From contig NZ_FNAU01000001.1 of assembly GCF_900102025.1 (NCBI RefSeq), positions 124,001 through 188,000 of the forward strand: a DNA stretch of 64,000 bases, read 5' to 3'. Positions 1-64,000 of the stretch are shown piece by piece. The position numbers and the translations under genes were made by a program. Within the stretch, counting starts at the first letter, position 1, and each line of letters begins with the position of its first letter. The notes below the pieces were generated by a model. That model was not told the DNA's origin, ran no database searches, and saw only the letters and a program-made list of their open reading frames with translations. This stretch comes from Actinobaculum suis (GTDB lineage Bacteria > Actinomycetota > Actinomycetes > Actinomycetales > Actinomycetaceae).

Positions 1-2
1 TA

Positions 3-959
3 AGCACCGGAATAGCCGCCCAAACCGCGGAATTGGTTGGCACGGCGGTGCAGGCAGTTTCTACGGCCCGGTATGGCGATTCTGAGTTGCGCATTACGTG
101 GCAGTTGCGGCCCGGAGAAGAGTTCGCGCGCGTACGCGTGGATGCTGATTGGCACGAACACGAAAAGCTTCTCAAACTGGCATTCCCGGTTCGGATTCAC
201 ACCGATCGGGCCCAATACGAGACGCAGATGGGTTATATCGAACGGCCCACTCACACGAATACGTCTTGGGATGCGAGCCGTTTCGAAGTTTCCTGCCACC
301 GCTGGTTGCGGCTAGCAAATGCCGGGGCTAGCCTCGCGATCGCTAATGATGCGACCTATGGTTGGGATATTACGCGCCATCAGGAAGGCCGGCGCAGCAC
401 GTATTCGCGCGTGCGGGCAACCCTGCTGAAATGCGCCCGGTATCCCGATCCGGAACAAGACCAAGGCCAGTTCTCCTGGAATTTCCGGCTCCACCCGGGA
501 GCCAGCGTGGAGGCGGCAATTGCTGATGGTCAAGATATTTGCTTGGGCACCCGCTATGTTTCCGGCACCCCGGCAGGCCCGATAGCTCCAGCAGGCCCGG
601 CAGTCGTGGCAGCTCCAGCAGCCCCAACAGCCCAGGTAGGCCCAGCCGGCCCGGCAGTCCCGGCGGCAAGCCCGGTAGCTCCGCTCTTCCGCGTGGAAGG
701 GGCCGTAGTCGAATCGGTGGCCATGGCTCCCGACCGTTCGGGCAACGCCGTCGTACGCATTTATGAGGGCCGCGGTGCTACTAGCCACGTAACCATTCAA
801 GCTCCCGAGTTTTCCCGCGCCTGGTGTACCGATTTACGGTACCGCAGCCCGGAAGAATCCGGCTATGCAGGGCCGGAAATACGGTGGGATGGTAAGGCCT
901 GGCAGCTAGAACTCGCCCCCTTCCAGATCGCGACGATTCGATTCGAGCGTGCACTATGA
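3..959 (+). CDS. GH38 alpha-mannosidase, C-terminal part (truncated by window edge)
   Basis: The frame is open to the left edge, so the start lies outside the window. The visible part matches the C-terminal beta-sandwich region of family GH38 alpha-mannosidases: the stretch TYGWDI near residue 115 followed by ARYPDPEQDQG and the FSWNFRLHPG segment is typical of that region. The catalytic domain is outside. A Pro/Ala/Val-rich linker (about residues 180-215 of the visible part) separates this from a last beta-rich module of about 90 residues. The stop overlaps the next ATG (ATGA), so it is probably co-translated with the GH5-like gene. Expected role: removal of alpha-linked mannose from imported oligosaccharides. 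No export signal can be judged because the N-terminus is missing. Confidence 0.82.
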   Translation, partial: STGIAAQTAELVGTAVQAVSTARYGDSELRITWQLRPGEEFARVRVDADWHEHEKLLKLAFPVRIHTDRAQYETQMGYIERPTHTNTSWDASRFEVSCHRWLRLANAGASLAIANDATYGWDITRHQEGRRSTYSRVRATLLKCARYPDPEQDQGQFSWNFRLHPGASVEAAIADGQDICLGTRYVSGTPAGPIAPAGPAVVAAPAAPTAQVGPAGPAVPAASPVAPLFRVEGAVVESVAMAPDRSGNAVVRIYEGRGATSHVTIQAPEFSRAWCTDLRYRSPEESGYAGPEIRWDGKAWQLELAPFQIATIRFERAL

Positions 960-2356
960 GATTCGGAGTCAATTACACGCCGCGGCAAGGCTGGTTCTAT
1001 TCCTGGCTAGATTTCGACCGCGCGCAAGTGCAAGCAGATTTCACGGCGCTCAAAGAAATCGGGGCGGATCACGTGCGGATTTTCCCGCTCTGGACGCTCC
1101 TGCAACCCAACCGGACCTATATCCGTCCGCAAGCCATTCGTGATGTGGTCAGCGTGGCGGAAGTCGCCGACGATCTGGGGCTGGATATTTTCGTGGACGT
1201 TTTGCAAGGCCACCTTTCCTCCTACGATTTCCTACCTTCGTGGGTGCTCAGCTGGCACGAACGCAATATTTTCACCGACCCGCAAGTCGTTGCGGCCCAG
1301 CAAAACCTGATTACCACTTTGGCAGGCGCGCTCGCCGATATTCCGCACGCGCGCGGGCTCAGCCTAGGTAACGAGATTATCCAGTTCGCTGCCTCTCGCC
1401 ACCCTTCCCCGCAAGCGCTAACTTCCCACCAGGCCCGTACCTGGCTGGAAACGCTCTACCGGACGGCAAAGGCCGCCTGGCCGCACGGGATCCACACGCA
1501 TTCTTTTGATGACGATTTGTGGTTTGCGCCCGACCAGCCCTTCACCCCCGAACAGGCCACCGCGATAGGAGATTTGACCACCGTCCATTCCTGGATTTTT
1601 GGCGGCGTAGGCCCAGCATACGGGGCCGACGCCCCCGAACTCGCCTGGTTCGCTCGCTACCTGTGCGAAGTTGCTAATGCTTGGGCAGAGATCTTTGATT
1701 GCGCACCGGAGGGGCGCGGTTTGTGGCTACAAGAACTAGGAGCGCCACTAAATTACCTGCACGACGACGCCGCAGCCGCCACTTTCCTAACCAAAACTAT
1801 CGACTCCCTTTTGGGCGCCCATGGCGGCGGGCCTACCCCGCACCTGCAAGCAATCACCTGGTGGTGCTCCCACGATGTGGATCGCCACCTCGCAGATTTC
1901 CCAGAAGTGGAATACGGCCTCGGGCTTTTCAACAGCGCCGGAGAACTAAAACCACAAGGCCAGGCTTTCCAAAAAGCGATCACCCAGTGGGGCACCCGTG
2001 CCGGTACGGCGAGCCGCGCCGGCGCAACCAGCCCCCACCCCAGTGCCTCGAGCGGCGCAACCAGCCTCCACGCTGGAACAACCAGCTCCCCCGCAAGCGA
2101 TACCAGTTCCGCCCAGAACGCGGCCGCTCCCAGCTCTGCCGCGGGCCCGCCCCGAAACACTTTGCGGATAAATATTTGCCCACAAAGGCGCGACCTGCTG
2201 GATCCGCGCCACGAATTCTTTGCTACCTGGGTAGCCCATGCCCGGGCTGGGGACGTGCGACGCATCGTCCTCGGCACCGCACCCACCCCCAGCCCGGCCA
2301 CGCCGCCAGTAGCCAAAGCAAGTTTCCATCCCCAGCAAGCGGAGACCACCGCCTAG
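956..2356 (+). CDS. GH5-like (clan GH-A) glycosidase, candidate N-glycan core beta-mannosidase
   Basis: 466 residues starting MRFGVNYTPRQGWF. The fold signature is a clan GH-A TIM barrel: GLSLGNEI puts the candidate acid/base at Glu140, LWLQELGAP the candidate nucleophile at Glu260, and ITWWCSHDVDR is the usual strand-8 tryptophan region. There is no signal peptide, so it should act in the cytoplasm. From about residue 345 the chain becomes an Ala/Ser/Thr/Pro-rich linker of some 70 residues with a short basic tail. Its place between GH38 and a sugar ABC importer resembles Bifidobacterium N-glycan loci, where a GH5_18 beta-mannosidase cleaves Man-beta-1,4-GlcNAc. Subfamily assignment is inference; another beta-glycosidase of clan GH-A is possible. 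Start ATG overlaps the upstream TGA. Confidence 0.72.
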   Translation: MRFGVNYTPRQGWFYSWLDFDRAQVQADFTALKEIGADHVRIFPLWTLLQPNRTYIRPQAIRDVVSVAEVADDLGLDIFVDVLQGHLSSYDFLPSWVLSWHERNIFTDPQVVAAQQNLITTLAGALADIPHARGLSLGNEIIQFAASRHPSPQALTSHQARTWLETLYRTAKAAWPHGIHTHSFDDDLWFAPDQPFTPEQATAIGDLTTVHSWIFGGVGPAYGADAPELAWFARYLCEVANAWAEIFDCAPEGRGLWLQELGAPLNYLHDDAAAATFLTKTIDSLLGAHGGGPTPHLQAITWWCSHDVDRHLADFPEVEYGLGLFNSAGELKPQGQAFQKAITQWGTRAGTASRAGATSPHPSASSGATSLHAGTTSSPASDTSSAQNAAAPSSAAGPPRNTLRINICPQRRDLLDPRHEFFATWVAHARAGDVRRIVLGTAPTPSPATPPVAKASFHPQQAETTA

Positions 2357-2407
2357 CCGGAGAGGAATAACGGAAGATTTCCAAACGGACTTCAAGGAGG
2401 AAGTGCC

Positions 2408-3712
2408 ATGAAATACGCAAAACTATTTGCGGTTATCGGGGCGGGCGCCCTCGCCCTCACCGCCTGCACCGGTGGAGGTACGGCGTCACAAGACACAAAA
2501 TCGGCCGCACCCGATAAAACCAGTAGCGAAAGCACCAAACTATCCGGCGAAATTTCTTTCCAAACCTGGTCGCTGAAGAATGACCGCTTCACGCCCTATT
2601 TTGAAAAGCTAATCGCAGATTTCCAAAACGAACATCCCGGCACCACCATTAAATGGATGGATCAGCCCGGTGAAGGCTACGAAGATAAAGTCCTGCAACA
2701 AGCAAACGCAGACGAACTACCCGACGTCGTCAACCTGCCACCCGGATATGCCGCCCAACTAGCGAAAGCCGGCATGGTAGAAAACCTCGAAACCGTCAAC
2801 AAAGACGTTTTGAAAGAATACGTTCCGGGCGGCATTTCGGCCTACCAGTTCCCCGGCGTAGAAGGCACCTACGGCTACCCGTGGTACCTCGGCACCGACA
2901 TGAACTGGTTCAACACCGAACTCCTCGAAAAAGCAGGAGTCTCCAAAGACCAGCTCCCCAAGACCATGGACGAACTCTTCGAAACCGCCGATAAGGTAGC
3001 AAAAGCCACCAACGGCGAAGTCAAGATGATCTCCAACCTGCCCGACGCCGACGCCTTCGCCAATGCCGGCGTAAAATTCCAGAAAGACGACGGCACCTAC
3101 GACTTCAACACCCCCGAAGGGGTGAAACTCGTACAGCGCTGGAAGGACGCCTACGCCAACGGCTCGATGACCCCCGAAGCGCTCAACGCAGACTGGACCG
3201 GCAACGCCATGCTCTACAAGCAAGGCCGCACCGCCTGGACCACCGCCTCGGCTGGCTTCGCCTCCGAACTGGAAAAGGAAGCCCCCTCCCTACTCGGAGT
3301 CTCTGTAGCCACCCCGCGTATCGGCAACCCGCCACTCTTCGTGCAAGGCATCTCCGTCTCCGCACATTCGAAGAATCCAGAACTGGCCCGCGCCTTCGCC
3401 CAATACGTCACCAATAACCACAACCAAGTGGAATTCGTAAAAATCGCCCAAGGTTTCTTCCCCGGCACCCAAGAAGGCAACTCCAACCCGGACACCTTCA
3501 CTTCCGTCATCAAGAATGACCTGCAAAAAACCGCGACCACCACGGCCGCCGAAGCCATGAAGACCGCCGCCCCCACCACGGGCGTCGACTTCACCGAAGA
3601 CATGGGCAAATACACGAAACAACAGGTAGCGCTCGCGGTACGTGGTGACGTGCCGATCGAAGACGCCCTGCAAAAGATTTCCGATTATGCCAACCAAAAT
3701 GCTGTGAAATAG
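2408..3712 (+). CDS. ABC transporter sugar-binding lipoprotein
   Basis: 434 residues. Signal peptide ends in the lipobox LTAC with the lipidated cysteine at residue 20, followed by a Gly/Ser/Thr-rich tether. The mature part has the type-1 solute-binding layout of the MalE/UgpB group (IADFQNEHPGTTIKWMDQPG near the N-terminus; LPDVVNLPPGYAAQLAKAG for the hinge-side segment). A strong AGGAGG lies 6-8 bases before the ATG. It is the first gene of the importer, followed by two permeases after a 254-base gap with a strong hairpin. Ligand is not readable from sequence. Context with GH38, GH5-like and GH20 enzymes suggests an N-glycan-type oligosaccharide. Confidence 0.9.
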   Translation: MKYAKLFAVIGAGALALTACTGGGTASQDTKSAAPDKTSSESTKLSGEISFQTWSLKNDRFTPYFEKLIADFQNEHPGTTIKWMDQPGEGYEDKVLQQANADELPDVVNLPPGYAAQLAKAGMVENLETVNKDVLKEYVPGGISAYQFPGVEGTYGYPWYLGTDMNWFNTELLEKAGVSKDQLPKTMDELFETADKVAKATNGEVKMISNLPDADAFANAGVKFQKDDGTYDFNTPEGVKLVQRWKDAYANGSMTPEALNADWTGNAMLYKQGRTAWTTASAGFASELEKEAPSLLGVSVATPRIGNPPLFVQGISVSAHSKNPELARAFAQYVTNNHNQVEFVKIAQGFFPGTQEGNSNPDTFTSVIKNDLQKTATTTAAEAMKTAAPTTGVDFTEDMGKYTKQQVALAVRGDVPIEDALQKISDYANQNAVK

Positions 3713-3876
3713 CGGCCGCTAACCGCTACTCACAGCTCTTACCCCTGGCTCGCAGGTAAAGGGCTGGCTGGTGCGGCACGCAAACCACCGCACTATCGGG
3801 CACCGTAACCGGCCCTTACCGCCAGCTAAGACCGCGCGCACGCGCGTAGCAACACAGCAACAAGTAACCATATGCA

Positions 3877-3920
3877 AGCAAGGGGCGGCAGCGGAGTTTT
3901 CGCTCCCTGCCGCCCCTGCT
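3877..3920 (+). promoter_or_regulatory. Strong hairpin between binding-protein and permease genes
   Basis: GGGGCGGCAG on the left arm pairs exactly with CTGCCGCCCC on the right arm, with further partial pairing outside (AGCA/TGCT) and inside. No T-run follows, so it looks like an RNA stabiliser or partial attenuator rather than a full terminator. In malE-malF-type operons such stems help keep the binding protein at higher level than the permeases. The 254-base gap 3713-3966 otherwise holds only the short leader frame at 3938. Confidence 0.7.
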
Positions 3921-3937
3921 GAAAGGACTGATTTACG

Positions 3938-3970
3938 GTGATAGTCAACTGGCTCGGTGATAAATCATGA
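3938..3970 (+). CDS. Putative 10-codon leader peptide coupled to the first permease
   Basis: GTG start, ten codons reading MIVNWLGDKS, stop TGA at 3968-3970. The stop overlaps the permease ATG (3967) as ATGA. GAAAGGA lies 10 bases upstream of this GTG, while the permease ATG itself has no good ribosome site and an in-frame TAA two codons before it. The arrangement suggests the permease is translated by re-initiation after this mini-frame. There is no run of one codon that would mark classical attenuation. Translation of the peptide is inferred, not shown. Confidence 0.4.
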   Translation: MIVNWLGDKS

Positions 3971-4944
3971 AATGGCACCGTTGGTATACGCCCTACGTGT
4001 TGATTGCCCCGGCGATCCTCTGGGTGCTTGTTTTCTCTATCTGGCCGTTCCTGAACACGATCTACCTCTCCTTCACGGACGCCCGGCCCCTGCGCACCCC
4101 AAATTTCGTAGCTCTCGAAAACTACGCGCAACTATTTTCTGATGAACGCTTCAAATTCGCGATTATGACCTCGCTCGTGTACGTAATCGTGTGCGTACCA
4201 TTGCTTACTTTCCTGCCGCTTCTTTTGGCCGTTCTGGTGCAAAAGAAAGTACCGGGAATTTCCTTCTTCCGCACTTCTTACTACCTGCCGGTAATCGCTT
4301 CCGTGGTGGTTATCGGGGTTATTTGGACGTGGCTTTTCGATTCCCAAGGGATCATCAACGAAACCTTGCAATGGCTGCATTTGACCGATCAGCCAATTAA
4401 CTTCCTCACCGAACGGTGGCTGATTGTTTTCGTAGCCATCTCCCTTACCGTGTGGAAAGGATTGGGCTACTACATGGTGATCTACATGGTAGGCCTGGCC
4501 AATGTACCCAAAGACCTGTACGAAGCCGCCGAAATTGATGGGGCTGGCTGGTGGCGCCGCTTCTGGAACGTCACGGTTCCGGGGGTGCGAGGCATTATGC
4601 TCCTCATTTCCGCGCTAGTCACCGTGGCCGCAATCCGCGTCTTCTCCGAAATCTACGTACTCACCAACGGAACTGGCGGGCCCGGCGGACAGTCACAATC
4701 CATAGTCATGATGATCCAACAGGCCGGTAAGGGACTGAACGGCAACCTCGGATATGCTTCCGCGATCTCCGTAGCCCTGTTCTTCCTTACCTTCCTCCCC
4801 CTCGTCTTGGTTGCCTACATCAACCAGGGAACAGAAATCCGGGCCACCCGCAAACTTGCCAAACAACAAAAACTCATCGCGCGGCAACGGCGAGCAGAAC
4901 GGGCCCAGCACACCGGGCATCGCCAGGAGGTAACCAATGAATAA
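3967..4944 (+). CDS. Sugar ABC transporter permease, MalF/UgpA type
   Basis: 325 residues with about six membrane helices and the cytoplasmic EAA loop EAAEIDGAGWWRRFWNVTVP that docks the ATPase. The N-terminal WYTPYVLIAPAILWVLVFSIWP segment is usual for this family. An in-frame TAA at 3961 fixes the start at 3967. The 3' end overlaps the next permease by 8 bases. No ATPase gene is present in the locus, so the importer probably uses a shared MsiK/MsmK-type ATPase encoded elsewhere, as is common in actinobacterial oligosaccharide importers. That last point is inference. Confidence 0.93.
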   Translation: MKWHRWYTPYVLIAPAILWVLVFSIWPFLNTIYLSFTDARPLRTPNFVALENYAQLFSDERFKFAIMTSLVYVIVCVPLLTFLPLLLAVLVQKKVPGISFFRTSYYLPVIASVVVIGVIWTWLFDSQGIINETLQWLHLTDQPINFLTERWLIVFVAISLTVWKGLGYYMVIYMVGLANVPKDLYEAAEIDGAGWWRRFWNVTVPGVRGIMLLISALVTVAAIRVFSEIYVLTNGTGGPGGQSQSIVMMIQQAGKGLNGNLGYASAISVALFFLTFLPLVLVAYINQGTEIRATRKLAKQQKLIARQRRAERAQHTGHRQEVTNE

Positions 4945-5944
4945 TCCACGCCAAGATAATTCTGCGGTAGCGCGCCCGCAGGCCGCTCCCGGCCCGTCCG
5001 CGCAACCGGCCCCGCCCGCCATGCCCGCCACCCCGCCGGCCGCTCCCACCACCCAGGTAGTGACCGCGCCGTCCGGTACGGTTCCCACCCGGCGTCGTGC
5101 TGGGATGCACATGCGCCGGACCAACCGGCCCTTGCTAACTATTGGCCGCTACGTGCTTTTGCTTTTGATCTTCGTCATTTCGGTGGGACCATTCCTGATC
5201 CAGCTTTCGATGGCTTTCAAAGGCAAGAACGAAGACGCTTTTGGTTTCCCGCCGCAGCTCATCCCAGATGACCCAACGCTGGAAAACTTTGCGGAAGTGA
5301 CCCGGAATGTGCCGGTGCTCCAATATGCGTGGCATTCGCTTTTGGTAGCCGTAGCTATCGTGGTTTCCAATGTCATTTTTGCTACTTTGGCGGGCTACGC
5401 TTTCGCGATCATGAAATTCCGCGGGAAAGCGATCGCCTTTGCGATTATCTTGTCCACGTTGTTACTTCCCGGCGAAGTAACTCTTACCTCCCAGTACCTG
5501 ACCGTGAAAGCGCTTGGCGCGGCCAATACGCTGGTAGGCGTCTTCCTCCCCGGGGCGATTAGCGCCATGAATGTTTTGCTCATGACGGCCGCTGCCCGTT
5601 CCATTCCCACCGCGATTTTGGATGCTGCCACTTTGGACGGCGCCACTACTTTCCAAAGGCTGCGGCTCGTGGTGTGGCCGAACGTGCGTGGTATGGCCGC
5701 CGTGGTTGCCCTCATGTCATTTATCGGCGCTTGGGATGATTTCCTGTGGCCCTTGGTAGTGCTTTCTGACCCCGAAAAGTACACGCTCACGGTAGGAATC
5801 CAATACCTGAACTCCTCCTTCGGTTCGAATCCGCGCGTGGTGGCGGCAGGCACCGTGATCGCACTGGTCCCGATTATTATCCTCTTCGCGGTGTTCCAAA
5901 AGCAGTTCTTCCGCGGCGTGGAACAAGGCGCGGTCAAGGAATAA
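4937..5944 (+). CDS. Sugar ABC transporter permease, MalG/UgpE type
   Basis: 335 residues. About 65 N-terminal residues are Pro/Ala/Thr-rich and hydrophilic, then six helices follow (first one YVLLLLIFVISVGPFLIQLSM). The EAA-type loop is the variant DAATLDGATTFQRLRLVVWP. AGGAGG stands 6 bases before the ATG. It overlaps the upstream permease by 8 bases and its TAA shares one base with the GH20 ATG, so both permeases and the hexosaminidase should be one transcript. The Pro/Ala extension is unusual for MalG homologues and matches the low-complexity inserts seen in other genes here. Confidence 0.93.
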   Translation: MNNPRQDNSAVARPQAAPGPSAQPAPPAMPATPPAAPTTQVVTAPSGTVPTRRRAGMHMRRTNRPLLTIGRYVLLLLIFVISVGPFLIQLSMAFKGKNEDAFGFPPQLIPDDPTLENFAEVTRNVPVLQYAWHSLLVAVAIVVSNVIFATLAGYAFAIMKFRGKAIAFAIILSTLLLPGEVTLTSQYLTVKALGAANTLVGVFLPGAISAMNVLLMTAAARSIPTAILDAATLDGATTFQRLRLVVWPNVRGMAAVVALMSFIGAWDDFLWPLVVLSDPEKYTLTVGIQYLNSSFGSNPRVVAAGTVIALVPIIILFAVFQKQFFRGVEQGAVKE

Positions 5945-7833
5945 TGATGAACGTTTGCCCGCTCCTTCCCCGCCCCCGCAGTTTCCGGGCTCTACCTGGC
6001 GTGTTACGCCTCGATGCTACGACTATCGTGAGCGGGGACTTCGCGGCCGCTACGGCGTGGATTTTGCGCCGCTCCACCGGTTTGCCCTTCCCGGAAAAGA
6101 TCGGTACCGAAAATCTGCCGGGCCCGCACCTGCGCACCGTGCACGATTCGCAACTGGGCGCCGAAGACTACCGCCTCGTGGTGCAACCCAGCGGTGTATT
6201 GATATGCGCCGGCGGGCGGCGCGGGGCGATCTGGGCAGCGCAATCTTTGTTACAACTAGCCCAAGTTCCCGCGCCCGCACCGCGGGCGGTAAAGCTGGCC
6301 ACCGCGCCAGTGGGTACGGAAGCTAGGCAACCGGCAACGCCGCCTGCAGCGGCAACGACGCCGGCAACGGCGCCCGCACCGACAGCGGCCACGGCACCGG
6401 CCACGGAAACAGTACCGGCACCGCCGCTGGCCAGATGCGGCGTGGCGGAAGAGCTCGTGGTGCCCTGCGCAGAAATTACGGATCAACCCCGCTATGCCTG
6501 GCGCGGTTGCGGCCTGGATACGGCCCGCCACTTCTTTCCCGTGGCAGACCTCGCGGATTTTCTGGGCTGGCTTTCCTATTACAAGATCAATGTTTTTCAT
6601 TGGCATTTGACCGATGATCAGGGTTGGCGCTTCGAATCGCGCCGCTATCCGCGGCTCACTTCCGTGGGCAGCTGGCGGAGCGAAACGATTAGCCCCTTGC
6701 ACGGTACGGATCGGACCCCACACGGTGGTTTCTATACCCAAGCCCAAATCCGTTACATTTGCCAATTGGCGGAAAAGCTAGGCATCACCGTGGTTCCCGA
6801 AATTGAATTCCCCGGGCACCTATCTGCCGCAATCGCCGCTTATCCCAAACTCGGCGCTACCTCTGCGCAAGACGTACCGACCGCACCTGCCACTCGGCCG
6901 GTGGCCCGCACCTGGGGTGTTTTCGAAGGGACCCTGCGGTTCACGGAAGAAAACTTACGTTTCGTTACCGACATTTGGGAAGAAGTATTGGAAGTAACCG
7001 GGGCACATATTGTTCATATAGGGGGTGACGAGGTACCGCCCGGGCCGTGGAAACTTGATAAACCCACCGCGCAGTTCTGTGCCGAGCATGGTATTGCCGG
7101 CCCGCACGCCCTACAAGCTTGGTTCACAAACTATCTCGCCAGCTGGTTGGATGAACGCGGGGTACAAGCCGTAGCCTGGGATGAAGCTTTCGAAAACGTT
7201 CCGGCCACGCAGCAAGCCCCGAACCTGATCTGCCAGGCTTGGCGCGGCCATAACCGGGGCCAAAAGATCGCGGCGGCAGACATCCGCACAATTATGAGCC
7301 CGGCCGAGCTGCTCTACTTTAACAACTACCAAAGCCTAGATAGCGCCGAACCCTATGCCCAGGGCGCGCTATCCACAGTTGCGGATGTATGCGCCTATGA
7401 CCCGAGTGCGGGGCTGCCCGCGCCGGCCGCACGCAATGTGCTTGGCACCCAATTCATGGTGTGGACGGAATACGTGGAAAACTACCGCCAACTGCAGTAT
7501 TGCGCATGGCCGCGCGCCCTTGCTTTCGCGGAACTAGCTTGGCACGCCACCCCGGTGCCCGCGCCCGCCGCAGCTCCGGTACCGGCAACAACTAGCGCAC
7601 CGGTAGCTACCGCGGGCAATGCAGCGGCCGCGAGCGCGCAGACCGTTACCGAAACCAAAGCAGCCGCCGCGAGCGCGGCGAACTCAGATTTCCGCGCCCG
7701 CATGGACGCACATCTCGCCTTCCTTGCTGCCGCGGGGCTGAACTATCGACCATTGGCCGGCCCTCTCCCCTGGCAAAAAGCGGGGACCGGGCGGCGCCAA
7801 CGTCCCGACCGGCTAGACGGCATAATTATGTAA
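5944..7833 (+). CDS. GH20 beta-N-acetylhexosaminidase, cytoplasmic
   Basis: 629 residues. The GH20 catalytic barrel starts at YAWRGCGLDTARHF (about 184), with NVFHWHLTDDQGWRFE (216-231), VVPEIEFPGH (283-292) and the catalytic pair HIGGDE at Asp362-Glu363. An N-terminal GH20b-like domain (1-115) is split from the barrel by an Ala/Pro/Thr insert (about 120-160); a second Ala-rich insert lies near 550-590. No signal peptide. Expected reaction: release of terminal beta-linked GlcNAc (or GalNAc), which fits the chitobiose end of an N-glycan or a GlcNAc antenna. It directly follows the importer (TAATG junction). Confidence 0.93.
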   Translation: MMNVCPLLPRPRSFRALPGVLRLDATTIVSGDFAAATAWILRRSTGLPFPEKIGTENLPGPHLRTVHDSQLGAEDYRLVVQPSGVLICAGGRRGAIWAAQSLLQLAQVPAPAPRAVKLATAPVGTEARQPATPPAAATTPATAPAPTAATAPATETVPAPPLARCGVAEELVVPCAEITDQPRYAWRGCGLDTARHFFPVADLADFLGWLSYYKINVFHWHLTDDQGWRFESRRYPRLTSVGSWRSETISPLHGTDRTPHGGFYTQAQIRYICQLAEKLGITVVPEIEFPGHLSAAIAAYPKLGATSAQDVPTAPATRPVARTWGVFEGTLRFTEENLRFVTDIWEEVLEVTGAHIVHIGGDEVPPGPWKLDKPTAQFCAEHGIAGPHALQAWFTNYLASWLDERGVQAVAWDEAFENVPATQQAPNLICQAWRGHNRGQKIAAADIRTIMSPAELLYFNNYQSLDSAEPYAQGALSTVADVCAYDPSAGLPAPAARNVLGTQFMVWTEYVENYRQLQYCAWPRALAFAELAWHATPVPAPAAAPVPATTSAPVATAGNAAAASAQTVTETKAAAASAANSDFRARMDAHLAFLAAAGLNYRPLAGPLPWQKAGTGRRQRPDRLDGIIM

Positions 7834-7963
7834 ACCCTGCGGGCCCGGCCAGCCCTGGCAGAGCTAGCTGCGGGTGGTGCCGACGCACTACCGCCCGCAT
7901 ACCTGGCCGCCTGCCTAACGAGGTGGCCAGACCGGCTCGGACAGTTTTGGCGAAGTGGCGGGC

Positions 7964-8027
7964 GGGGTCACCTACGGGCGGGGCCACCTACGAGCATGGC
8001 CACCTACGGGTATGGCTACCCGCGGGC
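7964..8027 (+). repeat. Four tandem 16-bp repeats upstream of the sugar kinase
   Basis: Units at 7964-7979, 7980-7995, 7996-8011 and 8012-8027 share the pattern RKGGYYACCTACGRGY (the last copy has CCCGCGGGC). They end 79 bases before the kinase ATG. The rest of the gap 7834-8106 is GC-rich with no coding frame I trust. The repeat could be an array of regulator sites or a replication-slippage tract. Confidence 0.7.
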
Positions 8028-8106
8028 TGGACTAGTGTGGGGCGCGGCTAGCGGCGGCGTCGAAAAACTAACCGTAAAAGCAACCGATACTAAGGCAGGA
8101 AGAGAA

Positions 8107-9036
8107 ATGAACGAGCAGATTTTAGTTGCGGGTGAGGCGCTCATTGATTCAATTGCGGCGGCCGGGCAGGCCCCGCGCGAAGTCGTGGGCGGGAGTTTGT
8201 TCAATGTGGCAGGCGGACTGGCGCGGCTGGGGGTTCCCACCGATTTTGCCACCTGGTTTGGAAAAGACGCGCGCGGCCAGCAAATCGCTGCCCATGCGCG
8301 CAAACTGGGAGTGCGAATCGTGCCGGGTTCGGCGCAAGCAACGGCGACGTCGGTAGCGCACGCCCGCCTCGATGCAGATGGGAAAGCAAGCTATACCTTC
8401 GAGGTCGAATCGGATATCCCCGCGCTGGAAAACTTAGGCGATATTGGGCATGTGCATATCGGGTCTTATTCGGCGGTAGTTTCCCCGAGTGGGGAAAAGA
8501 TCGCGGCCTTGGCCGCCGCACAGGCCAGGCGCGCCACGATTTCGTATGACCCGAACTGCCGGCCAGATTTGATGGGAGATCCAGATGCGGCGCGGAAGAA
8601 AATAATGGCGCTCGTGGAACTGGCCGATATTGTGAAAGTTTCCGATGAAGACTTGCATTGGCTATATCCGGGGCTAGCGTTATCGGAGATTTTGGCGCAG
8701 TGGGCGCAAATCAGCATTCCTTTGCTAGTGGTGACCCGCGGGGCTGAGCCGGCGCTAGTGAGCGTGCGCGGGGAAACGCCTTTCCATGCGCTGGCCTCTC
8801 GTAAAGTACCGGTAGGCGATACCGTGGGTGCGGGTGATTCCTTTATGGCCGGGCTTTTAACCGGGCTGTATAGAGACCGTTTTATCGCTGCCGGTGCGGC
8901 CCGCGAGCGCTTGCGGCAAGCCAGTTTTGCAGACTTCGGGATCGCTTTGCAGATCGCACAAACTTGCGCGGCGATAACGGTTTCTGCAAATGGGGCTTAT
9001 GCGCCTACGCGGGCGGAAGTGGCGGCCGCGTTCTGA
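8107..9036 (+). CDS. PfkB-family sugar kinase
   Basis: 309 residues from MNEQILVAGEALID. The longer frame upstream (from 7996) is only the repeat tract. AGGAAG stands just before ATG 8107. PfkB marks are VGGSLFNVAGGLARLG near the N-terminus (sugar-binding GG motif) and GDTVGAGDSFMAGLL near the C-terminus, whose Asp is the catalytic base and whose GAGD forms the anion hole. It phosphorylates a sugar hydroxyl with ATP. Fructokinase or a 2-keto/aldo-hexose kinase is likely. Position after GH38/GH5-like/GH20 suggests a role with released mannose-derived or amino sugars, but the substrate is not readable. Confidence 0.85.
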   Translation: MNEQILVAGEALIDSIAAAGQAPREVVGGSLFNVAGGLARLGVPTDFATWFGKDARGQQIAAHARKLGVRIVPGSAQATATSVAHARLDADGKASYTFEVESDIPALENLGDIGHVHIGSYSAVVSPSGEKIAALAAAQARRATISYDPNCRPDLMGDPDAARKKIMALVELADIVKVSDEDLHWLYPGLALSEILAQWAQISIPLLVVTRGAEPALVSVRGETPFHALASRKVPVGDTVGAGDSFMAGLLTGLYRDRFIAAGAARERLRQASFADFGIALQIAQTCAAITVSANGAYAPTRAEVAAAF

Positions 9037-9226
9037 ACGGGTTAAGTTCTTGGCGGGTTAGCGGCTGGGTTCTTGGCGAATGCTAGATTCTGGGCGTGCC
9101 CGGTTCTTCCCATGCTGGGTTCTTAGATGCTCGAGTTTTTGCGGTCTGCCGCGGGGCGAGGTTTTTCGGTTTTGTGGCGCCGGGTTGGTGCGTGCAGAAA
9201 ACGCGGAATTGGTGAAGAGTGGGGAT

Positions 9227-9748
9227 ATGAGTACGCGTATTTCTTTGGTTAGTGGCGATATTACCGAGCTCGCGGTAGATGCGATCGTCAATGCCGCCAA
9301 TTCGAGTTTATTAGGCGGCGGCGGAGTGGACGGGGCAATTCACCGCGCCGCCGGGCCGCAACTTTTGGCAGCCTGCAAACAGCTTCGCCGCGAACAGCTC
9401 CCCGCGGGGCTTCCGGTTGGCCAGGCGGTTTCCACCCCGGGTTTCGATTTACCAGCACGCTGGGTTATCCACACGGTGGGGCCGAATCGGCATCGCGGGC
9501 AAACCGACCCGGAACTTTTAGCAGCGGCTTTTCGCAATAGTTTGCAAGAAGCGGACCGGCTCGGTGCCACCTCGGTAGCATTCCCGGCAATTTCCGCGGG
9601 CGTGTACGGCTGGAAGATGGAAGAAGTGGCGCGCATAGGTCTCGAAACTGCGCGCGCTTACCCCGGGCCGGCCAGTATCACCTTCTGTCTTTTTAACGAC
9701 GCCGCGCTCTCCACTTGGCAGGAAGTTGCCGCCGCCCAGCAAAACTAG
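9227..9748 (+). CDS. Macro-domain protein, O-acetyl-ADP-ribose deacetylase-like
   Basis: 173 residues from MSTRISLVSGDIT. The ADP-ribose pocket residues are present: GDITELAVDAIVNAANSSL, then GGGGVDGAIHRAAGP, WVIHTVGPN, and AFPAISAGVYGW. This is the MacroD/YmdB class that hydrolyses O-acetyl-ADP-ribose or removes mono-ADP-ribose. The frame is open upstream to 9080 but that part is Arg/Phe-rich and lacks a ribosome site; GAAGAG precedes ATG 9227. It follows the kinase by 190 bases and may be a separate unit. No toxin-type ADP-ribosyltransferase gene is adjacent. Confidence 0.88.
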   Translation: MSTRISLVSGDITELAVDAIVNAANSSLLGGGGVDGAIHRAAGPQLLAACKQLRREQLPAGLPVGQAVSTPGFDLPARWVIHTVGPNRHRGQTDPELLAAAFRNSLQEADRLGATSVAFPAISAGVYGWKMEEVARIGLETARAYPGPASITFCLFNDAALSTWQEVAAAQQN

Positions 9749-9854
9749 AAATCGCCACTACTTAGCGGGAATCGCTGCTACTTAGCGGGTTCGGCGTCCC
9801 CAGCAGAGCAGCCCGAACGAACCAGAGAGCCTAAAGAAGCAGCAAATACAAACA

Positions 9855-9893
9855 GGCGCGGGCCCCTGCTGATTTCTCGTAGTGGCCCGCGCC
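9855..9893. terminator. Inverted repeat downstream of the macro-domain gene
   Basis: Perfect 10-bp arms GGCGCGGGCC (9855-9864) and GGCCCGCGCC (9884-9893) with a 19-base loop, no T-run. It lies 107 bases after the macro-domain stop and before the convergent DUF981 gene, so it may end transcription from the left. The gap 9749-10242 also has a short duplication (CTACTTAGCGGG twice near 9770) and nothing else that I can call. Confidence 0.5.
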
Positions 9894-10242
9894 CGGTATC
9901 GCCTCGCGCCCGTTTAGCGAGTATTGAGTTGTGATCTGTTGGCGGTGCCTGCCGGCAGATATATTTCTTTAGCCGACCGGCGATTTATGGTTACTCGAGC
10001 TTGCCTCAGGTCTTGCTCGCAACCCGTTATCCACACGTTCAGCGATGCTGACGCTAGTGGTATTGCTGATACTCACCGGTTATAGGTGCTAACTCACTGC
10101 TTCTCAGTGGTGTTAGCGATTCCCAGTGGCGGCACTGCCATTGCGTCTCTTTGGCTCGCCAGGTTTACCCCGGCTTGCCAAAGCACTATTTTACGCGGCG
10201 AGTTCAGCGGGCGCGTGATTTCTGCGCGTTTCTTCCAGAAGT

Positions 10243-10926
10243 CTAGGCGGCCGGCGGGAAGAACCCCACGTGGCTGTAGAACACGGTGAATGCTAGGAAA
10301 CACCAGAGCACACCGCAACCCCAGGTAGCCAGCGTAAAGAACCTTCCAATGTGTTTGTTTTCCGGTGCGAAGGGCGAAAGCATCGCTGCCAGCCCCGTAC
10401 CGCAATACAAGAACATCATCAGGAGCGGTTCAAGCAGGGAACCCGCCATGAGGCGCGCGATCGGTTCGGTGTCCGGCGGGCGCCACATTCCGAAGTGCAT
10501 GCCCGCAATCCCGAAGAAGATTAGGCCGATACCACCGATTGCGGCCACGTAAAGAATAGGGCGCAGGGTGGCGACGACGTCGAACTTCCGCTCCCCACGA
10601 TCCTCGGCACGTTCACCGCGGATAATCGCGAGCCCGGCGAAGAAGGTGAGAAAGCCGAAGAAAGCGGCCGGTTCACCGAAGGTGATGTTATCGACGGCGC
10701 AGCAGAAGGCACCATCAATTTGGGCTAGCGGCCAAGTTAGCATCATGTGCAAACCGGTAATACCGAGGAATGCACCCAGCGCGGCGAAAGTCCAGCCAAA
10801 GCCGGCTACGGTACGCCGATTGGGGCGCCCCGCGGCCCGCATAAACAGTGGCACCATGACCATAATTGCGCCGGTAACAAGCGCCATCATGGTGTTATAA
10901 GTAATACCTTGCATCAATATGCTCAT
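10243..10926 (-). CDS. DUF981-type integral membrane protein
   Basis: 227 residues, about six hydrophobic helices. The segment LGITGLHMMLTWPL followed by NITFGEPAAFFG is the hallmark of the DUF981 family, whose function is unknown. Conserved His and Trp lie in or next to helices, which would suit a metal or cofactor site, but that is speculation. It is co-translated with the small membrane protein upstream (TAATG junction at 10926). Family membership is recalled from the motif, not from a search. Confidence 0.7.
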   Translation of the reverse strand: MSILMQGITYNTMMALVTGAIMVMVPLFMRAAGRPNRRTVAGFGWTFAALGAFLGITGLHMMLTWPLAQIDGAFCCAVDNITFGEPAAFFGFLTFFAGLAIIRGERAEDRGERKFDVVATLRPILYVAAIGGIGLIFFGIAGMHFGMWRPPDTEPIARLMAGSLLEPLLMMFLYCGTGLAAMLSPFAPENKHIGRFFTLATWGCGVLWCFLAFTVFYSHVGFFPPAA

Positions 10927-11195
10927 TACTTACGCTCCCCTAGTATTCCCTGCCGTACAGACATCAGGGCAACGCAAATAGCGCCGGTAAGGCACCAGCT
11001 CAGCGCGCCAAGATCTTGCCCGAAATCACCACTTGCGGTGACCCAGAAAACAACACCAATGGCGATGCCAATGATGAGCACTGCCCAGGTTATTTTTGCG
11101 AGCAACGCTGCCCACCGGTAAGCGACGGCGTCGCTTAGGTCCCTGGGAAGACCTGTTGTATCCAGCTTCTCGTCCATGGGACCATAGTACCTCAT
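10926..11195 (-). CDS. Small two-helix membrane protein, partner of DUF981 protein
   Basis: 89 residues with two predicted helices (WAALLAKITWAVLIIGIAIGV and about residues 62-80) and a charged N-terminus MRYYGPMDEKLDTTGLP. An internal ATG at 11177 (MDEKLD) preceded by GAGG is an alternative start. I do not recognise the family. Its stop overlaps the ATG of the DUF981 protein, so the two are likely made together and may form a complex. Confidence 0.7.
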   Translation of the reverse strand: MRYYGPMDEKLDTTGLPRDLSDAVAYRWAALLAKITWAVLIIGIAIGVVFWVTASGDFGQDLGALSWCLTGAICVALMSVRQGILGERK

Positions 11196-11244
11196 TTCTG
11201 GGAAACATCTGCAAAATCAGCGAACCATTTCAGGACTTTAGTCC

Positions 11245-12486
11245 TCAGGCTGGGAAAACTACCTTGGGGCCGATTAAATCGCCACGGCGCACACCGATCG
11301 CCACCAGATTGTTTGTTTCGTCCACGAGTGCTACCGGCGTGGCGCATTCTCGTATTTGAATGCCTTGGCCATGCCGCAAAGCAGAAACCTGGGCGGCAGT
11401 CACTGTGACCACGGGCAATGCCCGACTAGCTGCTTGTGCCGGAGGCATTAGTCGTAGCGTTCCGCGCGGGTTTGCGAGGCTATCGGTGTCTTGTTTCCCG
11501 GCGTTCTTCGTTTCTGTTTTTCCGGTGTTGTTCGTTTCCGCTTCCCCGGTGGCGTGCGTTTCCGTTTCCCCGGTGGCGTGCGTTTCCGTTTCCTCGGTGC
11601 GGCTGGATGTTGTATCAGCACTGGTACTCACGGCAGATGCGGTTACTTCCGCCGCAAGTTGTTCGATGGTGCGTGCTTCAGCGAGGGTAAACCCGCCTAC
11701 GCGCCGCCGTTCCAAAGAGGTCATATGGGCTTCTGTGCCGGCCGCGCGGCCCGCATCGCGTGCCAGGGCCCGCACATAAGTTCCCGCTGAACACACTACG
11801 TCTACGTCGATATCCACTACCGGCACTTCCCTGGTTTGTGGCACTGCACTTTCTGCAGGGGCAGGGACTTCTACCGCGGCGGTACCGGGGCGCGCCTGCC
11901 CGCAAACAGTTAGCGCCGAAATTTCGATCTGCGCTGGGGCCAGCTCGACTTCTTGGCCAGCGCGGGCGGCAGCATAGGCGCGTTGGCCGTTAATTTTCTT
12001 TGCCGAAAAAGCGCTTGGCACTTGCCAGATTTGCCCTATTTGGGTTTCTAATGCCCGCCGGATTTCGGCCTCGGCACTGCTCCCAGACGCAGGAGTATAG
12101 CCGGGCGCGCGCAGCACTTGCCCGGTGGAATCTTCCGTATCGGTACCGATTCCGAATCTGAAACCAGCTCGGTATTCCTTTTCGGTTCCCGCAATGTAGG
12201 GCAACAGCCGGGTAGCGTTTCCCACGCCGATTACCAACACGCCGGTAGCCAGCGGATCGAGCGTACCGGCGTGCCCCACTTTCCGAGTACCCGCTAAACG
12301 GCGGATAGCGGCAACGACGTCGTGCGAAGTAACCCCGGCAGGTTTGTTGACCACCAGGACTCCGTTCCCCGCATCGCAACCGCGCGGTAATTCGCCCCAC
12401 GGAAGCTCGCGGCGCAAACGCTCACGCCGCGGGCCGCGCGTTTTTTTCGATTTTTTACCGTTATCGCCGTTTTGCGGGTGCGTCAT
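11245..12486 (-). CDS. truB: tRNA pseudouridine-55 synthase TruB
   Basis: 413 residues from MTHPQNGDNG; AGGAGG lies 9 bases before the ATG at 12486. VLVVNKPAGVTSHDVV and the catalytic motif GHAGTLDPLATGVL (Asp77) identify TruB, which makes psi-55 in the tRNA T-loop. The C-terminal half carries an extra Thr/Glu/Ser-rich insert of about 65 residues with a repeated ETETHATG unit before the last PUA-like region, so the protein is longer than the usual 290-310 residues. ATGA overlap with the brnQ stop shows translational coupling to the transporter gene. Confidence 0.94.
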   Translation of the reverse strand: MTHPQNGDNGKKSKKTRGPRRERLRRELPWGELPRGCDAGNGVLVVNKPAGVTSHDVVAAIRRLAGTRKVGHAGTLDPLATGVLVIGVGNATRLLPYIAGTEKEYRAGFRFGIGTDTEDSTGQVLRAPGYTPASGSSAEAEIRRALETQIGQIWQVPSAFSAKKINGQRAYAAARAGQEVELAPAQIEISALTVCGQARPGTAAVEVPAPAESAVPQTREVPVVDIDVDVVCSAGTYVRALARDAGRAAGTEAHMTSLERRRVGGFTLAEARTIEQLAAEVTASAVSTSADTTSSRTEETETHATGETETHATGEAETNNTGKTETKNAGKQDTDSLANPRGTLRLMPPAQAASRALPVVTVTAAQVSALRHGQGIQIRECATPVALVDETNNLVAIGVRRGDLIGPKVVFPA

Positions 12487-13889
12487 TTGGCAGTGCCTCC
12501 TGTATTTCCGGATAGATTCGGCTGGGCAAGGGCGTGGCGGAGACGCCCCTGGGCAATGTCTATGGCGAACCCGCACACGAAAGCGATTACGGCAGGTACC
12601 GCGAAAGGCAAATGATTTGTGCCCAGCGGCATAGCGTCAAGTAGTGGCCGCAAGCCGGCAAATATTTCCAGCTTCGTGGCCCACAGCGCTTCGAAAAGCG
12701 AAACGAAAGCCGCCACCCAGGCCGATATCCGGTACGTCCAATACAGCCGCCCGGGAATCAAAATGTCTACCAGGGTTGTTACCACGAGCGTAATAACTAC
12801 CGGGTAGACGAGTTGGTTTACCGGTTCGATCAGGTTGAGGATCGCCTCTAGCCCCATATTGGAAAATCCGAAAGCAATCAGCAACTGGCCCACCAACATG
12901 GTGTTATAGCTAATACTGGGGAAATACGAACGGAAGAAAGCTGTAGACGAGGTAAGCAGACCGGTAGCCGTGGTAAGGCACGCCAGGATCGCAATGGCCC
13001 CGAATAGCACCTGCCCACCCGTGCCGTAGAACTGTTGCGCCACACCGGAAAGTGCTTCTGCTCCGTTTGCGTAGCCATCGCCTGCAACCCGGGTGCCTAT
13101 CATTGCCAAACCAATATAGACGACGGCGAGGAAAACGCCGGCTACCAGACTGGCCGCAGAAGTGGCCCGGAAAGAGCTCCGCTGGGTAGCAAAACCCGTA
13201 TTCCGCAAATTCGTAACGATAATCAACCCAAATACGAATCCGGCTATCGCATCCATCGTGAAATAGCCTTGTAGGAGGCCGGTAGAAACCGGACTATCTA
13301 CATATTTCGGCGCGGGCGGGTTACCAGCGGGCGGAAGCTTGATGACTACGGTAATAACCAGAATTGCCATCAAGATTAGGAGCGCGGGGGTGAGATAGCC
13401 GCCCACTCTTTCCACGACGCGGCTCGGCCGGCTCACCAGCAGGTACACGACAGTGAAGAAAACGAAGGAATAAATGGCCAGGCCGATGCCGCCCCCGGAA
13501 TCTGCGCCAGGGACCAGCGGGGCGATAGCCATCTCATAGGACACCGCGGAAACGCGAGGTACCGCATAAAACATGCCGGTGGTGAGGAACATGGCGAAAA
13601 GTAAAACCGTACCGGGGATCTTCCCGATTCTTTCCGCTACTTCCCGCGGGGTGCCATCTTTAGAAGACGAAGCCGCGATGATTGCGAGCACCGGTAACAG
13701 CACTCCGGTACCCAAGAAACCGGCGAGGGCCGGAAACACATTAGTGCCTGCTTCGGTGCCGAGCATGACCGGGAAAATAAGATTGCCGGCGCCGAAAAAC
13801 ATGGCGAATAAGGCGAGCCCGGCCACCGTGATGGCCCGGGCTCGGCTATTTGCATTGGAGGTTGCGCGGGAGCTAGCGCTCACCTGCAT
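12483..13889 (-). CDS. brnQ: Branched-chain amino acid carrier, BrnQ/LIVCS family
   Basis: 468 residues from MQVSASSRATS; the longer frame to 14072 only mirrors rbfA in another frame. About 12 membrane helices. The start of the transport domain, GLALFAMFFGAGNLIFPVMLG, is the family signature for Na+-coupled Leu/Ile/Val uptake. It overlaps rbfA by 17 bases and truB by 4 bases, so it is built into the ribosome-maturation operon. This is not the usual neighbour at this point in Actinobacteria, where an nrnA-type phosphodiesterase or a MATE exporter is more common. Confidence 0.9.
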   Translation of the reverse strand: MQVSASSRATSNANSRARAITVAGLALFAMFFGAGNLIFPVMLGTEAGTNVFPALAGFLGTGVLLPVLAIIAASSSKDGTPREVAERIGKIPGTVLLFAMFLTTGMFYAVPRVSAVSYEMAIAPLVPGADSGGGIGLAIYSFVFFTVVYLLVSRPSRVVERVGGYLTPALLILMAILVITVVIKLPPAGNPPAPKYVDSPVSTGLLQGYFTMDAIAGFVFGLIIVTNLRNTGFATQRSSFRATSAASLVAGVFLAVVYIGLAMIGTRVAGDGYANGAEALSGVAQQFYGTGGQVLFGAIAILACLTTATGLLTSSTAFFRSYFPSISYNTMLVGQLLIAFGFSNMGLEAILNLIEPVNQLVYPVVITLVVTTLVDILIPGRLYWTYRISAWVAAFVSLFEALWATKLEIFAGLRPLLDAMPLGTNHLPFAVPAVIAFVCGFAIDIAQGRLRHALAQPNLSGNTGGTAK

Positions 13890-14433
13890 TATCACTTTCT
13901 GCGCTGGCAGTTGCTCCGGCCTGTGCTTCTGGCTCGGCCTGCGCTCCGGCTGCGGCCTCCCGGTGGGCCGTCGCTTCCGTATTCGTTTCGAATTGTCTCT
14001 CAGCCGCCGCAGTTGCCTCGGCCTCGCGGGGTTTGCGATACGGATCTGCGTCTCCCGCATATTCGGTGCCACGCTGGCGCGCTAGCTGGGCATCGCGGTG
14101 CCGTGCTGCGGCAAGCACGTCTTCGAAACTGCGCGCAGTTTCGGGAAGCCGATCGAGTTCAAACTCGATGGTTGGCGTGAGCCGCAAGCCCAATTGTTTG
14201 CCAACTTCGCTGCGGATAATGCCGCGCGCCGCGTTTAGGGCACGTTCGGCGTCTTTCATCCGCTCTTCGTTATGCGCGGTGAAATATACGGTGGCTTGTT
14301 GCAGGTCACCCGTCACCCGCGCTTCGGTGATTGTTACTAGTTCCAGGCGGGGATCTTTCAGCCGATTTCCGAGCATTTCTGCCACGATCTGCTGTACCCG
14401 TTTTGCCACACGTTCGGCACGGGGATTAGCCAT
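13873..14433 (-). CDS. rbfA: 30S ribosome-binding factor A
   Basis: 186 residues. RbfA KH-type core in the first 115 residues (MANPRAERVAKRVQQIVAEM, KDPRLELVTITEARVTGDLQ, RLTPTIEFELDRLPE). It binds immature 30S subunits near helix 1 of 16S rRNA and is needed for cold adaptation. The last 70 residues are an Ala/Glu-rich tail absent from short RbfA proteins but common in Actinobacteria. The gene is followed by brnQ (17-base overlap). A 554-base gap separates it from infB upstream, so it may have its own promoter. Confidence 0.94.
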   Translation of the reverse strand: MANPRAERVAKRVQQIVAEMLGNRLKDPRLELVTITEARVTGDLQQATVYFTAHNEERMKDAERALNAARGIIRSEVGKQLGLRLTPTIEFELDRLPETARSFEDVLAAARHRDAQLARQRGTEYAGDADPYRKPREAEATAAAERQFETNTEATAHREAAAGAQAEPEAQAGATASAESDNAGER

Positions 14434-14864
14434 AACTATCTCCTCATCATTTGCTTGCCCACTGCGTACATTTGACCAACTTGGCGCTAAGTAACCGCGA
14501 CCTTCCCGGGGATCGCCACTTTCATTGTCAGCACGCGGTTGCTACCACATACTTCGTCAGTACCAGCCAACAGTAGTTCGCGCACTCTGTTAGTGCCAAA
14601 ACAACTACTCGGCCGGCGCCAAGCAAACCTGTGGGCAATGCCTTTTCAAGCAACCGTACAGTCAGTTCCAGCCCGCCCCGGGTAGAGGCAAAAGGCTGGT
14701 GCACTGTTAGCACAGCTTACACAAGCAAGGCTGGCAGGCCATTTTTTGTTCCATACTTAGCCCGCCGCATAAGGGGCGGAGCAGTTTTGCGGGACCTGCC
14801 TATATACGCCACGAGCGCAGTTACGTCATGAGCGGTGCCCTCACGCAGAGCGGCCCTAAACCTC

Positions 14865-14907
14865 GCGAGGCCGGGCAGGGCAATCCGTGTTCCCCACCCG
14901 GCCTCGC
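14865..14907 (-). terminator. Hairpin downstream of infB
   Basis: Perfect 11-bp arms GCGAGGCCGGG (14865-14875) and CCCGGCCTCGC (14897-14907), 21-base loop, 81 bases beyond the infB stop. It probably ends or trims the rimP-infB transcript. The remainder of the 14434-14987 gap shows no reading frame with coding character and should contain the rbfA promoter, which I cannot place with confidence. Confidence 0.55.
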
Positions 14908-14987
14908 ACTTATTGGTTGCAACGTACCGTTCACCTTGCTCGATGCGGCACGGCGCCATGTTTAGGCACTTGGCCTAAACATTTGGC

Positions 14988-17900
14988 TTAGACACGCGGC
15001 TTTTCTTGCATTTCGAAGGTTTCGATCAAATCGCCTACCTTGATATCGCGATAGCCGAGCGTAATACCGCATTCGTAGCCTTCGCGCACTTCCGCAACGT
15101 CATCCGTTTCGCGGCGCAGGGAGACGATCTTCAAGTCCTTTGCCACTACGACGCCGTCGCGTACCAGCCGTGCGTCCGCGCCGCGCTTGATGCGGCCCTT
15201 GCGCACGGTAGAACCAGCGATCATACCGGCCTTGCCAGACTTGAACAGCTGCAAGATCTCCGCGGTCCCCAGTTGGACTTCTTCGTAGATCGGCTTGAGC
15301 ATGCCCTTCATCGCGGCTTCGACGTCGTTGATCGCATCGTAGATAACGGTGTAGAACTTCAGTTCCACGCCTTCTTCATCCGCGTATTCAGCAACCCGTT
15401 CTGCCGGGCGGACGTTGAAGCCAATAATGACCGCATTGTCCACGGTGGCAAGGTTGACGTCATTCTGGGTGATTGCCCCCACGCCCCGGTGGATAATATC
15501 CAGCTGGACTTCATCATCAACCTCGATATCCAAGAGCGAGGATTCGAGCGCTTCGACCGCACCGGAAGAATCGCCCTTGATAATGATGTTGAGGGTATCG
15601 ACCTTGCCTTCCTTGAGCACATCTCCCAGGTTCTCCAGGGAGACGCGCTTGCGCCGGCGAGCCAAGGTGGCCGCGCGGTGGGCAGCTTCGCGCTGTTCGG
15701 CGATCTGCCGGGCCGTGCGCTCATCATCTGCCACGAGGAAGGTATCCCCAGCGGCCGGAACCGAAGAAAGACCGAGTACCTGGACGGGCCGGGACGGACC
15801 GGCTTCTTCCACGGCCTTCCCGTTTTCGTCGAACATGGCACGCACACGGCCATGCGCGGTGCCGACGGCGAGGGGGTCGCCAATCCGCAAGGTACCAACT
15901 TGCACTAGCGCCGTGATTACGGCACCGCGGCCCTGGTCCAGCTTCGCTTCGATTGCCACCCCACGTGCCGGCCGGTTCGGATTGGCCCGCAGGTCCAATT
16001 CGGCATCGGCCACATACAGCACAGCTTCTAGCAGATCGTCAATGCCTTCGCGCTTCTTCGCCGAAATATCTACGAAGAGTGTATCCCCGCCGTAGTCTTC
16101 TGCCACCAAGCCATATTCCGTGAGCTGGGAACGGACCTTTTGCGGGTTGGCACCGGCCACGTCGATCTTGTTGACGGCCACGACAATCGGAACCTTCGCC
16201 GATAGGGCGTGGTTGATTGCTTCCACCGTTTGCGGCATAACGCCGTCGTCGGCAGCAACCACCAGGATCGCAATATCGGTGACGTTGGCACCGCGCGCAC
16301 GCATCGCGGTAAAGGCTTCGTGCCCGGGCGTATCGATGAAGGTAATGGCCCGATCTTCGCCCTCGTACTTGACGTGGGTCTGGTAGGCACCAATCGCCTG
16401 GGTAATCCCGCCCGATTCGGTACCTTCCACCGAAGAATGCCGAATGGCGTCCAAGGTCTTCGTCTTTCCGTGGTCAACGTGACCCATAACGGTAACGACC
16501 GGCGGACGCGGCACCAGATCTTCATCGTCATCGAGGATTTCTTCGGCTTCCAGATCGATATCGAAGGATTCGAGGATCTGGCGATCTTCATCTTCCTTCG
16601 AAAGTACTTCCACCTGGTAGCCAAGTTCATCGCCGAGAAGCTTGAAGGTATCTTCGTCCAGCGACTGGTTCATGGTGGCCATTTCGCCCATGCGCATCAA
16701 GACGGTAATGACGTCTGCGCTGGAAGCACCAATTTGTTCCGCGAAATCGGCCACGGAGGCGCCTTGCCGCACGCGCAGGGTTTGCCCATTGCCATGCGGA
16801 ATATTTACGCCGCGTACCGTGGGCGAAGACTTTGCTTCGAATTCTTCGCGCCGGGTGCGCCGCTGGCTCCGGCCACGCCGGCCACCGCCGCCGCGCCGCC
16901 CGAAAGCACCAGCCGTGGAACCACCGCGGGTACGCCCACCCGAACGGGTGAAACCGCCCCCGTCAGGCCGGCGATGGCCCGGCTGACCGCCGCGCCCGCG
17001 CCCGCCCCGTCCGCGCGAATCGCCCGGATGTTGGCCTGCCATCTGGCTGGGCATCATAGCTGGCGAAGGCCGTGGGCCGCCGCGCCGTGGACCGCCCGAA
17101 TGTGCCGGACGTGGCGCAGTTCCCGCGCCCGCGCCCTGATCGCCTTGGGCCTTGCCGCGCCCGCGCCCACCACCGGGCCGGGGCATACCCTGCTTGGTGG
17201 CATACGGATTATTACCGGGCCGGGCCTTGCCGCGCCCGCGCCCACCACCGGGCCGGGGCATACCCTGCTTGGTGGCATACGGATTATTACCGGGCCGCGG
17301 CGCTGCTTCGGCGCGCGCGGCACGTGCTGATTGGGCGGCTCCCATCGGCGTGGGGATTCCCGGCCGGCGCCCGGCCGGCTTGCGCTGCCCATCACGGCCC
17401 TGCCCCGGCTTAGGGGTAGGCTTACCCGCCGCTTGCGGGCGTGGTGCAGCAGGCTTCGCCGCAGGCTTTTCGTCACGGCCACCGGGCTTCGCACCCCGGC
17501 CTGGCTTTCCACCCGTAGCCATTGCAGCTGGCGTGGGGGCAGCGGCACGTTCCTGCTTAGCTTCTGCCTGCACACCGCCCGGTTTGGCCGGGCTGGCCGG
17601 TTTGGCGCCGCGCGCCGGCTGCGGCCCGGGCTTGGGACCCGGCTTCGGCGCTGACTTAGTGGCCGGCTTAGCCGTATCCTTCGCTACCGGCTGGCTAGCT
17701 TTTTCTGCCGGTGCTGCGTCTTTATCGGGACGCGGCGATTCGACCACAATTGCGTCGGAACCGGCCGGGCGATCTACCGCCGCACGGGTTCCTTGCCGCG
17801 GCTTACGCGGCTTTGCGGCGCGGCGTGCTTGGCCGCCCTTCTTCCCTCCCTTTGCGGAGGCCGGATCGAGTTCTTCCGGATGTGCTTCAAAATAGTTGCG

Positions 17901-18038
17901 CGCCTTACGCACAACTGGTGCCTCGATCGTAGATGAGGCAGATTTGACGAATTCTCCATTTTCCTTGAGCACATCGAGCAAGCGTCGGCTCGTAGTGCCA
18001 AGTTCCTTGGCGAGTTCATGGACGCGGACTTTTGCCAC
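14988..18038 (-). CDS. infB: Translation initiation factor IF-2
   Basis: 1016 residues from GTG at 18038 ([19 protein letters not shown]), with AAGGAG 6 bases upstream. Order: IF2N helix domain (1-55), very long Pro/Ala/Lys/Gly-Arg-rich linker (about 60-400), second IF2N-like part ([20 protein letters not shown]), then the GTPase domain with [20 protein letters not shown] and NKID, and the C-terminal fMet-tRNA-binding domains. It delivers initiator tRNA to the 30S subunit. The linker contains an exact 25-residue tandem duplication (17148-17297). Long actinobacterial linkers are normal; the exact duplication is recent. Confidence 0.97.
17148..17297 (-). repeat. Exact 75-bp tandem duplication inside infB
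   Basis: Copies 17148-17222 and 17223-17297 are identical base for base. Each encodes 25 residues that include [20 protein letters not shown]. Identity at synonymous positions points to recent duplication by slippage or unequal exchange, in frame and in the unstructured linker. Confidence 0.93.
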
Positions 18039-18184
18039 AGTTCTCCTTCTTTGGGGTCCGGGCAAGGCGCGCGCGGACCTCTCTAGTTCTGGCAGCTCAT
18101 CGCTGGGTACTCATCGGGTGCCCATCGGCTTCCAACCCGCTTTCTGTATCTCGGGTCATCGCCCTACCGGGCGAACTTACATTG

Positions 18185-18430
18185 CTATTGATCATTCGTA
18201 ATGATCGTGGCGGTAAATGGGGTGGCATCCACTCGGCTCCGGAAAGCTCGAGGCAAGGCGCCACTGCGCAAAGCACGGCTAATACAAGTTGCAGAACCGT
18301 GAATCCATGCGCCGCGGCCCGGCATGTGACGTCGCGTATCGGCGAGCACATGGTGATCGCGAAGCACTAGCCGCACCATATTCTTAGCCTCGTCTTTTGC
18401 GCGGCAACCCACACAAGTGCGTGGATTCAT
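18185..18430 (-). CDS. ylxR: YlxR/RnpM-family RNA-binding protein
   Basis: 81 residues from MNPRTCVGCRAKDE (five codons shorter than the longest frame). The family mark is RTCVGCR at the N-terminus and GRGAWIHGSATCISRAL in the middle. Found between nusA and infB in most bacteria; the Bacillus homologue binds RNase P RNA. The protein should act in RNA metabolism tied to the transcription-translation operon. The gap to nusA (18431-18581) has no other gene. Confidence 0.9.
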   Translation of the reverse strand: MNPRTCVGCRAKDEAKNMVRLVLRDHHVLADTRRHMPGRGAWIHGSATCISRALRSGALPRAFRSRVDATPFTATIITNDQ

Positions 18431-18581
18431 AAGTAACCACCCCAAAGAACGCCCTGACTACTTTACCTGGAATTCAGGCAAAAGGTTAGTACGAATTTGC
18501 CCACATCAGTATTCGACTACCGCGAGATTGCTCTCACAGTGCCGGACGTACGGCTATTCCGACTGCGCGACCGTGCCGGAT

Positions 18582-19862
18582 CTACTCCGGCTTTTCCGCC
18601 GTCTCGGTTGTAGCTGGCGCATCGGTTGTAGCTGGAGCTTCGGTTGTGGCCGGCGTATCTAACGTTCCCGCTGCCGCCGCCACTTCCACAGCTTCCACCG
18701 CCTCCGTAGCTTCGGCAGGTTCCACAGGTTCAGTTACCACCGTTTCTTCCGCGGCTACCGCAACTTCCGCAGGCTCCGCGCCTTCCGCAGGCTCCGCTAT
18801 TTCCGCAGCTGCCTCGTGTGGTTCCGCGATAATTCCTGCGGCCCGCGCGGCCTGGGCTTCTGGATAGTTACCCGCCGCCATATCGGATTCCTTGCGGATA
18901 TCAATGGACCAGCCGGTGAGCTTGGCGGCCAGGCGCACATTCTGCGCTTCCTTGCCAATTGCCAGGGATGCTTGCCCATCCGGCACCACCGCGCGCGACT
19001 GGCGATGATCTTTGCTGAGAATATCGACTCGCACTACTTGCGCGGGGGAAAGTGATTCGGCAATGAATACCGCCGGATCGTCGTCGTAATCAACAATATC
19101 GATCTTTTCTCCGCCTAATTCTTGGGTCACGGCCCGCACGCGCTGCCCGTTATGCCCAATGCAAGCGCCCTTCGGGTTCACGGATGGATCGGCAGACCAC
19201 ACCGCTACCTTGGAGCGGTGCCCCGGTTCGCGCGAAAGGGCCACCAATTCTACCGTGCCATCCCCAATTTCCGGAACTTCCAATTCGAACAAGCGCCGCA
19301 CGAAATCCGGGTGGGTACGTGAAAGCCGCACGGAAGCACCGCGCGGAGTTACCGCCACATCCAAAACCAGGGCGCGAATATGGTCACCGCGGTGCAAATG
19401 TTCCGTGGGCACCTGTTCTTCGGCCCGCAAGATTGCTTCATGCTCCCCCACATCCACGATGAGGTCGCGCGAATCGGCGTCCCGCCCGGCTCGGCGCTGC
19501 ACCACGCCCGAAACGATCTCACCCTTCTTATGTTTGAAGGAACCGAGCACCCGGTCGGCTTCTGCTTCCCGCAAACGTTGGGCGATTACTGACTTTGCGG
19601 TAGTGGTCGCGATCCGCCCGAAATCATTGGGGGTATCGTCAAATTCGCCAATTACGTTATCTTCTTCGTCGACTTCCGGAGCCCATACGGTTACGCCCCC
19701 GGTTTTCTGGTCGAGCTCCACGCGCGCACCCCGCACTGCCCCGGGCATCCGCATATAAGCGTGCAAAAGCGCATCTTGGATCGTAGTCATCAGTACGTCC
19801 ACGCTCACTCCCAGCTCGGTTTCCAAAGCTCGGAGCTCATTCATCTGGATTTTGAAATCCAC
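18582..19862 (-). CDS. nusA: Transcription termination/antitermination factor NusA
   Basis: 426 residues from GTG 19862 (AGGAG 6 bases before it); an ATG six codons in is the alternative. N-terminal RNA-polymerase-binding domain (1-130), S1 domain ([15 protein letters not shown] onward), two KH domains ([20 protein letters not shown] and [20 protein letters not shown]). It ends in about 85 residues of Ala/Glu/Val/Thr-rich tail with tandem EAVEAVEVA-like and [15 protein letters not shown] repeats in place of the AR domains. Controls pausing and termination and couples transcription to translation. Lies 8 bases after rimP. Confidence 0.96.
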
Positions 19863-19870
19863 GATTTCTC

Positions 19871-20422
19871 CTAATCCTTCTTAGGGCGGTCAAACTCAAT
19901 GTGGACGCGCGCTTTCGCAACCTCTCCGATCGATAACCGCCGTTCGCCAGATTCCCCGCGGAATACCAAGGTATCACCCTCCACCGCCACGAGCCGCTCC
20001 GTGAAGGGCGTTTCCTCGCGTGGCGTCACTTTCACGAGCCGCCCGATAGCGCGTGAGAAATGGCGGGCTTCCACCAGCGGCCGATCCGTACCCGGCGTCG
20101 TTACCTCCAGCTGGTAAGCGCCAGCAATTACATCAATCTCATCGAGCACGGCAGAGATTTCGCGGGAAATATCCACGAGTTGTTGCGAATCTACACCGCC
20201 CGGACCTTCCGGCAGGTCTACGGTTACCGAAACAATGGGGCGCGACCCGCGGCTTACCTGCACATTTTCGAGGTAGAGACCCGCGTTTTCCACCACACTT
20301 ACCAGCGCCTGCGCAATTTCTTCCCGCACTTGCCGGCGTTCGGCAGTGCTTCGCGAGCGCGGCGTGTTTTCTCGCTGCGCGCCGCGGCCTGCTGGTGATT
20401 GATTGCGATGACGTCGATTCAT
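19871..20422 (-). CDS. rimP: Ribosome maturation factor RimP
   Basis: 183 residues. The RimP core runs from about residue 30 (REEIAQALVSVVENAGLYLENV) through the conserved VTTPGTDRPLVEARHFSRAIGR to the SH3-like C-terminal domain. Needed for 30S assembly. First gene of the nusA-infB operon and divergent from the membrane protein at 20540; the 117-base gap between them should hold both promoters. A basic, Arg/Asn-rich N-terminal extension of about 28 residues precedes the core. Confidence 0.94.
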   Translation of the reverse strand: MNRRHRNQSPAGRGAQRENTPRSRSTAERRQVREEIAQALVSVVENAGLYLENVQVSRGSRPIVSVTVDLPEGPGGVDSQQLVDISREISAVLDEIDVIAGAYQLEVTTPGTDRPLVEARHFSRAIGRLVKVTPREETPFTERLVAVEGDTLVFRGESGERRLSIGEVAKARVHIEFDRPKKD

Positions 20423-20539
20423 GCCCTATAGCCTACCTTGCTTTGTGTGGCTTTCGCCGCCGCGTGCCAAGTTCGTGAGAGATTCCTAGCCCGTGAGAGA
20501 ATAAAACGATTGTTGCGCTCTCGCGTTCGGAGGTCCATT

Positions 20540-21826
20540 GTGAAAAAACGCCGCCAGAATTCTCCTGCTGGTGCTTATGATCCTGCCGCTTACGAGGCCG
20601 GTGCCTCCGGTGGTAGCGCTTCCGGTGCTGGCGTTCTCGGCGCTAGCGTTCCCGGTGCTAGCGCTTCCGGGGTAGCGACGACGCCGTCTACCCCGCCGCC
20701 TCACCGCAGCTCCCCGGTGTTACGCGCTATTGCTTGGTCGGTGCTCGCCCTCATCGTTATTATTGGCATCTTTGCCGGCCTGGGCGTGCGTTTTGGTGAA
20801 ACTAAACCGCAGATTCCGCCGGCCTCACCAGCGGAACAGGCCCGGCAAAAAGTTGCGATCCAGGCGGCCCGGGTGGCGGAAACCGCGGCGGCCTTGGCGC
20901 ATGGGAACGCGGGCGGCGGAGCAAACGGGCGCGCAGGTGATGGGGGCGGTAATGCTGGTGGCAGTGGCGATAATGCAGGTGGCACCGCAACCGGCGCTGG
21001 CGCGGGCAGTGACGCTGGCACTTCCGCCGTTTATGAGCAGGTGCAGGCGCATGCGAACGAGTTCCTGACGCAGCTGGGCGGGGTGTGGCAGCCCTGGCCT
21101 AGTGGGGCGCCTTCTCCGTATACGAATCCGCCGTTGGATACCGCTGCACCCGCAGATCCGCAGACCTCTAATTTGCTGAACCAGGTGCAAGAATTACGGG
21201 AAGCGGCGATTGCCGCCGCAGAAACCGTGGTGCCGGATACGGATAGTAGTGAAACCGCTGCGGGTACGGACAGTAGTGAAACCGCTGCGGTTACGGGCGC
21301 AGCGCCAAATTCCCGCCCGCTTTATCTTTCGATTGCTTTGCGTAGCCATTTCGATGCGATGCAAATTGCCCAGGCAGCCGGCTTGGAAATACCTAGTTGC
21401 GAGTTCGCGGCCGGCGCTACCGTGCAAATGGATGCGGTTTCGGTGGGCCGCAGTTTTGCGGGCGCCGATCCGCATTTCCTGCGCGAGGCCGCAGCCGCCC
21501 GCCAGTGGATTGAAACAGCCACTTCCCGTTTGGAACCCGGCCAGCGCGATGCCCAACTAGCTCGTATTGATAAGCTCACTGCTTTCGAGGAGGGCATGCT
21601 CCAAACCGGGATGGAAGATATGCGCGATATTGCCTCCCCGTATCCGGAAGATCAATCCAGCCCGGCCCTGCTTGCACAAGGCCTCAACACTTATGCGGGG
21701 GTGCTTGTTTCCGGACCGGGGGAACCGCGCGCGGCGCTCACCTTCGCCTGTTCGCTCTACCTGGACGACGCCGAACGTGCCACGGCTCCGGCCCTGCCCG
21801 GCCTACAAAACCCCGGACCGGCCTAG
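20540..21826 (+). CDS. Membrane-anchored Ala/Gly-rich protein of the rimP-proS interval
   Basis: 428 residues from GTG 20540, chosen for CGGAGG six bases upstream; the frame is open to 20438 without a ribosome site. Order: basic N-terminus, Ala/Gly/Ser linker, one helix (IAWSVLALIVIIGIFAGLGV, about 65-85), a Gly/Ala/Asn-rich tract (about 125-165) and an alpha-helical C-terminal half (VYEQVQAHANEFL...; SIALRSHFDAMQIAQAAG). There is no recognised motif. Mycobacteria carry conserved Ala-rich or DUF4439 ferritin-like proteins between rimP and proS in the same orientation, so this is a positional counterpart. Function unknown. Confidence 0.75.
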   Translation: MKKRRQNSPAGAYDPAAYEAGASGGSASGAGVLGASVPGASASGVATTPSTPPPHRSSPVLRAIAWSVLALIVIIGIFAGLGVRFGETKPQIPPASPAEQARQKVAIQAARVAETAAALAHGNAGGGANGRAGDGGGNAGGSGDNAGGTATGAGAGSDAGTSAVYEQVQAHANEFLTQLGGVWQPWPSGAPSPYTNPPLDTAAPADPQTSNLLNQVQELREAAIAAAETVVPDTDSSETAAGTDSSETAAVTGAAPNSRPLYLSIALRSHFDAMQIAQAAGLEIPSCEFAAGATVQMDAVSVGRSFAGADPHFLREAAAARQWIETATSRLEPGQRDAQLARIDKLTAFEEGMLQTGMEDMRDIASPYPEDQSSPALLAQGLNTYAGVLVSGPGEPRAALTFACSLYLDDAERATAPALPGLQNPGPA

Positions 21827-21986
21827 AACACATAGCTAACATTTTGCGGGACTGAACTCGCAGATAGAGCTCGCTAGACAATGCCCACTGGACAAAACCC
21901 GCCATATAGAGCTCGCCAGATGGAGCCCGCTAGACAGAACCCCCGAACCGAGCTCCCGAACCGAGCCCGCTGGTCCGTAACGCTAT

Positions 21987-22014
21987 GTAGCCCGCGCTTT
22001 ACGGCGCGGGCTAC
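21987..22014. terminator. Bidirectional hairpin between convergent genes
   Basis: Perfect 11-bp stem GTAGCCCGCGC (21987-21997) and GCGCGGGCTAC (22004-22014) with a six-base loop, 33 bases beyond the proS stop and 161 bases beyond the plus-strand membrane protein. Suited to stopping transcription from both sides. The region 21835-21980 before it has degenerate repeats of an AGAGCTCGCYAGA-like unit. Confidence 0.7.
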
Positions 22015-22046
22015 TGCGGCATTATTCGCGATTGCGTTACCGGTGG

Positions 22047-23933
22047 CTATTCGTTGTGGGCGGCCAGGAGCTTACGCATGGTGGCCACGGCCTGGTCTAC
22101 CGGGACCAGTTCCCGTTCATCGGTGCGCCGGTTGCGCAATTCCACATTGCCATCGGCCAAAGCGCGGCCTACCACGATCCCGTAGGGCATTCCCAAAAGC
22201 TCATAGTCCTTGAACTTTACGCCGGCCGAAACCCTGCGGCGGTCATCAAACAAGACTTCCACCCCGGCTTGTTCGAGCTCGGCTGCAATCTTTTCTGCCG
22301 TTTCAAACACCGCGGCGTCTTTACCGGTAGCCAGCACGTGTACCTGCGCTGGCGCAACCGCCACCGGCCACACAATACCCCGCTCATCATGATGTTCTTC
22401 CGCCAGCGAGGCCATGACGCGAGAAACGCCAATCCCGTAACTACCCATGGTAACCACGCGGCTCTTGCCATTTTCGTCCAAAACCGTAAGACCCAAAGCT
22501 TCAGAGTATTTACGGCCCAGCTGGAAGATATGACCAATTTCGATTCCGCGTGCCAGTTCCATCGGCCCCGAACCATCCGGGGCCGGATCGCCCTCCCGCA
22601 CTTCCGCTGCCTCAATGAAACCATCGGCTTCAAAATCGCGGCCGTAAACATAGTGGAAGAAGTGCTTTTCGTTTTCGTTACCGCCCGCGATCCAACTACT
22701 GCCGCGCGCGATATGGGGATCCAGCAGCAAGCGCAAGGGCGGCACGGCCTCTCCCGCTTCAGCTTCCGCGGTAGCGCCGTCACCTGCGGTTTTACCTGCA
22801 GCCTTGCCGGCAGCCTCACCGTTCGCAGAAACCGCGGAATTAGTTGTGGCTGCGGTAGAACCGGTGCGGCGGGCGGATTGCGGGCCGAAAACGCCCGGAC
22901 CCATATAGCCGGGAACCAATTCGGGATAGGCGGCGATTGCTTCCGCATCTGCCATTTCGATTTCGGCGGGTGCCAAGGAGGCCTCCACACGCTTGAAATC
23001 TACTTCCCTATCTCCTGGCACCGCCACCATTACCAGTTCAGTTTCTCCGCTTGGATGGGTGAGCTTGAGGAGAACTGTCTTCAAGGTGTCTGCGGCTTGC
23101 CAGGGTCGATCTTCCCGCGGATGCACCCGGTTCGCAACTTCTACCAGGTCCTCAATCGTCTTCGCATCCGGCGTGGAAACCAGCTCAGCTTCGGGTTCAT
23201 TAGCGAAGTCCTGCGCGGGTGGCTGCACGGTTTTTACCGCTTCCACATTCGCCACATAGCCGCCCGCAGAACGCACGAACGTATCTTCGCCCACCGGCGT
23301 CGGGTACAAGAATTCTTCCGACTTCGAACCACCCATCGCCCCGGCCACAGCCGTCACAATCTGGTACGGCAAGCCGAGCCGCTGGAAAATCTTTTGGTAG
23401 GCCGCACGCATCGCCGCATAAGAATCCTCTAAGCCGGCATCTTCCATATCGAAGGAGTAGGCGTCCTTCATCAGGAACTCGCGGGTGCGGATCAGGCCCG
23501 CCCGCGGCCGCGCTTCATCCCGATACTTGGTTTGGATTTGGTAGAGCGTGAGCGGCAGATCCTTGTACGAGCTGTACAGGTCCTTGACCAGCAAGGTGAA
23601 CATTTCTTCGTGGGTAGGTGCCAACAGAAAATCGTTTTCCCGCCGGTCTTGCAAACGGAACAGCTGCGGTCCGTATTCTTCCCAACGGCCGGTGGCTTCA
23701 TAGGGTTCACGCGGTAGCAGTGCCGGGAACAGCACTTCTTGCGCACCGGCGGCATCCATTTCCTCGCGGATAACCGTTTCTACTTTCCGCAAAACCTTCA
23801 AGCCCAGTGGCAACCAGGTGTAAATACCGGGCGCCACGCGGCGAATGTAACTCCCGCGAACAAGTAATTTATGGCTGGGTACCTCCGCATCGGCGGGATC
23901 CTCACGCAGGGTACGCACAAACAGCGTTGACAT
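22047..23933 (-). CDS. proS: Prolyl-tRNA synthetase, bacterial type with editing domain
   Basis: 628 residues from [20 protein letters not shown]. Class II motifs are visible: motif 2 region [23 protein letters not shown]-like segment (split 140-165) and motif 3 [17 protein letters not shown] near 445-460. The editing (INS) domain lies between motifs 2 and 3 and holds an extra Ala/Gly/Thr-rich insert of about 45 residues (about 345-390), including one copy of the dispersed CGCGGAATT element. The C-terminal anticodon-binding domain ends with [17 protein letters not shown]. No clear ribosome site precedes the ATG. Confidence 0.96.
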
Positions 23934-23981
23934 TCTTAGCACTTGCCCAGTGTAACGCCCCGCGGCTATGCCCGGTGCCAG

Positions 23982-24863
23982 CTAGAGGAGAATCGTTGCC
24001 CAATCCTCACGCCGCGTAAAGCCCACTTTTTTATAAACCTGCACGGCCCGCAAATTATAATTATTGACGTAGAGAGATACCGTGGGGGCAATATTTTCCA
24101 GAATGTGGCTCACCACGGCGGCCATCGCGTGAGTAGCTATTCCTTGGCCGCGCCGGTCCGGTGCCGTCCACACGCCTTGTATTTGGGCGACGCCGCCCGC
24201 CAGGGCCCCAATATCAGCTTTGAATATCACGCGGGGCTGGCCGGTAAGTGCATCGTTTTCAACCCGCACAAAAGTATGCCCGGCAGAAATAAGCGTAGAA
24301 ACCCGGTGGGCATAGGAATTGCCGTAAATCATCGGGTCGTATCCCACTTCTTCGGTAAACATGGCCACCGAAGCCGGTAGAACAAGCCCGGCTTCAGCGA
24401 ACCGGGCCGGGCGCACCAGCGAGTCTGGCGCGACTGCGGAAGGGCGATCCATCACCATGGAAAGCTGGCAGGATCTGATATCACGTGCCGGTCCCCAATC
24501 GTGGCGGGTCCGTTCCCACAGGCCCATTACTTGCGTGGCCGGGCCGACAAAAGAGCTGGCAATACGGCGCCGGGAAAGTAAGGAATCGGCGAGCTCATCT
24601 AGCCCGGAGGGAGTGAATCCGAGCGGGATAACATTCCCGCCATCCCAGGCTAGAGCTGTAATTTCTTGGGCATCGTTATATTTAGCGAGGGCGGAAGCCG
24701 GCCCTAGCCCCATGCGTTCGACGTTGACTCGCGCGAGGACGGCATTTACCGGGTCACGATCCAGAAATTCCAGGGCGGCAGCTTTATCAGTGCCATAAAG
24801 CCGCCGTAAAGAGACCGCAGACTTTCCTCGCCATCTTAGAGGTATCACGAGTATTTCCTCCAT
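23982..24863 (-). CDS. DUF4081-GNAT family N-acetyltransferase
   Basis: 293 residues. N-terminal DUF4081-like domain (about 1-140) followed by a GNAT fold. The acetyl-CoA loop is VWTAPDRRGQGIATHAMAAV (about 230-250) and the C-terminal strand-helix VSLYVNNYNLRAVQVYKKVGF is standard GNAT. Mycobacteria have the same domain pair next to ispG. Here the neighbours are proS (48 bases after the stop) and a DivIVA-like gene. Substrate unknown. Confidence 0.85.
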   Translation of the reverse strand: MEEILVIPLRWRGKSAVSLRRLYGTDKAAALEFLDRDPVNAVLARVNVERMGLGPASALAKYNDAQEITALAWDGGNVIPLGFTPSGLDELADSLLSRRRIASSFVGPATQVMGLWERTRHDWGPARDIRSCQLSMVMDRPSAVAPDSLVRPARFAEAGLVLPASVAMFTEEVGYDPMIYGNSYAHRVSTLISAGHTFVRVENDALTGQPRVIFKADIGALAGGVAQIQGVWTAPDRRGQGIATHAMAAVVSHILENIAPTVSLYVNNYNLRAVQVYKKVGFTRREDWATILL

Positions 24864-24972
24864 TCTGGGCGAGGCCGATGCTTATATCGATACTTGGCCA
24901 CATCGAGAGTATGGCACCGCGCAGCGCGAAAACGAATATCTGACCGCACTTTGAGATTAGCGGAACGGTCGG

Positions 24973-25119
24973 CGGCAAGCCCGGCAAGCCAGCTCGGCCG
25001 GTAGGAGGCCCGGTAGCAAACCCGGCCAGTAGGAGGCCCGGCAAGCAAGCCGGGGCAACAAACCGTGGCAAGCCGGGGAAAAAGACAGTGGCAAGCCGGG
25101 GCAACAAGCCAGGTAGCAA
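24973..25119. repeat. Degenerate repeats in the gap before the GNAT gene
   Basis: The gap 24864-25144 is built from variants of two units, GGCCGGTAGGAGGCCCGGYA (twice, near 24997 and 25024) and GGCAAGCCGGGGMAAMA (three or more times, 25040-25110). No coding frame. It sits where related genomes carry rlmN, dxr, rseP and ispG. Confidence 0.65.
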
Positions 25120-25144
25120 GGATTGGGGTTATTCGAACTTAGGT

Positions 25145-25690
25145 TTATTCGACGCTGGTGAGGACAGATACGGCCCGTTCAATGAAGACGTCTACCACTG
25201 CTTCATCGTAGGCGGCGCTGTTTTTTGCTTCGGGGAAGAGCGCGTTGCGTAATTCATGCGAAGTCAGTTCTGCTTCCCCGTCGAAATATCGGGCCAAACG
25301 GCCCATGAGGGCGTCCACTTCCTGTTTGCGGTAGCCCCAACCATCGGCGTCGGCAAAACGTTCCCCGCGTGGCCGCAGCAAGCGCGGATAGAGCGATTTA
25401 GCGGCTTCGTATGAACGTTTTAGCCATGCTTGTTCGCCCTGGTTGGAGATAACGTGGGCCCGGCGCAAGTGAATAAACGCGGCTTCCAGCCGGTCGAGAG
25501 CCGCATCTACCGCGGCGGTATCATAGCCGCGCCGCGCGCGCGAAAATCCGACCGAGCGGACGTCGTTTTCGTCCAGGGAACCGTCTTCTGAAGAATAAGC
25601 TTGGCGGGCTTTATCGAGGAAGGAATCCACTTCTTCCACGTTGTATCCGTGCGCAAACGGACTGACCCGTTTAAATGTTTTCTTGGCCAT
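25145..25690 (-). CDS. DivIVA-domain protein
   Basis: 181 residues from MAKKTFKRVSPFAHGYN, GAGGAGAG directly upstream. DivIVA-type motifs occur three times: GYNVEEVDSFLDKARQAY (15-32), GYDTAAVDAALDRLEAAF (about 55-72) and GYRKQEVDALMGRLARYF (about 113-130), each an N-terminal DivIVA module that in the parent family binds membrane or polar partners. There is no long coiled coil like Wag31. Probably a small adaptor of the cell envelope. It follows cdsA on the same strand, 76 bases after its stop. Confidence 0.82.
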   Translation of the reverse strand: MAKKTFKRVSPFAHGYNVEEVDSFLDKARQAYSSEDGSLDENDVRSVGFSRARRGYDTAAVDAALDRLEAAFIHLRRAHVISNQGEQAWLKRSYEAAKSLYPRLLRPRGERFADADGWGYRKQEVDALMGRLARYFDGEAELTSHELRNALFPEAKNSAAYDEAVVDVFIERAVSVLTSVE

Positions 25691-25766
25691 TCGCTTCTCT
25701 CCTCGCTTCCTGCGCCAACCCCACTTTAGGACGCCGCTACAGCTTACGCAGCGGTGACGACCACGC

Positions 25767-26873
25767 CTATAGTATGCCGCCCGCCCAGGCCACAATTAGA
25801 TAGCAAAACGGGGCCCACATAAGAATGGAATCCAAGCGGTCTAGCATACCGCCGTGCCCGGGGAAAATGCTCCCCATGTCTTTGACTCCGAGTTCTCGTT
25901 TGAGCATGGACTCGGCTAGATCACCACCGGTGCAACACACTACCGCCACCACTGCGATAAGCACGCACACCCACCAGGGATGGCCAAGCCACAATCCCAT
26001 CAATGGGAAGGCGAACACTAATGCCAAAATGATCGAGCCGGCAAAGCCTTCCCAAGATTTCTTCGGAGAAATCTTGGGAGCTAGCGGGTGTTTGCCGAAC
26101 AGTACCCCGGCCGCCCAGCCGCCCGTGTCATTGGCCACCGGCATCAAAATTAGGACCGCGATATGTGCGGCGGCAGCCTCTGTTCCCGCCAGTGCCACTG
26201 CAAACGTACCCAGCAGGCCAATCCAGGCAGCTGCAAAGGCGCCGGCACCGGCGTCGCGCCCGGAGCGCGCGGGGGTCTTCGCATCGGATGCGGGAAGCGG
26301 CGAACTGGCCGCGGTATCACCTGAGCTCGGGGCGGCATCCCGGGAGCGGCGTGTGGCTATGAGTTCGCGGCACCCAATCCACAGACCATGTACGAAGGCG
26401 GTGGCAATATACGCACCGAATCCGGCCAGTAAACCACCCCACCAGGTGGCCGCCACCATCGCCACCACCCCCGCCATGAGCGGAATTACGGCGATGCGGA
26501 TCCCGCGGTTCAGAAAGGCACCCGCGACCTCCCAGATAGCTATGCATAGGGCAATAGCTACCAGGATCACAAAGATCTCTATTCGGAAAGCCACCGATAA
26601 GGCCACTAACGCCAACAAAATGACGGCGGTGGGTATGGCAAGTTTTAGGTTCCGGCCGGCCCGCGATCCCGAAGGGGCGGGCGGAGTAGGCGGATGCGGC
26701 TGCAAATGCGCGCGCAAGCTCGCTCCCCGCCCGGAACGGCTGGGGGCTAGGGCCTCCGGCGCGCCCGGCGAGCTCGCGGAGACCGGTGACACCGGTATAC
26801 CCGGTGAACCCGCAGACACCGGTGATACCGGACCACCCGGCGTGCTAGGAACTGACGAAGGATCTGTGGACAT
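25767..26873 (-). CDS. cdsA: Phosphatidate cytidylyltransferase
   Basis: 368 residues from ATG 26873. The CDS signature is complete near the C-terminus: SMLKRELGVKDMGS followed by FPGHGGMLDRLDS. It makes CDP-diacylglycerol from phosphatidate and CTP in the membrane. About eight helices follow an 85-residue N-terminal tail with repeated Pro/Ser/Gly/Val units (GIPVSPVSASSPGAP), and a hydrophilic Ser/Ala insert lies near 180-205. The gene follows frr by 33 bases. Confidence 0.95.
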   Translation of the reverse strand: MSTDPSSVPSTPGGPVSPVSAGSPGIPVSPVSASSPGAPEALAPSRSGRGASLRAHLQPHPPTPPAPSGSRAGRNLKLAIPTAVILLALVALSVAFRIEIFVILVAIALCIAIWEVAGAFLNRGIRIAVIPLMAGVVAMVAATWWGGLLAGFGAYIATAFVHGLWIGCRELIATRRSRDAAPSSGDTAASSPLPASDAKTPARSGRDAGAGAFAAAWIGLLGTFAVALAGTEAAAAHIAVLILMPVANDTGGWAAGVLFGKHPLAPKISPKKSWEGFAGSIILALVFAFPLMGLWLGHPWWVCVLIAVVAVVCCTGGDLAESMLKRELGVKDMGSIFPGHGGMLDRLDSILMWAPFCYLIVAWAGGIL

Positions 26874-26906
26874 CAACGTTTCCTCACGAGGTGTGTTTGG
26901 CTACGC

Positions 26907-27464
26907 CTAAACCTCCATGAGGTCCTTTTCCTTGGCTTCCAGCAGGGTGTCGATTTCGCCTACGTACTTCTTGGTCAGGTTTTCTACCTGTTCTTCTTGC
27001 CGGCGTACTTCATCTTCGCCCACGTCGCCATCTTTTTGCATCTTCGCGAGCGCATCCATGGCCTTGCGTCGCACGCCGCGGACGGTAACCCGGCCTTCTT
27101 CGGCGCGGGTACGGGCCAGCTTTACGTATTCTTGCCGGCGTTCTTGGGTGAGCGCGGGCAGGTTAATGCGGAGCACATTGCCGTCGTCGGAAGGATTGAC
27201 GCCCAGATCGGATTCGCGCAGGGCCTTATCAATATTGGCCTTGGCACCCGGGTCAAATGGCGTGATCATTACCGTGCGCGGTTCGGGGATAACGATCGTT
27301 GCCAACTGTTGCAAGGGCGTTGGCGTGCCGTAATAGTCGACCAGGATGGGGTTGAACAAACCGGCCGAAGCGCGGCCAGAACGGATGTGGCCGAATTCGT
27401 CACGCGTAAATTCGACCGCTTTTTGCATGCCATCCTCCGCTTCGCGGAGAGTTTCCTCAATCAT
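26907..27464 (-). CDS. frr: Ribosome recycling factor
   Basis: 185 residues, full family length. MIEETLREAEDGMQKAVEFT at the N-terminus, RSGRASAGLFNPILVDYYGT and the C-terminal helix EEQVENLTKKYVGEIDTLL are diagnostic. Together with EF-G it splits the post-termination ribosome. It lies 80 bases after pyrH and before cdsA on the same transcript. Confidence 0.97.
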   Translation of the reverse strand: MIEETLREAEDGMQKAVEFTRDEFGHIRSGRASAGLFNPILVDYYGTPTPLQQLATIVIPEPRTVMITPFDPGAKANIDKALRESDLGVNPSDDGNVLRINLPALTQERRQEYVKLARTRAEEGRVTVRGVRRKAMDALAKMQKDGDVGEDEVRRQEEQVENLTKKYVGEIDTLLEAKEKDLMEV

Positions 27465-27544
27465 TTTCTACCTCTGTATTCCTGCTAATTCGTTTTTATA
27501 CTCAGGGGCGGCGTGCCGGCATCCTGATGTATCCATGGTGAACT

Positions 27545-28297
27545 CTAGCTTATGACGTCCCCGCTAGTGACGAGACTCCCGATATTCTCCCCGCGCAAGG
27601 CGGCAGTGACGTTGCCCGCAATGGTCATGCCGAAAACGCGTATCGGCAGATTGTTATCCCGACACAGGGAGAAGGCAGCCGCATCAGCCACCCGCAAATC
27701 ATGTTTGATTACGTCTGCGTAGGTCAAATGGTCGAGCTTTACGGCTTCCGAATCCACATTCGGATCTGCGCTATAAACACCATCTACCCCATTTTTGCCC
27801 ATGAGGAGTTCATCGCACCGCAGTTCCAAAGCCCGCTGGGCGGAAACGGTATCGGTGGAGAAATACGGCATTCCGGCGCCAGCTCCAAAAATAACCACCC
27901 GGCCCTTTTGCAGGTGCCGGATGGCTCGCAATGGAATATAAGGCTCGGCCACCTGGGTCATTTGGATTGCGGTTTGAACGCGGCAAGGAGTGCCCGCCCG
28001 TTCGATAAAATCTTGCAAAGCGATCGCGTTCATAACCGTGCCGAGCATGCCCATATAGTCGGCGCGGGCCCGGTCCATACCGCTGTGTTGTAATTCAGCA
28101 CCGCGGAAGAAGTTACCGCCGCCCACCACGATCGCTACTTCTACGCCCTGGTTCACGGCCGCGGTGATTTCCGAAGCCACCCGCGTGAGCACATCGGTAT
28201 CCACTCCGACCCCGCCGCCACCAAAGGTTTCGCCCGAAAGCTTAAGCAAAACGCGCCGCACGCCGTCTTCCGCTGCTGGCCGCCCCAATATAGTCAT
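27545..28297 (-). CDS. pyrH: UMP kinase
   Basis: 250 residues from [19 protein letters not shown] six bases before ATG 28297. [39 protein letters not shown] and [16 protein letters not shown] are the bacterial PyrH motifs. Phosphorylates UMP with ATP; usually activated by GTP and inhibited by UTP. First gene of the pyrH-frr-cdsA chain. Its promoter must lie in the 28298-28680 gap shared with the divergent ACT-domain gene, next to the 60-bp repeats. Confidence 0.97.
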
Positions 28298-28440
28298 GCT
28301 TCTCCTCGCTTCGTGTTTCCTCCACCCGGATTCCTGCTTCGGAATCAACCAGAAATAACATTACCAGCGCAAAGCGTTTGGCCCGCAGATTCCCAAAGTG
28401 AAACTAAACCCGCGCCGGCCGGCAGCGCCGCATAAATCTC

Positions 28441-28639
28441 GCCGCTCGCCAAGTGGGCACCGGCACTACGCCACGTGCGGGCGGCGCCTCCCCAACCTGA
28501 CCGCCTCGCCAAGTGGGCACCGGCACTACGCCACGTGCGAGCGGCGCCTCCGCAACCCAACCGCCTCGCCAAGTGGGGACCGGCACTACGCCACGTGCGG
28601 GCGGCGCCTCCCCAACCCAACCGCCTCGCCAAGTGGGCG
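28441..28639. repeat. 60-bp tandem repeat array in the pyrH / ACT-gene divergent gap
   Basis: Units at 28441-28500, 28501-28560, 28561-28620 and a partial copy 28621-28639 share over 90% of bases, exactly 60 bases apart. Each unit contains GCCAAGTGGG, GGCACTACGCCACGTGCG and GGCGGCGCCTCC, so palindromes CACGTG and GGCGCC recur at fixed phase. The gap 28298-28680 contains both promoters. No spacers vary, so it is not a CRISPR. Confidence 0.93.
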
Positions 28640-28680
28640 TGGGCCCTCACCTGCGCGCCGAGTGTGAGAGACTGGTCCTC

Positions 28681-28947
28681 ATGCGAGCCATCATGACTGT
28701 TACAGGCCGCGATCGCACGGGAATCGTGGCGGCCGTTACCACTAAACTTGCCGAACGAAAAGTAAACGTCAAGAACATTTCGCAGACGATTATGTCTGAG
28801 TATTTCACGATGATTTTGGAGATTTCTTTGCCCGAAGATTTGGATATCACCAGTTTGCAGGCTGATATGCACGCCTTGGGAGAAACGGAAGGCCTGGAAA
28901 TCCGCGTGCAATCAGAAGCAATCTTCGACGCTATGCATAGGTTGTGA
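28681..28947 (+). CDS. ACT-domain protein, UPF0237 family
   Basis: 88 residues starting [20 protein letters not shown]; a second ATG at 28693 is possible. A single ACT regulatory domain with the amino-acid-binding loop [17 protein letters not shown]. The same small protein sits directly before the UPF0210 gene in streptococci and many other bacteria, so it probably senses an amino acid or similar ligand for that partner. The stop overlaps a GTG of the downstream frame. Confidence 0.9.
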
Positions 28948-28958
28948 GGCCAAGTTCT

Positions 28959-30311
28959 ATGAATACTGAAAAAGATATTCTGGAAACACTGGCCATGATC
29001 CATGAGGACCGGCTCGATATTCGTACCGTGACCATGGGCATTTCCCTGCTTGACTGCGCGGATAGCGACGGCGAAAAGGCCCGCGCACGGGCCCGGGAAA
29101 AAATTATTACCAAGGCCCGGCAGCTTGTGCCCGTGTGCGAAAAAATCGAAAAAGAGCTGGGGATTCCGATTATCAATAAGCGGATATCGGTAACTCCAAT
29201 CGCTTTGGTTGCGGCCGCTTCGCGGGAAAAGAACCTCACCGCGTGGGCGCACATGCTTGATGCTGCGGCTCGAGAAGTCGGGGTGGATTTCATTGGTGGT
29301 TTTTCCGCGCTGGTAGAAAAGGGCTGTACCCCTGCTGATAGCGCGCTTCTTGCCTCTATCCCGGAAGCTTTGGCCAGCACAGACCTAGTGTGTTCTTCCG
29401 TCAATATTGGTTCTTCCAAGGCCGGAATCAATATGGATGCCGTAGCCCAAATGGGTGAAGTAGTGGTTTCCGCCGCACATGCCACCCCGGATGGGTTAGG
29501 CGCTGCCAAACTCGTAGTTTTCGCCAATTCGGTAGGCGATAATCCCTTCATGGCGGGTGCTTTCCACGGCCCCGAAATGCCCGACTCCGTGGTTTCGGTG
29601 GGCGTTTCTGGGCCGGGGGTGATTACTCGCGCCATTCACAGCGCAGGGGATGCCGGCTTCTCCGAACTCGCTGAAACCATTAAGAAAGCGGCTTTTAAGG
29701 TCACGCGCATGGGTGAGCTGGTGGGCCGCCTAGCCGCCGAACGCTTAGGTGTTCCCTTCGGGATTGTGGATCTTTCTCTAGCGCCGACGGCGGACGTAGG
29801 CGATTCGGTAGCCCGCGCTTTGGAAGCAACCGGGCTGGAACGGGTTGGCGCGCATGGCACCACCGCCGCTTTGGCCCTGCTCAATGATGCGGTCAAGAAG
29901 GGTGGGCTCATGGCCTGTTCGCGCGTGGGCGGACTTTCCGGATCCTTTATCCCCGTTTCTGAAGATGAAGGGATGATTGAGGCTGCCGCTACCGGCGCGA
30001 TTTCTTTGGCGAAGTTGGAGGCTATGACGGCCATCTGCTCGGTAGGCCTAGATATGATTGCAGTTCCGGGTGATACTCCGCCGGCGACGATTGCGGGCAT
30101 GATTGCGGACGAAGCGGCAATCGGCGTAATGAATTCGAAGACCACTGCGGTGCGAGTTATCCCAGCTCCGCGCGCAAAAGTTGGAGATACCGTCGAATTT
30201 GGCGGGCTTTTGGGCTCGGCGCCGGTAATGGAAGTTTCGCCCTACTCTTCGGCCGCATTTATTGGCCGGGGTGGAAATATCCCCGCGCCCGTCCATCAGT
30301 TCAAGAACTAA
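28959..30311 (+). CDS. UPF0210/DUF711 (PFL-like) family protein
   Basis: 450 residues from [20 protein letters not shown], with GAGG nine bases upstream; GTG 28944 overlapping the previous stop is an alternative. Highly conserved blocks match the UPF0210 family: [66 protein letters not shown]-like [19 protein letters not shown], and [13 protein letters not shown] at the C-terminus. The fold resembles pyruvate formate-lyase barrels but I see no glycyl-radical motif. Function unknown; linked to the ACT-domain partner just upstream. Confidence 0.93.
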
Positions 30312-30468
30312 GGTGCGGATGGCACGCCCAGTACAACTAACGCGGGCGGCAGCGCGAATAGCACAATAAGCACGAATAGCGCAATAGGCGCGAAAACGCG
30401 GGAGCTCAAAAGCACGATAGGCGCCCCTCACCGCGCGAAGCGAAAAGCACGCAAAGTAGATATGGCCC

Positions 30469-30518
30469 AGCGGCCCGGGTGTGGTGGTCCCGATCGGGAC
30501 CACCACACCCGGGCCGCT
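30469..30518. terminator. Perfect 50-bp palindrome between convergent genes
   Basis: Two 25-base arms centred between 30493 and 30494 are exact reverse complements with no loop (left arm begins AGCGGCCCGGGTGTGG). It sits 157 bases after the UPF0210 stop and 56 bases after the FNT-channel stop, so it most likely serves as a two-way terminator. It could also form a cruciform. The gap 30312-30574 also has short AGCACGAATAGCRC-type repeats near 30360-30410. Confidence 0.85.
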
Positions 30519-30574
30519 ACTGCGAGTTTTGATGTGGCTACCGCTCGTTTAGCTTTGCCGGTAGCTGCTGCCTA

Positions 30575-31462
30575 TTATTCGCCGGTTGTTGCGGCCGCTT
30601 TTTCGGCCGTGCGGACGAAACCGAAATAGAAATAGGTGGCTACTACGAGCGCGCCGCCCACAATATTGCCGAGGAGCACCGGGATCCAGTTATTGATCAC
30701 GATCGCAGAAATATCGAAATCTGCGAACTGTTCCGCTGTTATGCCGGCTTTTTGTACGGCCGCGGATTCCCAGAACTTAGCTCCCCCGAATTCCTTGATC
30801 ATCCATCCGAGCGGAAGCAAGAACATATTCGCAATCGAATGTTCAAAACCGGAAGACGCGAATAGCGGGATGGGGCCCAAGCAGGCCAGAATTTTATCCG
30901 TCGTCGTACGCCCGGACTGGGCAATGTAGACGGCCAGGCACACCATGATATTGGCGAGCATGGCCAGTAGGAACGCCCGCGGGAAGGAATAGTGGATTTT
31001 TCCGTATGCGGTTTCAAGGGCGACTCTGCCCCATTCTCCCCCATTTGCCAGGTATTGCCCGGAAGCGAAGACGATCACGGCAAGTAGCAAAGCTCCAAGC
31101 AGGTTGCCGGAAAGTGAAGTTCCCCAGTGGGCGAGCCAGCGGCGCGGTGTTATTTTGCGCGAGTAGAGCGGCATCACCGTCATGGTGGTGGAGGTGAAAA
31201 GGTCGGCGCCGGTCAGAATTATTACGACGAGGCCGACGGTAAATGCCATACCGCCCAAAATTTTTGCGGGACCGACTGGAAAATCGGCCATCCCCTGTTG
31301 GCTAGTAACGTAGAAAATGTATCCGACGCCCACCAGAAAACCGCCGGCGATTGCCAAGTAGAATGCTTTGGCTGGAGGCCTTTGCGTTTTAAGATATGCG
31401 GCTTGGGCGTTTTCCACGGCTAGTTCTGCCGCGGCCGGGACAGTTGCATGTGTAGAGGCCAC
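30575..31462 (-). CDS. Formate/nitrite transporter family channel
   Basis: 295 residues from GTG 31462 (GAGGAGGAAC upstream). Six helices. FNT marks: AGGFLVGVGYIFYVT, FTVGLVVIILTGADLFTSTTM, GNLLGALLLA and the pore-lining histidine motif SSGFEHSIANMFLLPLG. Moves formate, nitrite or another small monovalent anion, usually as a pentamer. Formate channels suit a fermentative anaerobe, but NirC and FocA types cannot be told apart here. Confidence 0.92.
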   Translation of the reverse strand: MASTHATVPAAAELAVENAQAAYLKTQRPPAKAFYLAIAGGFLVGVGYIFYVTSQQGMADFPVGPAKILGGMAFTVGLVVIILTGADLFTSTTMTVMPLYSRKITPRRWLAHWGTSLSGNLLGALLLAVIVFASGQYLANGGEWGRVALETAYGKIHYSFPRAFLLAMLANIMVCLAVYIAQSGRTTTDKILACLGPIPLFASSGFEHSIANMFLLPLGWMIKEFGGAKFWESAAVQKAGITAEQFADFDISAIVINNWIPVLLGNIVGGALVVATYFYFGFVRTAEKAAATTGE

Positions 31463-31730
31463 TGTTCCTCCTCTTTGAGTGTTTAATGCGTACAGCATAT
31501 ATGGCGTTTCCGCACCCGCACGCCGCCGCGCCGGAATTTAATGTTAACAACACCTGGGACTTTACGCCTATGACCTGCGGAAATGGTGCTGGCTGACGGG
31601 CCGGGATGGGGTTCTTACGGCGTTACCGAAAATGTGGGCGGCAGGGCCGAAGCAGATTTCATGCTGCCACCAGCCGATTCGAGGGCGTTCACACGAACCG
31701 CGGAATTGGTACAGATTTGGTAGAAATGAG

Positions 31731-31772
31731 CATAAATGTGGGGCGCCACGGCGGTGACGCCCCACATTTATG
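31731..31772 (-). terminator. 15-bp perfect hairpin downstream of tsf
   Basis: Arms CATAAATGTGGGGCG (31731-31745) and CGCCCCACATTTATG (31758-31772) enclose a 12-base loop. Located 245 bases beyond the tsf stop and about 270 bases upstream of the FNT start. The likely role is ending the rpsB-tsf transcript. The gap 31463-32016 also contains the 18-bp repeats described separately. Confidence 0.7.
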
Positions 31773-31858
31773 TGCACTAATTAGAACTAGTACACGCAGT
31801 ATTTATTTTTTAGTTATGCACACTGGCAAACCAGTAGCGAACCGCTGGCCGACCTACA

Positions 31859-31948
31859 GCTAACCAGCAGCGAACCGCTAACCAGCAGCGAACAGCTAAC
31901 CAGCAGCGAACAGCTAACCAGCAGCGAACAGCTAACCAGCAGCGAACC
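31859..31948. repeat. Five tandem 18-bp repeats downstream of tsf
   Basis: Units GCTAACCAGCAGCGAACM at 31859, 31877, 31895, 31913 and 31931, almost identical, with weaker copies on both sides (AGTAGCGAACCGCT near 31834 and GTAACGATCCGCTAGCGAAC near 31961). Non-coding. They lie between the tsf stop and its hairpin. Confidence 0.92.
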
Positions 31949-32016
31949 GCTGCCGAATCAGTAACGATCCGCTAGCGAACTAGCGGTGTACCTGGGGCAC
32001 ACCGGTAGCGAAGAGT

Positions 32017-32874
32017 TTAGGCCTCTTCGGTAGCGGAATCGCCAACGCGCACGCGCTTGAAGCCGGTCACCTTACCGCCGTGTTCAGCGATAACCTGCTT
32101 GACGGACTTCTTCGGTTCGCGCGCCCAGCCCTGTTCGAGCAGTACAACCTGCTTGTAGAAGCCGTGCATGCGGCCTTCTACGATCTTCGGCACGGCCTTT
32201 TCGGGCTTGCCTTCAGCGATCGTGGTTTCGGTGGCGATACGCTTTTCGGTTTCCACAACGTCTGCCGGTACGTCCTCAATGTTGAGGTACTTCGGATTCA
32301 GCGCCGCGATGTGTACGGCCACGTCATGCGCGATGTCACGGCCAGCTTCATCGGTAGCAACTAGAACGCCTACCTGCGGCGGTAGATCCGGGTCAGTGCG
32401 GTGCATGTAAGCATCCACAACTTCGCCTTCCAGCACTTCCAGGTTGGAAACTTCGAGCTTTTCGCCAATAACCGCAATTTCTTCGGTCACGCGATCTGCC
32501 ACGGTACCTTCGGCCAGCTTGGCGGCCAGCAGTTCTTCCACCGTCGTTGCCTTGCTATCAATCGCAACTTCGAGGATTTCTTCTGCCATCTTAATGAAGC
32601 GATCGGTCTTGGCCACGAAGTCAGTTTCCGAGTTCACTTCGATGAGCACGCCCCGCTGGCCTGCTTCGGTATCAATAACCTTGGACGTAACCAGGCCGTT
32701 GGCCGCAGTCCGGCCTTCGCGCTTAGCCGCGGCCTTCGCACCGTGAATACGCAGGATCTCTTCCGCTTTCGCGGCATCGCCCTGTGCTTCGTCGAGCGCC
32801 TTCTTAACATCCATCATGCCTACGCCCGTCTTGTCACGGAGCGCCTTGACATCGGCGGCTGTGTAGTTAGCCAT
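32017..32874 (-). CDS. tsf: Elongation factor Ts
   Basis: 285 residues. MANYTAADVKALRDKTGVGMMDVKKAL is the conserved UBA-like N-terminus (first 20: MANYTAADVKALRDKTGVGM), and GQRGVLIEVNSETDFVAK marks the core that opens the EF-Tu nucleotide site. Exchanges GDP for GTP on EF-Tu. GAGGAG precedes the ATG. Follows rpsB after 29 bases. Confidence 0.97.
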   Translation of the reverse strand: MANYTAADVKALRDKTGVGMMDVKKALDEAQGDAAKAEEILRIHGAKAAAKREGRTAANGLVTSKVIDTEAGQRGVLIEVNSETDFVAKTDRFIKMAEEILEVAIDSKATTVEELLAAKLAEGTVADRVTEEIAVIGEKLEVSNLEVLEGEVVDAYMHRTDPDLPPQVGVLVATDEAGRDIAHDVAVHIAALNPKYLNIEDVPADVVETEKRIATETTIAEGKPEKAVPKIVEGRMHGFYKQVVLLEQGWAREPKKSVKQVIAEHGGKVTGFKRVRVGDSATEEA

Positions 32875-32903
32875 TTTTCTCCTCAGCCCTTAAGTTCGTT
32901 TTC

Positions 32904-33824
32904 TTAGTTGGCAGCTTCGGCCGGGGCCGCAGCTTCAGTTTCCGTAGCGGCAGGCTTAGCTTCCGCAGCGGGCGCCGGGGTTTCGGTAGCTTCCGCAGCC
33001 GGAGCTTCCTCAGCCGGAGCTTCCGCAGCCTCAGCTTCTGCAGCCTCAGCCTGCTCCTTTTCTGCATCTTCAGTTGCACCCGCGGCCAAAACTTCGCGTT
33101 CCCATTCCGGCATTGCATCTTCGGCCTTGCCACGGTTGCGGGCCAATAGGCCTTCCGCCACCGCATCGCCGATCACGCGCGTCAGGAGCTGTACTGCACC
33201 GATAGCGTCGTCGTTACCGGGAATCGGGTAAGCCACGTCATCCGGATCGCAGTTCGTATCCAGAATGGCAACCACCGGAATATTAAGCTTCTGTGCTTCC
33301 GCAACCGCCAGGTGTTCCTTATTGGTGTCAACAATCCACACCGCAGAAGGCAGCTTGGTCATATCGCGCAGACCACCCAGGGTCTTCTCCAGCTTGTCCT
33401 TCTCCCGCGAAAGCATGAGCAGTTCCTTCTTTGTCAAGCCGCTGCCCGCGGTGTCTTCGAAGTCCATCTGCTCCAGTTCCTTCAAGCGCTGAATACGCTT
33501 CGAAACCGTCTGGAAATTGGTGAGCATACCGCCCAGCCAGCGTTCGTTCACATACGGCATTCCGGTACGTTCTGCCTGCTCACGAATCGCTTCCTGCGCC
33601 TGCTTCTTGGTGCCCACGAAAAGAATGTTGCCGCCATGCGCTACGGTTTCCTTCACGAAATCGTAGGTGCGGTCAATATCGGCAAGCGTCTTCCGCAGAT
33701 CGATAATGTAGATAGAGTTACGATCCGTCAGAATGTAGCGCTTCATCTTCGGGTTCCAGCGACGAGTCTGGTGTCCGAAATGCACGCCAGCTTCAAGCAG
33801 CTGGCTCATAGTTACGACGGCCAT
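32904..33824 (-). CDS. rpsB: 30S ribosomal protein S2
   Basis: 306 residues from [27 protein letters not shown] upstream of ATG 33824 (the longer frame to 33935 has no ribosome site). S2 blocks: [70 protein letters not shown] Glu/Ala/Pro-rich tail of about 65 residues after residue 240 is longer than in most bacteria. First gene of the rpsB-tsf operon. Confidence 0.97.
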
Positions 33825-34206
33825 GTGGCGGTCCTCCTCAGGCGCGCCTGCGCGCGCGATTAATCGGTTCTTGTGCGCGGCGGGATTGCCGGCGCACCCT
33901 GGCACTTCCAGCATGCGGTTCCCAAAGCATCTCAATTACTTGTTTATCTGCCCCAGGACCGATCCGCATGCGCTATCGGGAAGCACGCGTATTTTCGGCG
34001 CGGGTAGACCCACGCCGGTTGCCTATCTTACCGGAGAAGACGGCACTTTCTCGAGTGTTCTACACGGTTTGGCGTGCGCTATGCGCCACTTCTAGCTTGC
34101 CGAGTGATGTGTGGCGGGTTTTCCCTTGCCGTGTTTTGCGTAGCAAGTTTTCCCTTGCCGTGTTTTCGCGGACGCTGTGGCTACCCATGTTTCCCGGCGT
34201 CTTGCC

Positions 34207-34259
34207 GGGTTTTATCGGGTTTTATAGGGTTTTATCGGGTTTTGTTGAGTTTTGTTGGG
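34207..34259 (+). repeat. 10-bp G-run repeats in the rpsB / M23 divergent gap
   Basis: GGG runs at 34207, 34217, 34227, 34237 and 34257 (GAG at 34247) are spaced exactly 10 bases and separated by TTTTATC/TTTTATA/TTTTGTT. Four G3 runs with seven-base loops meet the usual rule for a possible G-quadruplex. The gap 33825-34418 has no trusted gene. It also has a near-duplicate of a TTTTCCCTTGCCGTGTTTT unit at 34119-34164 and continues T-rich to 34310. Confidence 0.8.
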
Positions 34260-34418
34260 CTTTGCCTTCTCGGGTTTTGTTCGGCTTTGCCTTCTCCGGC
34301 GCGGTTTCTTTTCATTTCCGTGCCGGGCACGTTTCCACAGTTGTGTACGCGTTGCGGTAATCCACCAGTTTCGTGCCGACGACGCCGCCCACCTGCCACT
34401 TGCGGCCATGCTGTTTCT

Positions 34419-35096
34419 ATGTGGTACCGCTTTTATAGTTTTCTGATTTGCGCCGTATTAATCGCTCTGCCAGCGCCGCCCGCGGCTGCGCTTTCAGCTG
34501 CTCCCCTGGAACCATTTATGGCCGCGCCGGTGCAGTCCCTACCGGATGCACCGCCACGCGCCCTACCGGCTGCACTGCCCCGGGCTTTGCGGGGAGCGCC
34601 ACTTGGCCATTTTCCGGCGCCACCGGGATACATTTCCCCAAGATTCTTCGGGCCGTTCCTGCCCGGCATGGAAAACGAATCTTCGGGCCACCGGTTTGTT
34701 TCTCCCAGCGGTGAAGAACCGATTATCACACGCGGATTCAACGCTCCCGATCCGAATTGGTTGCCCGGCCATCGCGGGGTGGATATGGCTTTTGTGCTTG
34801 ACCAGCCGGTATTAGCAGCCGGTAGCGGCACGGTTATTTATGCCGGGATGCTAGTTGATCGCAAGGTTATTTCGATTGAACATCCCAATGGGATTCGCAC
34901 TTCTTATGAACCAGTAGAACCGCGCGTGAAACGCGGCCAGAAAGTAACGGCTGGGGAAGTAATCGGGTGGGCGCAGGCCGGGCATAGTGACAAGGTGCCG
35001 GAAGGTTTTGTGGCTGTCCATTGGGGTGCCCGGCGTGGTTCGGTTTACCTGGACCCGCTGTCTTTATTGCGGCGCCGCGAAATCCGCCTCTACTAA
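34419..35096 (+). CDS. Secreted M23-family peptidase-like protein
   Basis: 225 residues from MWYRFYSFLICAVLIALPAP, a signal peptide. A Pro/Ala-rich stretch (about 25-85) leads to a LytM/M23 domain from about 95. The first zinc motif HxxxD is present (GHRGVDMAF), but the HxH motif reads VAVHWGARRG, so the first histidine is Ala-Val-His. Actinobacterial homologues next to rpsB often have CLHWG or LHFG here, so activity is uncertain. Position between rpsB and xerC matches the mycobacterial order. Expected place: outside the membrane, acting on or binding peptidoglycan. Confidence 0.85.
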   Translation: MWYRFYSFLICAVLIALPAPPAAALSAAPLEPFMAAPVQSLPDAPPRALPAALPRALRGAPLGHFPAPPGYISPRFFGPFLPGMENESSGHRFVSPSGEEPIITRGFNAPDPNWLPGHRGVDMAFVLDQPVLAAGSGTVIYAGMLVDRKVISIEHPNGIRTSYEPVEPRVKRGQKVTAGEVIGWAQAGHSDKVPEGFVAVHWGARRGSVYLDPLSLLRRREIRLY

Positions 35097-35226
35097 CTGC
35101 TAACTGCGCAGACGGTACTACCAGCGCTGTCGGTACGAGCAACGCCGTAGATACATTGGGGCACATAGCTGCGGCGACACAGTCGCTACCAACGGATGCG
35201 TGCAACAATGCGGAATGCGCCGCAAG

Positions 35227-36141
35227 CTAGGCGCGCGGATGGGCTTGTTCGAATGCGGCCCGCAAACGTTCCGCCGAAATATGGGTGTAGCGCTGGGTGG
35301 TTTGCAGGGAGCTATGCCCGAGGATTTCTTGCACCGTGCGCAGATCTGAGCCGCCTTCCAAGAGATGAGTGGCCGCGGAATGGCGTAAGCCGTGCGGGCT
35401 AATATCGGGTACGCCGGCTTGGGCAGCCAAGCGATGCACCACCTCGCGCACAGCCCGCTGATTAATCCGCCCGCCGCGAGCGCCCAAGAAAAGAGCCGTA
35501 GTTGGTTTGTTTACGAGCTCCGGGCGTACTTGAATGTATTTATCCAAGGCGCGCATTGCCGGCACTCCGCAGGGCACTATCCGCTCTTTGTCGCCCTTTC
35601 CGATCACGCGAATTGTTCCCCGCGCCCCAATTTGGTTCACATCCAAAGCACACAGTTCAGCTACGCGGATACCGGTGGCATATAAAACTTCGGCCATCGC
35701 CCAGTCTCGGACGAGTAACGGCTCCCCCGTATCCGCTTTTTCCTTGGCGGTATCTAATAGTTGCGCGGCTTGTTCTTCAGTCAAAACTCGCGGGATTTCA
35801 TTAGCAACTCGCGGAGATTTGAGCCGCGCCCCCGCGTTCACTTCGGTATATCCGGCCCGGTACAGCCAGGACGAAAAACTTCGCACCGAAGCAGACTGGC
35901 GAGCTAAGGAAGCCAGCGCGTGCCCCTCGCGGGTGCTGGCCAGCCACGACCGCACATCCCCCAAGGTTAGGTTTTCCAAGTCGAGGGTTTCACTTGGATC
36001 TTGCCCGGCAAGTTCGGCCAAATATTGCAAAAATTCGCGGGCTTCGCGGGTATATGCCTTCACCGTGTGCGGCGAAAAACCCCGCCGCAGGGAAAGGTCA
36101 CGTTTATATTCTTCGAGAATCTGCGCCACCGTACCAGCCAT
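35227..36141 (-). CDS. xerC: Tyrosine recombinase XerC
   Basis: 304 residues, standard length. N-terminal SAM-like domain (LRRGFSPHTVKAYTREAREFL) and catalytic domain with Arg in YATGIRVAELCAL, HGLRHSAATHLLEGG, LGHSSLQTTQRYTHI (nucleophile Tyr285). Resolves chromosome dimers at dif with XerD. Conserved neighbours (dprA, comM, yraN) show it is the housekeeping XerC and not a phage integrase. Confidence 0.93.
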   Translation of the reverse strand: MAGTVAQILEEYKRDLSLRRGFSPHTVKAYTREAREFLQYLAELAGQDPSETLDLENLTLGDVRSWLASTREGHALASLARQSASVRSFSSWLYRAGYTEVNAGARLKSPRVANEIPRVLTEEQAAQLLDTAKEKADTGEPLLVRDWAMAEVLYATGIRVAELCALDVNQIGARGTIRVIGKGDKERIVPCGVPAMRALDKYIQVRPELVNKPTTALFLGARGGRINQRAVREVVHRLAAQAGVPDISPHGLRHSAATHLLEGGSDLRTVQEILGHSSLQTTQRYTHISAERLRAAFEQAHPRA

Positions 36142-36178
36142 GCTTCAACCATAGCCCGCACCGGTTCTGCTTAGGCTA

Positions 36179-37549
36179 TTAGTTTGCGTTCCGCGCACTG
36201 GCTTCGCGCGCGGTTTGAGTGAGCCGCCAGCCAGCAGCTTTCCGTTCGGCAACGCCCGCCAGTTCTAGACGGCCCAATCCCCGCATAGTTTCGGCAATTC
36301 CCAGCCCGGCTGTGGCCGCGATTCGTTCCGTACTTGCCGCCCGCACTGCTGGCAAGGCATCGCGAATACGCACGGCTAGCGGATCACCGGCCAAAGGGTC
36401 TGATTTTGCCAAGCCCGGACTAATATCCAAAGCCAATTGGGAATGCGAGCCGGGAGAAACGGCGTCGTTGCCCAACAATTCGAGGGCATCTGCCGCGCCG
36501 CGAATACAAATCGCCCCTTCGCGTAATAGCCGCAAACACCCTAAAGCGTGCGGCACGTCCACCGCGTTTGGAACCGCGCCGACGGGGCGGCCTTGCGTAA
36601 GAGCGTGGCGGGCGGTGGAAATCGCGCCAGATCTATAGGGCGCTTCCACGACGACGACGCCTGCCGAAACCCCGGCAATAATACGGTTTCGGGAAAGGAA
36701 ACGGTGCCGGTGTGGGGCCGCGCCAGGCGGGGATTCAGAGATTATCAGGCCGCCGGTGCGGCGAATCTCCGCGAAAAGCTCCGCATTGGCACGTGGATAT
36801 ATCCGATCCGCTCCACTGGCAAACACTACGATGGCTTTCCCGCCGCCTTGCAAAACACCACGATGAGCCGCGGCGTCGATCCCGAGAGCTCCACCGGAAA
36901 CTACCGGAATGCCGTGCCGGGCTGCTTCGAACCCAAACTCGGTGGCCAGCCGTGTGCCATAAGCACTCGCTGCGCGCGAACCGACAAGTGCCAAACTGGG
37001 CTGGTGCAGTAAAGAAATATCGCCGCTGTACCACAGACCGAGCGGTGGTACGGCCTGCAAGGATGTAAAAGCAGCGTCTAAAAGCTGGCGCGGATAACCC
37101 GGACCGTTCCAACGCACGAAACCCAAACCGTTCGCCCGGGCATTGTTCAAGTCCTGTGCGAAAGCCGCGTCGTCTAGCCGCGGCGTCCAGCGTTGTAAGC
37201 CTTTTCTGATTGGCTCCGGAAGAGCGCGAGTGGAATGCGGATTGCGCACAAAATCTAAGGCGAGGGCGAATCCCATTTCCTGTACCAAGGCCATCGCGGC
37301 ATAATCTTCACCTTCGGCCAGGCGCGTCCAGGCCATGGCGGCGCGTTGCTCGGCAGCTTCGTCGGTAGCTTCGCCGGCAGCTTTGGCGGTCGCTTCGTCG
37401 GTAGCTTCGCTGGCAGCATTTATTTGTTGCGGGTGGCGAGGAGACGCCGTTGCAGCACCCGGTGTGGCGACGTGCTGGTTGTAGGTAGCACCCGGTGTGG
37501 CGGCAGGCTGGTTTTCGGGGTCATCTGGGCGCGAGTACGTATCGTGCAT
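36179..37549 (-). CDS. dprA: DNA-processing protein DprA
   Basis: 456 residues. Rossmann-type core with LALVGSRAASAYGTRLATEF, VVSGGALGIDAAAHRGVLQGG, FLSRNRIIAGVSAGVVVVEA; C-terminal winged helix. Loads RecA on incoming single-stranded DNA in transformation. The first 70 residues are a low-complexity Ala/Thr/Glu/Asn tail with repeated ATDEA and ATPGA units. AAAGGAT stands 9 bases before ATG 37549. With comM beside it the genome keeps part of a natural-competence set, though this pair is widespread even in non-competent species. Confidence 0.94.
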   Translation of the reverse strand: MHDTYSRPDDPENQPAATPGATYNQHVATPGAATASPRHPQQINAASEATDEATAKAAGEATDEAAEQRAAMAWTRLAEGEDYAAMALVQEMGFALALDFVRNPHSTRALPEPIRKGLQRWTPRLDDAAFAQDLNNARANGLGFVRWNGPGYPRQLLDAAFTSLQAVPPLGLWYSGDISLLHQPSLALVGSRAASAYGTRLATEFGFEAARHGIPVVSGGALGIDAAAHRGVLQGGGKAIVVFASGADRIYPRANAELFAEIRRTGGLIISESPPGAAPHRHRFLSRNRIIAGVSAGVVVVEAPYRSGAISTARHALTQGRPVGAVPNAVDVPHALGCLRLLREGAICIRGAADALELLGNDAVSPGSHSQLALDISPGLAKSDPLAGDPLAVRIRDALPAVRAASTERIAATAGLGIAETMRGLGRLELAGVAERKAAGWRLTQTAREASARNAN

Positions 37550-37811
37550 GCGCTTTTATCCTTTCGGAGCTCGAGGTTTCATATTGTTGTAAGACTCGTG
37601 GCGGCCGGTCTTAATGACTCGTAGCAGCCGGCCGTAATAAGACTGTCGGCATTCGAGACATAACGAAATCAGCTGGCTGGCCTTCAAAATCTGTTCGGAA
37701 AAACACCAGTGCGCCAAGAGAGCTGTGCGGATAAGCCCGGCAACTCGTGTATCGGTGTACCGGCTGGCGGTAGCCGTGGGCTTAGCTGGGGGTTATGCCG
37801 TAGCGGTGGGT

Positions 37812-39323
37812 TTAGCTGGCCGTTATGCCGTGGCGGCGCATGGCGTAGCTTTCGGCAAAATCATCCAGTTCCGGATGCTTGCGGCCGGCCAGGTCTGCAA
37901 TGGACCAGGCCACTCGCATTATTTTGTCCAGAGCGCGCATACTCATTTCGCCGCGGGTAAGTAATTGTTCGAACTGGTTTTGTACCGTATCGGGCAGATG
38001 CGTGTGTTGGCGTATCCACGAACCGGGCGCCCGCGCATTCGTAGCCCACGCACAGTTTCGGTAACGGCGTTCTTGCCGCGCCCGAGCTTGGGCTACTCTT
38101 TGTGCGATTGGCGCACTGGCTTCCGCGCTGGCCATGGCCAGCGCCGCCCGGCTCGGCCTGCGCATCACAATATTGATATCGAAGCGGTCCAGAATCGGCC
38201 CACCTACTCGGTTCCAATACCGGATCCGCTCCCGGACCGGGCAAGAACATTGCGCCGGGCTATCAATATATTTGCCACAGCGGCACGGGTTAGCCGCCCC
38301 AATCAGTTGGAACAGGGCTGGGAAACGCAAAGCGCCACGAGCCCGAAAAACCTGGACTTCCCCGGTTTCCATGGGCTGGCGTAGAGCTTGCAGAGCGTTA
38401 CCCCGAAACTCTGGAAGTTCATCCAAAAACAGCAGACCGTGATGGGCGCGGGAGGCTGCTCCCGGCCGCGGCCGATTACCGCCACCTACTAAAGCCGCCG
38501 CGGTAGCAGTGTGATGCGGAGCAGCGAAGGGCGGGGTGTGGGAAAGGGTGCCCGAAAATTCGCCGAGCACGCTCGCGATTGCCCCTACCTCTACCGCCGC
38601 GGCCCGCGATAGGGGCGGCAAAATCCCGGGTAAGCGTTGTGCCAACATGGATTTACCAATACCTGGCGCCCCGGTGAGCAAAGCATGATGGCCGCCCGCC
38701 GCCGCTATTTCGACCGCCCGGCGCGCTTCTTCTTGCCCCAATACGTCTTGCATATCGGGTACCGATTCCGCCGCTGTTGTTTTTGTTTCCATTACCGGTG
38801 CGGGCGGTACCGGCAGAGCGTCTACTTCTAACAGGCGCGCGATCTGGCTGAAATGCCACAGTTCTTGTACCGCCAGACCGGCCAGGGCAGCTTCCTGGCC
38901 GCACCCGTGAGGCACAAACGCGGTATGGAAACCTTGCCGGGCAGCTTCTAGCGCTGCCGGTAATACCCCGTGTACCTGCCGTACCGAACCGTCTAAACCG
39001 AGTTCGCCAATAAAAACCGCGTTGGCGGGTAGTTCGCGGCCGCTGGCAGCGGCCATAATCGCTCCGGCGATTGCCACGTCGAAACCGGTACCAACTTTCG
39101 GCAGGTCCGCTGGGGAAAGATTAACGGTGATCCGGGTGCGGGGAAAACCCAAACCGGTGGCCGCAAAAGCGGCTTTAATCCGCTCCCGGGATTCAGAAAC
39201 TGCGGTATCGCCTAAGCCGACAACAGTGAAACTTGGTATTCCTGCCAGGCTTGCCGCTTCAACCCGGACGATTGCTCCCGCCACCCCGTTGATGGCTACT
39301 GCGTGCGCTACTTTCACCCGCAT
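37812..39323 (-). CDS. comM: YifB/ComM AAA+ ATPase (Mg-chelatase-like)
   Basis: 503 residues from MRVKVAHAVAINGVAG (ATG 39323, GAGGAAT upstream). N-terminal Lon-like ChlI domain (ADLPKVGTGFDVAIAGAIMA), Walker A LLTGAPGIGKSMLAQRLPG, Walker B LLFLDELPEF, C-terminal Mg-chelatase domain with ANPCRCGKY and CSC cysteines. ComM helicase helps branch migration of single strands during transformation. TAATG overlap with yraN. The gap 37550-37811 before dprA holds short repeats of GTAGCCGTGGGCTTAGCTGG type and no gene. Confidence 0.94.
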   Translation of the reverse strand: MRVKVAHAVAINGVAGAIVRVEAASLAGIPSFTVVGLGDTAVSESRERIKAAFAATGLGFPRTRITVNLSPADLPKVGTGFDVAIAGAIMAAASGRELPANAVFIGELGLDGSVRQVHGVLPAALEAARQGFHTAFVPHGCGQEAALAGLAVQELWHFSQIARLLEVDALPVPPAPVMETKTTAAESVPDMQDVLGQEEARRAVEIAAAGGHHALLTGAPGIGKSMLAQRLPGILPPLSRAAAVEVGAIASVLGEFSGTLSHTPPFAAPHHTATAAALVGGGNRPRPGAASRAHHGLLFLDELPEFRGNALQALRQPMETGEVQVFRARGALRFPALFQLIGAANPCRCGKYIDSPAQCSCPVRERIRYWNRVGGPILDRFDINIVMRRPSRAALAMASAEASAPIAQRVAQARARQERRYRNCAWATNARAPGSWIRQHTHLPDTVQNQFEQLLTRGEMSMRALDKIMRVAWSIADLAGRKHPELDDFAESYAMRRHGITAS

Positions 39324-39754
39324 TAGATATTCCTCAGGTGATACAGAGCCTGGCAAGTTTTATGGCCCGCTTCCACGCCAATAAAATCTAGACGCAGATT
39401 CGCATGTGGTTGCGGATGTGCGGCCAACCATTCATATAACAAAGCGCGCAAACGTTGCCGTTTTTGTGTGGTCAATGACAATAGAGCAGGAACCTGGTTG
39501 GCTCCGCGCCGCGTTTTGACTTCCACCCCGATTAGTTCTCCGGCCTGTGCGTCCCTGCATACCAGGTCGAGTTCGCCGGTGCGATGCGGGGAACACCAAT
39601 TTTGGGCAAGTATTTCTAGCCCGGCACTTGTTTCCAGATATCGGCGAGCAATATTTTCACCCCAGGCTCCTATTTCTTGACGGCTGGGCCGGGCTGGGAG
39701 TTCCGGTAATTCCAAATCGGGCCCGGGCCTAATAAATGTACTCTTCGTGGTCAT
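39323..39754 (-). CDS. yraN: YraN/UPF0102 nuclease-fold protein
   Basis: 143 residues from MTTKSTFIRPGPDLELPELP (ATG 39754); the frame runs to 39856 but the added part looks non-coding. EIGAWGENIARRYLE, NWCSPHRTGELDLVC and GVEVKTRRG form the PD-(D/E)XK-like core of UPF0102. Biological role unknown; conserved beside comM. The 219-base gap to DUF2469 (39857-40075) holds three copies of a CCCGCGTGCTCAGACCTGTAA-like unit. Confidence 0.88.
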   Translation of the reverse strand: MTTKSTFIRPGPDLELPELPARPSRQEIGAWGENIARRYLETSAGLEILAQNWCSPHRTGELDLVCRDAQAGELIGVEVKTRRGANQVPALLSLTTQKRQRLRALLYEWLAAHPQPHANLRLDFIGVEAGHKTCQALYHLRNI

Positions 39755-40075
39755 GGCGCCATTGTGGCCAAACCCGAGCGCGGCGCGGCAACGGCGTCGT
39801 TCGCCTGTGAATATCAGGTACGCCAAGCACACTGTGGAAACCTGCGCGGTTAGCACAAAAAAATCAGGGGGCTCAGACCAGTGAACCCGCGTGCTCAGAC
39901 CTGTAAACCCGCGCGATTAGAACATAAACACGTGTAGCACAGTAAACCCGCGTGCTCAGACCTGTAACCCAGGAAACTCGGCCCAGAGTAGGTGCAGAAA
40001 ATAGGCGCCTGCGCCAAATATTGGCGCGGCGCCCGCGGAACGCAGTGCGGTTACTGACCGCACAACTCAGCGTGG

Positions 40076-40417
40076 TTACTGGCCGATGCTTGGGCTGCCG
40101 AAATCGGGGCCCAAATCGAGCTCTCGGGTGATATCGGTTTGGTTGAGTTCTTCGATATTTACGTCTTTAAAAGTAACTACTCGCACTCCGCGAATAAACC
40201 GGGAGGAACGGTACAGGTCCCATACCCACGCGTCCGTCAAAGTGACTTCGAAGAAGACGTCGCCGGCACGTGAAGCTCGCACTTTCACGTCTACATCATT
40301 GGCCAGGTAAAACCGGCGTTCGGTTTCTACCACGTACCGGAAAATCTTAATTACATCGCGATACTCGCGGAATAATGCAAGTTCGCACTCTGCTTCATAA
40401 CCGTCAATTTCGCTCAT
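40076..40417 (-). CDS. DUF2469 family protein
   Basis: 113 residues. MSEIDGYEAECELALFREYR, VVETERRFYLANDVDVKV and FFEVTLTDAWVWDLYR match the actinobacterial DUF2469 family, which always sits near rnhB. No known function. It overlaps the end of rnhB by 14 bases, so the two are co-expressed. Confidence 0.92.
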   Translation of the reverse strand: MSEIDGYEAECELALFREYRDVIKIFRYVVETERRFYLANDVDVKVRASRAGDVFFEVTLTDAWVWDLYRSSRFIRGVRVVTFKDVNIEELNQTDITRELDLGPDFGSPSIGQ

Positions 40418-41339
40418 GCTGGTTCCTCCTCACCCCAGGCAAATGCCAGGACACACGGTGCTGGGGGCTCACCCCGAGCGAGCTTAGCGCAGCGCCGTGA
40501 CCGGCGCTCCCATACCCCTTATTACTCGCCCAATCGTAGCCGGGATATTGCTCCGCAAGCGCGACCATTACGTGATCACGCTCAACTTTTGCCACAATGC
40601 TCGCCGCGGCCACTACCGCGCAGTCCGCGTCTGCCTTCCGAACCGTGCGTACCGGAATGGCAGGAAGCACGGGACCTATTTCGAGCAGTGCGTCTGGCTC
40701 TGTTGTCCACCAATTATGCGTGCCGTCTAGCAAAACCGCATCGAGCGTGTAGCCACGTGCGGCGAGTTTGGCTAACGCATCCGCCGCGGCCGCCCGTAAA
40801 GCCCCAATAATTCCAAAGCTATCTACCGTTGCCGCACTCGCATACCCGACTTCCACCGCAAGCGGCCAGGCCCGCACCGCACTATAGAGGCCTTCACGTG
40901 CCTTTTCGCTCAACATTTTTGAATCGCGCAGGCCGGGCGGAAAAGTATCGGGCACAGTTTCGTCCACGAGGGCAATTCCTACGCACACCGGCCCAGCAAT
41001 CGCACCGCGGCCTACCTCATCAACGCCGGCCAAAATAGGACCGCGCGCTTTGCTACCAGCCGGGTTTGTGTTTGCCTGCCCTTGCGCGCGCGCCGAGTTT
41101 ACCGTTGCCGCTGTGTGCGTGCCGGTGGCGGCAAGCTCGGCAAGCATCTCCTTTTCCAAAGTTCTAGTGGGATCGTGCCGGTTAGCCGATTTACGGTGCT
41201 TTTGGGTGCCCTGCCGGCTAGCCGATTTACGAGGAGTGGTAGCGCCGCGCCCGTTGTTGGAGCTACGGCGAGTGGCGTGGCCGCGCTGGCTGTTAGCGCC
41301 GCGGCGACCAGTGGGGCCGTTACTGACCGCCAACCGCAA
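40404..41339 (-). CDS. rnhB: Ribonuclease HII
   Basis: 311 residues, about 90 longer than usual because of an Arg/Ser/Thr-rich N-terminal extension (about 1-103). Catalytic core from GPILAGVDEVGRGAIAGPVC (DE pair), RDSKMLSEKARE, VLLDGTHNWW and KADADCAVVAAASIVAKVERD supply the four acidic residues. Removes RNA from RNA-DNA hybrids and single ribonucleotides. The start is uncertain: an internal Met before the core (MLAELAATG) is possible. Overlaps lepB by 20 bases. Confidence 0.93.
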   Translation of the reverse strand: MRLAVSNGPTGRRGANSQRGHATRRSSNNGRGATTPRKSASRQGTQKHRKSANRHDPTRTLEKEMLAELAATGTHTAATVNSARAQGQANTNPAGSKARGPILAGVDEVGRGAIAGPVCVGIALVDETVPDTFPPGLRDSKMLSEKAREGLYSAVRAWPLAVEVGYASAATVDSFGIIGALRAAAADALAKLAARGYTLDAVLLDGTHNWWTTEPDALLEIGPVLPAIPVRTVRKADADCAVVAAASIVAKVERDHVMVALAEQYPGYDWASNKGYGSAGHGAALSSLGVSPQHRVSWHLPGVRRNQHERN

Positions 41340-42387
41340 CCCCTCCCGGATCCGGCACGTTTGCGAACGCCGCGGTGTTATCTGTTATCTTCCCGACCCG
41401 ATCAAAGGGGTAGAAGATTATAAAGGCACGGCCCGCCACGTTATCTACCGGCACGAAACCATTCCCGGTTTCCCGCTGGTGCCAACGCGAATCCTTCGAA
41501 TTCGAACGGTTATCTCCCATGAGCCACAGGTTGCCGCGCGGAACGGTCACATCGAATGCTTCCAGCGAAGGCGAAATTCCGGGAGCTAAATAAGGCTCGT
41601 CAATAGGCACGCCGTTCACGGAAATTCGTCCTTCCGCGGTACAGCATTCCACGTGGTCCCCGCCCTTACCTATCACGCGTTTGACCAAATAGTGGCCGGT
41701 ATCTGCGGGAAGAATGCCGACCCCTTGCAAGATTTTTTGGCCTACTTCCGCCACCGGGTTCTTCTGTTCGGCCGGTATCGTGAGCCAACCACCCGGGTCT
41801 ACGAAGACGACGACGTCGCCGCGCCGGATTTCATCTTCCGATTTCACCATGCGGTTAACGAAGAATTTATCTCCCGGTTGCAGCGTTGTTTCCATCGAGC
41901 CAGAGGGGACGGAGAAAGCCTGGACAAAGAAGGTTTTAATCACTACGGACACCAAAAGGACGGAGGCTACTACCGCGACGATTTCAAGTAGCGTGCGCTG
42001 CCAGGATTGAGTTTCTTCCGCATCCTTACTTTCGGCGTCGTTAGCAGTAACGAAACTAGCGCTACCGGTACCTGCCCCGCTACTGGCAACACTACTGGTA
42101 CCCGGGGCACTACTGGTTACTACCTTTGGTTCGGTTTCGCCCCCTTCCACGTAGGACGGGCGTGCGGAGCACGGTGGGAACGAAGGCGGAATGCTTGGTG
42201 GCTCTTCCGTTACTTCACCATCTGAAGAGGCAGGTTCTGCACCAACCGAAGAAGCAAGCTCCGCATCAGCCGAAGGGTCAAGGGTGTCTGAGTCTTCCGC
42301 AGTTTCTACGCGACGGCGCACAACTTGGTCTTCGCTCATTTCCTCATCTGCTTGTGAGCTCATCGCACTCCCAGTTCCTTCTGGCAT
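41320..42387 (-). CDS. lepB: Signal peptidase I
   Basis: 355 residues from the longest ATG; ATG 42363 with GGGAG just upstream is an alternative. A long Glu/Ser-rich cytoplasmic part (1-125), one membrane helix (LLEIVAVVASVLLVSVVIKT), then FSVPSGSMETTLQPGD with nucleophile Ser164 and YLVKRVIGKGGDHV with base Lys236; GDNRSNSKDSR is box E. Cleaves signal peptides outside the membrane, and would process the secreted M23 and pilin proteins here. No C-terminal helix. Confidence 0.94.
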   Translation of the reverse strand: MPEGTGSAMSSQADEEMSEDQVVRRRVETAEDSDTLDPSADAELASSVGAEPASSDGEVTEEPPSIPPSFPPCSARPSYVEGGETEPKVVTSSAPGTSSVASSGAGTGSASFVTANDAESKDAEETQSWQRTLLEIVAVVASVLLVSVVIKTFFVQAFSVPSGSMETTLQPGDKFFVNRMVKSEDEIRRGDVVVFVDPGGWLTIPAEQKNPVAEVGQKILQGVGILPADTGHYLVKRVIGKGGDHVECCTAEGRISVNGVPIDEPYLAPGISPSLEAFDVTVPRGNLWLMGDNRSNSKDSRWHQRETGNGFVPVDNVAGRAFIIFYPFDRVGKITDNTAAFANVPDPGGVAVGGQ

Positions 42388-42476
42388 TTTTCCACATTTC
42401 CCTACGATAACTCACTGCGGCACGGCGCGTTTATCGCTGAACGTATGACAAACGCGCTTATCGCTGAAAGTAGAAC

Positions 42477-42510
42477 ATTGGGACCCGTCGCAACCGCGAC
42501 GAGCCCCAAT
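42477..42510 (-). terminator. Hairpin downstream of rplS
   Basis: ATTGGG (42477-42482) and GCCCCAAT (42503-42510) form the base; CGTCGC and GCGACG pair inside around an AACC loop. Located 34 bases beyond the rplS stop. On the minus strand the 3' side continues GTTCTACTTTC, weakly T-rich. Likely ends or attenuates the trmD-rplS transcript before lepB. A nearby small duplication (CGCGYTTATCGCTGAA at 42426 and 42454) lies in the same gap. Confidence 0.65.
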
Positions 42511-42543
42511 AGACAATACTGCGGCTTGCATGGCCGCGGCGTA

Positions 42544-42894
42544 CTAGCGATCCGCGATACGTTCGCGAATACGAGCCGCCTTACCGTGGCGATCACGCAG
42601 ATAGTAAAGCTTCGCGCGGCGCACAACACCACGAGAGAGCACTTCGATCGATTCGATCGACGGAGAATGCACGGGGAACTTACGTTCCACGCCAATACCG
42701 AAGGAAATCTTCCGAACGTCGAAAGTAGCCCGAATACCGTCACCCTGCCGGGCGATAACAACGCCCTCGAAGGCCTGGGTACGGGTGCGGTTTCCTTCAA
42801 CAACCTTTACGTTCACGCGAACGGTATCACCGGCACGGAACTCCGGGATGTCATCGCGGAGCTGCCCGGCATCAACAGCATCAAGGGTCTGCAT
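42544..42894 (-). CDS. rplS: 50S ribosomal protein L19
   Basis: 116 residues. [74 protein letters not shown] are standard L19. Located at the 30S-50S interface. GGAAGG precedes the ATG. Confidence 0.97.
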
Positions 42895-43140
42895 CAGTTT
42901 TCACCTTCCGCCACTGCGCGCAGGTCAGCAGCGATATGTACAACGTTTTAGACTCGCGTGCTCTACCCCCTGCGGCGGGCAAACGCACTTACGTGCGAGA
43001 AACAACCAAATCATTATGCCACAAGCGCGCGCATAATCCACTTGTCGCCAGTCACATAAAACGAGAGATTCGTCGCGCACGCACCCGTATCACCGCAGCA
43101 AATGTACACCAGTTTCGCTCCGCTCATCCCCCGCGGTGAC

Positions 43141-43200
43141 TAATTCCGCGATTTCGTACCGCATCCAAAGGGGCTAATTCCGCGATTTCGTACCGCATCC
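43141..43200. repeat. 26-bp direct repeat containing the CGCGGAATT element
   Basis: TAATTCCGCGATTTCGTACC plus GCATCC occurs at 43141-43166 and again, identical, at 43175-43200 (34-base period). Both copies hold the dispersed core CGCGGAATT on the minus strand. The surrounding gap 42895-43295 between trmD-GNAT and rplS has no gene; it must contain any rplS promoter. Confidence 0.88.
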
Positions 43201-43295
43201 GAAATGGCTAGTTTGCGTGTTGGGCCGGCCGTGGCCCCTAGCCTTTCTAACCGCCTAGTCTTTCTGGCTCCTTTGGTATTACTGCAGCTCCGGTT

Positions 43296-44795
43296 CTATT
43301 CCTCGGATTCCGGCCAGTCCGTGAGAATCGGACGGCCGAATACAAGGTCTTCGTTCAGAATCCCGCCTACTGTAAATCTGCGGTGGGCAAGTTTACGGAA
43401 CCCAAGTTTGCGGTAGGCCTTGTGTGCACGCCGGTTCTTGCCATTCGTGCCCAGCCACACATACGGAGCTTTATAAGCTGCGAGCCGCGTGCGATACTCC
43501 TGCAAAGTTGCCTGCCAGAGCGCGCCGGCCAGCCCCGAAGAGCGCCAGTCCCGATCCACATAGAACTTCGAGAGTTCTACGAGAGGGCCTTCCCGCAAAT
43601 CCCCAATCTGAGCATCTGGTGCGCCATCTTCCAGCCCGGCCACGCCATTTCCTTCCGGTATCAGACTGAGCGTATAAGCCACGGGTTCCCCATTCGCGTA
43701 GGCGGCGAGAGTAAGCCACGGCGAATCCGGATCCAAATACTCTGCAAAACGCTGCGGGCTCAGATTCTCAGCAATGAACTCCGCGATTGCCGCCTCCGTC
43801 ATTTCGGGTGGGCAAGCATCCGGGAAATTGCGAGCCGCGAGCGCCGCGAGCCGCGAAAAATCATCCCGATGTGGTTCTTCGATTTGCAGACGGCACGGGT
43901 GGGCACTGTTTTTGCTCAGATACCAGCCGTGCTGGGAAAGGGCCGCACGGTCTTTTTTATCAAGATCGCTTGCTTGCAGACGAGCGATCATATCCGGGCG
44001 GCGCGTAGCCGTTTTGGCAATAGCTTGGTCGCGCCGCAGGCGCGCCACTTTCCCATGATCGCCCGCAAGCAACACTGCTGGCACTTCCAAACCGCGCCAG
44101 GCAACCGGCCGAGTGTAATTGTCATATTCGAGCAAACCGGCCCGCCCATGCGATTCCTCTACCAAAGATTCCGGATTGCCAACCATCCCGGGAATCAGCC
44201 GGGCCACCGCTTCGATCAGTGCCAGAGCCGCAACTTCCCCACCGTTGAGCACATAATCGCCCAAAGAATACTCAAATACGTGCAAGCCGCGTTGCGCGTA
44301 ATGCGCGGCTACCCGGGCGTCAATGCCCTCATAGCGGCCGCACGCAAAAATAATATGTGCCGCGTGGGCAAGTTCGCCGCATGCTTCCTGCGTAAGCGGA
44401 ACCCCGGCCGGCGTCGGAATTGCCAACACGGTGTTTTGTGGAACCGGTGCGGTGGCGTTTTCCGGGGCCGGCGCTAGGGCGCTTTCCGAGAGTGAGGCGG
44501 TAGCGTTTTTTATAGCTGCCGCGGTGGCGTTTTCCGGGGCCTCCCCTACCGGGCTAGTTTGGGAACGCCGTGCGAGCAAGTCGTCGATGGCCGCGCCCCA
44601 CACATCTGGTTTCATTACCATGCCTGCCCCGCCGCCGGCCGGGGTGTCATCTACCGTGCGATGGACATCGTGCGTCCAGTCGCGCAGATTATGGGTCGCG
44701 ATTTCGAGAAGCCCTTTCTCCTGGGCTTTACCCAAGAGTGAAAGATCGAGGACGGAGAAGAATTCTGGAAATACCGTAAGGACGTCAATATGCAT
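43296..44795 (-). CDS. trmD: TrmD tRNA (guanine-37-N1)-methyltransferase fused to GNAT acetyltransferase
   Basis: 499 residues against 240-270 for plain TrmD. TrmD part 1-283: MHIDVLTVFPEFF, DDTPAGGGAGMVMKPD, the SAM-knot motifs FACGRYEGIDARV and LGDYVLNGGEVAAL, NPESLVEESH. An Ala/Thr/Pro/Asn insert (about 78-122, with repeated ENATA) interrupts it. GNAT part about 300-499: ELSKFYVDRDWRSSGLAGAL (acetyl-CoA loop, with RxxGxA-like RSSGLA) and RAHKAYRKLGFRKL. No stop or frameshift separates the two. TrmD methylates G37 to prevent frameshifting; the acetyl acceptor of the second domain is unknown. Confidence 0.92.
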   Translation of the reverse strand: MHIDVLTVFPEFFSVLDLSLLGKAQEKGLLEIATHNLRDWTHDVHRTVDDTPAGGGAGMVMKPDVWGAAIDDLLARRSQTSPVGEAPENATAAAIKNATASLSESALAPAPENATAPVPQNTVLAIPTPAGVPLTQEACGELAHAAHIIFACGRYEGIDARVAAHYAQRGLHVFEYSLGDYVLNGGEVAALALIEAVARLIPGMVGNPESLVEESHGRAGLLEYDNYTRPVAWRGLEVPAVLLAGDHGKVARLRRDQAIAKTATRRPDMIARLQASDLDKKDRAALSQHGWYLSKNSAHPCRLQIEEPHRDDFSRLAALAARNFPDACPPEMTEAAIAEFIAENLSPQRFAEYLDPDSPWLTLAAYANGEPVAYTLSLIPEGNGVAGLEDGAPDAQIGDLREGPLVELSKFYVDRDWRSSGLAGALWQATLQEYRTRLAAYKAPYVWLGTNGKNRRAHKAYRKLGFRKLAHRRFTVGGILNEDLVFGRPILTDWPESEE

Positions 44796-44797
44796 AA

Positions 44798-45379
44798 CTA
44801 TTTTTCGGGCTCCTCTGCCGGTGCCGGAGCGGATGGGGCCGGAGTTTCGGCGTCGCCATCCACGATAACTAGCTCTTCTTCCGAGAACAGGCCCGGCGGT
44901 GGATCCATCACCACACAGTTATCGTCTATATCTACTTCGGTAACGATTTCGCTAACGAAGGGAACGCGCGTGATCCGCCCATCTTGTTCGCGTACGAGTA
45001 ACAGGTCTTGGGCCACACCGTGTTCGAGCCCGGCCACAATCCCCAATTCATAGCCTTCCGGATCCAGTGCTTCCAGCCCGACGAGTTCGTGGGGATACCA
45101 GGCGTCATCTTCCGGTTCGTCTTCATCCGATTCGATCACGAGCCGCGTGCCCCGCAATTCTTCCGCGGTATTGCGGTTTTTCACCTCTTCGAACATAACG
45201 AAAAGCGAACCTTTGTACTCGCGGGTGCGGGCCACCGTGAGCGGCCCAAATTCCGCCGGATCTGTTTCGAGCTTATTACCGATTCGCAAACGTTTTTCCG
45301 GCGCATCGGTACGGACCTCGAGCCGCACCTCGCCCTTCAGGCCCTTCGCGGCGCCAATCACGCCTACCGTCAGCTGCAT
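44798..45379 (-). CDS. rimM: Ribosome maturation factor RimM
   Basis: 193 residues from MQLTVGVIGAAKGLKGEVRL; GGGAG precedes ATG 45379 (ATG 45391 is upstream without such a site). N-terminal RimM domain and PRC-barrel part (WYPHELVGLEALDPEGYELG, VPFVSEIVTEVDIDDNCVVM, PPPGLF). A short Pro/Ala/Glu tail follows. Binds S19 during 30S head assembly. Two bases separate its stop from trmD. Confidence 0.95.
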   Translation of the reverse strand: MQLTVGVIGAAKGLKGEVRLEVRTDAPEKRLRIGNKLETDPAEFGPLTVARTREYKGSLFVMFEEVKNRNTAEELRGTRLVIESDEDEPEDDAWYPHELVGLEALDPEGYELGIVAGLEHGVAQDLLLVREQDGRITRVPFVSEIVTEVDIDDNCVVMDPPPGLFSEEELVIVDGDAETPAPSAPAPAEEPEK

Positions 45380-45734
45380 TACGTCTCCCATTCGTGCCGT
45401 TTGTGCGCACTTGTGCCGTTTCTATTATGGCGGTTTATACGGCGCCCGTGGGGCGGCGGGGAGCCGTACCCACTTTTTGCAGAGCGCCCCGATGCCGCCT
45501 ACCAGCGCCTCATTATCGCATGCCGGAGCCTTGTTCCCGACGACGCCGAACCACCGCAATCTTCATACCCGTACCGGGTAGGTTACCCCGTCCCGTTCAG
45601 ATCAACACCATCCCTAGCTAGTTAAACACCACCCTGACTAGCCCATCGCCCTTCCGGCCAGAGCACCGCCGTCCACGGCCAGCTCAACGCGGCCCCGGGT
45701 AGATCAACGCACCCGCGGTGGCATGTACAGGAAA

Positions 45735-45764
45735 GGCCGGCCCACCCTGCGGGGTGGACCGGCC
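45735..45764 (-). terminator. Hairpin downstream of rpsP-khpA
   Basis: GGCCGG-C-CCACCC (45735-45747) pairs with GGGTGG-A-CCGGCC (45752-45764) around a four-base loop; a C/A mismatch is the only flaw. It is 51 bases beyond the khpA stop. The rest of the gap 45380-45814 is GC-rich with no coding frame and separates the rpsP-khpA pair from rimM. Confidence 0.75.
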
Positions 45765-45814
45765 TCACCAGTTAGCCGCTATCTCAACTAGCTCAGTTTG
45801 CTGAACTTGCTGAA

Positions 45815-46054
45815 CTAGGCGATATCGGTTTCGATCACATCAACTCGCACGCCACCGCGCCCGGCAAGTGCATTCATTACCGTGCGTAGGGCTTTAGCTG
45901 TGCGCCCACCGCGTCCAATAACACGGCCCAGATCATCCGGATTCACGCGAACTTCGAGAAGTTCACCGCGGCGGGTTTCCTTGGAAACAACTTCCACTTC
46001 ATCCGGCGCATCTACGATTCCCTTAACCAGGTGTTCGAGCGCTTCAACTAGCAT
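45815..46054 (-). CDS. khpA: KH-domain RNA-binding protein KhpA (YlqC)
   Basis: 79 residues. LVEALEHLVKGIVDAPDEVE then the GxxG loop of the KH fold in GRVIGRGGRTAKALRTVMNA. Binds RNA, in other bacteria together with KhpB/Jag, and affects cell division and translation. TAATG overlap with rpsP. Confidence 0.94.
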   Translation of the reverse strand: MLVEALEHLVKGIVDAPDEVEVVSKETRRGELLEVRVNPDDLGRVIGRGGRTAKALRTVMNALAGRGGVRVDVIETDIA

Positions 46055-46560
46055 TAGTTCTCCTCAGTGGCCGGAGCTGCAGCTTCTGCAGAGCCTGCTT
46101 CTTCCGCCGCGGCTTCTGCTGCCGCTGCTTCTTCCGCAGCCTTCTTCTCAGCTTCTTCCTTGGCCTTGGCTTCGGCTACGGCAGCGCGATGCTTTTCAGC
46201 TTCATCCTGCACTTCCGCCACTGCCGCCTTGCGAGCTTCTTCCTTGTTAACGGTTTCCGGGAACCGCAGCCGGCCTTCCTGGCCATCACGATAGCCCTTG
46301 AACTTCTGCCAATCGCCGGTCACCTTGAGCTGCGCGCGGACCGGATCCGAAGGCTGTGCGCCCACGCCGAGCCAATACTGGACCCGTTCGGAATCAATAA
46401 GAATCGTGGACGGATTGGTGTTCGGATCGTAGTAGCCGATCTCTTCAATCACGCGGCCGTCGCGCTTCTTACGTGCATCGACGACGACAACCCGGTACTG
46501 CGCCGCACGGATCTTACCCATGCGCTTCAAACGAATTTTGACTGCCACTTGTGCGGTCAT
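46054..46560 (-). CDS. rpsP: 30S ribosomal protein S16 with Ala/Glu tail
   Basis: 168 residues; the S16 fold is the first 85 ([60 protein letters not shown]). The rest is an Ala/Glu/Lys-rich probable helix (about 105-168), of the kind seen in other actinobacterial S16 but long here. First gene of the rpsP-khpA unit. Confidence 0.96.
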
Positions 46561-46798
46561 GCCTTTCTGACTTAAGCGGACCCGAAGGGACGTTGGGGGT
46601 AACTACGCACACCATTCGCGCCCATGAACAAAGAAGCATCCCAATTGAGAGGGCTTGAGACCTTCCAAGTACAACCGTTTATTCTGCCAGAAAATCCGGG
46701 GTTATAACAGTTCCTATTCTGGTGGAGCGCATCACCGCTGCTAGTTGCTAGCCAGCGGAGTTCCGCACCCTGGTCTTCCGCCGCGCTCCTTGCCCGAG

Positions 46799-48019
46799 AT
46801 GGCGAAACGGCCGAGTTTCCGGGACAATAGCAAAGTGCAGGACAAGCAACAGGTGCAAGCAGGTGCGAGACGCGCAGCAGACGCAAACGCCAAACTGGTA
46901 GGACAGGCGGAACAGGCGGAACAGGCGGAACAGGTGAAACACTCACAAAACACACAGCCAAAGAAAGTCAATCTAATTGCCTACGCGTGGCTGTCGGTAG
47001 CAGCCGCAGTCATCACTATTGCTTTGAAAACGGGGGCATATTTTTTGACGGACTCCGTAGGCCTCCTTTCTGATGCCGCAGAATCGCTGGTCAATTTGGT
47101 GGCCGCGGTAATCGCTCTGCTCGCGCTGATTGCCGCCGGGAAGCCGGCTGATATCAGCTATCAGTATGGGCGCACGAAAGCAGAATACTTTTCTTCCGCG
47201 GTGGAGGGCGCCATGATTTTCGTGGCCGCAGCGGTGATTATCGTTTCGGCGGTGGATCATCTGCTCCATCCGCAACCGCTTTCAGATCTGGGTTGGGGCA
47301 TTCTCGTAGTAGCAATCGCCTCGGTACTCAACGGCGCGGTGGGCACTATTTTATTGCGGGCAGGTACAAAACACCGCTCAATTAGTTTGGAAGCGGATGG
47401 GAAACATTTGCTCACCGATGTGGCTACCTCCGTCGGCGTCGTGGTTGGGATCGGTTTGGTGGCGGTAACCGGTTGGGAGCAACTCGACCCGATTATTGCG
47501 ATCCTGGTAGCCGTCAATATTCTGTTTACGGGAACAAAACTCGTGCGTGAATCTTTGGCCGGGCTGATGGATGCTGCGCTCCCTGCTGCCGAAATCGAGA
47601 AAATAGTGCAGATCTTGCGTAGCCACGCGCGAAAAAATATCCGTTTCCACGGGCTGCAAACGCGGGTTTCTGGGCGCGATTCATACGCAAACTTGGACAT
47701 GCTAGTCCCCGGTTCGTGGACGGTGTGGGAAGGGCATGAGGCAGCGGAAGACCTTGCCGAAGAATTGCGCGCAGCGGTGCCGGGCCTGCGGGTACTTATT
47801 CATGTAGAACCCTTGGAAGATCCGCGTTCCTACGAAGACATTCCCGAAGGTTATGTACCTTTGGGCGGGGTGGTAGATGCGATTCCCGACGTCGTTATCG
47901 AAGCTCTCACCGAACCGGAACCTGTTCCAGAACCTGGGGCCGAACGGGGCCCCAAACCGGTATCGGAACCTGTTCCAGAACCTGGGGTTGCGGGCGAACA
48001 AGGCCCAAACACGAACTAG
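46799..48019 (+). CDS. Cation diffusion facilitator (zinc/iron/manganese exporter)
   Basis: 406 residues from MAKRPSFRDNSKVQ; the frame is open to 46745 but the family starts later. A 55-residue N-terminal tail has a QAEQAEQAEQ slip repeat (9-bp units near 46907). Six helices with the CDF metal sites: LTDSVGLLSDAAESLVN in helix 2 and SLEADGKHLLTDVATSVG in helix 5 (HxxxD). A C-terminal cytoplasmic domain (RVSGRDSYANLDMLVPG) and a PEPVPEPG repeat tail follow. Exports a divalent metal in exchange for protons. Divergent from rpsP. Confidence 0.92.
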   Translation: MAKRPSFRDNSKVQDKQQVQAGARRAADANAKLVGQAEQAEQAEQVKHSQNTQPKKVNLIAYAWLSVAAAVITIALKTGAYFLTDSVGLLSDAAESLVNLVAAVIALLALIAAGKPADISYQYGRTKAEYFSSAVEGAMIFVAAAVIIVSAVDHLLHPQPLSDLGWGILVVAIASVLNGAVGTILLRAGTKHRSISLEADGKHLLTDVATSVGVVVGIGLVAVTGWEQLDPIIAILVAVNILFTGTKLVRESLAGLMDAALPAAEIEKIVQILRSHARKNIRFHGLQTRVSGRDSYANLDMLVPGSWTVWEGHEAAEDLAEELRAAVPGLRVLIHVEPLEDPRSYEDIPEGYVPLGGVVDAIPDVVIEALTEPEPVPEPGAERGPKPVSEPVPEPGVAGEQGPNTN

Positions 48020-48153
48020 CTGCCAAATGGGGCCCCGAACCGGAACCGGGGCTAACCCCCTCGCGTCAAGCCTCGCGCTAAGCCTCGGCCAGCCTGCCGC
48101 GCCCTCACCGGAAAAGTAAGTGCAACCACGACGCCGGTAGCCAACACCACTAA

Positions 48154-48231
48154 CTACCGCAGGAAACGCTTCCCTTCGTCTACCGCAAGAAACGCTTCGC
48201 CTCGTCTACCGCAGGAAACGCTTCAGCTCGT
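48154..48231. repeat. Three 26-bp tandem copies of the ffh 3' end
   Basis: Copies 48154-48179, 48180-48205 and 48206-48231 share CTACCGCARGAAACGCTTC. The last copy is the real end of ffh (KRFLR plus TAG, read on the minus strand); the two extra copies lie just beyond the stop and would re-encode nearly the same peptide and a stop. Confidence 0.9.
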
Positions 48232-49855
48232 CCAGGTCGATATCTGGTTGTTCCCCGCCGGTTTGCCCCGCGTTACCGGGCAGGCCGAGCCCGCCCAAAC
48301 CGGCCGCAAGATTCGCGTCTTGTGCACCTGCGCCGAAGGCACTGCCCGCACCCGCACCGCCAAATGCAGACCCGGAAGGGTTAGCCGCCCGGGCTTGTTC
48401 GCGCCGCTGTGCAGCTGCTGCGGCTTCGGCTTCCTGCCGGGCCCGTTTTGCGGGATTACCCGAACGGCCCTTCTTGTTTCCAGAACGGCGCTTTTGAGCC
48501 CGCTTTTGCCGCCGCGAACCGCCGCCCGCACCGGGCATTCCTGGCATGCCGGGCATACCGCTCGACATTTGCTGCATAACTTTGCGGGCTTGAGTGAACC
48601 GTTCGATCAACGAATTAATTTCTTGCACGGTGGTGCCTGAACCGGCGGCGATACGCTGCCGGCGCGAACCGTTGAGGATCTTCGGGTTGGCGCGTTCTGC
48701 GGGCGTCATGGATTGGATGATCGCCTCGATACGCACCATGGAAGATTCATCCCATTCGTCCAGCTGCTTCCGGAATTGGCCCATGCCCGGAAGCATGCCG
48801 AGCAACTTCTTCATGGAACCCATGCGCTTGATTTGGTTCATTTGCACCAGGAAATCGTTCAGATCGAATTCCCCGGCGCTCATCTTCGTAGCGAGTTCGG
48901 CCTGTTGTTCTTCACTCCAGGTGCGTTCAGCCTGCTCAATAAGGGTGAGCACATCACCCATATCGAGGATGCGGGAGGCCATGCGGTCGGCATGGAACTG
49001 TTCAAAATCGGTGAGTTTTTCACCGGTGGAAGCAAAGAGAATCGGCTGCCCGGTAACGCCGCGGACCGAAAGTGCCGCACCGCCTCGCGTATCGCCGTCG
49101 AGCTTGGTAACTACGACGCCGGTAAAGCCCACGCCTTCCTGGAAAGCATTGGCGGTAGCTACGGCATCTTGGCCTACCATGGCGTCAATGACGAAGAAAA
49201 CTTCGTCCGGGTTCACCGCGTCGCGAATATCTGCCGCCTGCTTCATGAGGACTTCGTCGATACCGAGCCGGCCGGCCGTATCAACAATAACCGCCGCGTA
49301 TCCCTCACTATCGGCATGGGCAACGCCGCTCCGGGCAACTTCTACCGGATCTCCAACCCCGTTCCCCGGTTCGGGCGCCCACACGTCCACACCCGCACGC
49401 TCCCCTACTACCTGGAGCTGTTGGACGGCATTGGGCCGCTGCAAATCGGAAGCCACGAGGAGCGTTTTACGGCCCTGCGTCTGCAACCATTTCCCGAGCT
49501 TGCCGGCGAGCGTGGTTTTACCGGCACCTTGTAGCCCGGCGAGCATAATCACCGTGGGCCGGCCTTGGGCGTAATTGAGATCCCTGGCCTGCCCACCCAG
49601 CATTTCTACGAGTTCGGCATAGATGATCTTGACGATCTGCTGGGAAGGGTTGAGCGCCTGGGAACGTACCGCTCCCGTAGCCTTTTCCCGGACATTAGCC
49701 GTGAACTCACGGACCACCGGCAGGGCCACATCTGCATCCAGGAGGGCGCGGCGGATATCCGTGATGGTCTTATCCACATCCGCCTGGGTGAGAACCCCTT
49801 TTTTGCGAATATTCTTGAATGCTCCGGTAATGCGATCGGAAAGAGAATTAAACAA
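48206..49855 (-). CDS. ffh: Signal recognition particle protein Ffh
   Basis: 549 residues. N domain (1-90), GTPase G domain with LAGLQGAGKTTLAGKLG, DTAGRLGIDE, TKLDGDTRGG and the insertion box, M domain with GMLPGMGQFRKQLDEW and RRQRIAAGSGTTVQEIN for 4.5S RNA binding. An unusually long Gly/Ala/Met/Lys-rich tail (about 440-549) contains PGMPGMPGAGGG. Delivers nascent membrane proteins to FtsY. Its 3' end is tandemly copied downstream. Confidence 0.97.
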   Translation of the reverse strand: MFNSLSDRITGAFKNIRKKGVLTQADVDKTITDIRRALLDADVALPVVREFTANVREKATGAVRSQALNPSQQIVKIIYAELVEMLGGQARDLNYAQGRPTVIMLAGLQGAGKTTLAGKLGKWLQTQGRKTLLVASDLQRPNAVQQLQVVGERAGVDVWAPEPGNGVGDPVEVARSGVAHADSEGYAAVIVDTAGRLGIDEVLMKQAADIRDAVNPDEVFFVIDAMVGQDAVATANAFQEGVGFTGVVVTKLDGDTRGGAALSVRGVTGQPILFASTGEKLTDFEQFHADRMASRILDMGDVLTLIEQAERTWSEEQQAELATKMSAGEFDLNDFLVQMNQIKRMGSMKKLLGMLPGMGQFRKQLDEWDESSMVRIEAIIQSMTPAERANPKILNGSRRQRIAAGSGTTVQEINSLIERFTQARKVMQQMSSGMPGMPGMPGAGGGSRRQKRAQKRRSGNKKGRSGNPAKRARQEAEAAAAAQRREQARAANPSGSAFGGAGAGSAFGAGAQDANLAAGLGGLGLPGNAGQTGGEQPDIDLDELKRFLR

Positions 49856-50179
49856 GTCCAGCCTCGGTCAATCAGTTACGTCCATTTACGGTCACATCCC
49901 CGCCAGCGCGCGGCCCCGCGGCACGCGGCCTACCAGCACCGCTCCCGGCACCCGGCAAGGATACGAATCTGGGGATAAGTCTACGCGGTCCCGCCCGTCC
50001 GCGCCCTCCCGGTGGGAAAACCCTCTTTCTTTCCCAGCTTTTTGTAGGTTTTCCGGCGTGGTTTTCGCGACGCGTTTTTGCCGCAGGATTTCCCGGCGCG
50101 GTTTCGGGGTGGGCCTTCGGGATCGGTCTTCGCAGCGCGGTTTTGGGGCGCGGTTCCCAGTGCGTTTCCCAGTATGTTC

Positions 50180-50201
50180 CCCGCCGCGGTCTTGCGGCGG
50201 G
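50180..50201 (-). terminator. Hairpin downstream of the diacylglycerol-kinase gene
   Basis: CCCGCCGC (50180-50187) and GCGGCGGG (50194-50201), six-base loop, 12 bases beyond the stop of the 50213 gene. The rest of the gap 49856-50212 is made of degenerate GGTTTTCGCGRCGCG-like units and holds the ffh promoter region but no gene. Confidence 0.65.
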
Positions 50202-50212
50202 CACGCGTGCGT

Positions 50213-51127
50213 TTAGGGCACCAGGAAGCGCAACGCGCCGGGCACAATTCGCACGCGGAATGGCGCTGGGCAGACGGCTTCCCCATCGGCATGGCAGGTA
50301 AGCCCACGTGCCCCGGCCACGATGATTTCTTGCCCGCGGATTACTTTCACTTCGGGGACTTTCGTAAAACCGCCGGTGAACAGACGCGGAATATTTGCGC
50401 CCAACCGGATTTTTCCAATCCCGCCCACTACTGTCGTGTTGAGTACGCCGTCGTCGGGCTGCGCACCGACGCCGATCGGGAATCCGCCGCCATAAAAACG
50501 GGTGTTGCTGACCGCGCATAAAGTCATCCGCTCGTCATGTACCAGTTCCCCGTCCGCATATATTTGCGCCGGGACGGCCCCGTAGTTAGGCAGTTCGACA
50601 AGGAGGGAAATCACGTACCGGAGGGTGCCACGCGGCCAGCTAAACGAATTTGTGCGGGCAACAATGCGCGAATCGAAACCAATACAAGCAATCGTGGCGA
50701 ACCACTGGCCGGTGCGAGTTCCCGCGGGTAGCGGCTCCACGTAACCAAGATCCAGCGGCTGAGCGTTTCCGGCGGCAATCACCGCGGCGGCGCGGCGCGG
50801 ATCTTTGCTAATCCGCAAATGCCGCGCGAAATCGTTCCCACTTCCCGCCGGAATAATACCTAACGGCATATCGGTTCCCGCGGTCTCTTGCAAAACAGCG
50901 TGCAAAAAACCGTCTCCACCGAAGATTATGAGCGCATCGGTATCGCGGGTACGCAAGCGTTCCCGTACCACCATCTGCGTGACCTGCGAGTTTCCGGTCA
51001 TCGTTTGGTGGACGGTGACCCCCAGCTTTTCCAGTTCGCGCACGAACTTGCGAAGTTTGCTTGCATACCGGCGTACGGCCGCCGGGCGGTACAGCAAAGT
51101 TACGTTTTTGATCTTCATATTCGTCAC
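50213..51127 (-). CDS. Diacylglycerol kinase-like lipid kinase
   Basis: 304 residues (GTG 51127; ATG 51118 is an alternative). DAGK catalytic domain: DALIIFGGDGFLHAVLQE carries the GGDG nucleotide loop and LGIIPAGSGNDFARHL the second conserved block. The C-terminal beta-sandwich has YGGGFPIGVGAQPDDGVLN. Bacterial DgkB/YegS-type enzymes recycle diacylglycerol or phosphorylate related lipids at the membrane. Lies between ftsY and ffh, not the usual place, 77 bases after ftsY. Confidence 0.9.
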   Translation of the reverse strand: MTNMKIKNVTLLYRPAAVRRYASKLRKFVRELEKLGVTVHQTMTGNSQVTQMVVRERLRTRDTDALIIFGGDGFLHAVLQETAGTDMPLGIIPAGSGNDFARHLRISKDPRRAAAVIAAGNAQPLDLGYVEPLPAGTRTGQWFATIACIGFDSRIVARTNSFSWPRGTLRYVISLLVELPNYGAVPAQIYADGELVHDERMTLCAVSNTRFYGGGFPIGVGAQPDDGVLNTTVVGGIGKIRLGANIPRLFTGGFTKVPEVKVIRGQEIIVAGARGLTCHADGEAVCPAPFRVRIVPGALRFLVP

Positions 51128-51204
51128 ATAGCTTTAGGGCGGCGCGGGCCGGAACCTACACCTAGTTCCTATGTGCTTTCCGGTGCTCCGTGCCGCCTCG
51201 TGCG

Positions 51205-52374
51205 CTATTTTTCTTCTATACCGAGCAGGGAATCGACGAAATCTTGCGGATTGAAGGGCGCCAGATCGTCCGCCCCTTCGCCCAGCCCCACCAGTTTCAC
51301 CGGCACGCCCAGTTCGCGTTGCACAGAAATAACGATGCCGCCCTTCGCGGTACCGTCCATCTTGGTCAGCACAATTCCCGTAATTCCGGTGACTTCCGCG
51401 AAAACTCGTGCCTGTTGCATTCCGTTTTGGCCCGTCGTGGCATCCAGCACGAGTAATACTTCGCTGACGGGTGCTGTGCGTTCCATAACGCGCTTGATTT
51501 TGCCCAGCTCGTCCATGAGCCCGGCCTTGTTTTGCAGCCGTCCCGCGGTATCAACGAGCACTACGTCAAGCCCTTCCGCATCGGCGCGGTGTACGGCGTC
51601 GAACGCTACCGACGCCGGATCGGCACCTTCCTTATCGGAGCGTACGGTTTCCACGCCCACGCGTTCTCCCCAGGTTTGCAACTGGTCAGCCGCGGCGGCA
51701 CGGAAAGTATCCGCCGCGCCCAGGAGTACAGTTTTTCCTTCGGCGCGCAGCAGACGGGCGAGCTTGCCAACCGTCGTCGTCTTTCCGGTACCGTTCACAC
51801 CCACCATGAGGAGCGAAGCCGGGTGGACGGCTCCCTCCGCGTCTTCATGCCGGGCCAGGTTGAGTGACCGATCCATATCGGGACCAACGAAACTGAGTAG
51901 TTCTTCGCGCAGGATTTGGCGCACTTCTTCTGGGTCGCGAGTGCCGGCCACTTTCACGCGTTGGCGCAGGTTGTCCATGATTTTTTCGGTGGATTCGAGC
52001 CCGACGTCCGCCATGAGGAGCGTATCTTCCAGCTCTTCCCAATCGGCGGCGCTTAGATCGCCCCGCGAAATAATCGAGAGGATAGCTTGCCCAAAGCCGC
52101 CGGCGCCGGCCAGCCGGGCGCGCAAGCGCTGCATGCGCGAAGGTACCGATTCGGGCTGTTCGATAGCGACGGCGGTAACGGTGGTAGGCGTTTCTTCTGC
52201 AGTTTCAGGGGATGCTGTTTCCGTTTCCGCGGTGGTGAGTGCTTCCGCCTGGGTGGCTTGCCGTTCGAGTTCTTCCCGCCGCGCGTTCTTCCGGATCGCA
52301 GAAACGAGCAGGGGCACCAGGAGGAGTGCCAAGACGACGGCGATGACAATTGCAATAATGACTGGAGTATCCAC
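51205..52374 (-). CDS. ftsY: SRP receptor FtsY
   Basis: 389 residues from GTG 52374. N-terminal membrane helix (VIIAIVIAVVLALLLVPLLV), acidic Ala/Thr/Glu linker (40-75), N domain, and G domain with LMVGVNGTGKTTTVGKLARL, VLVDTAGRLQNKAGLMDEL, VLTKMDGTAKGGIVIS. Receives the SRP-ribosome complex at the membrane. Actinobacterial FtsY often has this N-terminal anchor. Upstream neighbour is the repeat protein at 52505. Confidence 0.96.
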   Translation of the reverse strand: MDTPVIIAIVIAVVLALLLVPLLVSAIRKNARREELERQATQAEALTTAETETASPETAEETPTTVTAVAIEQPESVPSRMQRLRARLAGAGGFGQAILSIISRGDLSAADWEELEDTLLMADVGLESTEKIMDNLRQRVKVAGTRDPEEVRQILREELLSFVGPDMDRSLNLARHEDAEGAVHPASLLMVGVNGTGKTTTVGKLARLLRAEGKTVLLGAADTFRAAAADQLQTWGERVGVETVRSDKEGADPASVAFDAVHRADAEGLDVVLVDTAGRLQNKAGLMDELGKIKRVMERTAPVSEVLLVLDATTGQNGMQQARVFAEVTGITGIVLTKMDGTAKGGIVISVQRELGVPVKLVGLGEGADDLAPFNPQDFVDSLLGIEEK

Positions 52375-52504
52375 CTAGCCAGTTTCGCAGAGCTCACACT
52401 GCTTTTCCAGCATTATTGCCCACGCAACTCGTGAATATGAGCAACCGGGCACCCGCCGGGGCAAACTGGTTTTTTAGTGCAAGCTGGTTATTTGGTGCGG
52501 CGTG

Positions 52505-53818
52505 TTAGGCCGTACGCCGGTCAGGGAATTCGATCTTACCGGAGGACGGTTCCCACGCACTTGCTTCGGCCTTGTCGAGCCAGGCCAAAAGGTCTTCCCG
52601 GTTCATAGCGGCTTCGCGTTGCGCATCTTCAAGCGAACTCACCGGCCGCGGCTCTTCTACCAATTCCGCGGTTTCTGCCAACACCGAAGCTTCCGCCGGG
52701 TTGGAAGTTTCCGCGGGCGCAGCAGCTTCGGCCGGAGCGGAGGTTTCTACCGGGGCCGGTGTTTTTGCCGGCGCAGCAGTTTCCGCTGCGGCGGGAGTTT
52801 CGACAAACGTAGCAGTTTCCGCCACCGCGGAAACTGCGGCCGGGGCCGGAGTTTCAGTTGCTGCGGCGGTTTCGCGCAGGCTCGGCCACTTCACTTCGAA
52901 ACCTTCGCTGCCGATGCCGGTTTCTTCCGTTTCTCGAATCTCGGGAGCTGCTTGCGCCTCTGGGACCGCAGCAGCAACAGTTTCGGGCCTTTCCTCCGGC
53001 CTATCTGCTGCAGGCTCCGCCTCCGTAGAGATGGTATTGGAAGCGGTGTTGAAAGTGGCTGGCTCCGGCGTCGTCGTTCCTACCGGCGCGGTGCGAGCCT
53101 CACTGTCTGTACGCGTGCGCCGCGCTTCCATCGCCTGCCACCCATCGGCCCAGCGTTCCGCGTAAGGGCGGGCAGCCGGCCGGCGCGGAACCGCAACCGC
53201 CGGCATATTAGTAGCGAAATCATAATTCGGGGCGCCGCTACGCGAAACGGTTGGTGTTGGTATGGCCGCCGAAGCGGGCGAAACCGTTTGCTTTGCGGCA
53301 GGTAGGTTGTGCGGCGTCGTGCGGTTCTGCGCGAGCACCGTGCGGTTCTGCGCGAGCGCCGTGCGGTTCTGCGTGGGCGACGTGTGATCCTGCGGGCGCA
53401 ATGTGTGGTTCTGCACGGGTTTCGTGTGGTTCTGTAAGCCCGGAGAATCCGCCGTTACCTGGTCATTTTGCGGACGTTGCATATTATCCCGCAATCGCTC
53501 CGTCCCACCGCGCAACCGTTGCCGTGCCTTACGCGAAACATTCTTCTCTGCCCGGCGGAAGCGATCGAGCTGGTCCTCCACAGCTTCCGCCGAAATATAG
53601 GCCTCCGATTCCCGCGGGAACTCTTCAAACATAGAGGCGACGCGCTCATCTTGAGCTTCCACCTTGTATTGATCAAGGTTGAGCTCATCCGCACGCATTG
53701 CTTGCCACGATTCAGACACCCAATCGGTAGGATTCCACCGTCGGGGGCTCAAAGTTATTCCAATAGCGACGACGACTACGCCGACGATCACAGCAAAAAC
53801 AATGAAGAGAACCAACAC
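52505..53818 (-). CDS. Membrane-anchored repeat protein between smc and ftsY, function unknown
   Basis: 437 residues from GTG 53818. One N-terminal helix (LVLFIVFAVIVGVVVVAIGI) with the rest in the cytoplasm by the positive-inside rule (SPRRWNP follows). A conserved-looking segment (about 30-110: DWVSESWQAMRADELNLDQY) is followed by six seven-residue repeats with core QNHT/QNRT (about 125-170). A Pro/Ala/Glu/Thr-rich region with AAETAAPAK-like repeats (about 300-395) follows, then a short C-terminal helix NREDLLAWLDKAEASAWEP. No family recognised. Position in the smc-ftsY interval hints at a link to membrane targeting or chromosome work, which is speculation. Confidence 0.72.
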   Translation of the reverse strand: MLVLFIVFAVIVGVVVVAIGITLSPRRWNPTDWVSESWQAMRADELNLDQYKVEAQDERVASMFEEFPRESEAYISAEAVEDQLDRFRRAEKNVSRKARQRLRGGTERLRDNMQRPQNDQVTADSPGLQNHTKPVQNHTLRPQDHTSPTQNRTALAQNRTVLAQNRTTPHNLPAAKQTVSPASAAIPTPTVSRSGAPNYDFATNMPAVAVPRRPAARPYAERWADGWQAMEARRTRTDSEARTAPVGTTTPEPATFNTASNTISTEAEPAADRPEERPETVAAAVPEAQAAPEIRETEETGIGSEGFEVKWPSLRETAAATETPAPAAVSAVAETATFVETPAAAETAAPAKTPAPVETSAPAEAAAPAETSNPAEASVLAETAELVEEPRPVSSLEDAQREAAMNREDLLAWLDKAEASAWEPSSGKIEFPDRRTA

Positions 53819-53895
53819 GATCTGATTATCTCAAGTGTTTGGCCCGAAATTACGTTATTGCTTCGAGTGTCACCATTGCAGTTTCATAACCTTGG

Positions 53896-53911
53896 GTTAC
53901 GTTTGCGTAAC
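53896..53911. promoter_or_regulatory. 16-base palindrome upstream of the anchored repeat protein
   Basis: GTTACG-TTTG-CGTAAC, perfect six-base arms, in the 224-base gap between the smc stop and the GTG at 53818. Size and symmetry fit an operator for a dimeric regulator, or a minimal hairpin. It is not the parS sequence. Low certainty. Confidence 0.35.
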
Positions 53912-54042
53912 TTCTGGCGTTCTGGCACTGATAATGCTCCTTCGCCCCCGGGTTGCACACCCCTTCGCGGCTCGCTAATAACGAACAAGCCAGGTACCGC
54001 TGAATAAAGTTACGAATTGGAAATCTGAAGTTTGAGAATTGT

Positions 54043-57000
54043 TTACGGCTGGTTTTCGGCGGTGGCATTCTCTTCAGACGTGGATTCCGGTAGCACTTCC
54101 GCGAGGCGTTGCGAGACAACGGTAGACACCCCATCCTCGCGCATCGAAATGCCGTAAATCGTATCGGCGATTTCCATCGTACGTTTTTGGTGGGTAATAA
54201 CCAGCAGCTGCGAGTTTTCTTTCAACATGGAGAAAATCTGCAGGAGGCGGGAAAGATTAACATCGTCGAGCGCCGCTTCCACCTCATCCATCACATAGAA
54301 CGGGGATGGCCGGGCCATAAAAATCGCCACTAGGAAGGCAATCGCCGTCAGCGACCTTTCCCCACCGGAAAGCAAAGATAGCCGCCGCACACGTTTACCG
54401 GGCGGGCGCGCCTCAATTTCGATTCCCGTGGTCAGCACGTCCTCCGGCGCGGTTTGGACAAGCCGCCCTTCACCACCCGGGAACAGTTTTTCGAATACTT
54501 CCACGAAGCGGGCAGAAACATCGGCAATCGCGGAAGTCATAATCGTCTCTACGCGTGTATCCACATCCTTGACGATTTCCAGCAAATCCGCCCGGGTTTT
54601 TCGTAAGTCCGCTAATTGGTCTGCCAAGTATTGTTGGCGTTCCGCCAAAGCAGCATGTTCCTCCAAAGCTAGGGGATTAATTTTACCCAAGCGCGCCAGT
54701 TGCCGTTGTGCCTTCGCCAGCCGCTTCTCTTGCTCTTCACGCACATAAGGAACCTCACCCTCGGCGGTGGGAACCGGCATATGCGGGCCGTATTCCGCCA
54801 CCAAAGTTTCCAGTGGCATACCCAGCTCCGACGCTGACTTTTCCCCCAGCTGCTCGTAGCGCAAACGCTGTTGAGATGCGGCTAGTTCCCGTTGATGGCT
54901 CGCATCATCAAGCTCCCGCCCGCGAGAATTGAGAGAATCGAGCCGGGAACGCAAGGCCGTGAGCGCGGCGTCCAGTTCCTCCCGTTCCTTTTCCGCCCGC
55001 TGGCGTTGCTGGTCGATATTGGCCACCAAGGCCGCAGCATGAGAAAGTGCTTGCCGCGCCCACAGTTCGACCTGCGCTGCCGATTTTTCCGCGGCCGCCC
55101 GCCGTTGCGCCGCGCGCGCTTCTCGCTCGATGCGTTCCTCCGCCGCCTGGGCACTCCGGTCCAAGGCATCGGCCCGGCCCATAATCGCCCGGTAACGTTC
55201 TTCCTTCGTACGTACCGCAAGACGCGCTTCCGTTTCCTGTTGCCGTGCCAGCCGTGCCGCCTGCGCCGCTGCTTGTTTTACGGTTTCCAGTTGTGCTAGC
55301 AACGCTTCCGGAGTTTGCGGAACTTGCGAGGGCGAAGAATGCGAAGTTCCGGGCGCCTGTGAGCTAGGGGTTCCGGATGCCTCCGCGCTAGCAGACGCAA
55401 CCGCGCCCGCGCCGAAAACCGTAAGTTCGATACCGGGTGGAAGCTCAACGGCGTCGGCATTTTGTTGAGTGGCCACGCGGTTTTCTAGCTCGGATACCCG
55501 GTCGCTTTGTTTGGCAATGTCTTGCGCCAAAGCTTCCAAACGCGCCACGGCGCGGTTTTCTTCTGCCTGCGCGGCCGCCAGGGTTTGCCGCAAGGCTCCC
55601 AATTCCGCGGTTTTGGCGGCGACGAAAGAATCACGCGAAGCCAGTTGCTCACCCGTTTCGGTATGTATTGCCTGCCGGGAAGCGGTTTCTTCCCGTGCCC
55701 GCGCAAGCTCTTGCGTAGCGGTTTCCACCACAGTCTCGGTTTCGGTTACTTCCTGCCGGGCCTCTTCGTAGCGGGCCTGCCGAGCCAAAACCGCCGCCCC
55801 GCTCCCCTGTCCGCCCCGCACATGCGCCGCCTCCAAGATCTCGCCAGCCGCCGTGACCACGCGCGGAGCGCCAGCTTCCACAAGTTTTCGAGCCGTCACC
55901 AAATCCGCCGCGAGCGCCGTGCCGGCTAATTGTGCGCGCAAAGCCGCAGCGGCCGGACCCGAAAACTGCAAAGCGTCACGCGCCCGAATCGCGGCTTCGG
56001 TGTCAATTGTGCTGGCAGTTGCCGTAAATGCCGCTTCGAGGGCTTGATCCAGAACGTTTTCAGGAACGGATGTGTGGGCGCCAGCGGCGGCTGCCGTGGA
56101 TGCGGCGGCGGATGCGGGGGTGCCAGCGGCGGCTGCCGTGGATGCGGCGGCGTCAGCGGGATCTTTTGCGGAGGCGTTTTCGGGAACATCTGCGGAACTG
56201 TTTTCGGGTGCTCCCGGCACGGCCGCAATAGTGATGTCTAGGTGGCCTGCTTTTTCGGCGTGAGCTTTCCGCAGCAGGTCTACGGCGTCGGCGAGAGTAT
56301 TTACGACGACGCCGCTAGCCGCGCCACCCAACGCTGCTTCGGCTGCTGCCTCCCACCCGGGAAGCGCGGTCACAGATTCACGGGCGAGCCCACGAGCATG
56401 GGGCAAGGCCCAAGCCGTGGCATCTGCGGGTGCCAAAGACTGCGCGAGGGTTTCAGCTGTGGCGCGCGCGGAAGCTAACCGTTCGCGGGCCTGATTCAAA
56501 GTGGTACGGGCGCTGTCTTCTGCTGCTTTGGCACTGGCGAGGCGCTGCGCGGCGGCCTCGTGCGCTTGCTGGAGGGAATTGTCAGTTTCCGCGGAATTAG
56601 TTCCGGCGAGGGCCGCTTCTGCTTCCGCGACCGCTTTTTGGGCCGCGCGGGCACGCTGCGCGGCGGCTTCCTGTTCCGCAGTTACGCGCGTTTTTTCGCT
56701 GGTAAGTACTTCCAGGCGAGTGCGGGCCGTATTGAGCTGGCCGGCCAGGCGGGCCGCGTTTTCTCGTTGGTCGGCAATCTGCCGGTTGACAGCCGCGTAG
56801 GCGCTATCGGCTTCCCGTTCTTTACTTTCGGCTTCTTCACGCTGGCTAATCGCCGCATTGAGAACGTCTTGGGCGGCGGTTGCTTGGGCGCTCAGCTCTT
56901 CTTCTTCCGCACGAGCTTTGCGGGCACGCGCCCGTATATCTTCCGGGTTTTCGCCGCGCTCTGCGCTACCCGTAGCCGCGCGTAGGGAACGTTGCCGTTC

Positions 57001-57924
57001 TTGCGCTAGTTGCACTAAGGAACGCGATCTTTCTTCCAGGGAGCTCACCTGCTGCCACTGGCGCGTGAACTGAGCAACAGTTGGAGCGGCTTTTGCGACC
57101 GCGGCTTCGGCGGCGGCGACTTCTTCGCGCACCCGCGCGGTTTCTTGCTTGTTTTCTGCGCGTAATTCGCGTATTTCGGCCTCGCTCACCGTATCGGCTT
57201 GCATGCGCGCGGCCTGTTGGGCGGCGTCGTCAGCTAATAGGCGCGCACGGGCATCCCTTTCCGTGGCTTGAATAACTTGGGCGCGGCGCGCAGCTTCGGC
57301 TTGTTTGGCCAAAGGTCCGAGCTGGCGGCGCAGTTCCGCACTGAGATCTTCTACCCGGGTGAAAGACTCTTTCATGCCTTCGAGTTTGCGTAAGGCGCGT
57401 TCTTTGCGCCGCCGGTGTTTGAGTACCCCGGCTGCTTCTTCAATAATGCCGCGGCGTTCTTCCGGGGTGGCGGTGAGCACTTGGTCGAGCCGGCCTTGGC
57501 CGATAATGACGTGCATTTCCCGGCCCATACCGGTATCGGAAAGCAGTTCTTGGATGTCGAGGAGGCGGGCTGGGGAACCGTTGATTTCGTATTCGGAACC
57601 ACCATTACGGAAAAGCCGCCGCGTGATTGTCACTTCCACGTAGTCAATCGGCAAAGCACCGTCTGAGTTATCGATAGTAAGTGACACTTCGGCGCGGCCG
57701 AGGGCAGGACGCTTTGCGGTGCCGGCAAAAATAACATCCGACATTTGCCCGCCGCGCAGGGATTTGGCTCCCTGTTCGCCCATAACCCAAGCGAGAGCAT
57801 CGACGACGTTAGACTTTCCGGAACCATTGGGCCCAACTATTGCGTTGATTCCGGGTTCGAAACGCATCGTCGTCGAAGTAGCAAAGGATTTAAATCCACG
57901 CATGACCAACGACTTCAAATGCAC
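54043..57924 (-). CDS. smc: Chromosome segregation protein SMC
   Basis: 1293 residues from GTG 57924 (MHLKSLVMRGFKSFATS, the usual SMC start). Walker A VGPNGSGKSNVVDALAW near residue 32-48; two long coiled coils; hinge about 500-690; ABC signature LLSGGERSLTAIAFLVA and Walker B FYVMDEVEAALDD at the C-terminal head. Forms the condensin core with ScpAB. The hinge holds an Ala/Thr-rich insert of about 45 residues with an internal duplication (GCCAGCGGCGGCTGCCGTGG twice, near 56080 and 56123). A second Ser/Gln/Pro linker lies near 870-910. No ribosome site is obvious. Confidence 0.96.
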   Translation of the reverse strand: MHLKSLVMRGFKSFATSTTMRFEPGINAIVGPNGSGKSNVVDALAWVMGEQGAKSLRGGQMSDVIFAGTAKRPALGRAEVSLTIDNSDGALPIDYVEVTITRRLFRNGGSEYEINGSPARLLDIQELLSDTGMGREMHVIIGQGRLDQVLTATPEERRGIIEEAAGVLKHRRRKERALRKLEGMKESFTRVEDLSAELRRQLGPLAKQAEAARRAQVIQATERDARARLLADDAAQQAARMQADTVSEAEIRELRAENKQETARVREEVAAAEAAVAKAAPTVAQFTRQWQQVSSLEERSRSLVQLAQERQRSLRAATGSAERGENPEDIRARARKARAEEEELSAQATAAQDVLNAAISQREEAESKEREADSAYAAVNRQIADQRENAARLAGQLNTARTRLEVLTSEKTRVTAEQEAAAQRARAAQKAVAEAEAALAGTNSAETDNSLQQAHEAAAQRLASAKAAEDSARTTLNQARERLASARATAETLAQSLAPADATAWALPHARGLARESVTALPGWEAAAEAALGGAASGVVVNTLADAVDLLRKAHAEKAGHLDITIAAVPGAPENSSADVPENASAKDPADAAASTAAAAGTPASAAASTAAAAGAHTSVPENVLDQALEAAFTATASTIDTEAAIRARDALQFSGPAAAALRAQLAGTALAADLVTARKLVEAGAPRVVTAAGEILEAAHVRGGQGSGAAVLARQARYEEARQEVTETETVVETATQELARAREETASRQAIHTETGEQLASRDSFVAAKTAELGALRQTLAAAQAEENRAVARLEALAQDIAKQSDRVSELENRVATQQNADAVELPPGIELTVFGAGAVASASAEASGTPSSQAPGTSHSSPSQVPQTPEALLAQLETVKQAAAQAARLARQQETEARLAVRTKEERYRAIMGRADALDRSAQAAEERIEREARAAQRRAAAEKSAAQVELWARQALSHAAALVANIDQQRQRAEKEREELDAALTALRSRLDSLNSRGRELDDASHQRELAASQQRLRYEQLGEKSASELGMPLETLVAEYGPHMPVPTAEGEVPYVREEQEKRLAKAQRQLARLGKINPLALEEHAALAERQQYLADQLADLRKTRADLLEIVKDVDTRVETIMTSAIADVSARFVEVFEKLFPGGEGRLVQTAPEDVLTTGIEIEARPPGKRVRRLSLLSGGERSLTAIAFLVAIFMARPSPFYVMDEVEAALDDVNLSRLLQIFSMLKENSQLLVITHQKRTMEIADTIYGISMREDGVSTVVSQRLAEVLPESTSEENATAENQP

Positions 57925-57998
57925 GGCATCAAGGATAATCGATGCCGCCCGCGCAAGCCCGGACGCCACCCAATGGCGAGCCGCGGTACCGGCCGCCA

Positions 57999-58150
57999 GC
58001 ACCAATTCCGCGGTTTGTGTTGGGCCCGGTTCTCGGACCTCGGGGCTAATTCCGCGGTTTGTGTGGGGCAGTTTTCGCGGAATTAGTAGTTACGGGTTTC
58101 GTGCGGAGCGGCCGCGCCGCTTCCCGAAACCAATTCCGCGGTTTGTGCCA
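57999..58150. repeat. Cluster of four CGCGGAATT elements upstream of smc
   Basis: Cores at 58004-58012 (minus), 58048-58056 (minus), 58076-58084 (plus) and 58132-58140 (minus); a fifth at 58758-58766 (plus) lies at the folC end. Minus copies share CACAAACCGCGGAATTRG. The gap 57925-58239 between ndk and smc contains no gene and should contain the smc promoter. Confidence 0.85.
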
Positions 58151-58239
58151 TGCTGCCGGCTGCGGCCTGCTGGCAACAAAAACTGGGTACGAGCATGGCG
58201 CCCGCACCCAGCCTGATTATTGATTTGTCTTTTCCGCGT

Positions 58240-58653
58240 TTATGCGAACCAGATGGAAATTTCCCTTTCCGCATTTTCCGGGGAATCCGACGCGTGAATA
58301 AGGTTACGCATATTTCCGTCTTCCCAGGACCGGCCGAAATCGCCGCGGATGGTGCCCGGCTGTGCTTCGAGCGGATCGGTGGCACCCACAATTTGCCGTA
58401 CCGCCGCTACCACTCCATGCCCGGTCACAACGCCAATCACGACTGGCCCAGACGTCATGTAGCTTTCTACATCCGGGTAGAAAGGCTTATCCGTAATGTG
58501 GGAATAATGCTGTCCCAGCCGTTCCTTATCCAGGTTCGTCAGCTCGAGCTTTTCGAAAGCAAAGCCCTTCTTTTCAATCCGGCCCAAAATTTCACCCAAA
58601 AGCCCGCGCTCCAGGGCATCCGGTTTCACGATTATAAATACCCGTTCGGTCAT
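58240..58653 (-). CDS. ndk: Nucleoside diphosphate kinase
   Basis: 137 residues from MTERVFIIVKPDALERGLLG (ATG 58653, GGGAGGAT upstream; the longer frame is not coding). RGDFGRSWEDGNMRNLIHAS holds the phospho-histidine His120. Transfers gamma-phosphate among NTPs and NDPs. Some common contacts differ (GRSWEDGNMRN instead of GRNVIHGSDS spacing), but length and active site are intact. Follows folC by 115 bases. Confidence 0.93.
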   Translation of the reverse strand: MTERVFIIVKPDALERGLLGEILGRIEKKGFAFEKLELTNLDKERLGQHYSHITDKPFYPDVESYMTSGPVVIGVVTGHGVVAAVRQIVGATDPLEAQPGTIRGDFGRSWEDGNMRNLIHASDSPENAEREISIWFA

Positions 58654-58768
58654 GAGGCGATCCTCCCATGAATTTGCCGGCTGTGCACACAAGTCCGCTA
58701 CGTGGGTATCTGCACCAATGTGTACTCTTCCGCCCGTTATGCCAGCCGCACACAAAGCGCGGAATTAG

Positions 58769-60544
58769 TTATTCGGCGCCGTCAGGGGCTTTTTTACCCA
58801 TGAGCCGCCGGGCTTCGCCAACCAGTTCAATCGAACCGGTTACTACAACCACCGGCGTGATCATCGGCTCCGGGTTGTCTTCTTCAGCGAGGCCGGCCGC
58901 CGTATCGATGGCGTTCATCAGATTGCGTTCTACGCTCACGCGGTCTTCTCCGAAAACATCGCGCGCAATTTCTGCCAGATCGTCTGCGTCCATAGCCCGC
59001 GTGGTCGGCATATCGGTAACTACTACCGATTCGAAAATTGGTTCAAAGAAACCGAGCGTGCCTTCTACGTCTTTGTCTGCCATCATGGCGATCACGCCAA
59101 CGCGCCGGCCCGGATAGTATTCCGCGAGCGCCCGGGCGGTAGCTTCTGCCCCGGCCGGGTTGTGCGCAGCATCTACCACAACCGTGGGAGAAGAGCGCAC
59201 CACTTCCAAGCGGCCGGGTGAAGAAACTGCCATAAAAGCGTGTTCCACTACGTCCCCAGAAAGCGCGCCACCATCGCGGAAAGCTTCCACCGCTCCCAAA
59301 GCTAAAGCCGCATTTTCCGCCTGGAAATCTCCGCGCAAAGCCAGCGGAATATCTTCGTAAGTAGCGGCCGGGGTACGAATAGAAATCAGTTGCCCGCCAA
59401 CTGCGGTTTCCCGGTTCAGTACTTCCAGATCGCGGCCATAAACTTCCAAACGACCGTGCTGCGCACGAGTTTTATCCGCAATAATATCGAGCACCGAAGG
59501 GGTTTGCGTCGCACTAATAACCGCCGCTCCCGGTTTAATAATCCCAACCTTCTCATGTGCAATTTCTTCCACCGAAGCTCCCAACCACCGTTGGTGGTCC
59601 AAAGCAATCGGCGTCAATACTGCTACCGAAGAATCGATAACATTCGTGGCGTCCCATTCCCCGCCCATGCCGACCTCTACTACGGCCACGTCCACGGGCG
59701 CATACGCAAATGCCTGGTATGCCATTACCACGAACACCTCGAAGAAGCTCATCCGCGGCCCGCCTGCCTCCACACTCTGTTTATCCACGAGCTCCACGAA
59801 AGGCGCCACATCTTCCCACGCCTGAATGAAATCTTCCCGCGAAATTGCGGCGCCATTAATTGAAATCCGCTCCCGTACGTTCTCCAAATGTGGGGAAGTA
59901 AAACGCCCAGTATGCAGACCCATTTCGCGTAGTAGTGCTTCAATCATCCGTGCCGTGGAGGTTTTCCCGTTCGTACCGGTGACGTGCACGCTCCGGTACG
60001 AGTTTTGAGGATTACCCATCATATCCAAGCAGTCCCGCACGCGTTGCAAACTCGGTTGCACCTTATGTTCCGGCGCGCGCGTAAGAATCTGCTGATAGAT
60101 TGCGTCCACCTCGGCATCCAAAGCTGCGGTTGCCGCAAGGTCCGCGAGCGGTCCCGTTTCAGGTTCGGGTTGTGCCTTCACGTCTTCGACGACGCTCGGA
60201 TCCGGCCCGGCGATTAATTCCGATCCCAAGAGGATCTGCAAAGCTTCACTCAGCTCCGCTTCCTCTGCGTTTTCCGCCTCTCCGGCAGCTGCACGTTCTT
60301 GCTCCGCGTCATCAAGGGCATTGAATTCTATGATCTTACGAATTTCGGCATTTTCTATCGCGGCTTTTTCCGGGTTCGCGCTACTTTCCCGGTTCACGCT
60401 GCTTCCCGGGTTCACACTATTCCCCGAGTTCACACTGTTCCCCGGGTTCACACCGCTTCCCGGGTTCGCACTGTTCACCGGGTTCGCAGCGCTTCCTGGG
60501 TTCGCGCCACTCACGCCAAAAGACGAACCATCGTTCTTCTTCAT
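58769..60544 (-). CDS. folC: Dihydrofolate synthase / folylpolyglutamate synthase
   Basis: 591 residues from ATG 60544, with AGGAGG five bases upstream (the frame is open to 60565). Catalytic part from about 125: VHVTGTNGKTSTARMIEALL (P-loop), GRFTSPHLENVRERI (Omega loop), VAVVEVGMGGEWDATNV, DAAHNPAGAEATARAL. Adds glutamate to dihydropteroate or folate. The first 60 residues are Asn/Ser/Gly/Pro repeats (NPGSGVNPGNSVNSGNSVNP) from an 18-bp-type repeat at about 60368-60510; typical FolC is about 430-480 residues. Confidence 0.94.
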   Translation of the reverse strand: MKKNDGSSFGVSGANPGSAANPVNSANPGSGVNPGNSVNSGNSVNPGSSVNRESSANPEKAAIENAEIRKIIEFNALDDAEQERAAAGEAENAEEAELSEALQILLGSELIAGPDPSVVEDVKAQPEPETGPLADLAATAALDAEVDAIYQQILTRAPEHKVQPSLQRVRDCLDMMGNPQNSYRSVHVTGTNGKTSTARMIEALLREMGLHTGRFTSPHLENVRERISINGAAISREDFIQAWEDVAPFVELVDKQSVEAGGPRMSFFEVFVVMAYQAFAYAPVDVAVVEVGMGGEWDATNVIDSSVAVLTPIALDHQRWLGASVEEIAHEKVGIIKPGAAVISATQTPSVLDIIADKTRAQHGRLEVYGRDLEVLNRETAVGGQLISIRTPAATYEDIPLALRGDFQAENAALALGAVEAFRDGGALSGDVVEHAFMAVSSPGRLEVVRSSPTVVVDAAHNPAGAEATARALAEYYPGRRVGVIAMMADKDVEGTLGFFEPIFESVVVTDMPTTRAMDADDLAEIARDVFGEDRVSVERNLMNAIDTAAGLAEEDNPEPMITPVVVVTGSIELVGEARRLMGKKAPDGAE

Positions 60545-60597
60545 CCAATCCTCCTGTGCAGACACCGCCCAAGGCTACCCCGAAATCACTTCACCTC

Positions 60598-60672
60598 GAA
60601 GTGTTAGCTCATCACTGTGCTGGCGAAGTGTTAGCTCATCACTGTGCCCGAAGTGTTAGCTCATCACTGTGC
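60598..60672. repeat. Three 23-bp direct repeats upstream of folC
   Basis: GAAGTGTTAGCTCATCACTG plus TGC occurs identically at 60598-60620, 60625-60647 and 60650-60672, spaced by 4 and 2 bases. They lie 54-128 bases upstream of the folC ATG and downstream of the sortase stop, so they may be regulator sites for folC or a slippage tract. Confidence 0.9.
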
Positions 60673-60780
60673 TGGGCAGGGCAGGCAATTTCGCGCTAGA
60701 GGTTTCAGCTATGTGCCGCCGGTTTCCGCTGTGCCGCTTGCCTGCTACTCTCCGCTAGCACCTATGCGCCGCCGGCCATA

Positions 60781-61950
60781 CTATGCGCCGCCAGCCTGAC
60801 CCATCGCACCGGCCCGACCTGTCCCACCGGCCCGACCCGTCCCGCTGGCCGGGCTTAGGTGCGCTGCCGGTTTCCGTTTTGCGTTCTTTTTGCGACGCGG
60901 CGCCGCATAGAAATAGAAAACGCAACAGCATACAAACGCAAGCAACCACCATACGATCCACCATGGAAAGTGCGGTAGATCGCTCGGAGCACCGGCCACG
61001 GCGTCGCTCGGGGTGGGAAGCACCCGTTCCCCGGTAACCACAATTCTTTGCGTATTAATACCTAACGGAGTGCACGTGATGAGCGTCGCCAGATCGCGAT
61101 TTGGATCAGCCCTAATGCTCTCTACATCTTCTGGTTCCACAACTTGAATATCCACCACGCGGTAGACCAGCACTTCATCAAAAACTTCGATCGAAAACTC
61201 GTCACCTTTTTCCACGCGGTCCAAGTGCGTGAACATAGCCTGTTCTGCCAGTCCGCGATGTGCCGTGATCACCGTGCGGGTACCTTCCCCGCCCACCGGC
61301 AACGCGGTACCTTGCAGGTGGCCGGCACCGCGGAGCAGGGTCGCATCCGAAGTTCCGTGGTAAATAGGTAGGTCGACGTCGGCCGCGGGTACCTTGATCC
61401 GCCCCATCAAACCGTCGCTTTGTACTTTTAGTTGTTCCTCATAGGGAAGTACGCCATATTCTTCCGGAGTTTTAATACTGGCCTGCGTCTCGTTCAGGGT
61501 CGGTACGTGACCGGCAATATCGACCATTCCCCCGCCCCGCAAAGCTTGGTTATATTCTTCGGCGCGCGCAATCTGCTCATTTGCGGGTGGGTCAGCCGCG
61601 ATCGCCAAGGCGTTATAGGCATCAACCAGCTTGGCCTGGCGATACTGATTCACCCACTGTGCAGCCTGTGGATAAAGGAAAACAGTAACACCGACGAGCG
61701 CTAGGATCGCGGCAACTGCAGGCAGAAGATAAGCACCAAGACGAGTGCGAGATTTATGAGCCGGCGCTACGGCAGCCACTTTCGAAGCTTTTTCCTGTGC
61801 AGGTAGCGCCGACTGTGCAGGCACCCCCGATGCTACTGGCGTATTGGCCTCGGGACCTGGGTGAGTAAAGCTTTTCGTACCGCCGGCACCCGGCCGCGGT
61901 GTGGGTTCGGGCGCTGTTTCAGGAATTTTTGCGGGCGGATTATCTGACAT
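60781..61950 (-). CDS. Class C (pilin-polymerising) sortase
   Basis: 389 residues. Pro/Thr-rich cytoplasmic tail (1-66), helix 72-93, extracytoplasmic sortase fold with ITAHRG (His231), ATLITCTPLGINTQRI (Cys293, Arg302), and a second helix (WWIVWWLLAFVCCCVFYFY, about 330-348) ending in a basic tail. Two helices and the long N-lobe are typical of SrtC. I do not see the DPW/DPF lid motif; the segment TPEEYGVLPYEEQLKV takes that place. Catalyses lysine-linked polymerisation of the pilin encoded just upstream. Confidence 0.93.
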   Translation of the reverse strand: MSDNPPAKIPETAPEPTPRPGAGGTKSFTHPGPEANTPVASGVPAQSALPAQEKASKVAAVAPAHKSRTRLGAYLLPAVAAILALVGVTVFLYPQAAQWVNQYRQAKLVDAYNALAIAADPPANEQIARAEEYNQALRGGGMVDIAGHVPTLNETQASIKTPEEYGVLPYEEQLKVQSDGLMGRIKVPAADVDLPIYHGTSDATLLRGAGHLQGTALPVGGEGTRTVITAHRGLAEQAMFTHLDRVEKGDEFSIEVFDEVLVYRVVDIQVVEPEDVESIRADPNRDLATLITCTPLGINTQRIVVTGERVLPTPSDAVAGAPSDLPHFPWWIVWWLLAFVCCCVFYFYAAPRRKKNAKRKPAAHLSPASGTGRAGGTGRAGAMGQAGGA

Positions 61951-62041
61951 CCTGGACGCACCTTCTTTCTCGGGTTTTTGGTCTTCTTTCGCGGGTTTTG
62001 AAGCGAAGTGGTCATGGAACGCGAAATGTGACAGGTGGAAT

Positions 62042-62092
62042 CAAGTGAAATGCGGAAAGCGAGATGTGGCAAGTGAAATGCGGAAAGCGAGA
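62042..62092. repeat. Direct repeat in the pilin-sortase gap
   Basis: CAAGTGAAATGCGGAAAGCG plus AGA at 62042-62064 and again at 62070-62092 (28-base period), with related GCGAAATGTG words just before. Non-coding, between the pilin hairpin and the sortase start. Confidence 0.8.
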
Positions 62093-62119
62093 ACCAAATG
62101 GAAAATGGAAGCCGGCAAA

Positions 62120-62177
62120 TATTCCCCCGCACCTACCCCGCAGGAAAAACCCAAGCGGAGAAAGATGCGGGGGAATA
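62120..62177 (-). terminator. Long-stem hairpin between pilin and sortase genes
   Basis: TATTCCCCCGCA (62120-62131) and TGCGGGGGAATA (62166-62177) are perfect 12-base complements with a 34-base loop, 25 bases beyond the pilin stop. It may reduce read-through so the pilin is made in excess of its sortase. Confidence 0.65.
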
Positions 62178-62201
62178 AATGGCGACCTAGCTAACTAGGG
62201 T

Positions 62202-63731
62202 TTACTCTTGTTCGGCCTTGCGGCGGCGTACCGAAGCCACGCCGGCCCAAACACCCAGGCCGATAAGCACCACACCCACGACGGCGAGGATCAGCGCGCC
62301 CTGTGCACCGGTCAGCGGCAAGCCGGGAAGCTTGCTACCAGCATCACCAGCGGTGAGGTTGGTGATCGTCTGTACGTTGGTATTCGCATCCGCCACGACA
62401 TTGACAAGCTGCCCATCAGCCCACTTTTTATCAATTTCGTAGCCAACCGGAGCCTTGATTTCTTTCACCCAGTACTTGCCTACCGCAAGATTTTGGGTTG
62501 CTACCCCACCTTCAGCGGTAGTTATCTCTACGGGATCAAATTTCTCATCCGGTCCCGATCCGTCCTTCACAGCCGGCTGGATAGAGAAGGTGGCACCATC
62601 GAGGGTCAGGTTTTGACCATTGACCTTCTTGATGGTCAGAGTCGAAAAGTCAACCGTAGTCGGTTCTTCAGTACCAGGCTTACCTGGGTTGGACGACTTA
62701 TACGTCTCATTGTTGATCACGGTCTGCGACTGGTTGGTCAGTGGCCCGTTCAAGGAATCGGCAACAGTAGCACGAATAGTCACATTCACGGTATATCCGG
62801 ACTTCAGTTGGTCCAAAACATTCGCAAAGTCAACCGTAACCGTGTTGGTCGAGGCCTCAATTGAAATCTGCGGCGTAACGTCTACCTTTTGGTTATCGGT
62901 TCCCAATACCTCTACCGTGACCTTATCTTCAGTAACGGCATTAACGCCTTCCGGAAGGTCGTCGATTACCTTGAAGGTGGATAGTTTCTCAGTAGTACCG
63001 AGAGCCGGCACCTTCTGGGTGATCTGCCATGCAACCTCATCCCCCGGGAAATGCACCTTGTCTTGGTCGAGAACCTTCTTGACTGGCAGGTCATCGGGAT
63101 TGAGCACGGTATTCTTCGGATACACATGGACGTCATAAAGCCAGCCGTTTTGAGCCGCCTTATTCGGGGACGGGATCGTCACCAAGAACGGAGCACTCTT
63201 CGCGGTCACATTCTTCGGAGCCGACTTTTCCGTTACCAGGTAAACACCGATTGGCAACTCGGCCTTAGTAGCCTTTCCTTCTTTGTCCGTCGCCGGGAAA
63301 TCAACTGCTTCCTCGGTCGTGAATTCCATCTCTACCAGAGACTCCGGAGTCTTCGGGCTAGCTGGTCCTTTGCCCGTGATCTTTCCGTTAGCGTCGACCG
63401 TCAACGACTGGGCCGAAGTCCAGCCGACATTGGTCGAAAGGTCGATGTTTTTTACTTTCGCATAAGTAAAGGTGACGTCGCTAATCGGCTCCGTCGTGGG
63501 CTTTTCGCCGTCCTTTAGCTCCGTACCATCGCCCGCCTTACCCAGATCCGGGTTAGCGAACTTGTGGATCGTGATCGAACCCTTGGCGTCCGGGTTGATA
63601 TTGCCCGATTCTGCGTGAGCGGCCGGAGCGAGCGCCGCCATTCCGGCAATCCCGCCCGCGAAAGAGACGGTGAGCACGCCCGCAGCGAGCGCCGCCATCC
63701 GCGCGCGGAAGCTTTTCGTTTTCCTCGACAT
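62202..63731 (-). CDS. LPXTG-anchored major fimbrial subunit (SpaA/FimP type)
   Basis: 509 residues from ATG 63731 (AAGGA six bases before it; ATG 63737 is too close). Signal peptide to about residue 40 (MAALAPAAHA/ES). Pilin motif WLYDVHVYPKN with linking Lys206. A D2-type isopeptide domain (about 215-345), a Cna-B-like domain with the E-box YWVKEIKAPVGYEI (Glu424), sorting signal LPLTG at 471-475, helix, and RRRKAEQE tail. Forms the pilus shaft with the adjacent sortase. Sequence otherwise variable, as expected for a surface antigen. Confidence 0.95.
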   Translation of the reverse strand: MSRKTKSFRARMAALAAGVLTVSFAGGIAGMAALAPAAHAESGNINPDAKGSITIHKFANPDLGKAGDGTELKDGEKPTTEPISDVTFTYAKVKNIDLSTNVGWTSAQSLTVDANGKITGKGPASPKTPESLVEMEFTTEEAVDFPATDKEGKATKAELPIGVYLVTEKSAPKNVTAKSAPFLVTIPSPNKAAQNGWLYDVHVYPKNTVLNPDDLPVKKVLDQDKVHFPGDEVAWQITQKVPALGTTEKLSTFKVIDDLPEGVNAVTEDKVTVEVLGTDNQKVDVTPQISIEASTNTVTVDFANVLDQLKSGYTVNVTIRATVADSLNGPLTNQSQTVINNETYKSSNPGKPGTEEPTTVDFSTLTIKKVNGQNLTLDGATFSIQPAVKDGSGPDEKFDPVEITTAEGGVATQNLAVGKYWVKEIKAPVGYEIDKKWADGQLVNVVADANTNVQTITNLTAGDAGSKLPGLPLTGAQGALILAVVGVVLIGLGVWAGVASVRRRKAEQE

Positions 63732-63797
63732 ATTCATTCCTTACGAATAGTTTTCGTTTCCGGTTATTACGATTCCTCAGAGTGTTCCTCCGACGAC

Positions 63798-63890
63798 GCC
63801 GTAGCCCCGCCCGCGTGGAATCTCTGCCTTATTAGATGCAGTAGTCTCACGGCGAAGGCCGTAGCCCTGCTCGCGTGGAATCCTCTGCCT
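63798..63890. repeat. 60-bp-period direct repeat upstream of the pilin gene
   Basis: GCCGTAGCCCCGCCCGCGTG at 63798 and GCCGTAGCCCTGCTCGCGTG at 63858, each followed by GAATC and TCTGCCT, about 32 bases with few differences. Lies between the stop of the upstream anchored protein and the pilin start, where the pilin promoter or leader should be. Confidence 0.85.
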
Positions 63891-63926
63891 CAATATTTCC
63901 TTCCGATTAGTGCCCAATCCTCGTAC

Positions 63927-64000
63927 TTACTGAGCTCCCGCCTGCCGGCGTCGCAACGCCACCAGTCCGGCTATCCCAGCCAGCGCCACAATTGCCACGC
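63927..64000 (-). CDS. C-terminal end of another cell-wall-anchored protein (cut by window edge)
   Basis: The last 23 codons and TAA are visible: VAIVALAGIAGLVALRRR followed by QAGAQ. A hydrophobic stretch closed by three arginines and a short tail is the end of an LPXTG sorting signal. The LPXTG itself and the rest lie past 64000. Its place before the shaft pilin and sortase suggests the fimbrial tip adhesin (FimQ/SpaC position). Role is inferred from order only. Confidence 0.72.
   Translation of the reverse strand, partial: VAIVALAGIAGLVALRRRQAGAQ

Follow-up and report, generated by a model that had tools for sequence, protein, structure and literature searches.

We found that the analysed stretch of Actinobaculum suis DNA (64,000 nucleotides, hereafter the window) contains a single gene in which TrmD is joined in frame to a GNAT acetyltransferase domain (Table 1). 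The minus strand carries this gene, and the plus strand in the same frame is not the gene. The sequence-only reading had described one 499-residue frame made of TrmD and a full GNAT; the profile matches, the open reading frame and the relatives in other genomes are all in agreement with that description. Both halves belong to known families, and their joining is a new domain architecture of known parts. We interpret the product as one bifunctional protein, a normal TrmD combined with a polyamine-type GNAT that would act on a small amine or amino-acid-like compound, and we assign this reading a probability of about 0.5.

Table 1 Features of the trmD-GNAT locus (coordinates within the window).
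Feature	Coordinates	Strand	Details
rpsP (bS16)	46054..46560	-	PF00886
khpA-like gene, KH-domain RNA-binding protein	45815..46054	-	PF13083, 77.7 bits
rimM	44798..45391	-	upstream of trmD; gap of two bases to the trmD start
trmD-GNAT fusion gene	43296..44795	-	499 aa; ATG at 44795, stop codon 43296-43298
TrmD domain, including the SPOUT knot	43971..44795	-	residues 1-275; NF000648, 281.7 bits
Ala/Pro-rich low-complexity insert in TrmD	44436..44558	-	about residues 80-120; mostly low model confidence
TrmD C-terminal tail (LDKKDRAALSQHGW) and short linker	43887..43970	-	residues 276-303
GNAT acetyltransferase domain	43326..43886	-	residues ~304-490; PF00583, AlphaFold2, Foldseek
Glu407 codon	43575..43577	-	alignment with catalytic Glu92 of LcGNAT
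Tyr412 codon	43560..43562	-	alignment with LcGNAT Tyr97
Tyr461 codon	43413..43415	-	alignment with LcGNAT/PaiA Tyr142 (proposed general acid)
rplS (bL19)	42544..42894	-	PF01245; downstream of the fusion gene after 401 bases

The genes at this locus follow the order rpsP-khpA-rimM-trmD, then rplS, with 423 bases between khpA and rimM. Because rimM and trmD are separated by only two bases, rimM and trmD-GNAT are probably co-translated. The interval between the fusion gene and rplS (42895-43295) contained no Rfam match at the gathering threshold and no minus-strand open reading frame longer than 51 aa; it possibly holds a separate promoter or leader of rplS. No antitoxin gene was found among the scanned neighbours (S16, KhpA-like, RimM, L19, signal peptidase and RNase HII). 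AlphaFold2 modelled the whole fusion chain from a 30-row alignment with a mean pLDDT of 87 and a pTM of 0.69.

TrmD is an essential enzyme and a drug target, usually described as a stand-alone protein, which methylates tRNA G37, is needed for reading-frame maintenance and is known to dimerise. The N-terminal part of the window protein matched the TrmD model NF000648 over its full length (cut-off 220 bits; residues 1-270, model positions 1-221 of 221) and PF01746 with 181 bits, and the motifs GGGAGMVM, GRYEGID and S.GDYVL.GGE are all intact. Columns of the knot/SAM site and the tRNA site (G54-M61; G153, R154, Y155, E156, G157, I158 and D159; G179, D180, Y181, V182 and L183) were invariant in 30 rows. 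The features shared with known TrmD are a complete domain scoring over the curated cut-off, the unchanged motifs and the usual position between rimM and rplS, whereas the C-terminal GNAT and a 40-residue low-complexity insert set the window protein apart. The best reading of the N-terminal part is an ordinary TrmD, with m1G37 methyltransferase as its predicted function.

The insert, which lies between the N-terminal and knot parts and contains repeated ENATA-like units, had pLDDT values below 50 at residues 87-91, 93-95 and 97-113. Its length depends on the genome, being about 40 residues in the window and near zero in many relatives. A second peculiarity concerns residue 214, which we take to be equivalent to the general base Asp169: this position is Glu in 82 of the 82 aligned TrmD rows of the order (some of them duplicate loci, which were kept), and Asp in the matching position of the Mycobacterium TrmD structures 7rey and 6nvr. 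A link between this Asp-to-Glu change and the fusion was rejected, since fused (68) and other (14) rows alike have Glu; the latter include one broken gene (G006) and one decayed gene (G030).

The fusion gene is not an assembly, sequencing or annotation artefact. The same frame is open in dozens of independent genomes, which rules out an artefactual frameshift and leaves without support the sequencing error hiding a stop codon that the sequence-only reading had named as a case against itself. Its other such case, separate translation of the GNAT part, is equally unsupported: between residues 255 and 345 there are only two in-frame ATG, GTG or TTG codons, at 269 and 332, and a simple pattern test detected no Shine-Dalgarno-like motif before either of them. 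With the frame recurring as it does and both candidate starts near the joint lacking such a motif, an origin of the fusion in misassembly or misannotation, or an internal start giving a separate GNAT product, has an almost negligible probability.

The spacing between the TrmD and GNAT profile matches fell into two classes, one of 2-5 residues (12 sequences, all from f13, a fusion-bearing family defined below) and one of 26-40 residues (46 sequences, one of which has 83). We refer to long-joint fusions (26-40 residues in 45 of 46) as F1 and to short-joint fusions (2-5 residues in 12 of 12) as F2. The TrmD tail LDxxDRxxLxxxGW is absent from G048, the sole short-joint row in its alignment.

We then mapped the spread of the fusion over the window's family (f1, which we take to be Actinomycetaceae in the broad GTDB sense) and two further fusion-bearing families of the same order (f12 and f13). 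Among 59 sampled genomes, 37 (from 36 genera) belong to the window's family, and 32 of those 37 have TrmD plus GNAT in one frame; 28 of these fusions were read from DNA, and four (G002, G015, G020 and G034) from unbroken match rows only. The five exceptions are G006, which is cut by contig ends; G030, where a weak GNAT remnant survives (PF13420, 21.8 bits, below the Pfam cut-off of 24.3); and G013, G019 and G025, which show no GNAT. Across an order sample of 297 genomes, the fusion profile gave a continuous match in 23/24 f1, 2/2 f12 and 6/23 f13 genomes, and in the remaining 17 f13 genomes the TrmD and GNAT matches abut or occupy one open frame. All 23 f13 genomes consequently count as fused, 19 confirmed as a single open reading frame from DNA and four (G080, G122, G204 and G322) judged only from match positions and the lengths of their frames.

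Of the 297 order genomes, 113 had a member of the GNAT family; 65 of these genomes lie outside f1, f12 and f13, seven of the 65 being weak matches in f3. Outside these three families no fusion was seen among the matches listed, where TrmD lies apart from GNAT, the nearest pair being 23 kb distant (G105). In a class sample of 246 genomes, the window's genome alone gave a continuous fusion match among the matches listed. Named genomes contained at least 582 GNAT relatives, and the best 80 of these comprised 9 fused proteins (four from Georgenia, one from Ruaniaceae bacterium KH17 and four from MAGs) and 71 unfused ones, from genera including Mycolicibacterium, Mycobacterium, Rhodococcus, Nocardia, Arthrobacter, Microbacterium, Cellulomonas and Aeromicrobium. 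As the same GNAT occurs unfused in many actinobacteria, it needs no TrmD to function.

How often the fusion arose was addressed with GNAT and TrmD trees. In the GNAT tree, built with every second named standalone row, the short-joint class was set apart from the rest, one long-joint f13 GNAT (L081) fell among standalone sequences, and the remaining six stood next to two free-standing GNATs, the f13 placements having moderate support (80-91). This arrangement speaks for several fusions. In an AU test, a single clade of all fused GNATs was not rejected (p 0.566) and the likelihood was higher if they were held together; the long-branch rows L098, L099, L100 and L118 were left out, and the contig-cut L036 was counted as fused. 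The TrmD tree, built without identical rows and with both the broken G006 and the decayed G030 treated as fusions, did not resolve. One ancient fusion with later loss of the TrmD tail is sufficient and compatible with these data, and two or more origins are possible.

We next consider the GNAT half. It matched PF00583 with 42.1 bits (cut-off 20.7; residues 350-466), and the domain modelled alone by AlphaFold2 from a 28-row alignment adopted a confident GNAT fold (pLDDT 94.4, pTM 0.89), in line with the full GNAT fold claimed earlier; its activity is graded here as probable. VIA-align superposed the model on known structures with Z of at least 8 for 983 of 999 aligned chains. Searched against the PDB, the GNAT profile picked out 8osp (1.5e-28), 1tiq (PaiA; 4.3e-26) and 4e2a (1.1e-18), followed by a next match of 1.5e-8, and these three were also the top Foldseek matches of the model. 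VIA-align placed 3fix, 1tiq, 3fnc, 8osp and 1wk4 level at Z 19-21, with Naa60 at 18.5 and 4e2a at 17.1; with several GNAT types level, structural similarity by itself does not point to the polyamine type. Its output covers part of the GNAT families, and absences from it were not used.

PaiA of B. subtilis is a spermidine/spermine N1-acetyltransferase. The window GNAT shares its fold throughout the domain (VIA-align Z 20.1, 173 residues, rmsd 2.4), the Tyr97 and Tyr142 positions and the C-terminal G...D strand motif, and differs from it in being fused to TrmD, in an identity of 18-19% and in a score of 25.3 bits against the PaiA equivalog NF053587 (cut-off 250), to which the standalone relative L131 scored 48.9 bits. 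Against the RimI model TIGR01575 the GNAT half reached 17.7 bits (cut-off 86.4). Since it failed both equivalog models, it is filed under neither. The best match in both the profile and the Foldseek search was 8osp, the structure of LcGNAT from Lactobacillus curiae, an enzyme described in PMC10416765 as acetylating canavanine. LcGNAT shares 21-23% identity with the window GNAT, which has equivalents of its Glu92, Tyr97 and Tyr142; LcGNAT, however, is free-standing and associated with a guanidine riboswitch, whereas the window GNAT is fused, and no guanidine riboswitch was found at the gathering threshold in the window or near 15 of the 71 standalone named loci.

Mutagenesis described in PMC10416765 shows that Glu92, Tyr97 and Tyr142 of LcGNAT matter for catalysis; in the VIA-align chain numbering, they align with Glu407, Tyr412 and Tyr461 of the window protein. 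We compared these positions in 148 rows (47 F1, 12 F2 and 89 standalone; 14 duplicate loci and rows below 150 bits were left out, with L172 exempted). The positions of Tyr412 and Tyr461 were Tyr in 148 of 148, and with Lys410, Asn454, Ala457 and Asp483 they form a set of six residues invariant in fused and free rows alike. The Glu407 position was Glu in 129 of 148 rows (35/47 F1, 11/12 F2 and 83/89 standalone) and Tyr in 12 of the 47 fused F1 rows; in the GNAT tree these 12 fall on two family branches (L009, L010, L011, L013, L015, L023, L027, L028, L030, L036, L067 and L080). A Glu-to-Tyr change with the six invariant residues kept hints at a changed mechanism or substrate in those proteins. 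The acetyl-CoA P-loop R/Q-x-x-G-x-G/A is present in the window (R418..G421.A423); 108 of the 148 rows have His at position 418, and the loop is often degenerate, as it likewise is in polyamine acetyltransferases (PMC10416765). From these conserved features, the GNAT half is probably an active acetyl-CoA-dependent acetyltransferase.

In close pairs, purifying selection acts on both halves, with dN/dS of 0.09-0.47 for GNAT (14 pairs) and 0.04-0.25 for TrmD (the 13 pairs without dS saturation, the saturated one being the window's own pair). The GNAT half could instead be idle or structural, stabilising TrmD, buffering acetyl-CoA or simply being hard to shed from an essential gene. Such a role would suit its higher dN/dS in 12 of the 13 comparable pairs, the replacement of the Glu base by Tyr in the 12 F1 rows, and its loss or decay in 4 of 37 family genomes (G013, G019, G025 and G030), from which it follows that the GNAT half is dispensable. 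Six residues identical in every fused and free row and dN/dS well below 1 in 14 of 14 pairs argue against idleness, which we regard as distinctly unlikely.

Judged from these residues and matches, the GNAT half looks like an enzyme that works as polyamine-type acetyltransferases do. Its substrate class is guessed by analogy with the nearest relatives, at about 20% identity. In the favoured bifunctional reading, the TrmD part would methylate tRNA G37 and dimerise, and the GNAT part would be an acetyl-CoA-dependent N-acetyltransferase of the PaiA/LcGNAT polyamine type, recruited from a family of free-standing actinobacterial GNATs to which the mycobacterial gene adjoining zapE also belongs. Its substrate would be a polyamine, an arginine/canavanine-like molecule or another small amine or amino-acid-like compound, with Tyr461 as the putative general acid and Glu407 as the putative base. 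The fusion would tie the supply, and perhaps the place, of GNAT to the rpsP-khpA-rimM-trmD cluster. A search with PF01564, whose control was positive in 11 of 14 genomes, detected no spermidine synthase in the window's genome, which is about 95% complete; polyamine turnover would therefore need imported polyamines. Together with the negative riboswitch result, this gives no confirmation of either known class of substrate.

The position of the gene in a cluster beside ribosomal protein genes raises a different prospect, namely that the GNAT half modifies a translation protein (the N-terminus or a lysine of a ribosomal protein, TrmD or a neighbour), with the fusion siting it on nascent ribosome/tRNA complexes. 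Its fold is also near that of N-terminal acetyltransferases (Naa60, Ard1 and RimI, VIA-align Z 16.6-18.5). The best RimI/NAT profile matches, however, were 5e-8, which is 10-20 orders weaker than 4e2a, 1tiq and 8osp; a RimI-like gene lies elsewhere in the genome with tsaB- and tsaD-like genes; and the neighbours scanned at two standalone loci, one from Mycolicibacterium and one from Cellulomonas, included no ribosomal genes. We therefore consider modification of a translation protein unlikely, though worth keeping in view. Identity of the GNAT half with RimI was rejected on its score against TIGR01575 and on the better candidate elsewhere in the genome, which at 69.5 bits is also below the cut-off of that model. 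This candidate sits on another contig of the window's genome in a tsaB-like - rimI-like - tsaD-like cluster (L181 402-2872; the tsaB-like call is from PF00814, and the tsaD-like gene was recognised by eye), and its protein is extended at the N-terminus by a long segment containing repeated ATYEG..AGESHAE units.

We weighed in the same way a GNAT half that targets tRNA itself or the amino acid which an aminoacyl-tRNA carries, as a second nucleoside modification or as a quality-control acetylation, with TrmD as the tRNA-binding partner. The GNAT half of the window has a net charge of -2 and a pI of 6.0, slightly acidic, and mean GNAT net charges were -3.1 (46 F1), +0.7 (12 F2) and -5.0 (87 standalone), which give no sign of an RNA-binding enzyme. 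The short tether to the TrmD C-terminal domain, in both joint classes, favours a tRNA substrate, as do the less acidic charges of fused than of free GNATs and the proposal, in part of PMC10416765, that the related LcGNAT keeps canavanine out of proteins. The window GNAT half is still slightly acidic, however, and the same enzyme is also found unfused, away from trmD. By profile it is moreover closer to small-amine enzymes than to toxins that acetylate aminoacyl-tRNA, the KacT/TacT-type structures 6gts and 5zgn being weak profile matches (~7e-6) among general GNATs. A tRNA or aminoacyl-tRNA substrate is accordingly quite improbable in our estimation. Even more doubtful is a translation-fidelity module on the TrmD tRNA-binding domain, in which GNAT would acetylate a wrong amino acid or amine, namely an arginine or canavanine analogue, free or on tRNA; were it true, one protein would guard both the reading frame (through m1G37) and amino-acid identity across an actinobacterial clade.

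The sequence-only reading had gone on to suggest a second modification of RNA or ribosomal proteins linked to the methylation step. The part of its interpretation that joins a G37 methyltransferase in frame to a probably active GNAT stands, but the second translation modification is not supported: the nearest solved relatives include enzymes acting on polyamines or canavanine, the GNAT half is far below the RimI cut-off and mildly acidic, and unfused homologues exist.

A partial precedent exists in the TrmD-Tm1570 double-knot fusion of Calditerrivibrio nitroreducens, whose TrmD part is still active according to passages of PMC11187310. That protein likewise carries a second enzyme domain at the TrmD C-terminus, but the partner is a SPOUT methyltransferase domain (PF09936) rather than an acetyltransferase, and the bacteria are different; PMC11187310 contains no word starting with acetyl or GNAT. 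In the open-licence full-text literature we found no description of a TrmD-acetyltransferase fusion (domain databases may list the architecture uncommented), and the parts of PMC1282579 that mention TrmD and GNAT do so in separate contexts only. A structure of the TrmD-Tm1570 protein is presumably PDB 8b1n.

A close counterpart of the GNAT half is the free-standing actinobacterial GNAT adjoining zapE in Mycolicibacterium, Rhodococcus, Nocardia and others. It belongs to the same sequence family, and the 89 standalone rows keep all six residues that never vary in the fusions; it differs in being unfused. Among the matches listed, zapE, a RibD-type reductase and a TAP-like hydrolase adjoin the free GNAT in about 30 mycobacterial and related loci, a neighbourhood that we take to be the Rv2667-Rv2672 order of M. 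tuberculosis, with the free GNAT as Rv2669. The Cellulomonas standalone locus has neighbours other than this set. Because the Cellulomonas neighbours differ from the mycobacterial ones, the standalone neighbourhood was set aside as uninformative about the substrate. Passages of a review list the substrate of Rv2669 as unknown (PMC10407107), and Rv2669 is named a GCN5-like N-acetyltransferase in part of another paper (PMC11056549).

The free-standing family has unassigned members in mycobacteria, rhodococci and nocardiae, and a conserved GNAT fixed on TrmD in nearly the whole of the window's family would give a clue to their role. The fusion raises the testable question of what GNAT acetylates, and whether its action reaches tRNA, the ribosome or the pool of amino acids; should the substrate prove to be a small amine, the fusion still shows an accessory enzyme welded to an essential one and kept over dozens of genera. 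Two f1 genomes with the fusion, G295 and G314, also carry a second, distant free-standing GNAT (L094 3618-4448 and L095 2207-3001), which matches the same profile weakly, with 74 and 82 bits, respectively.
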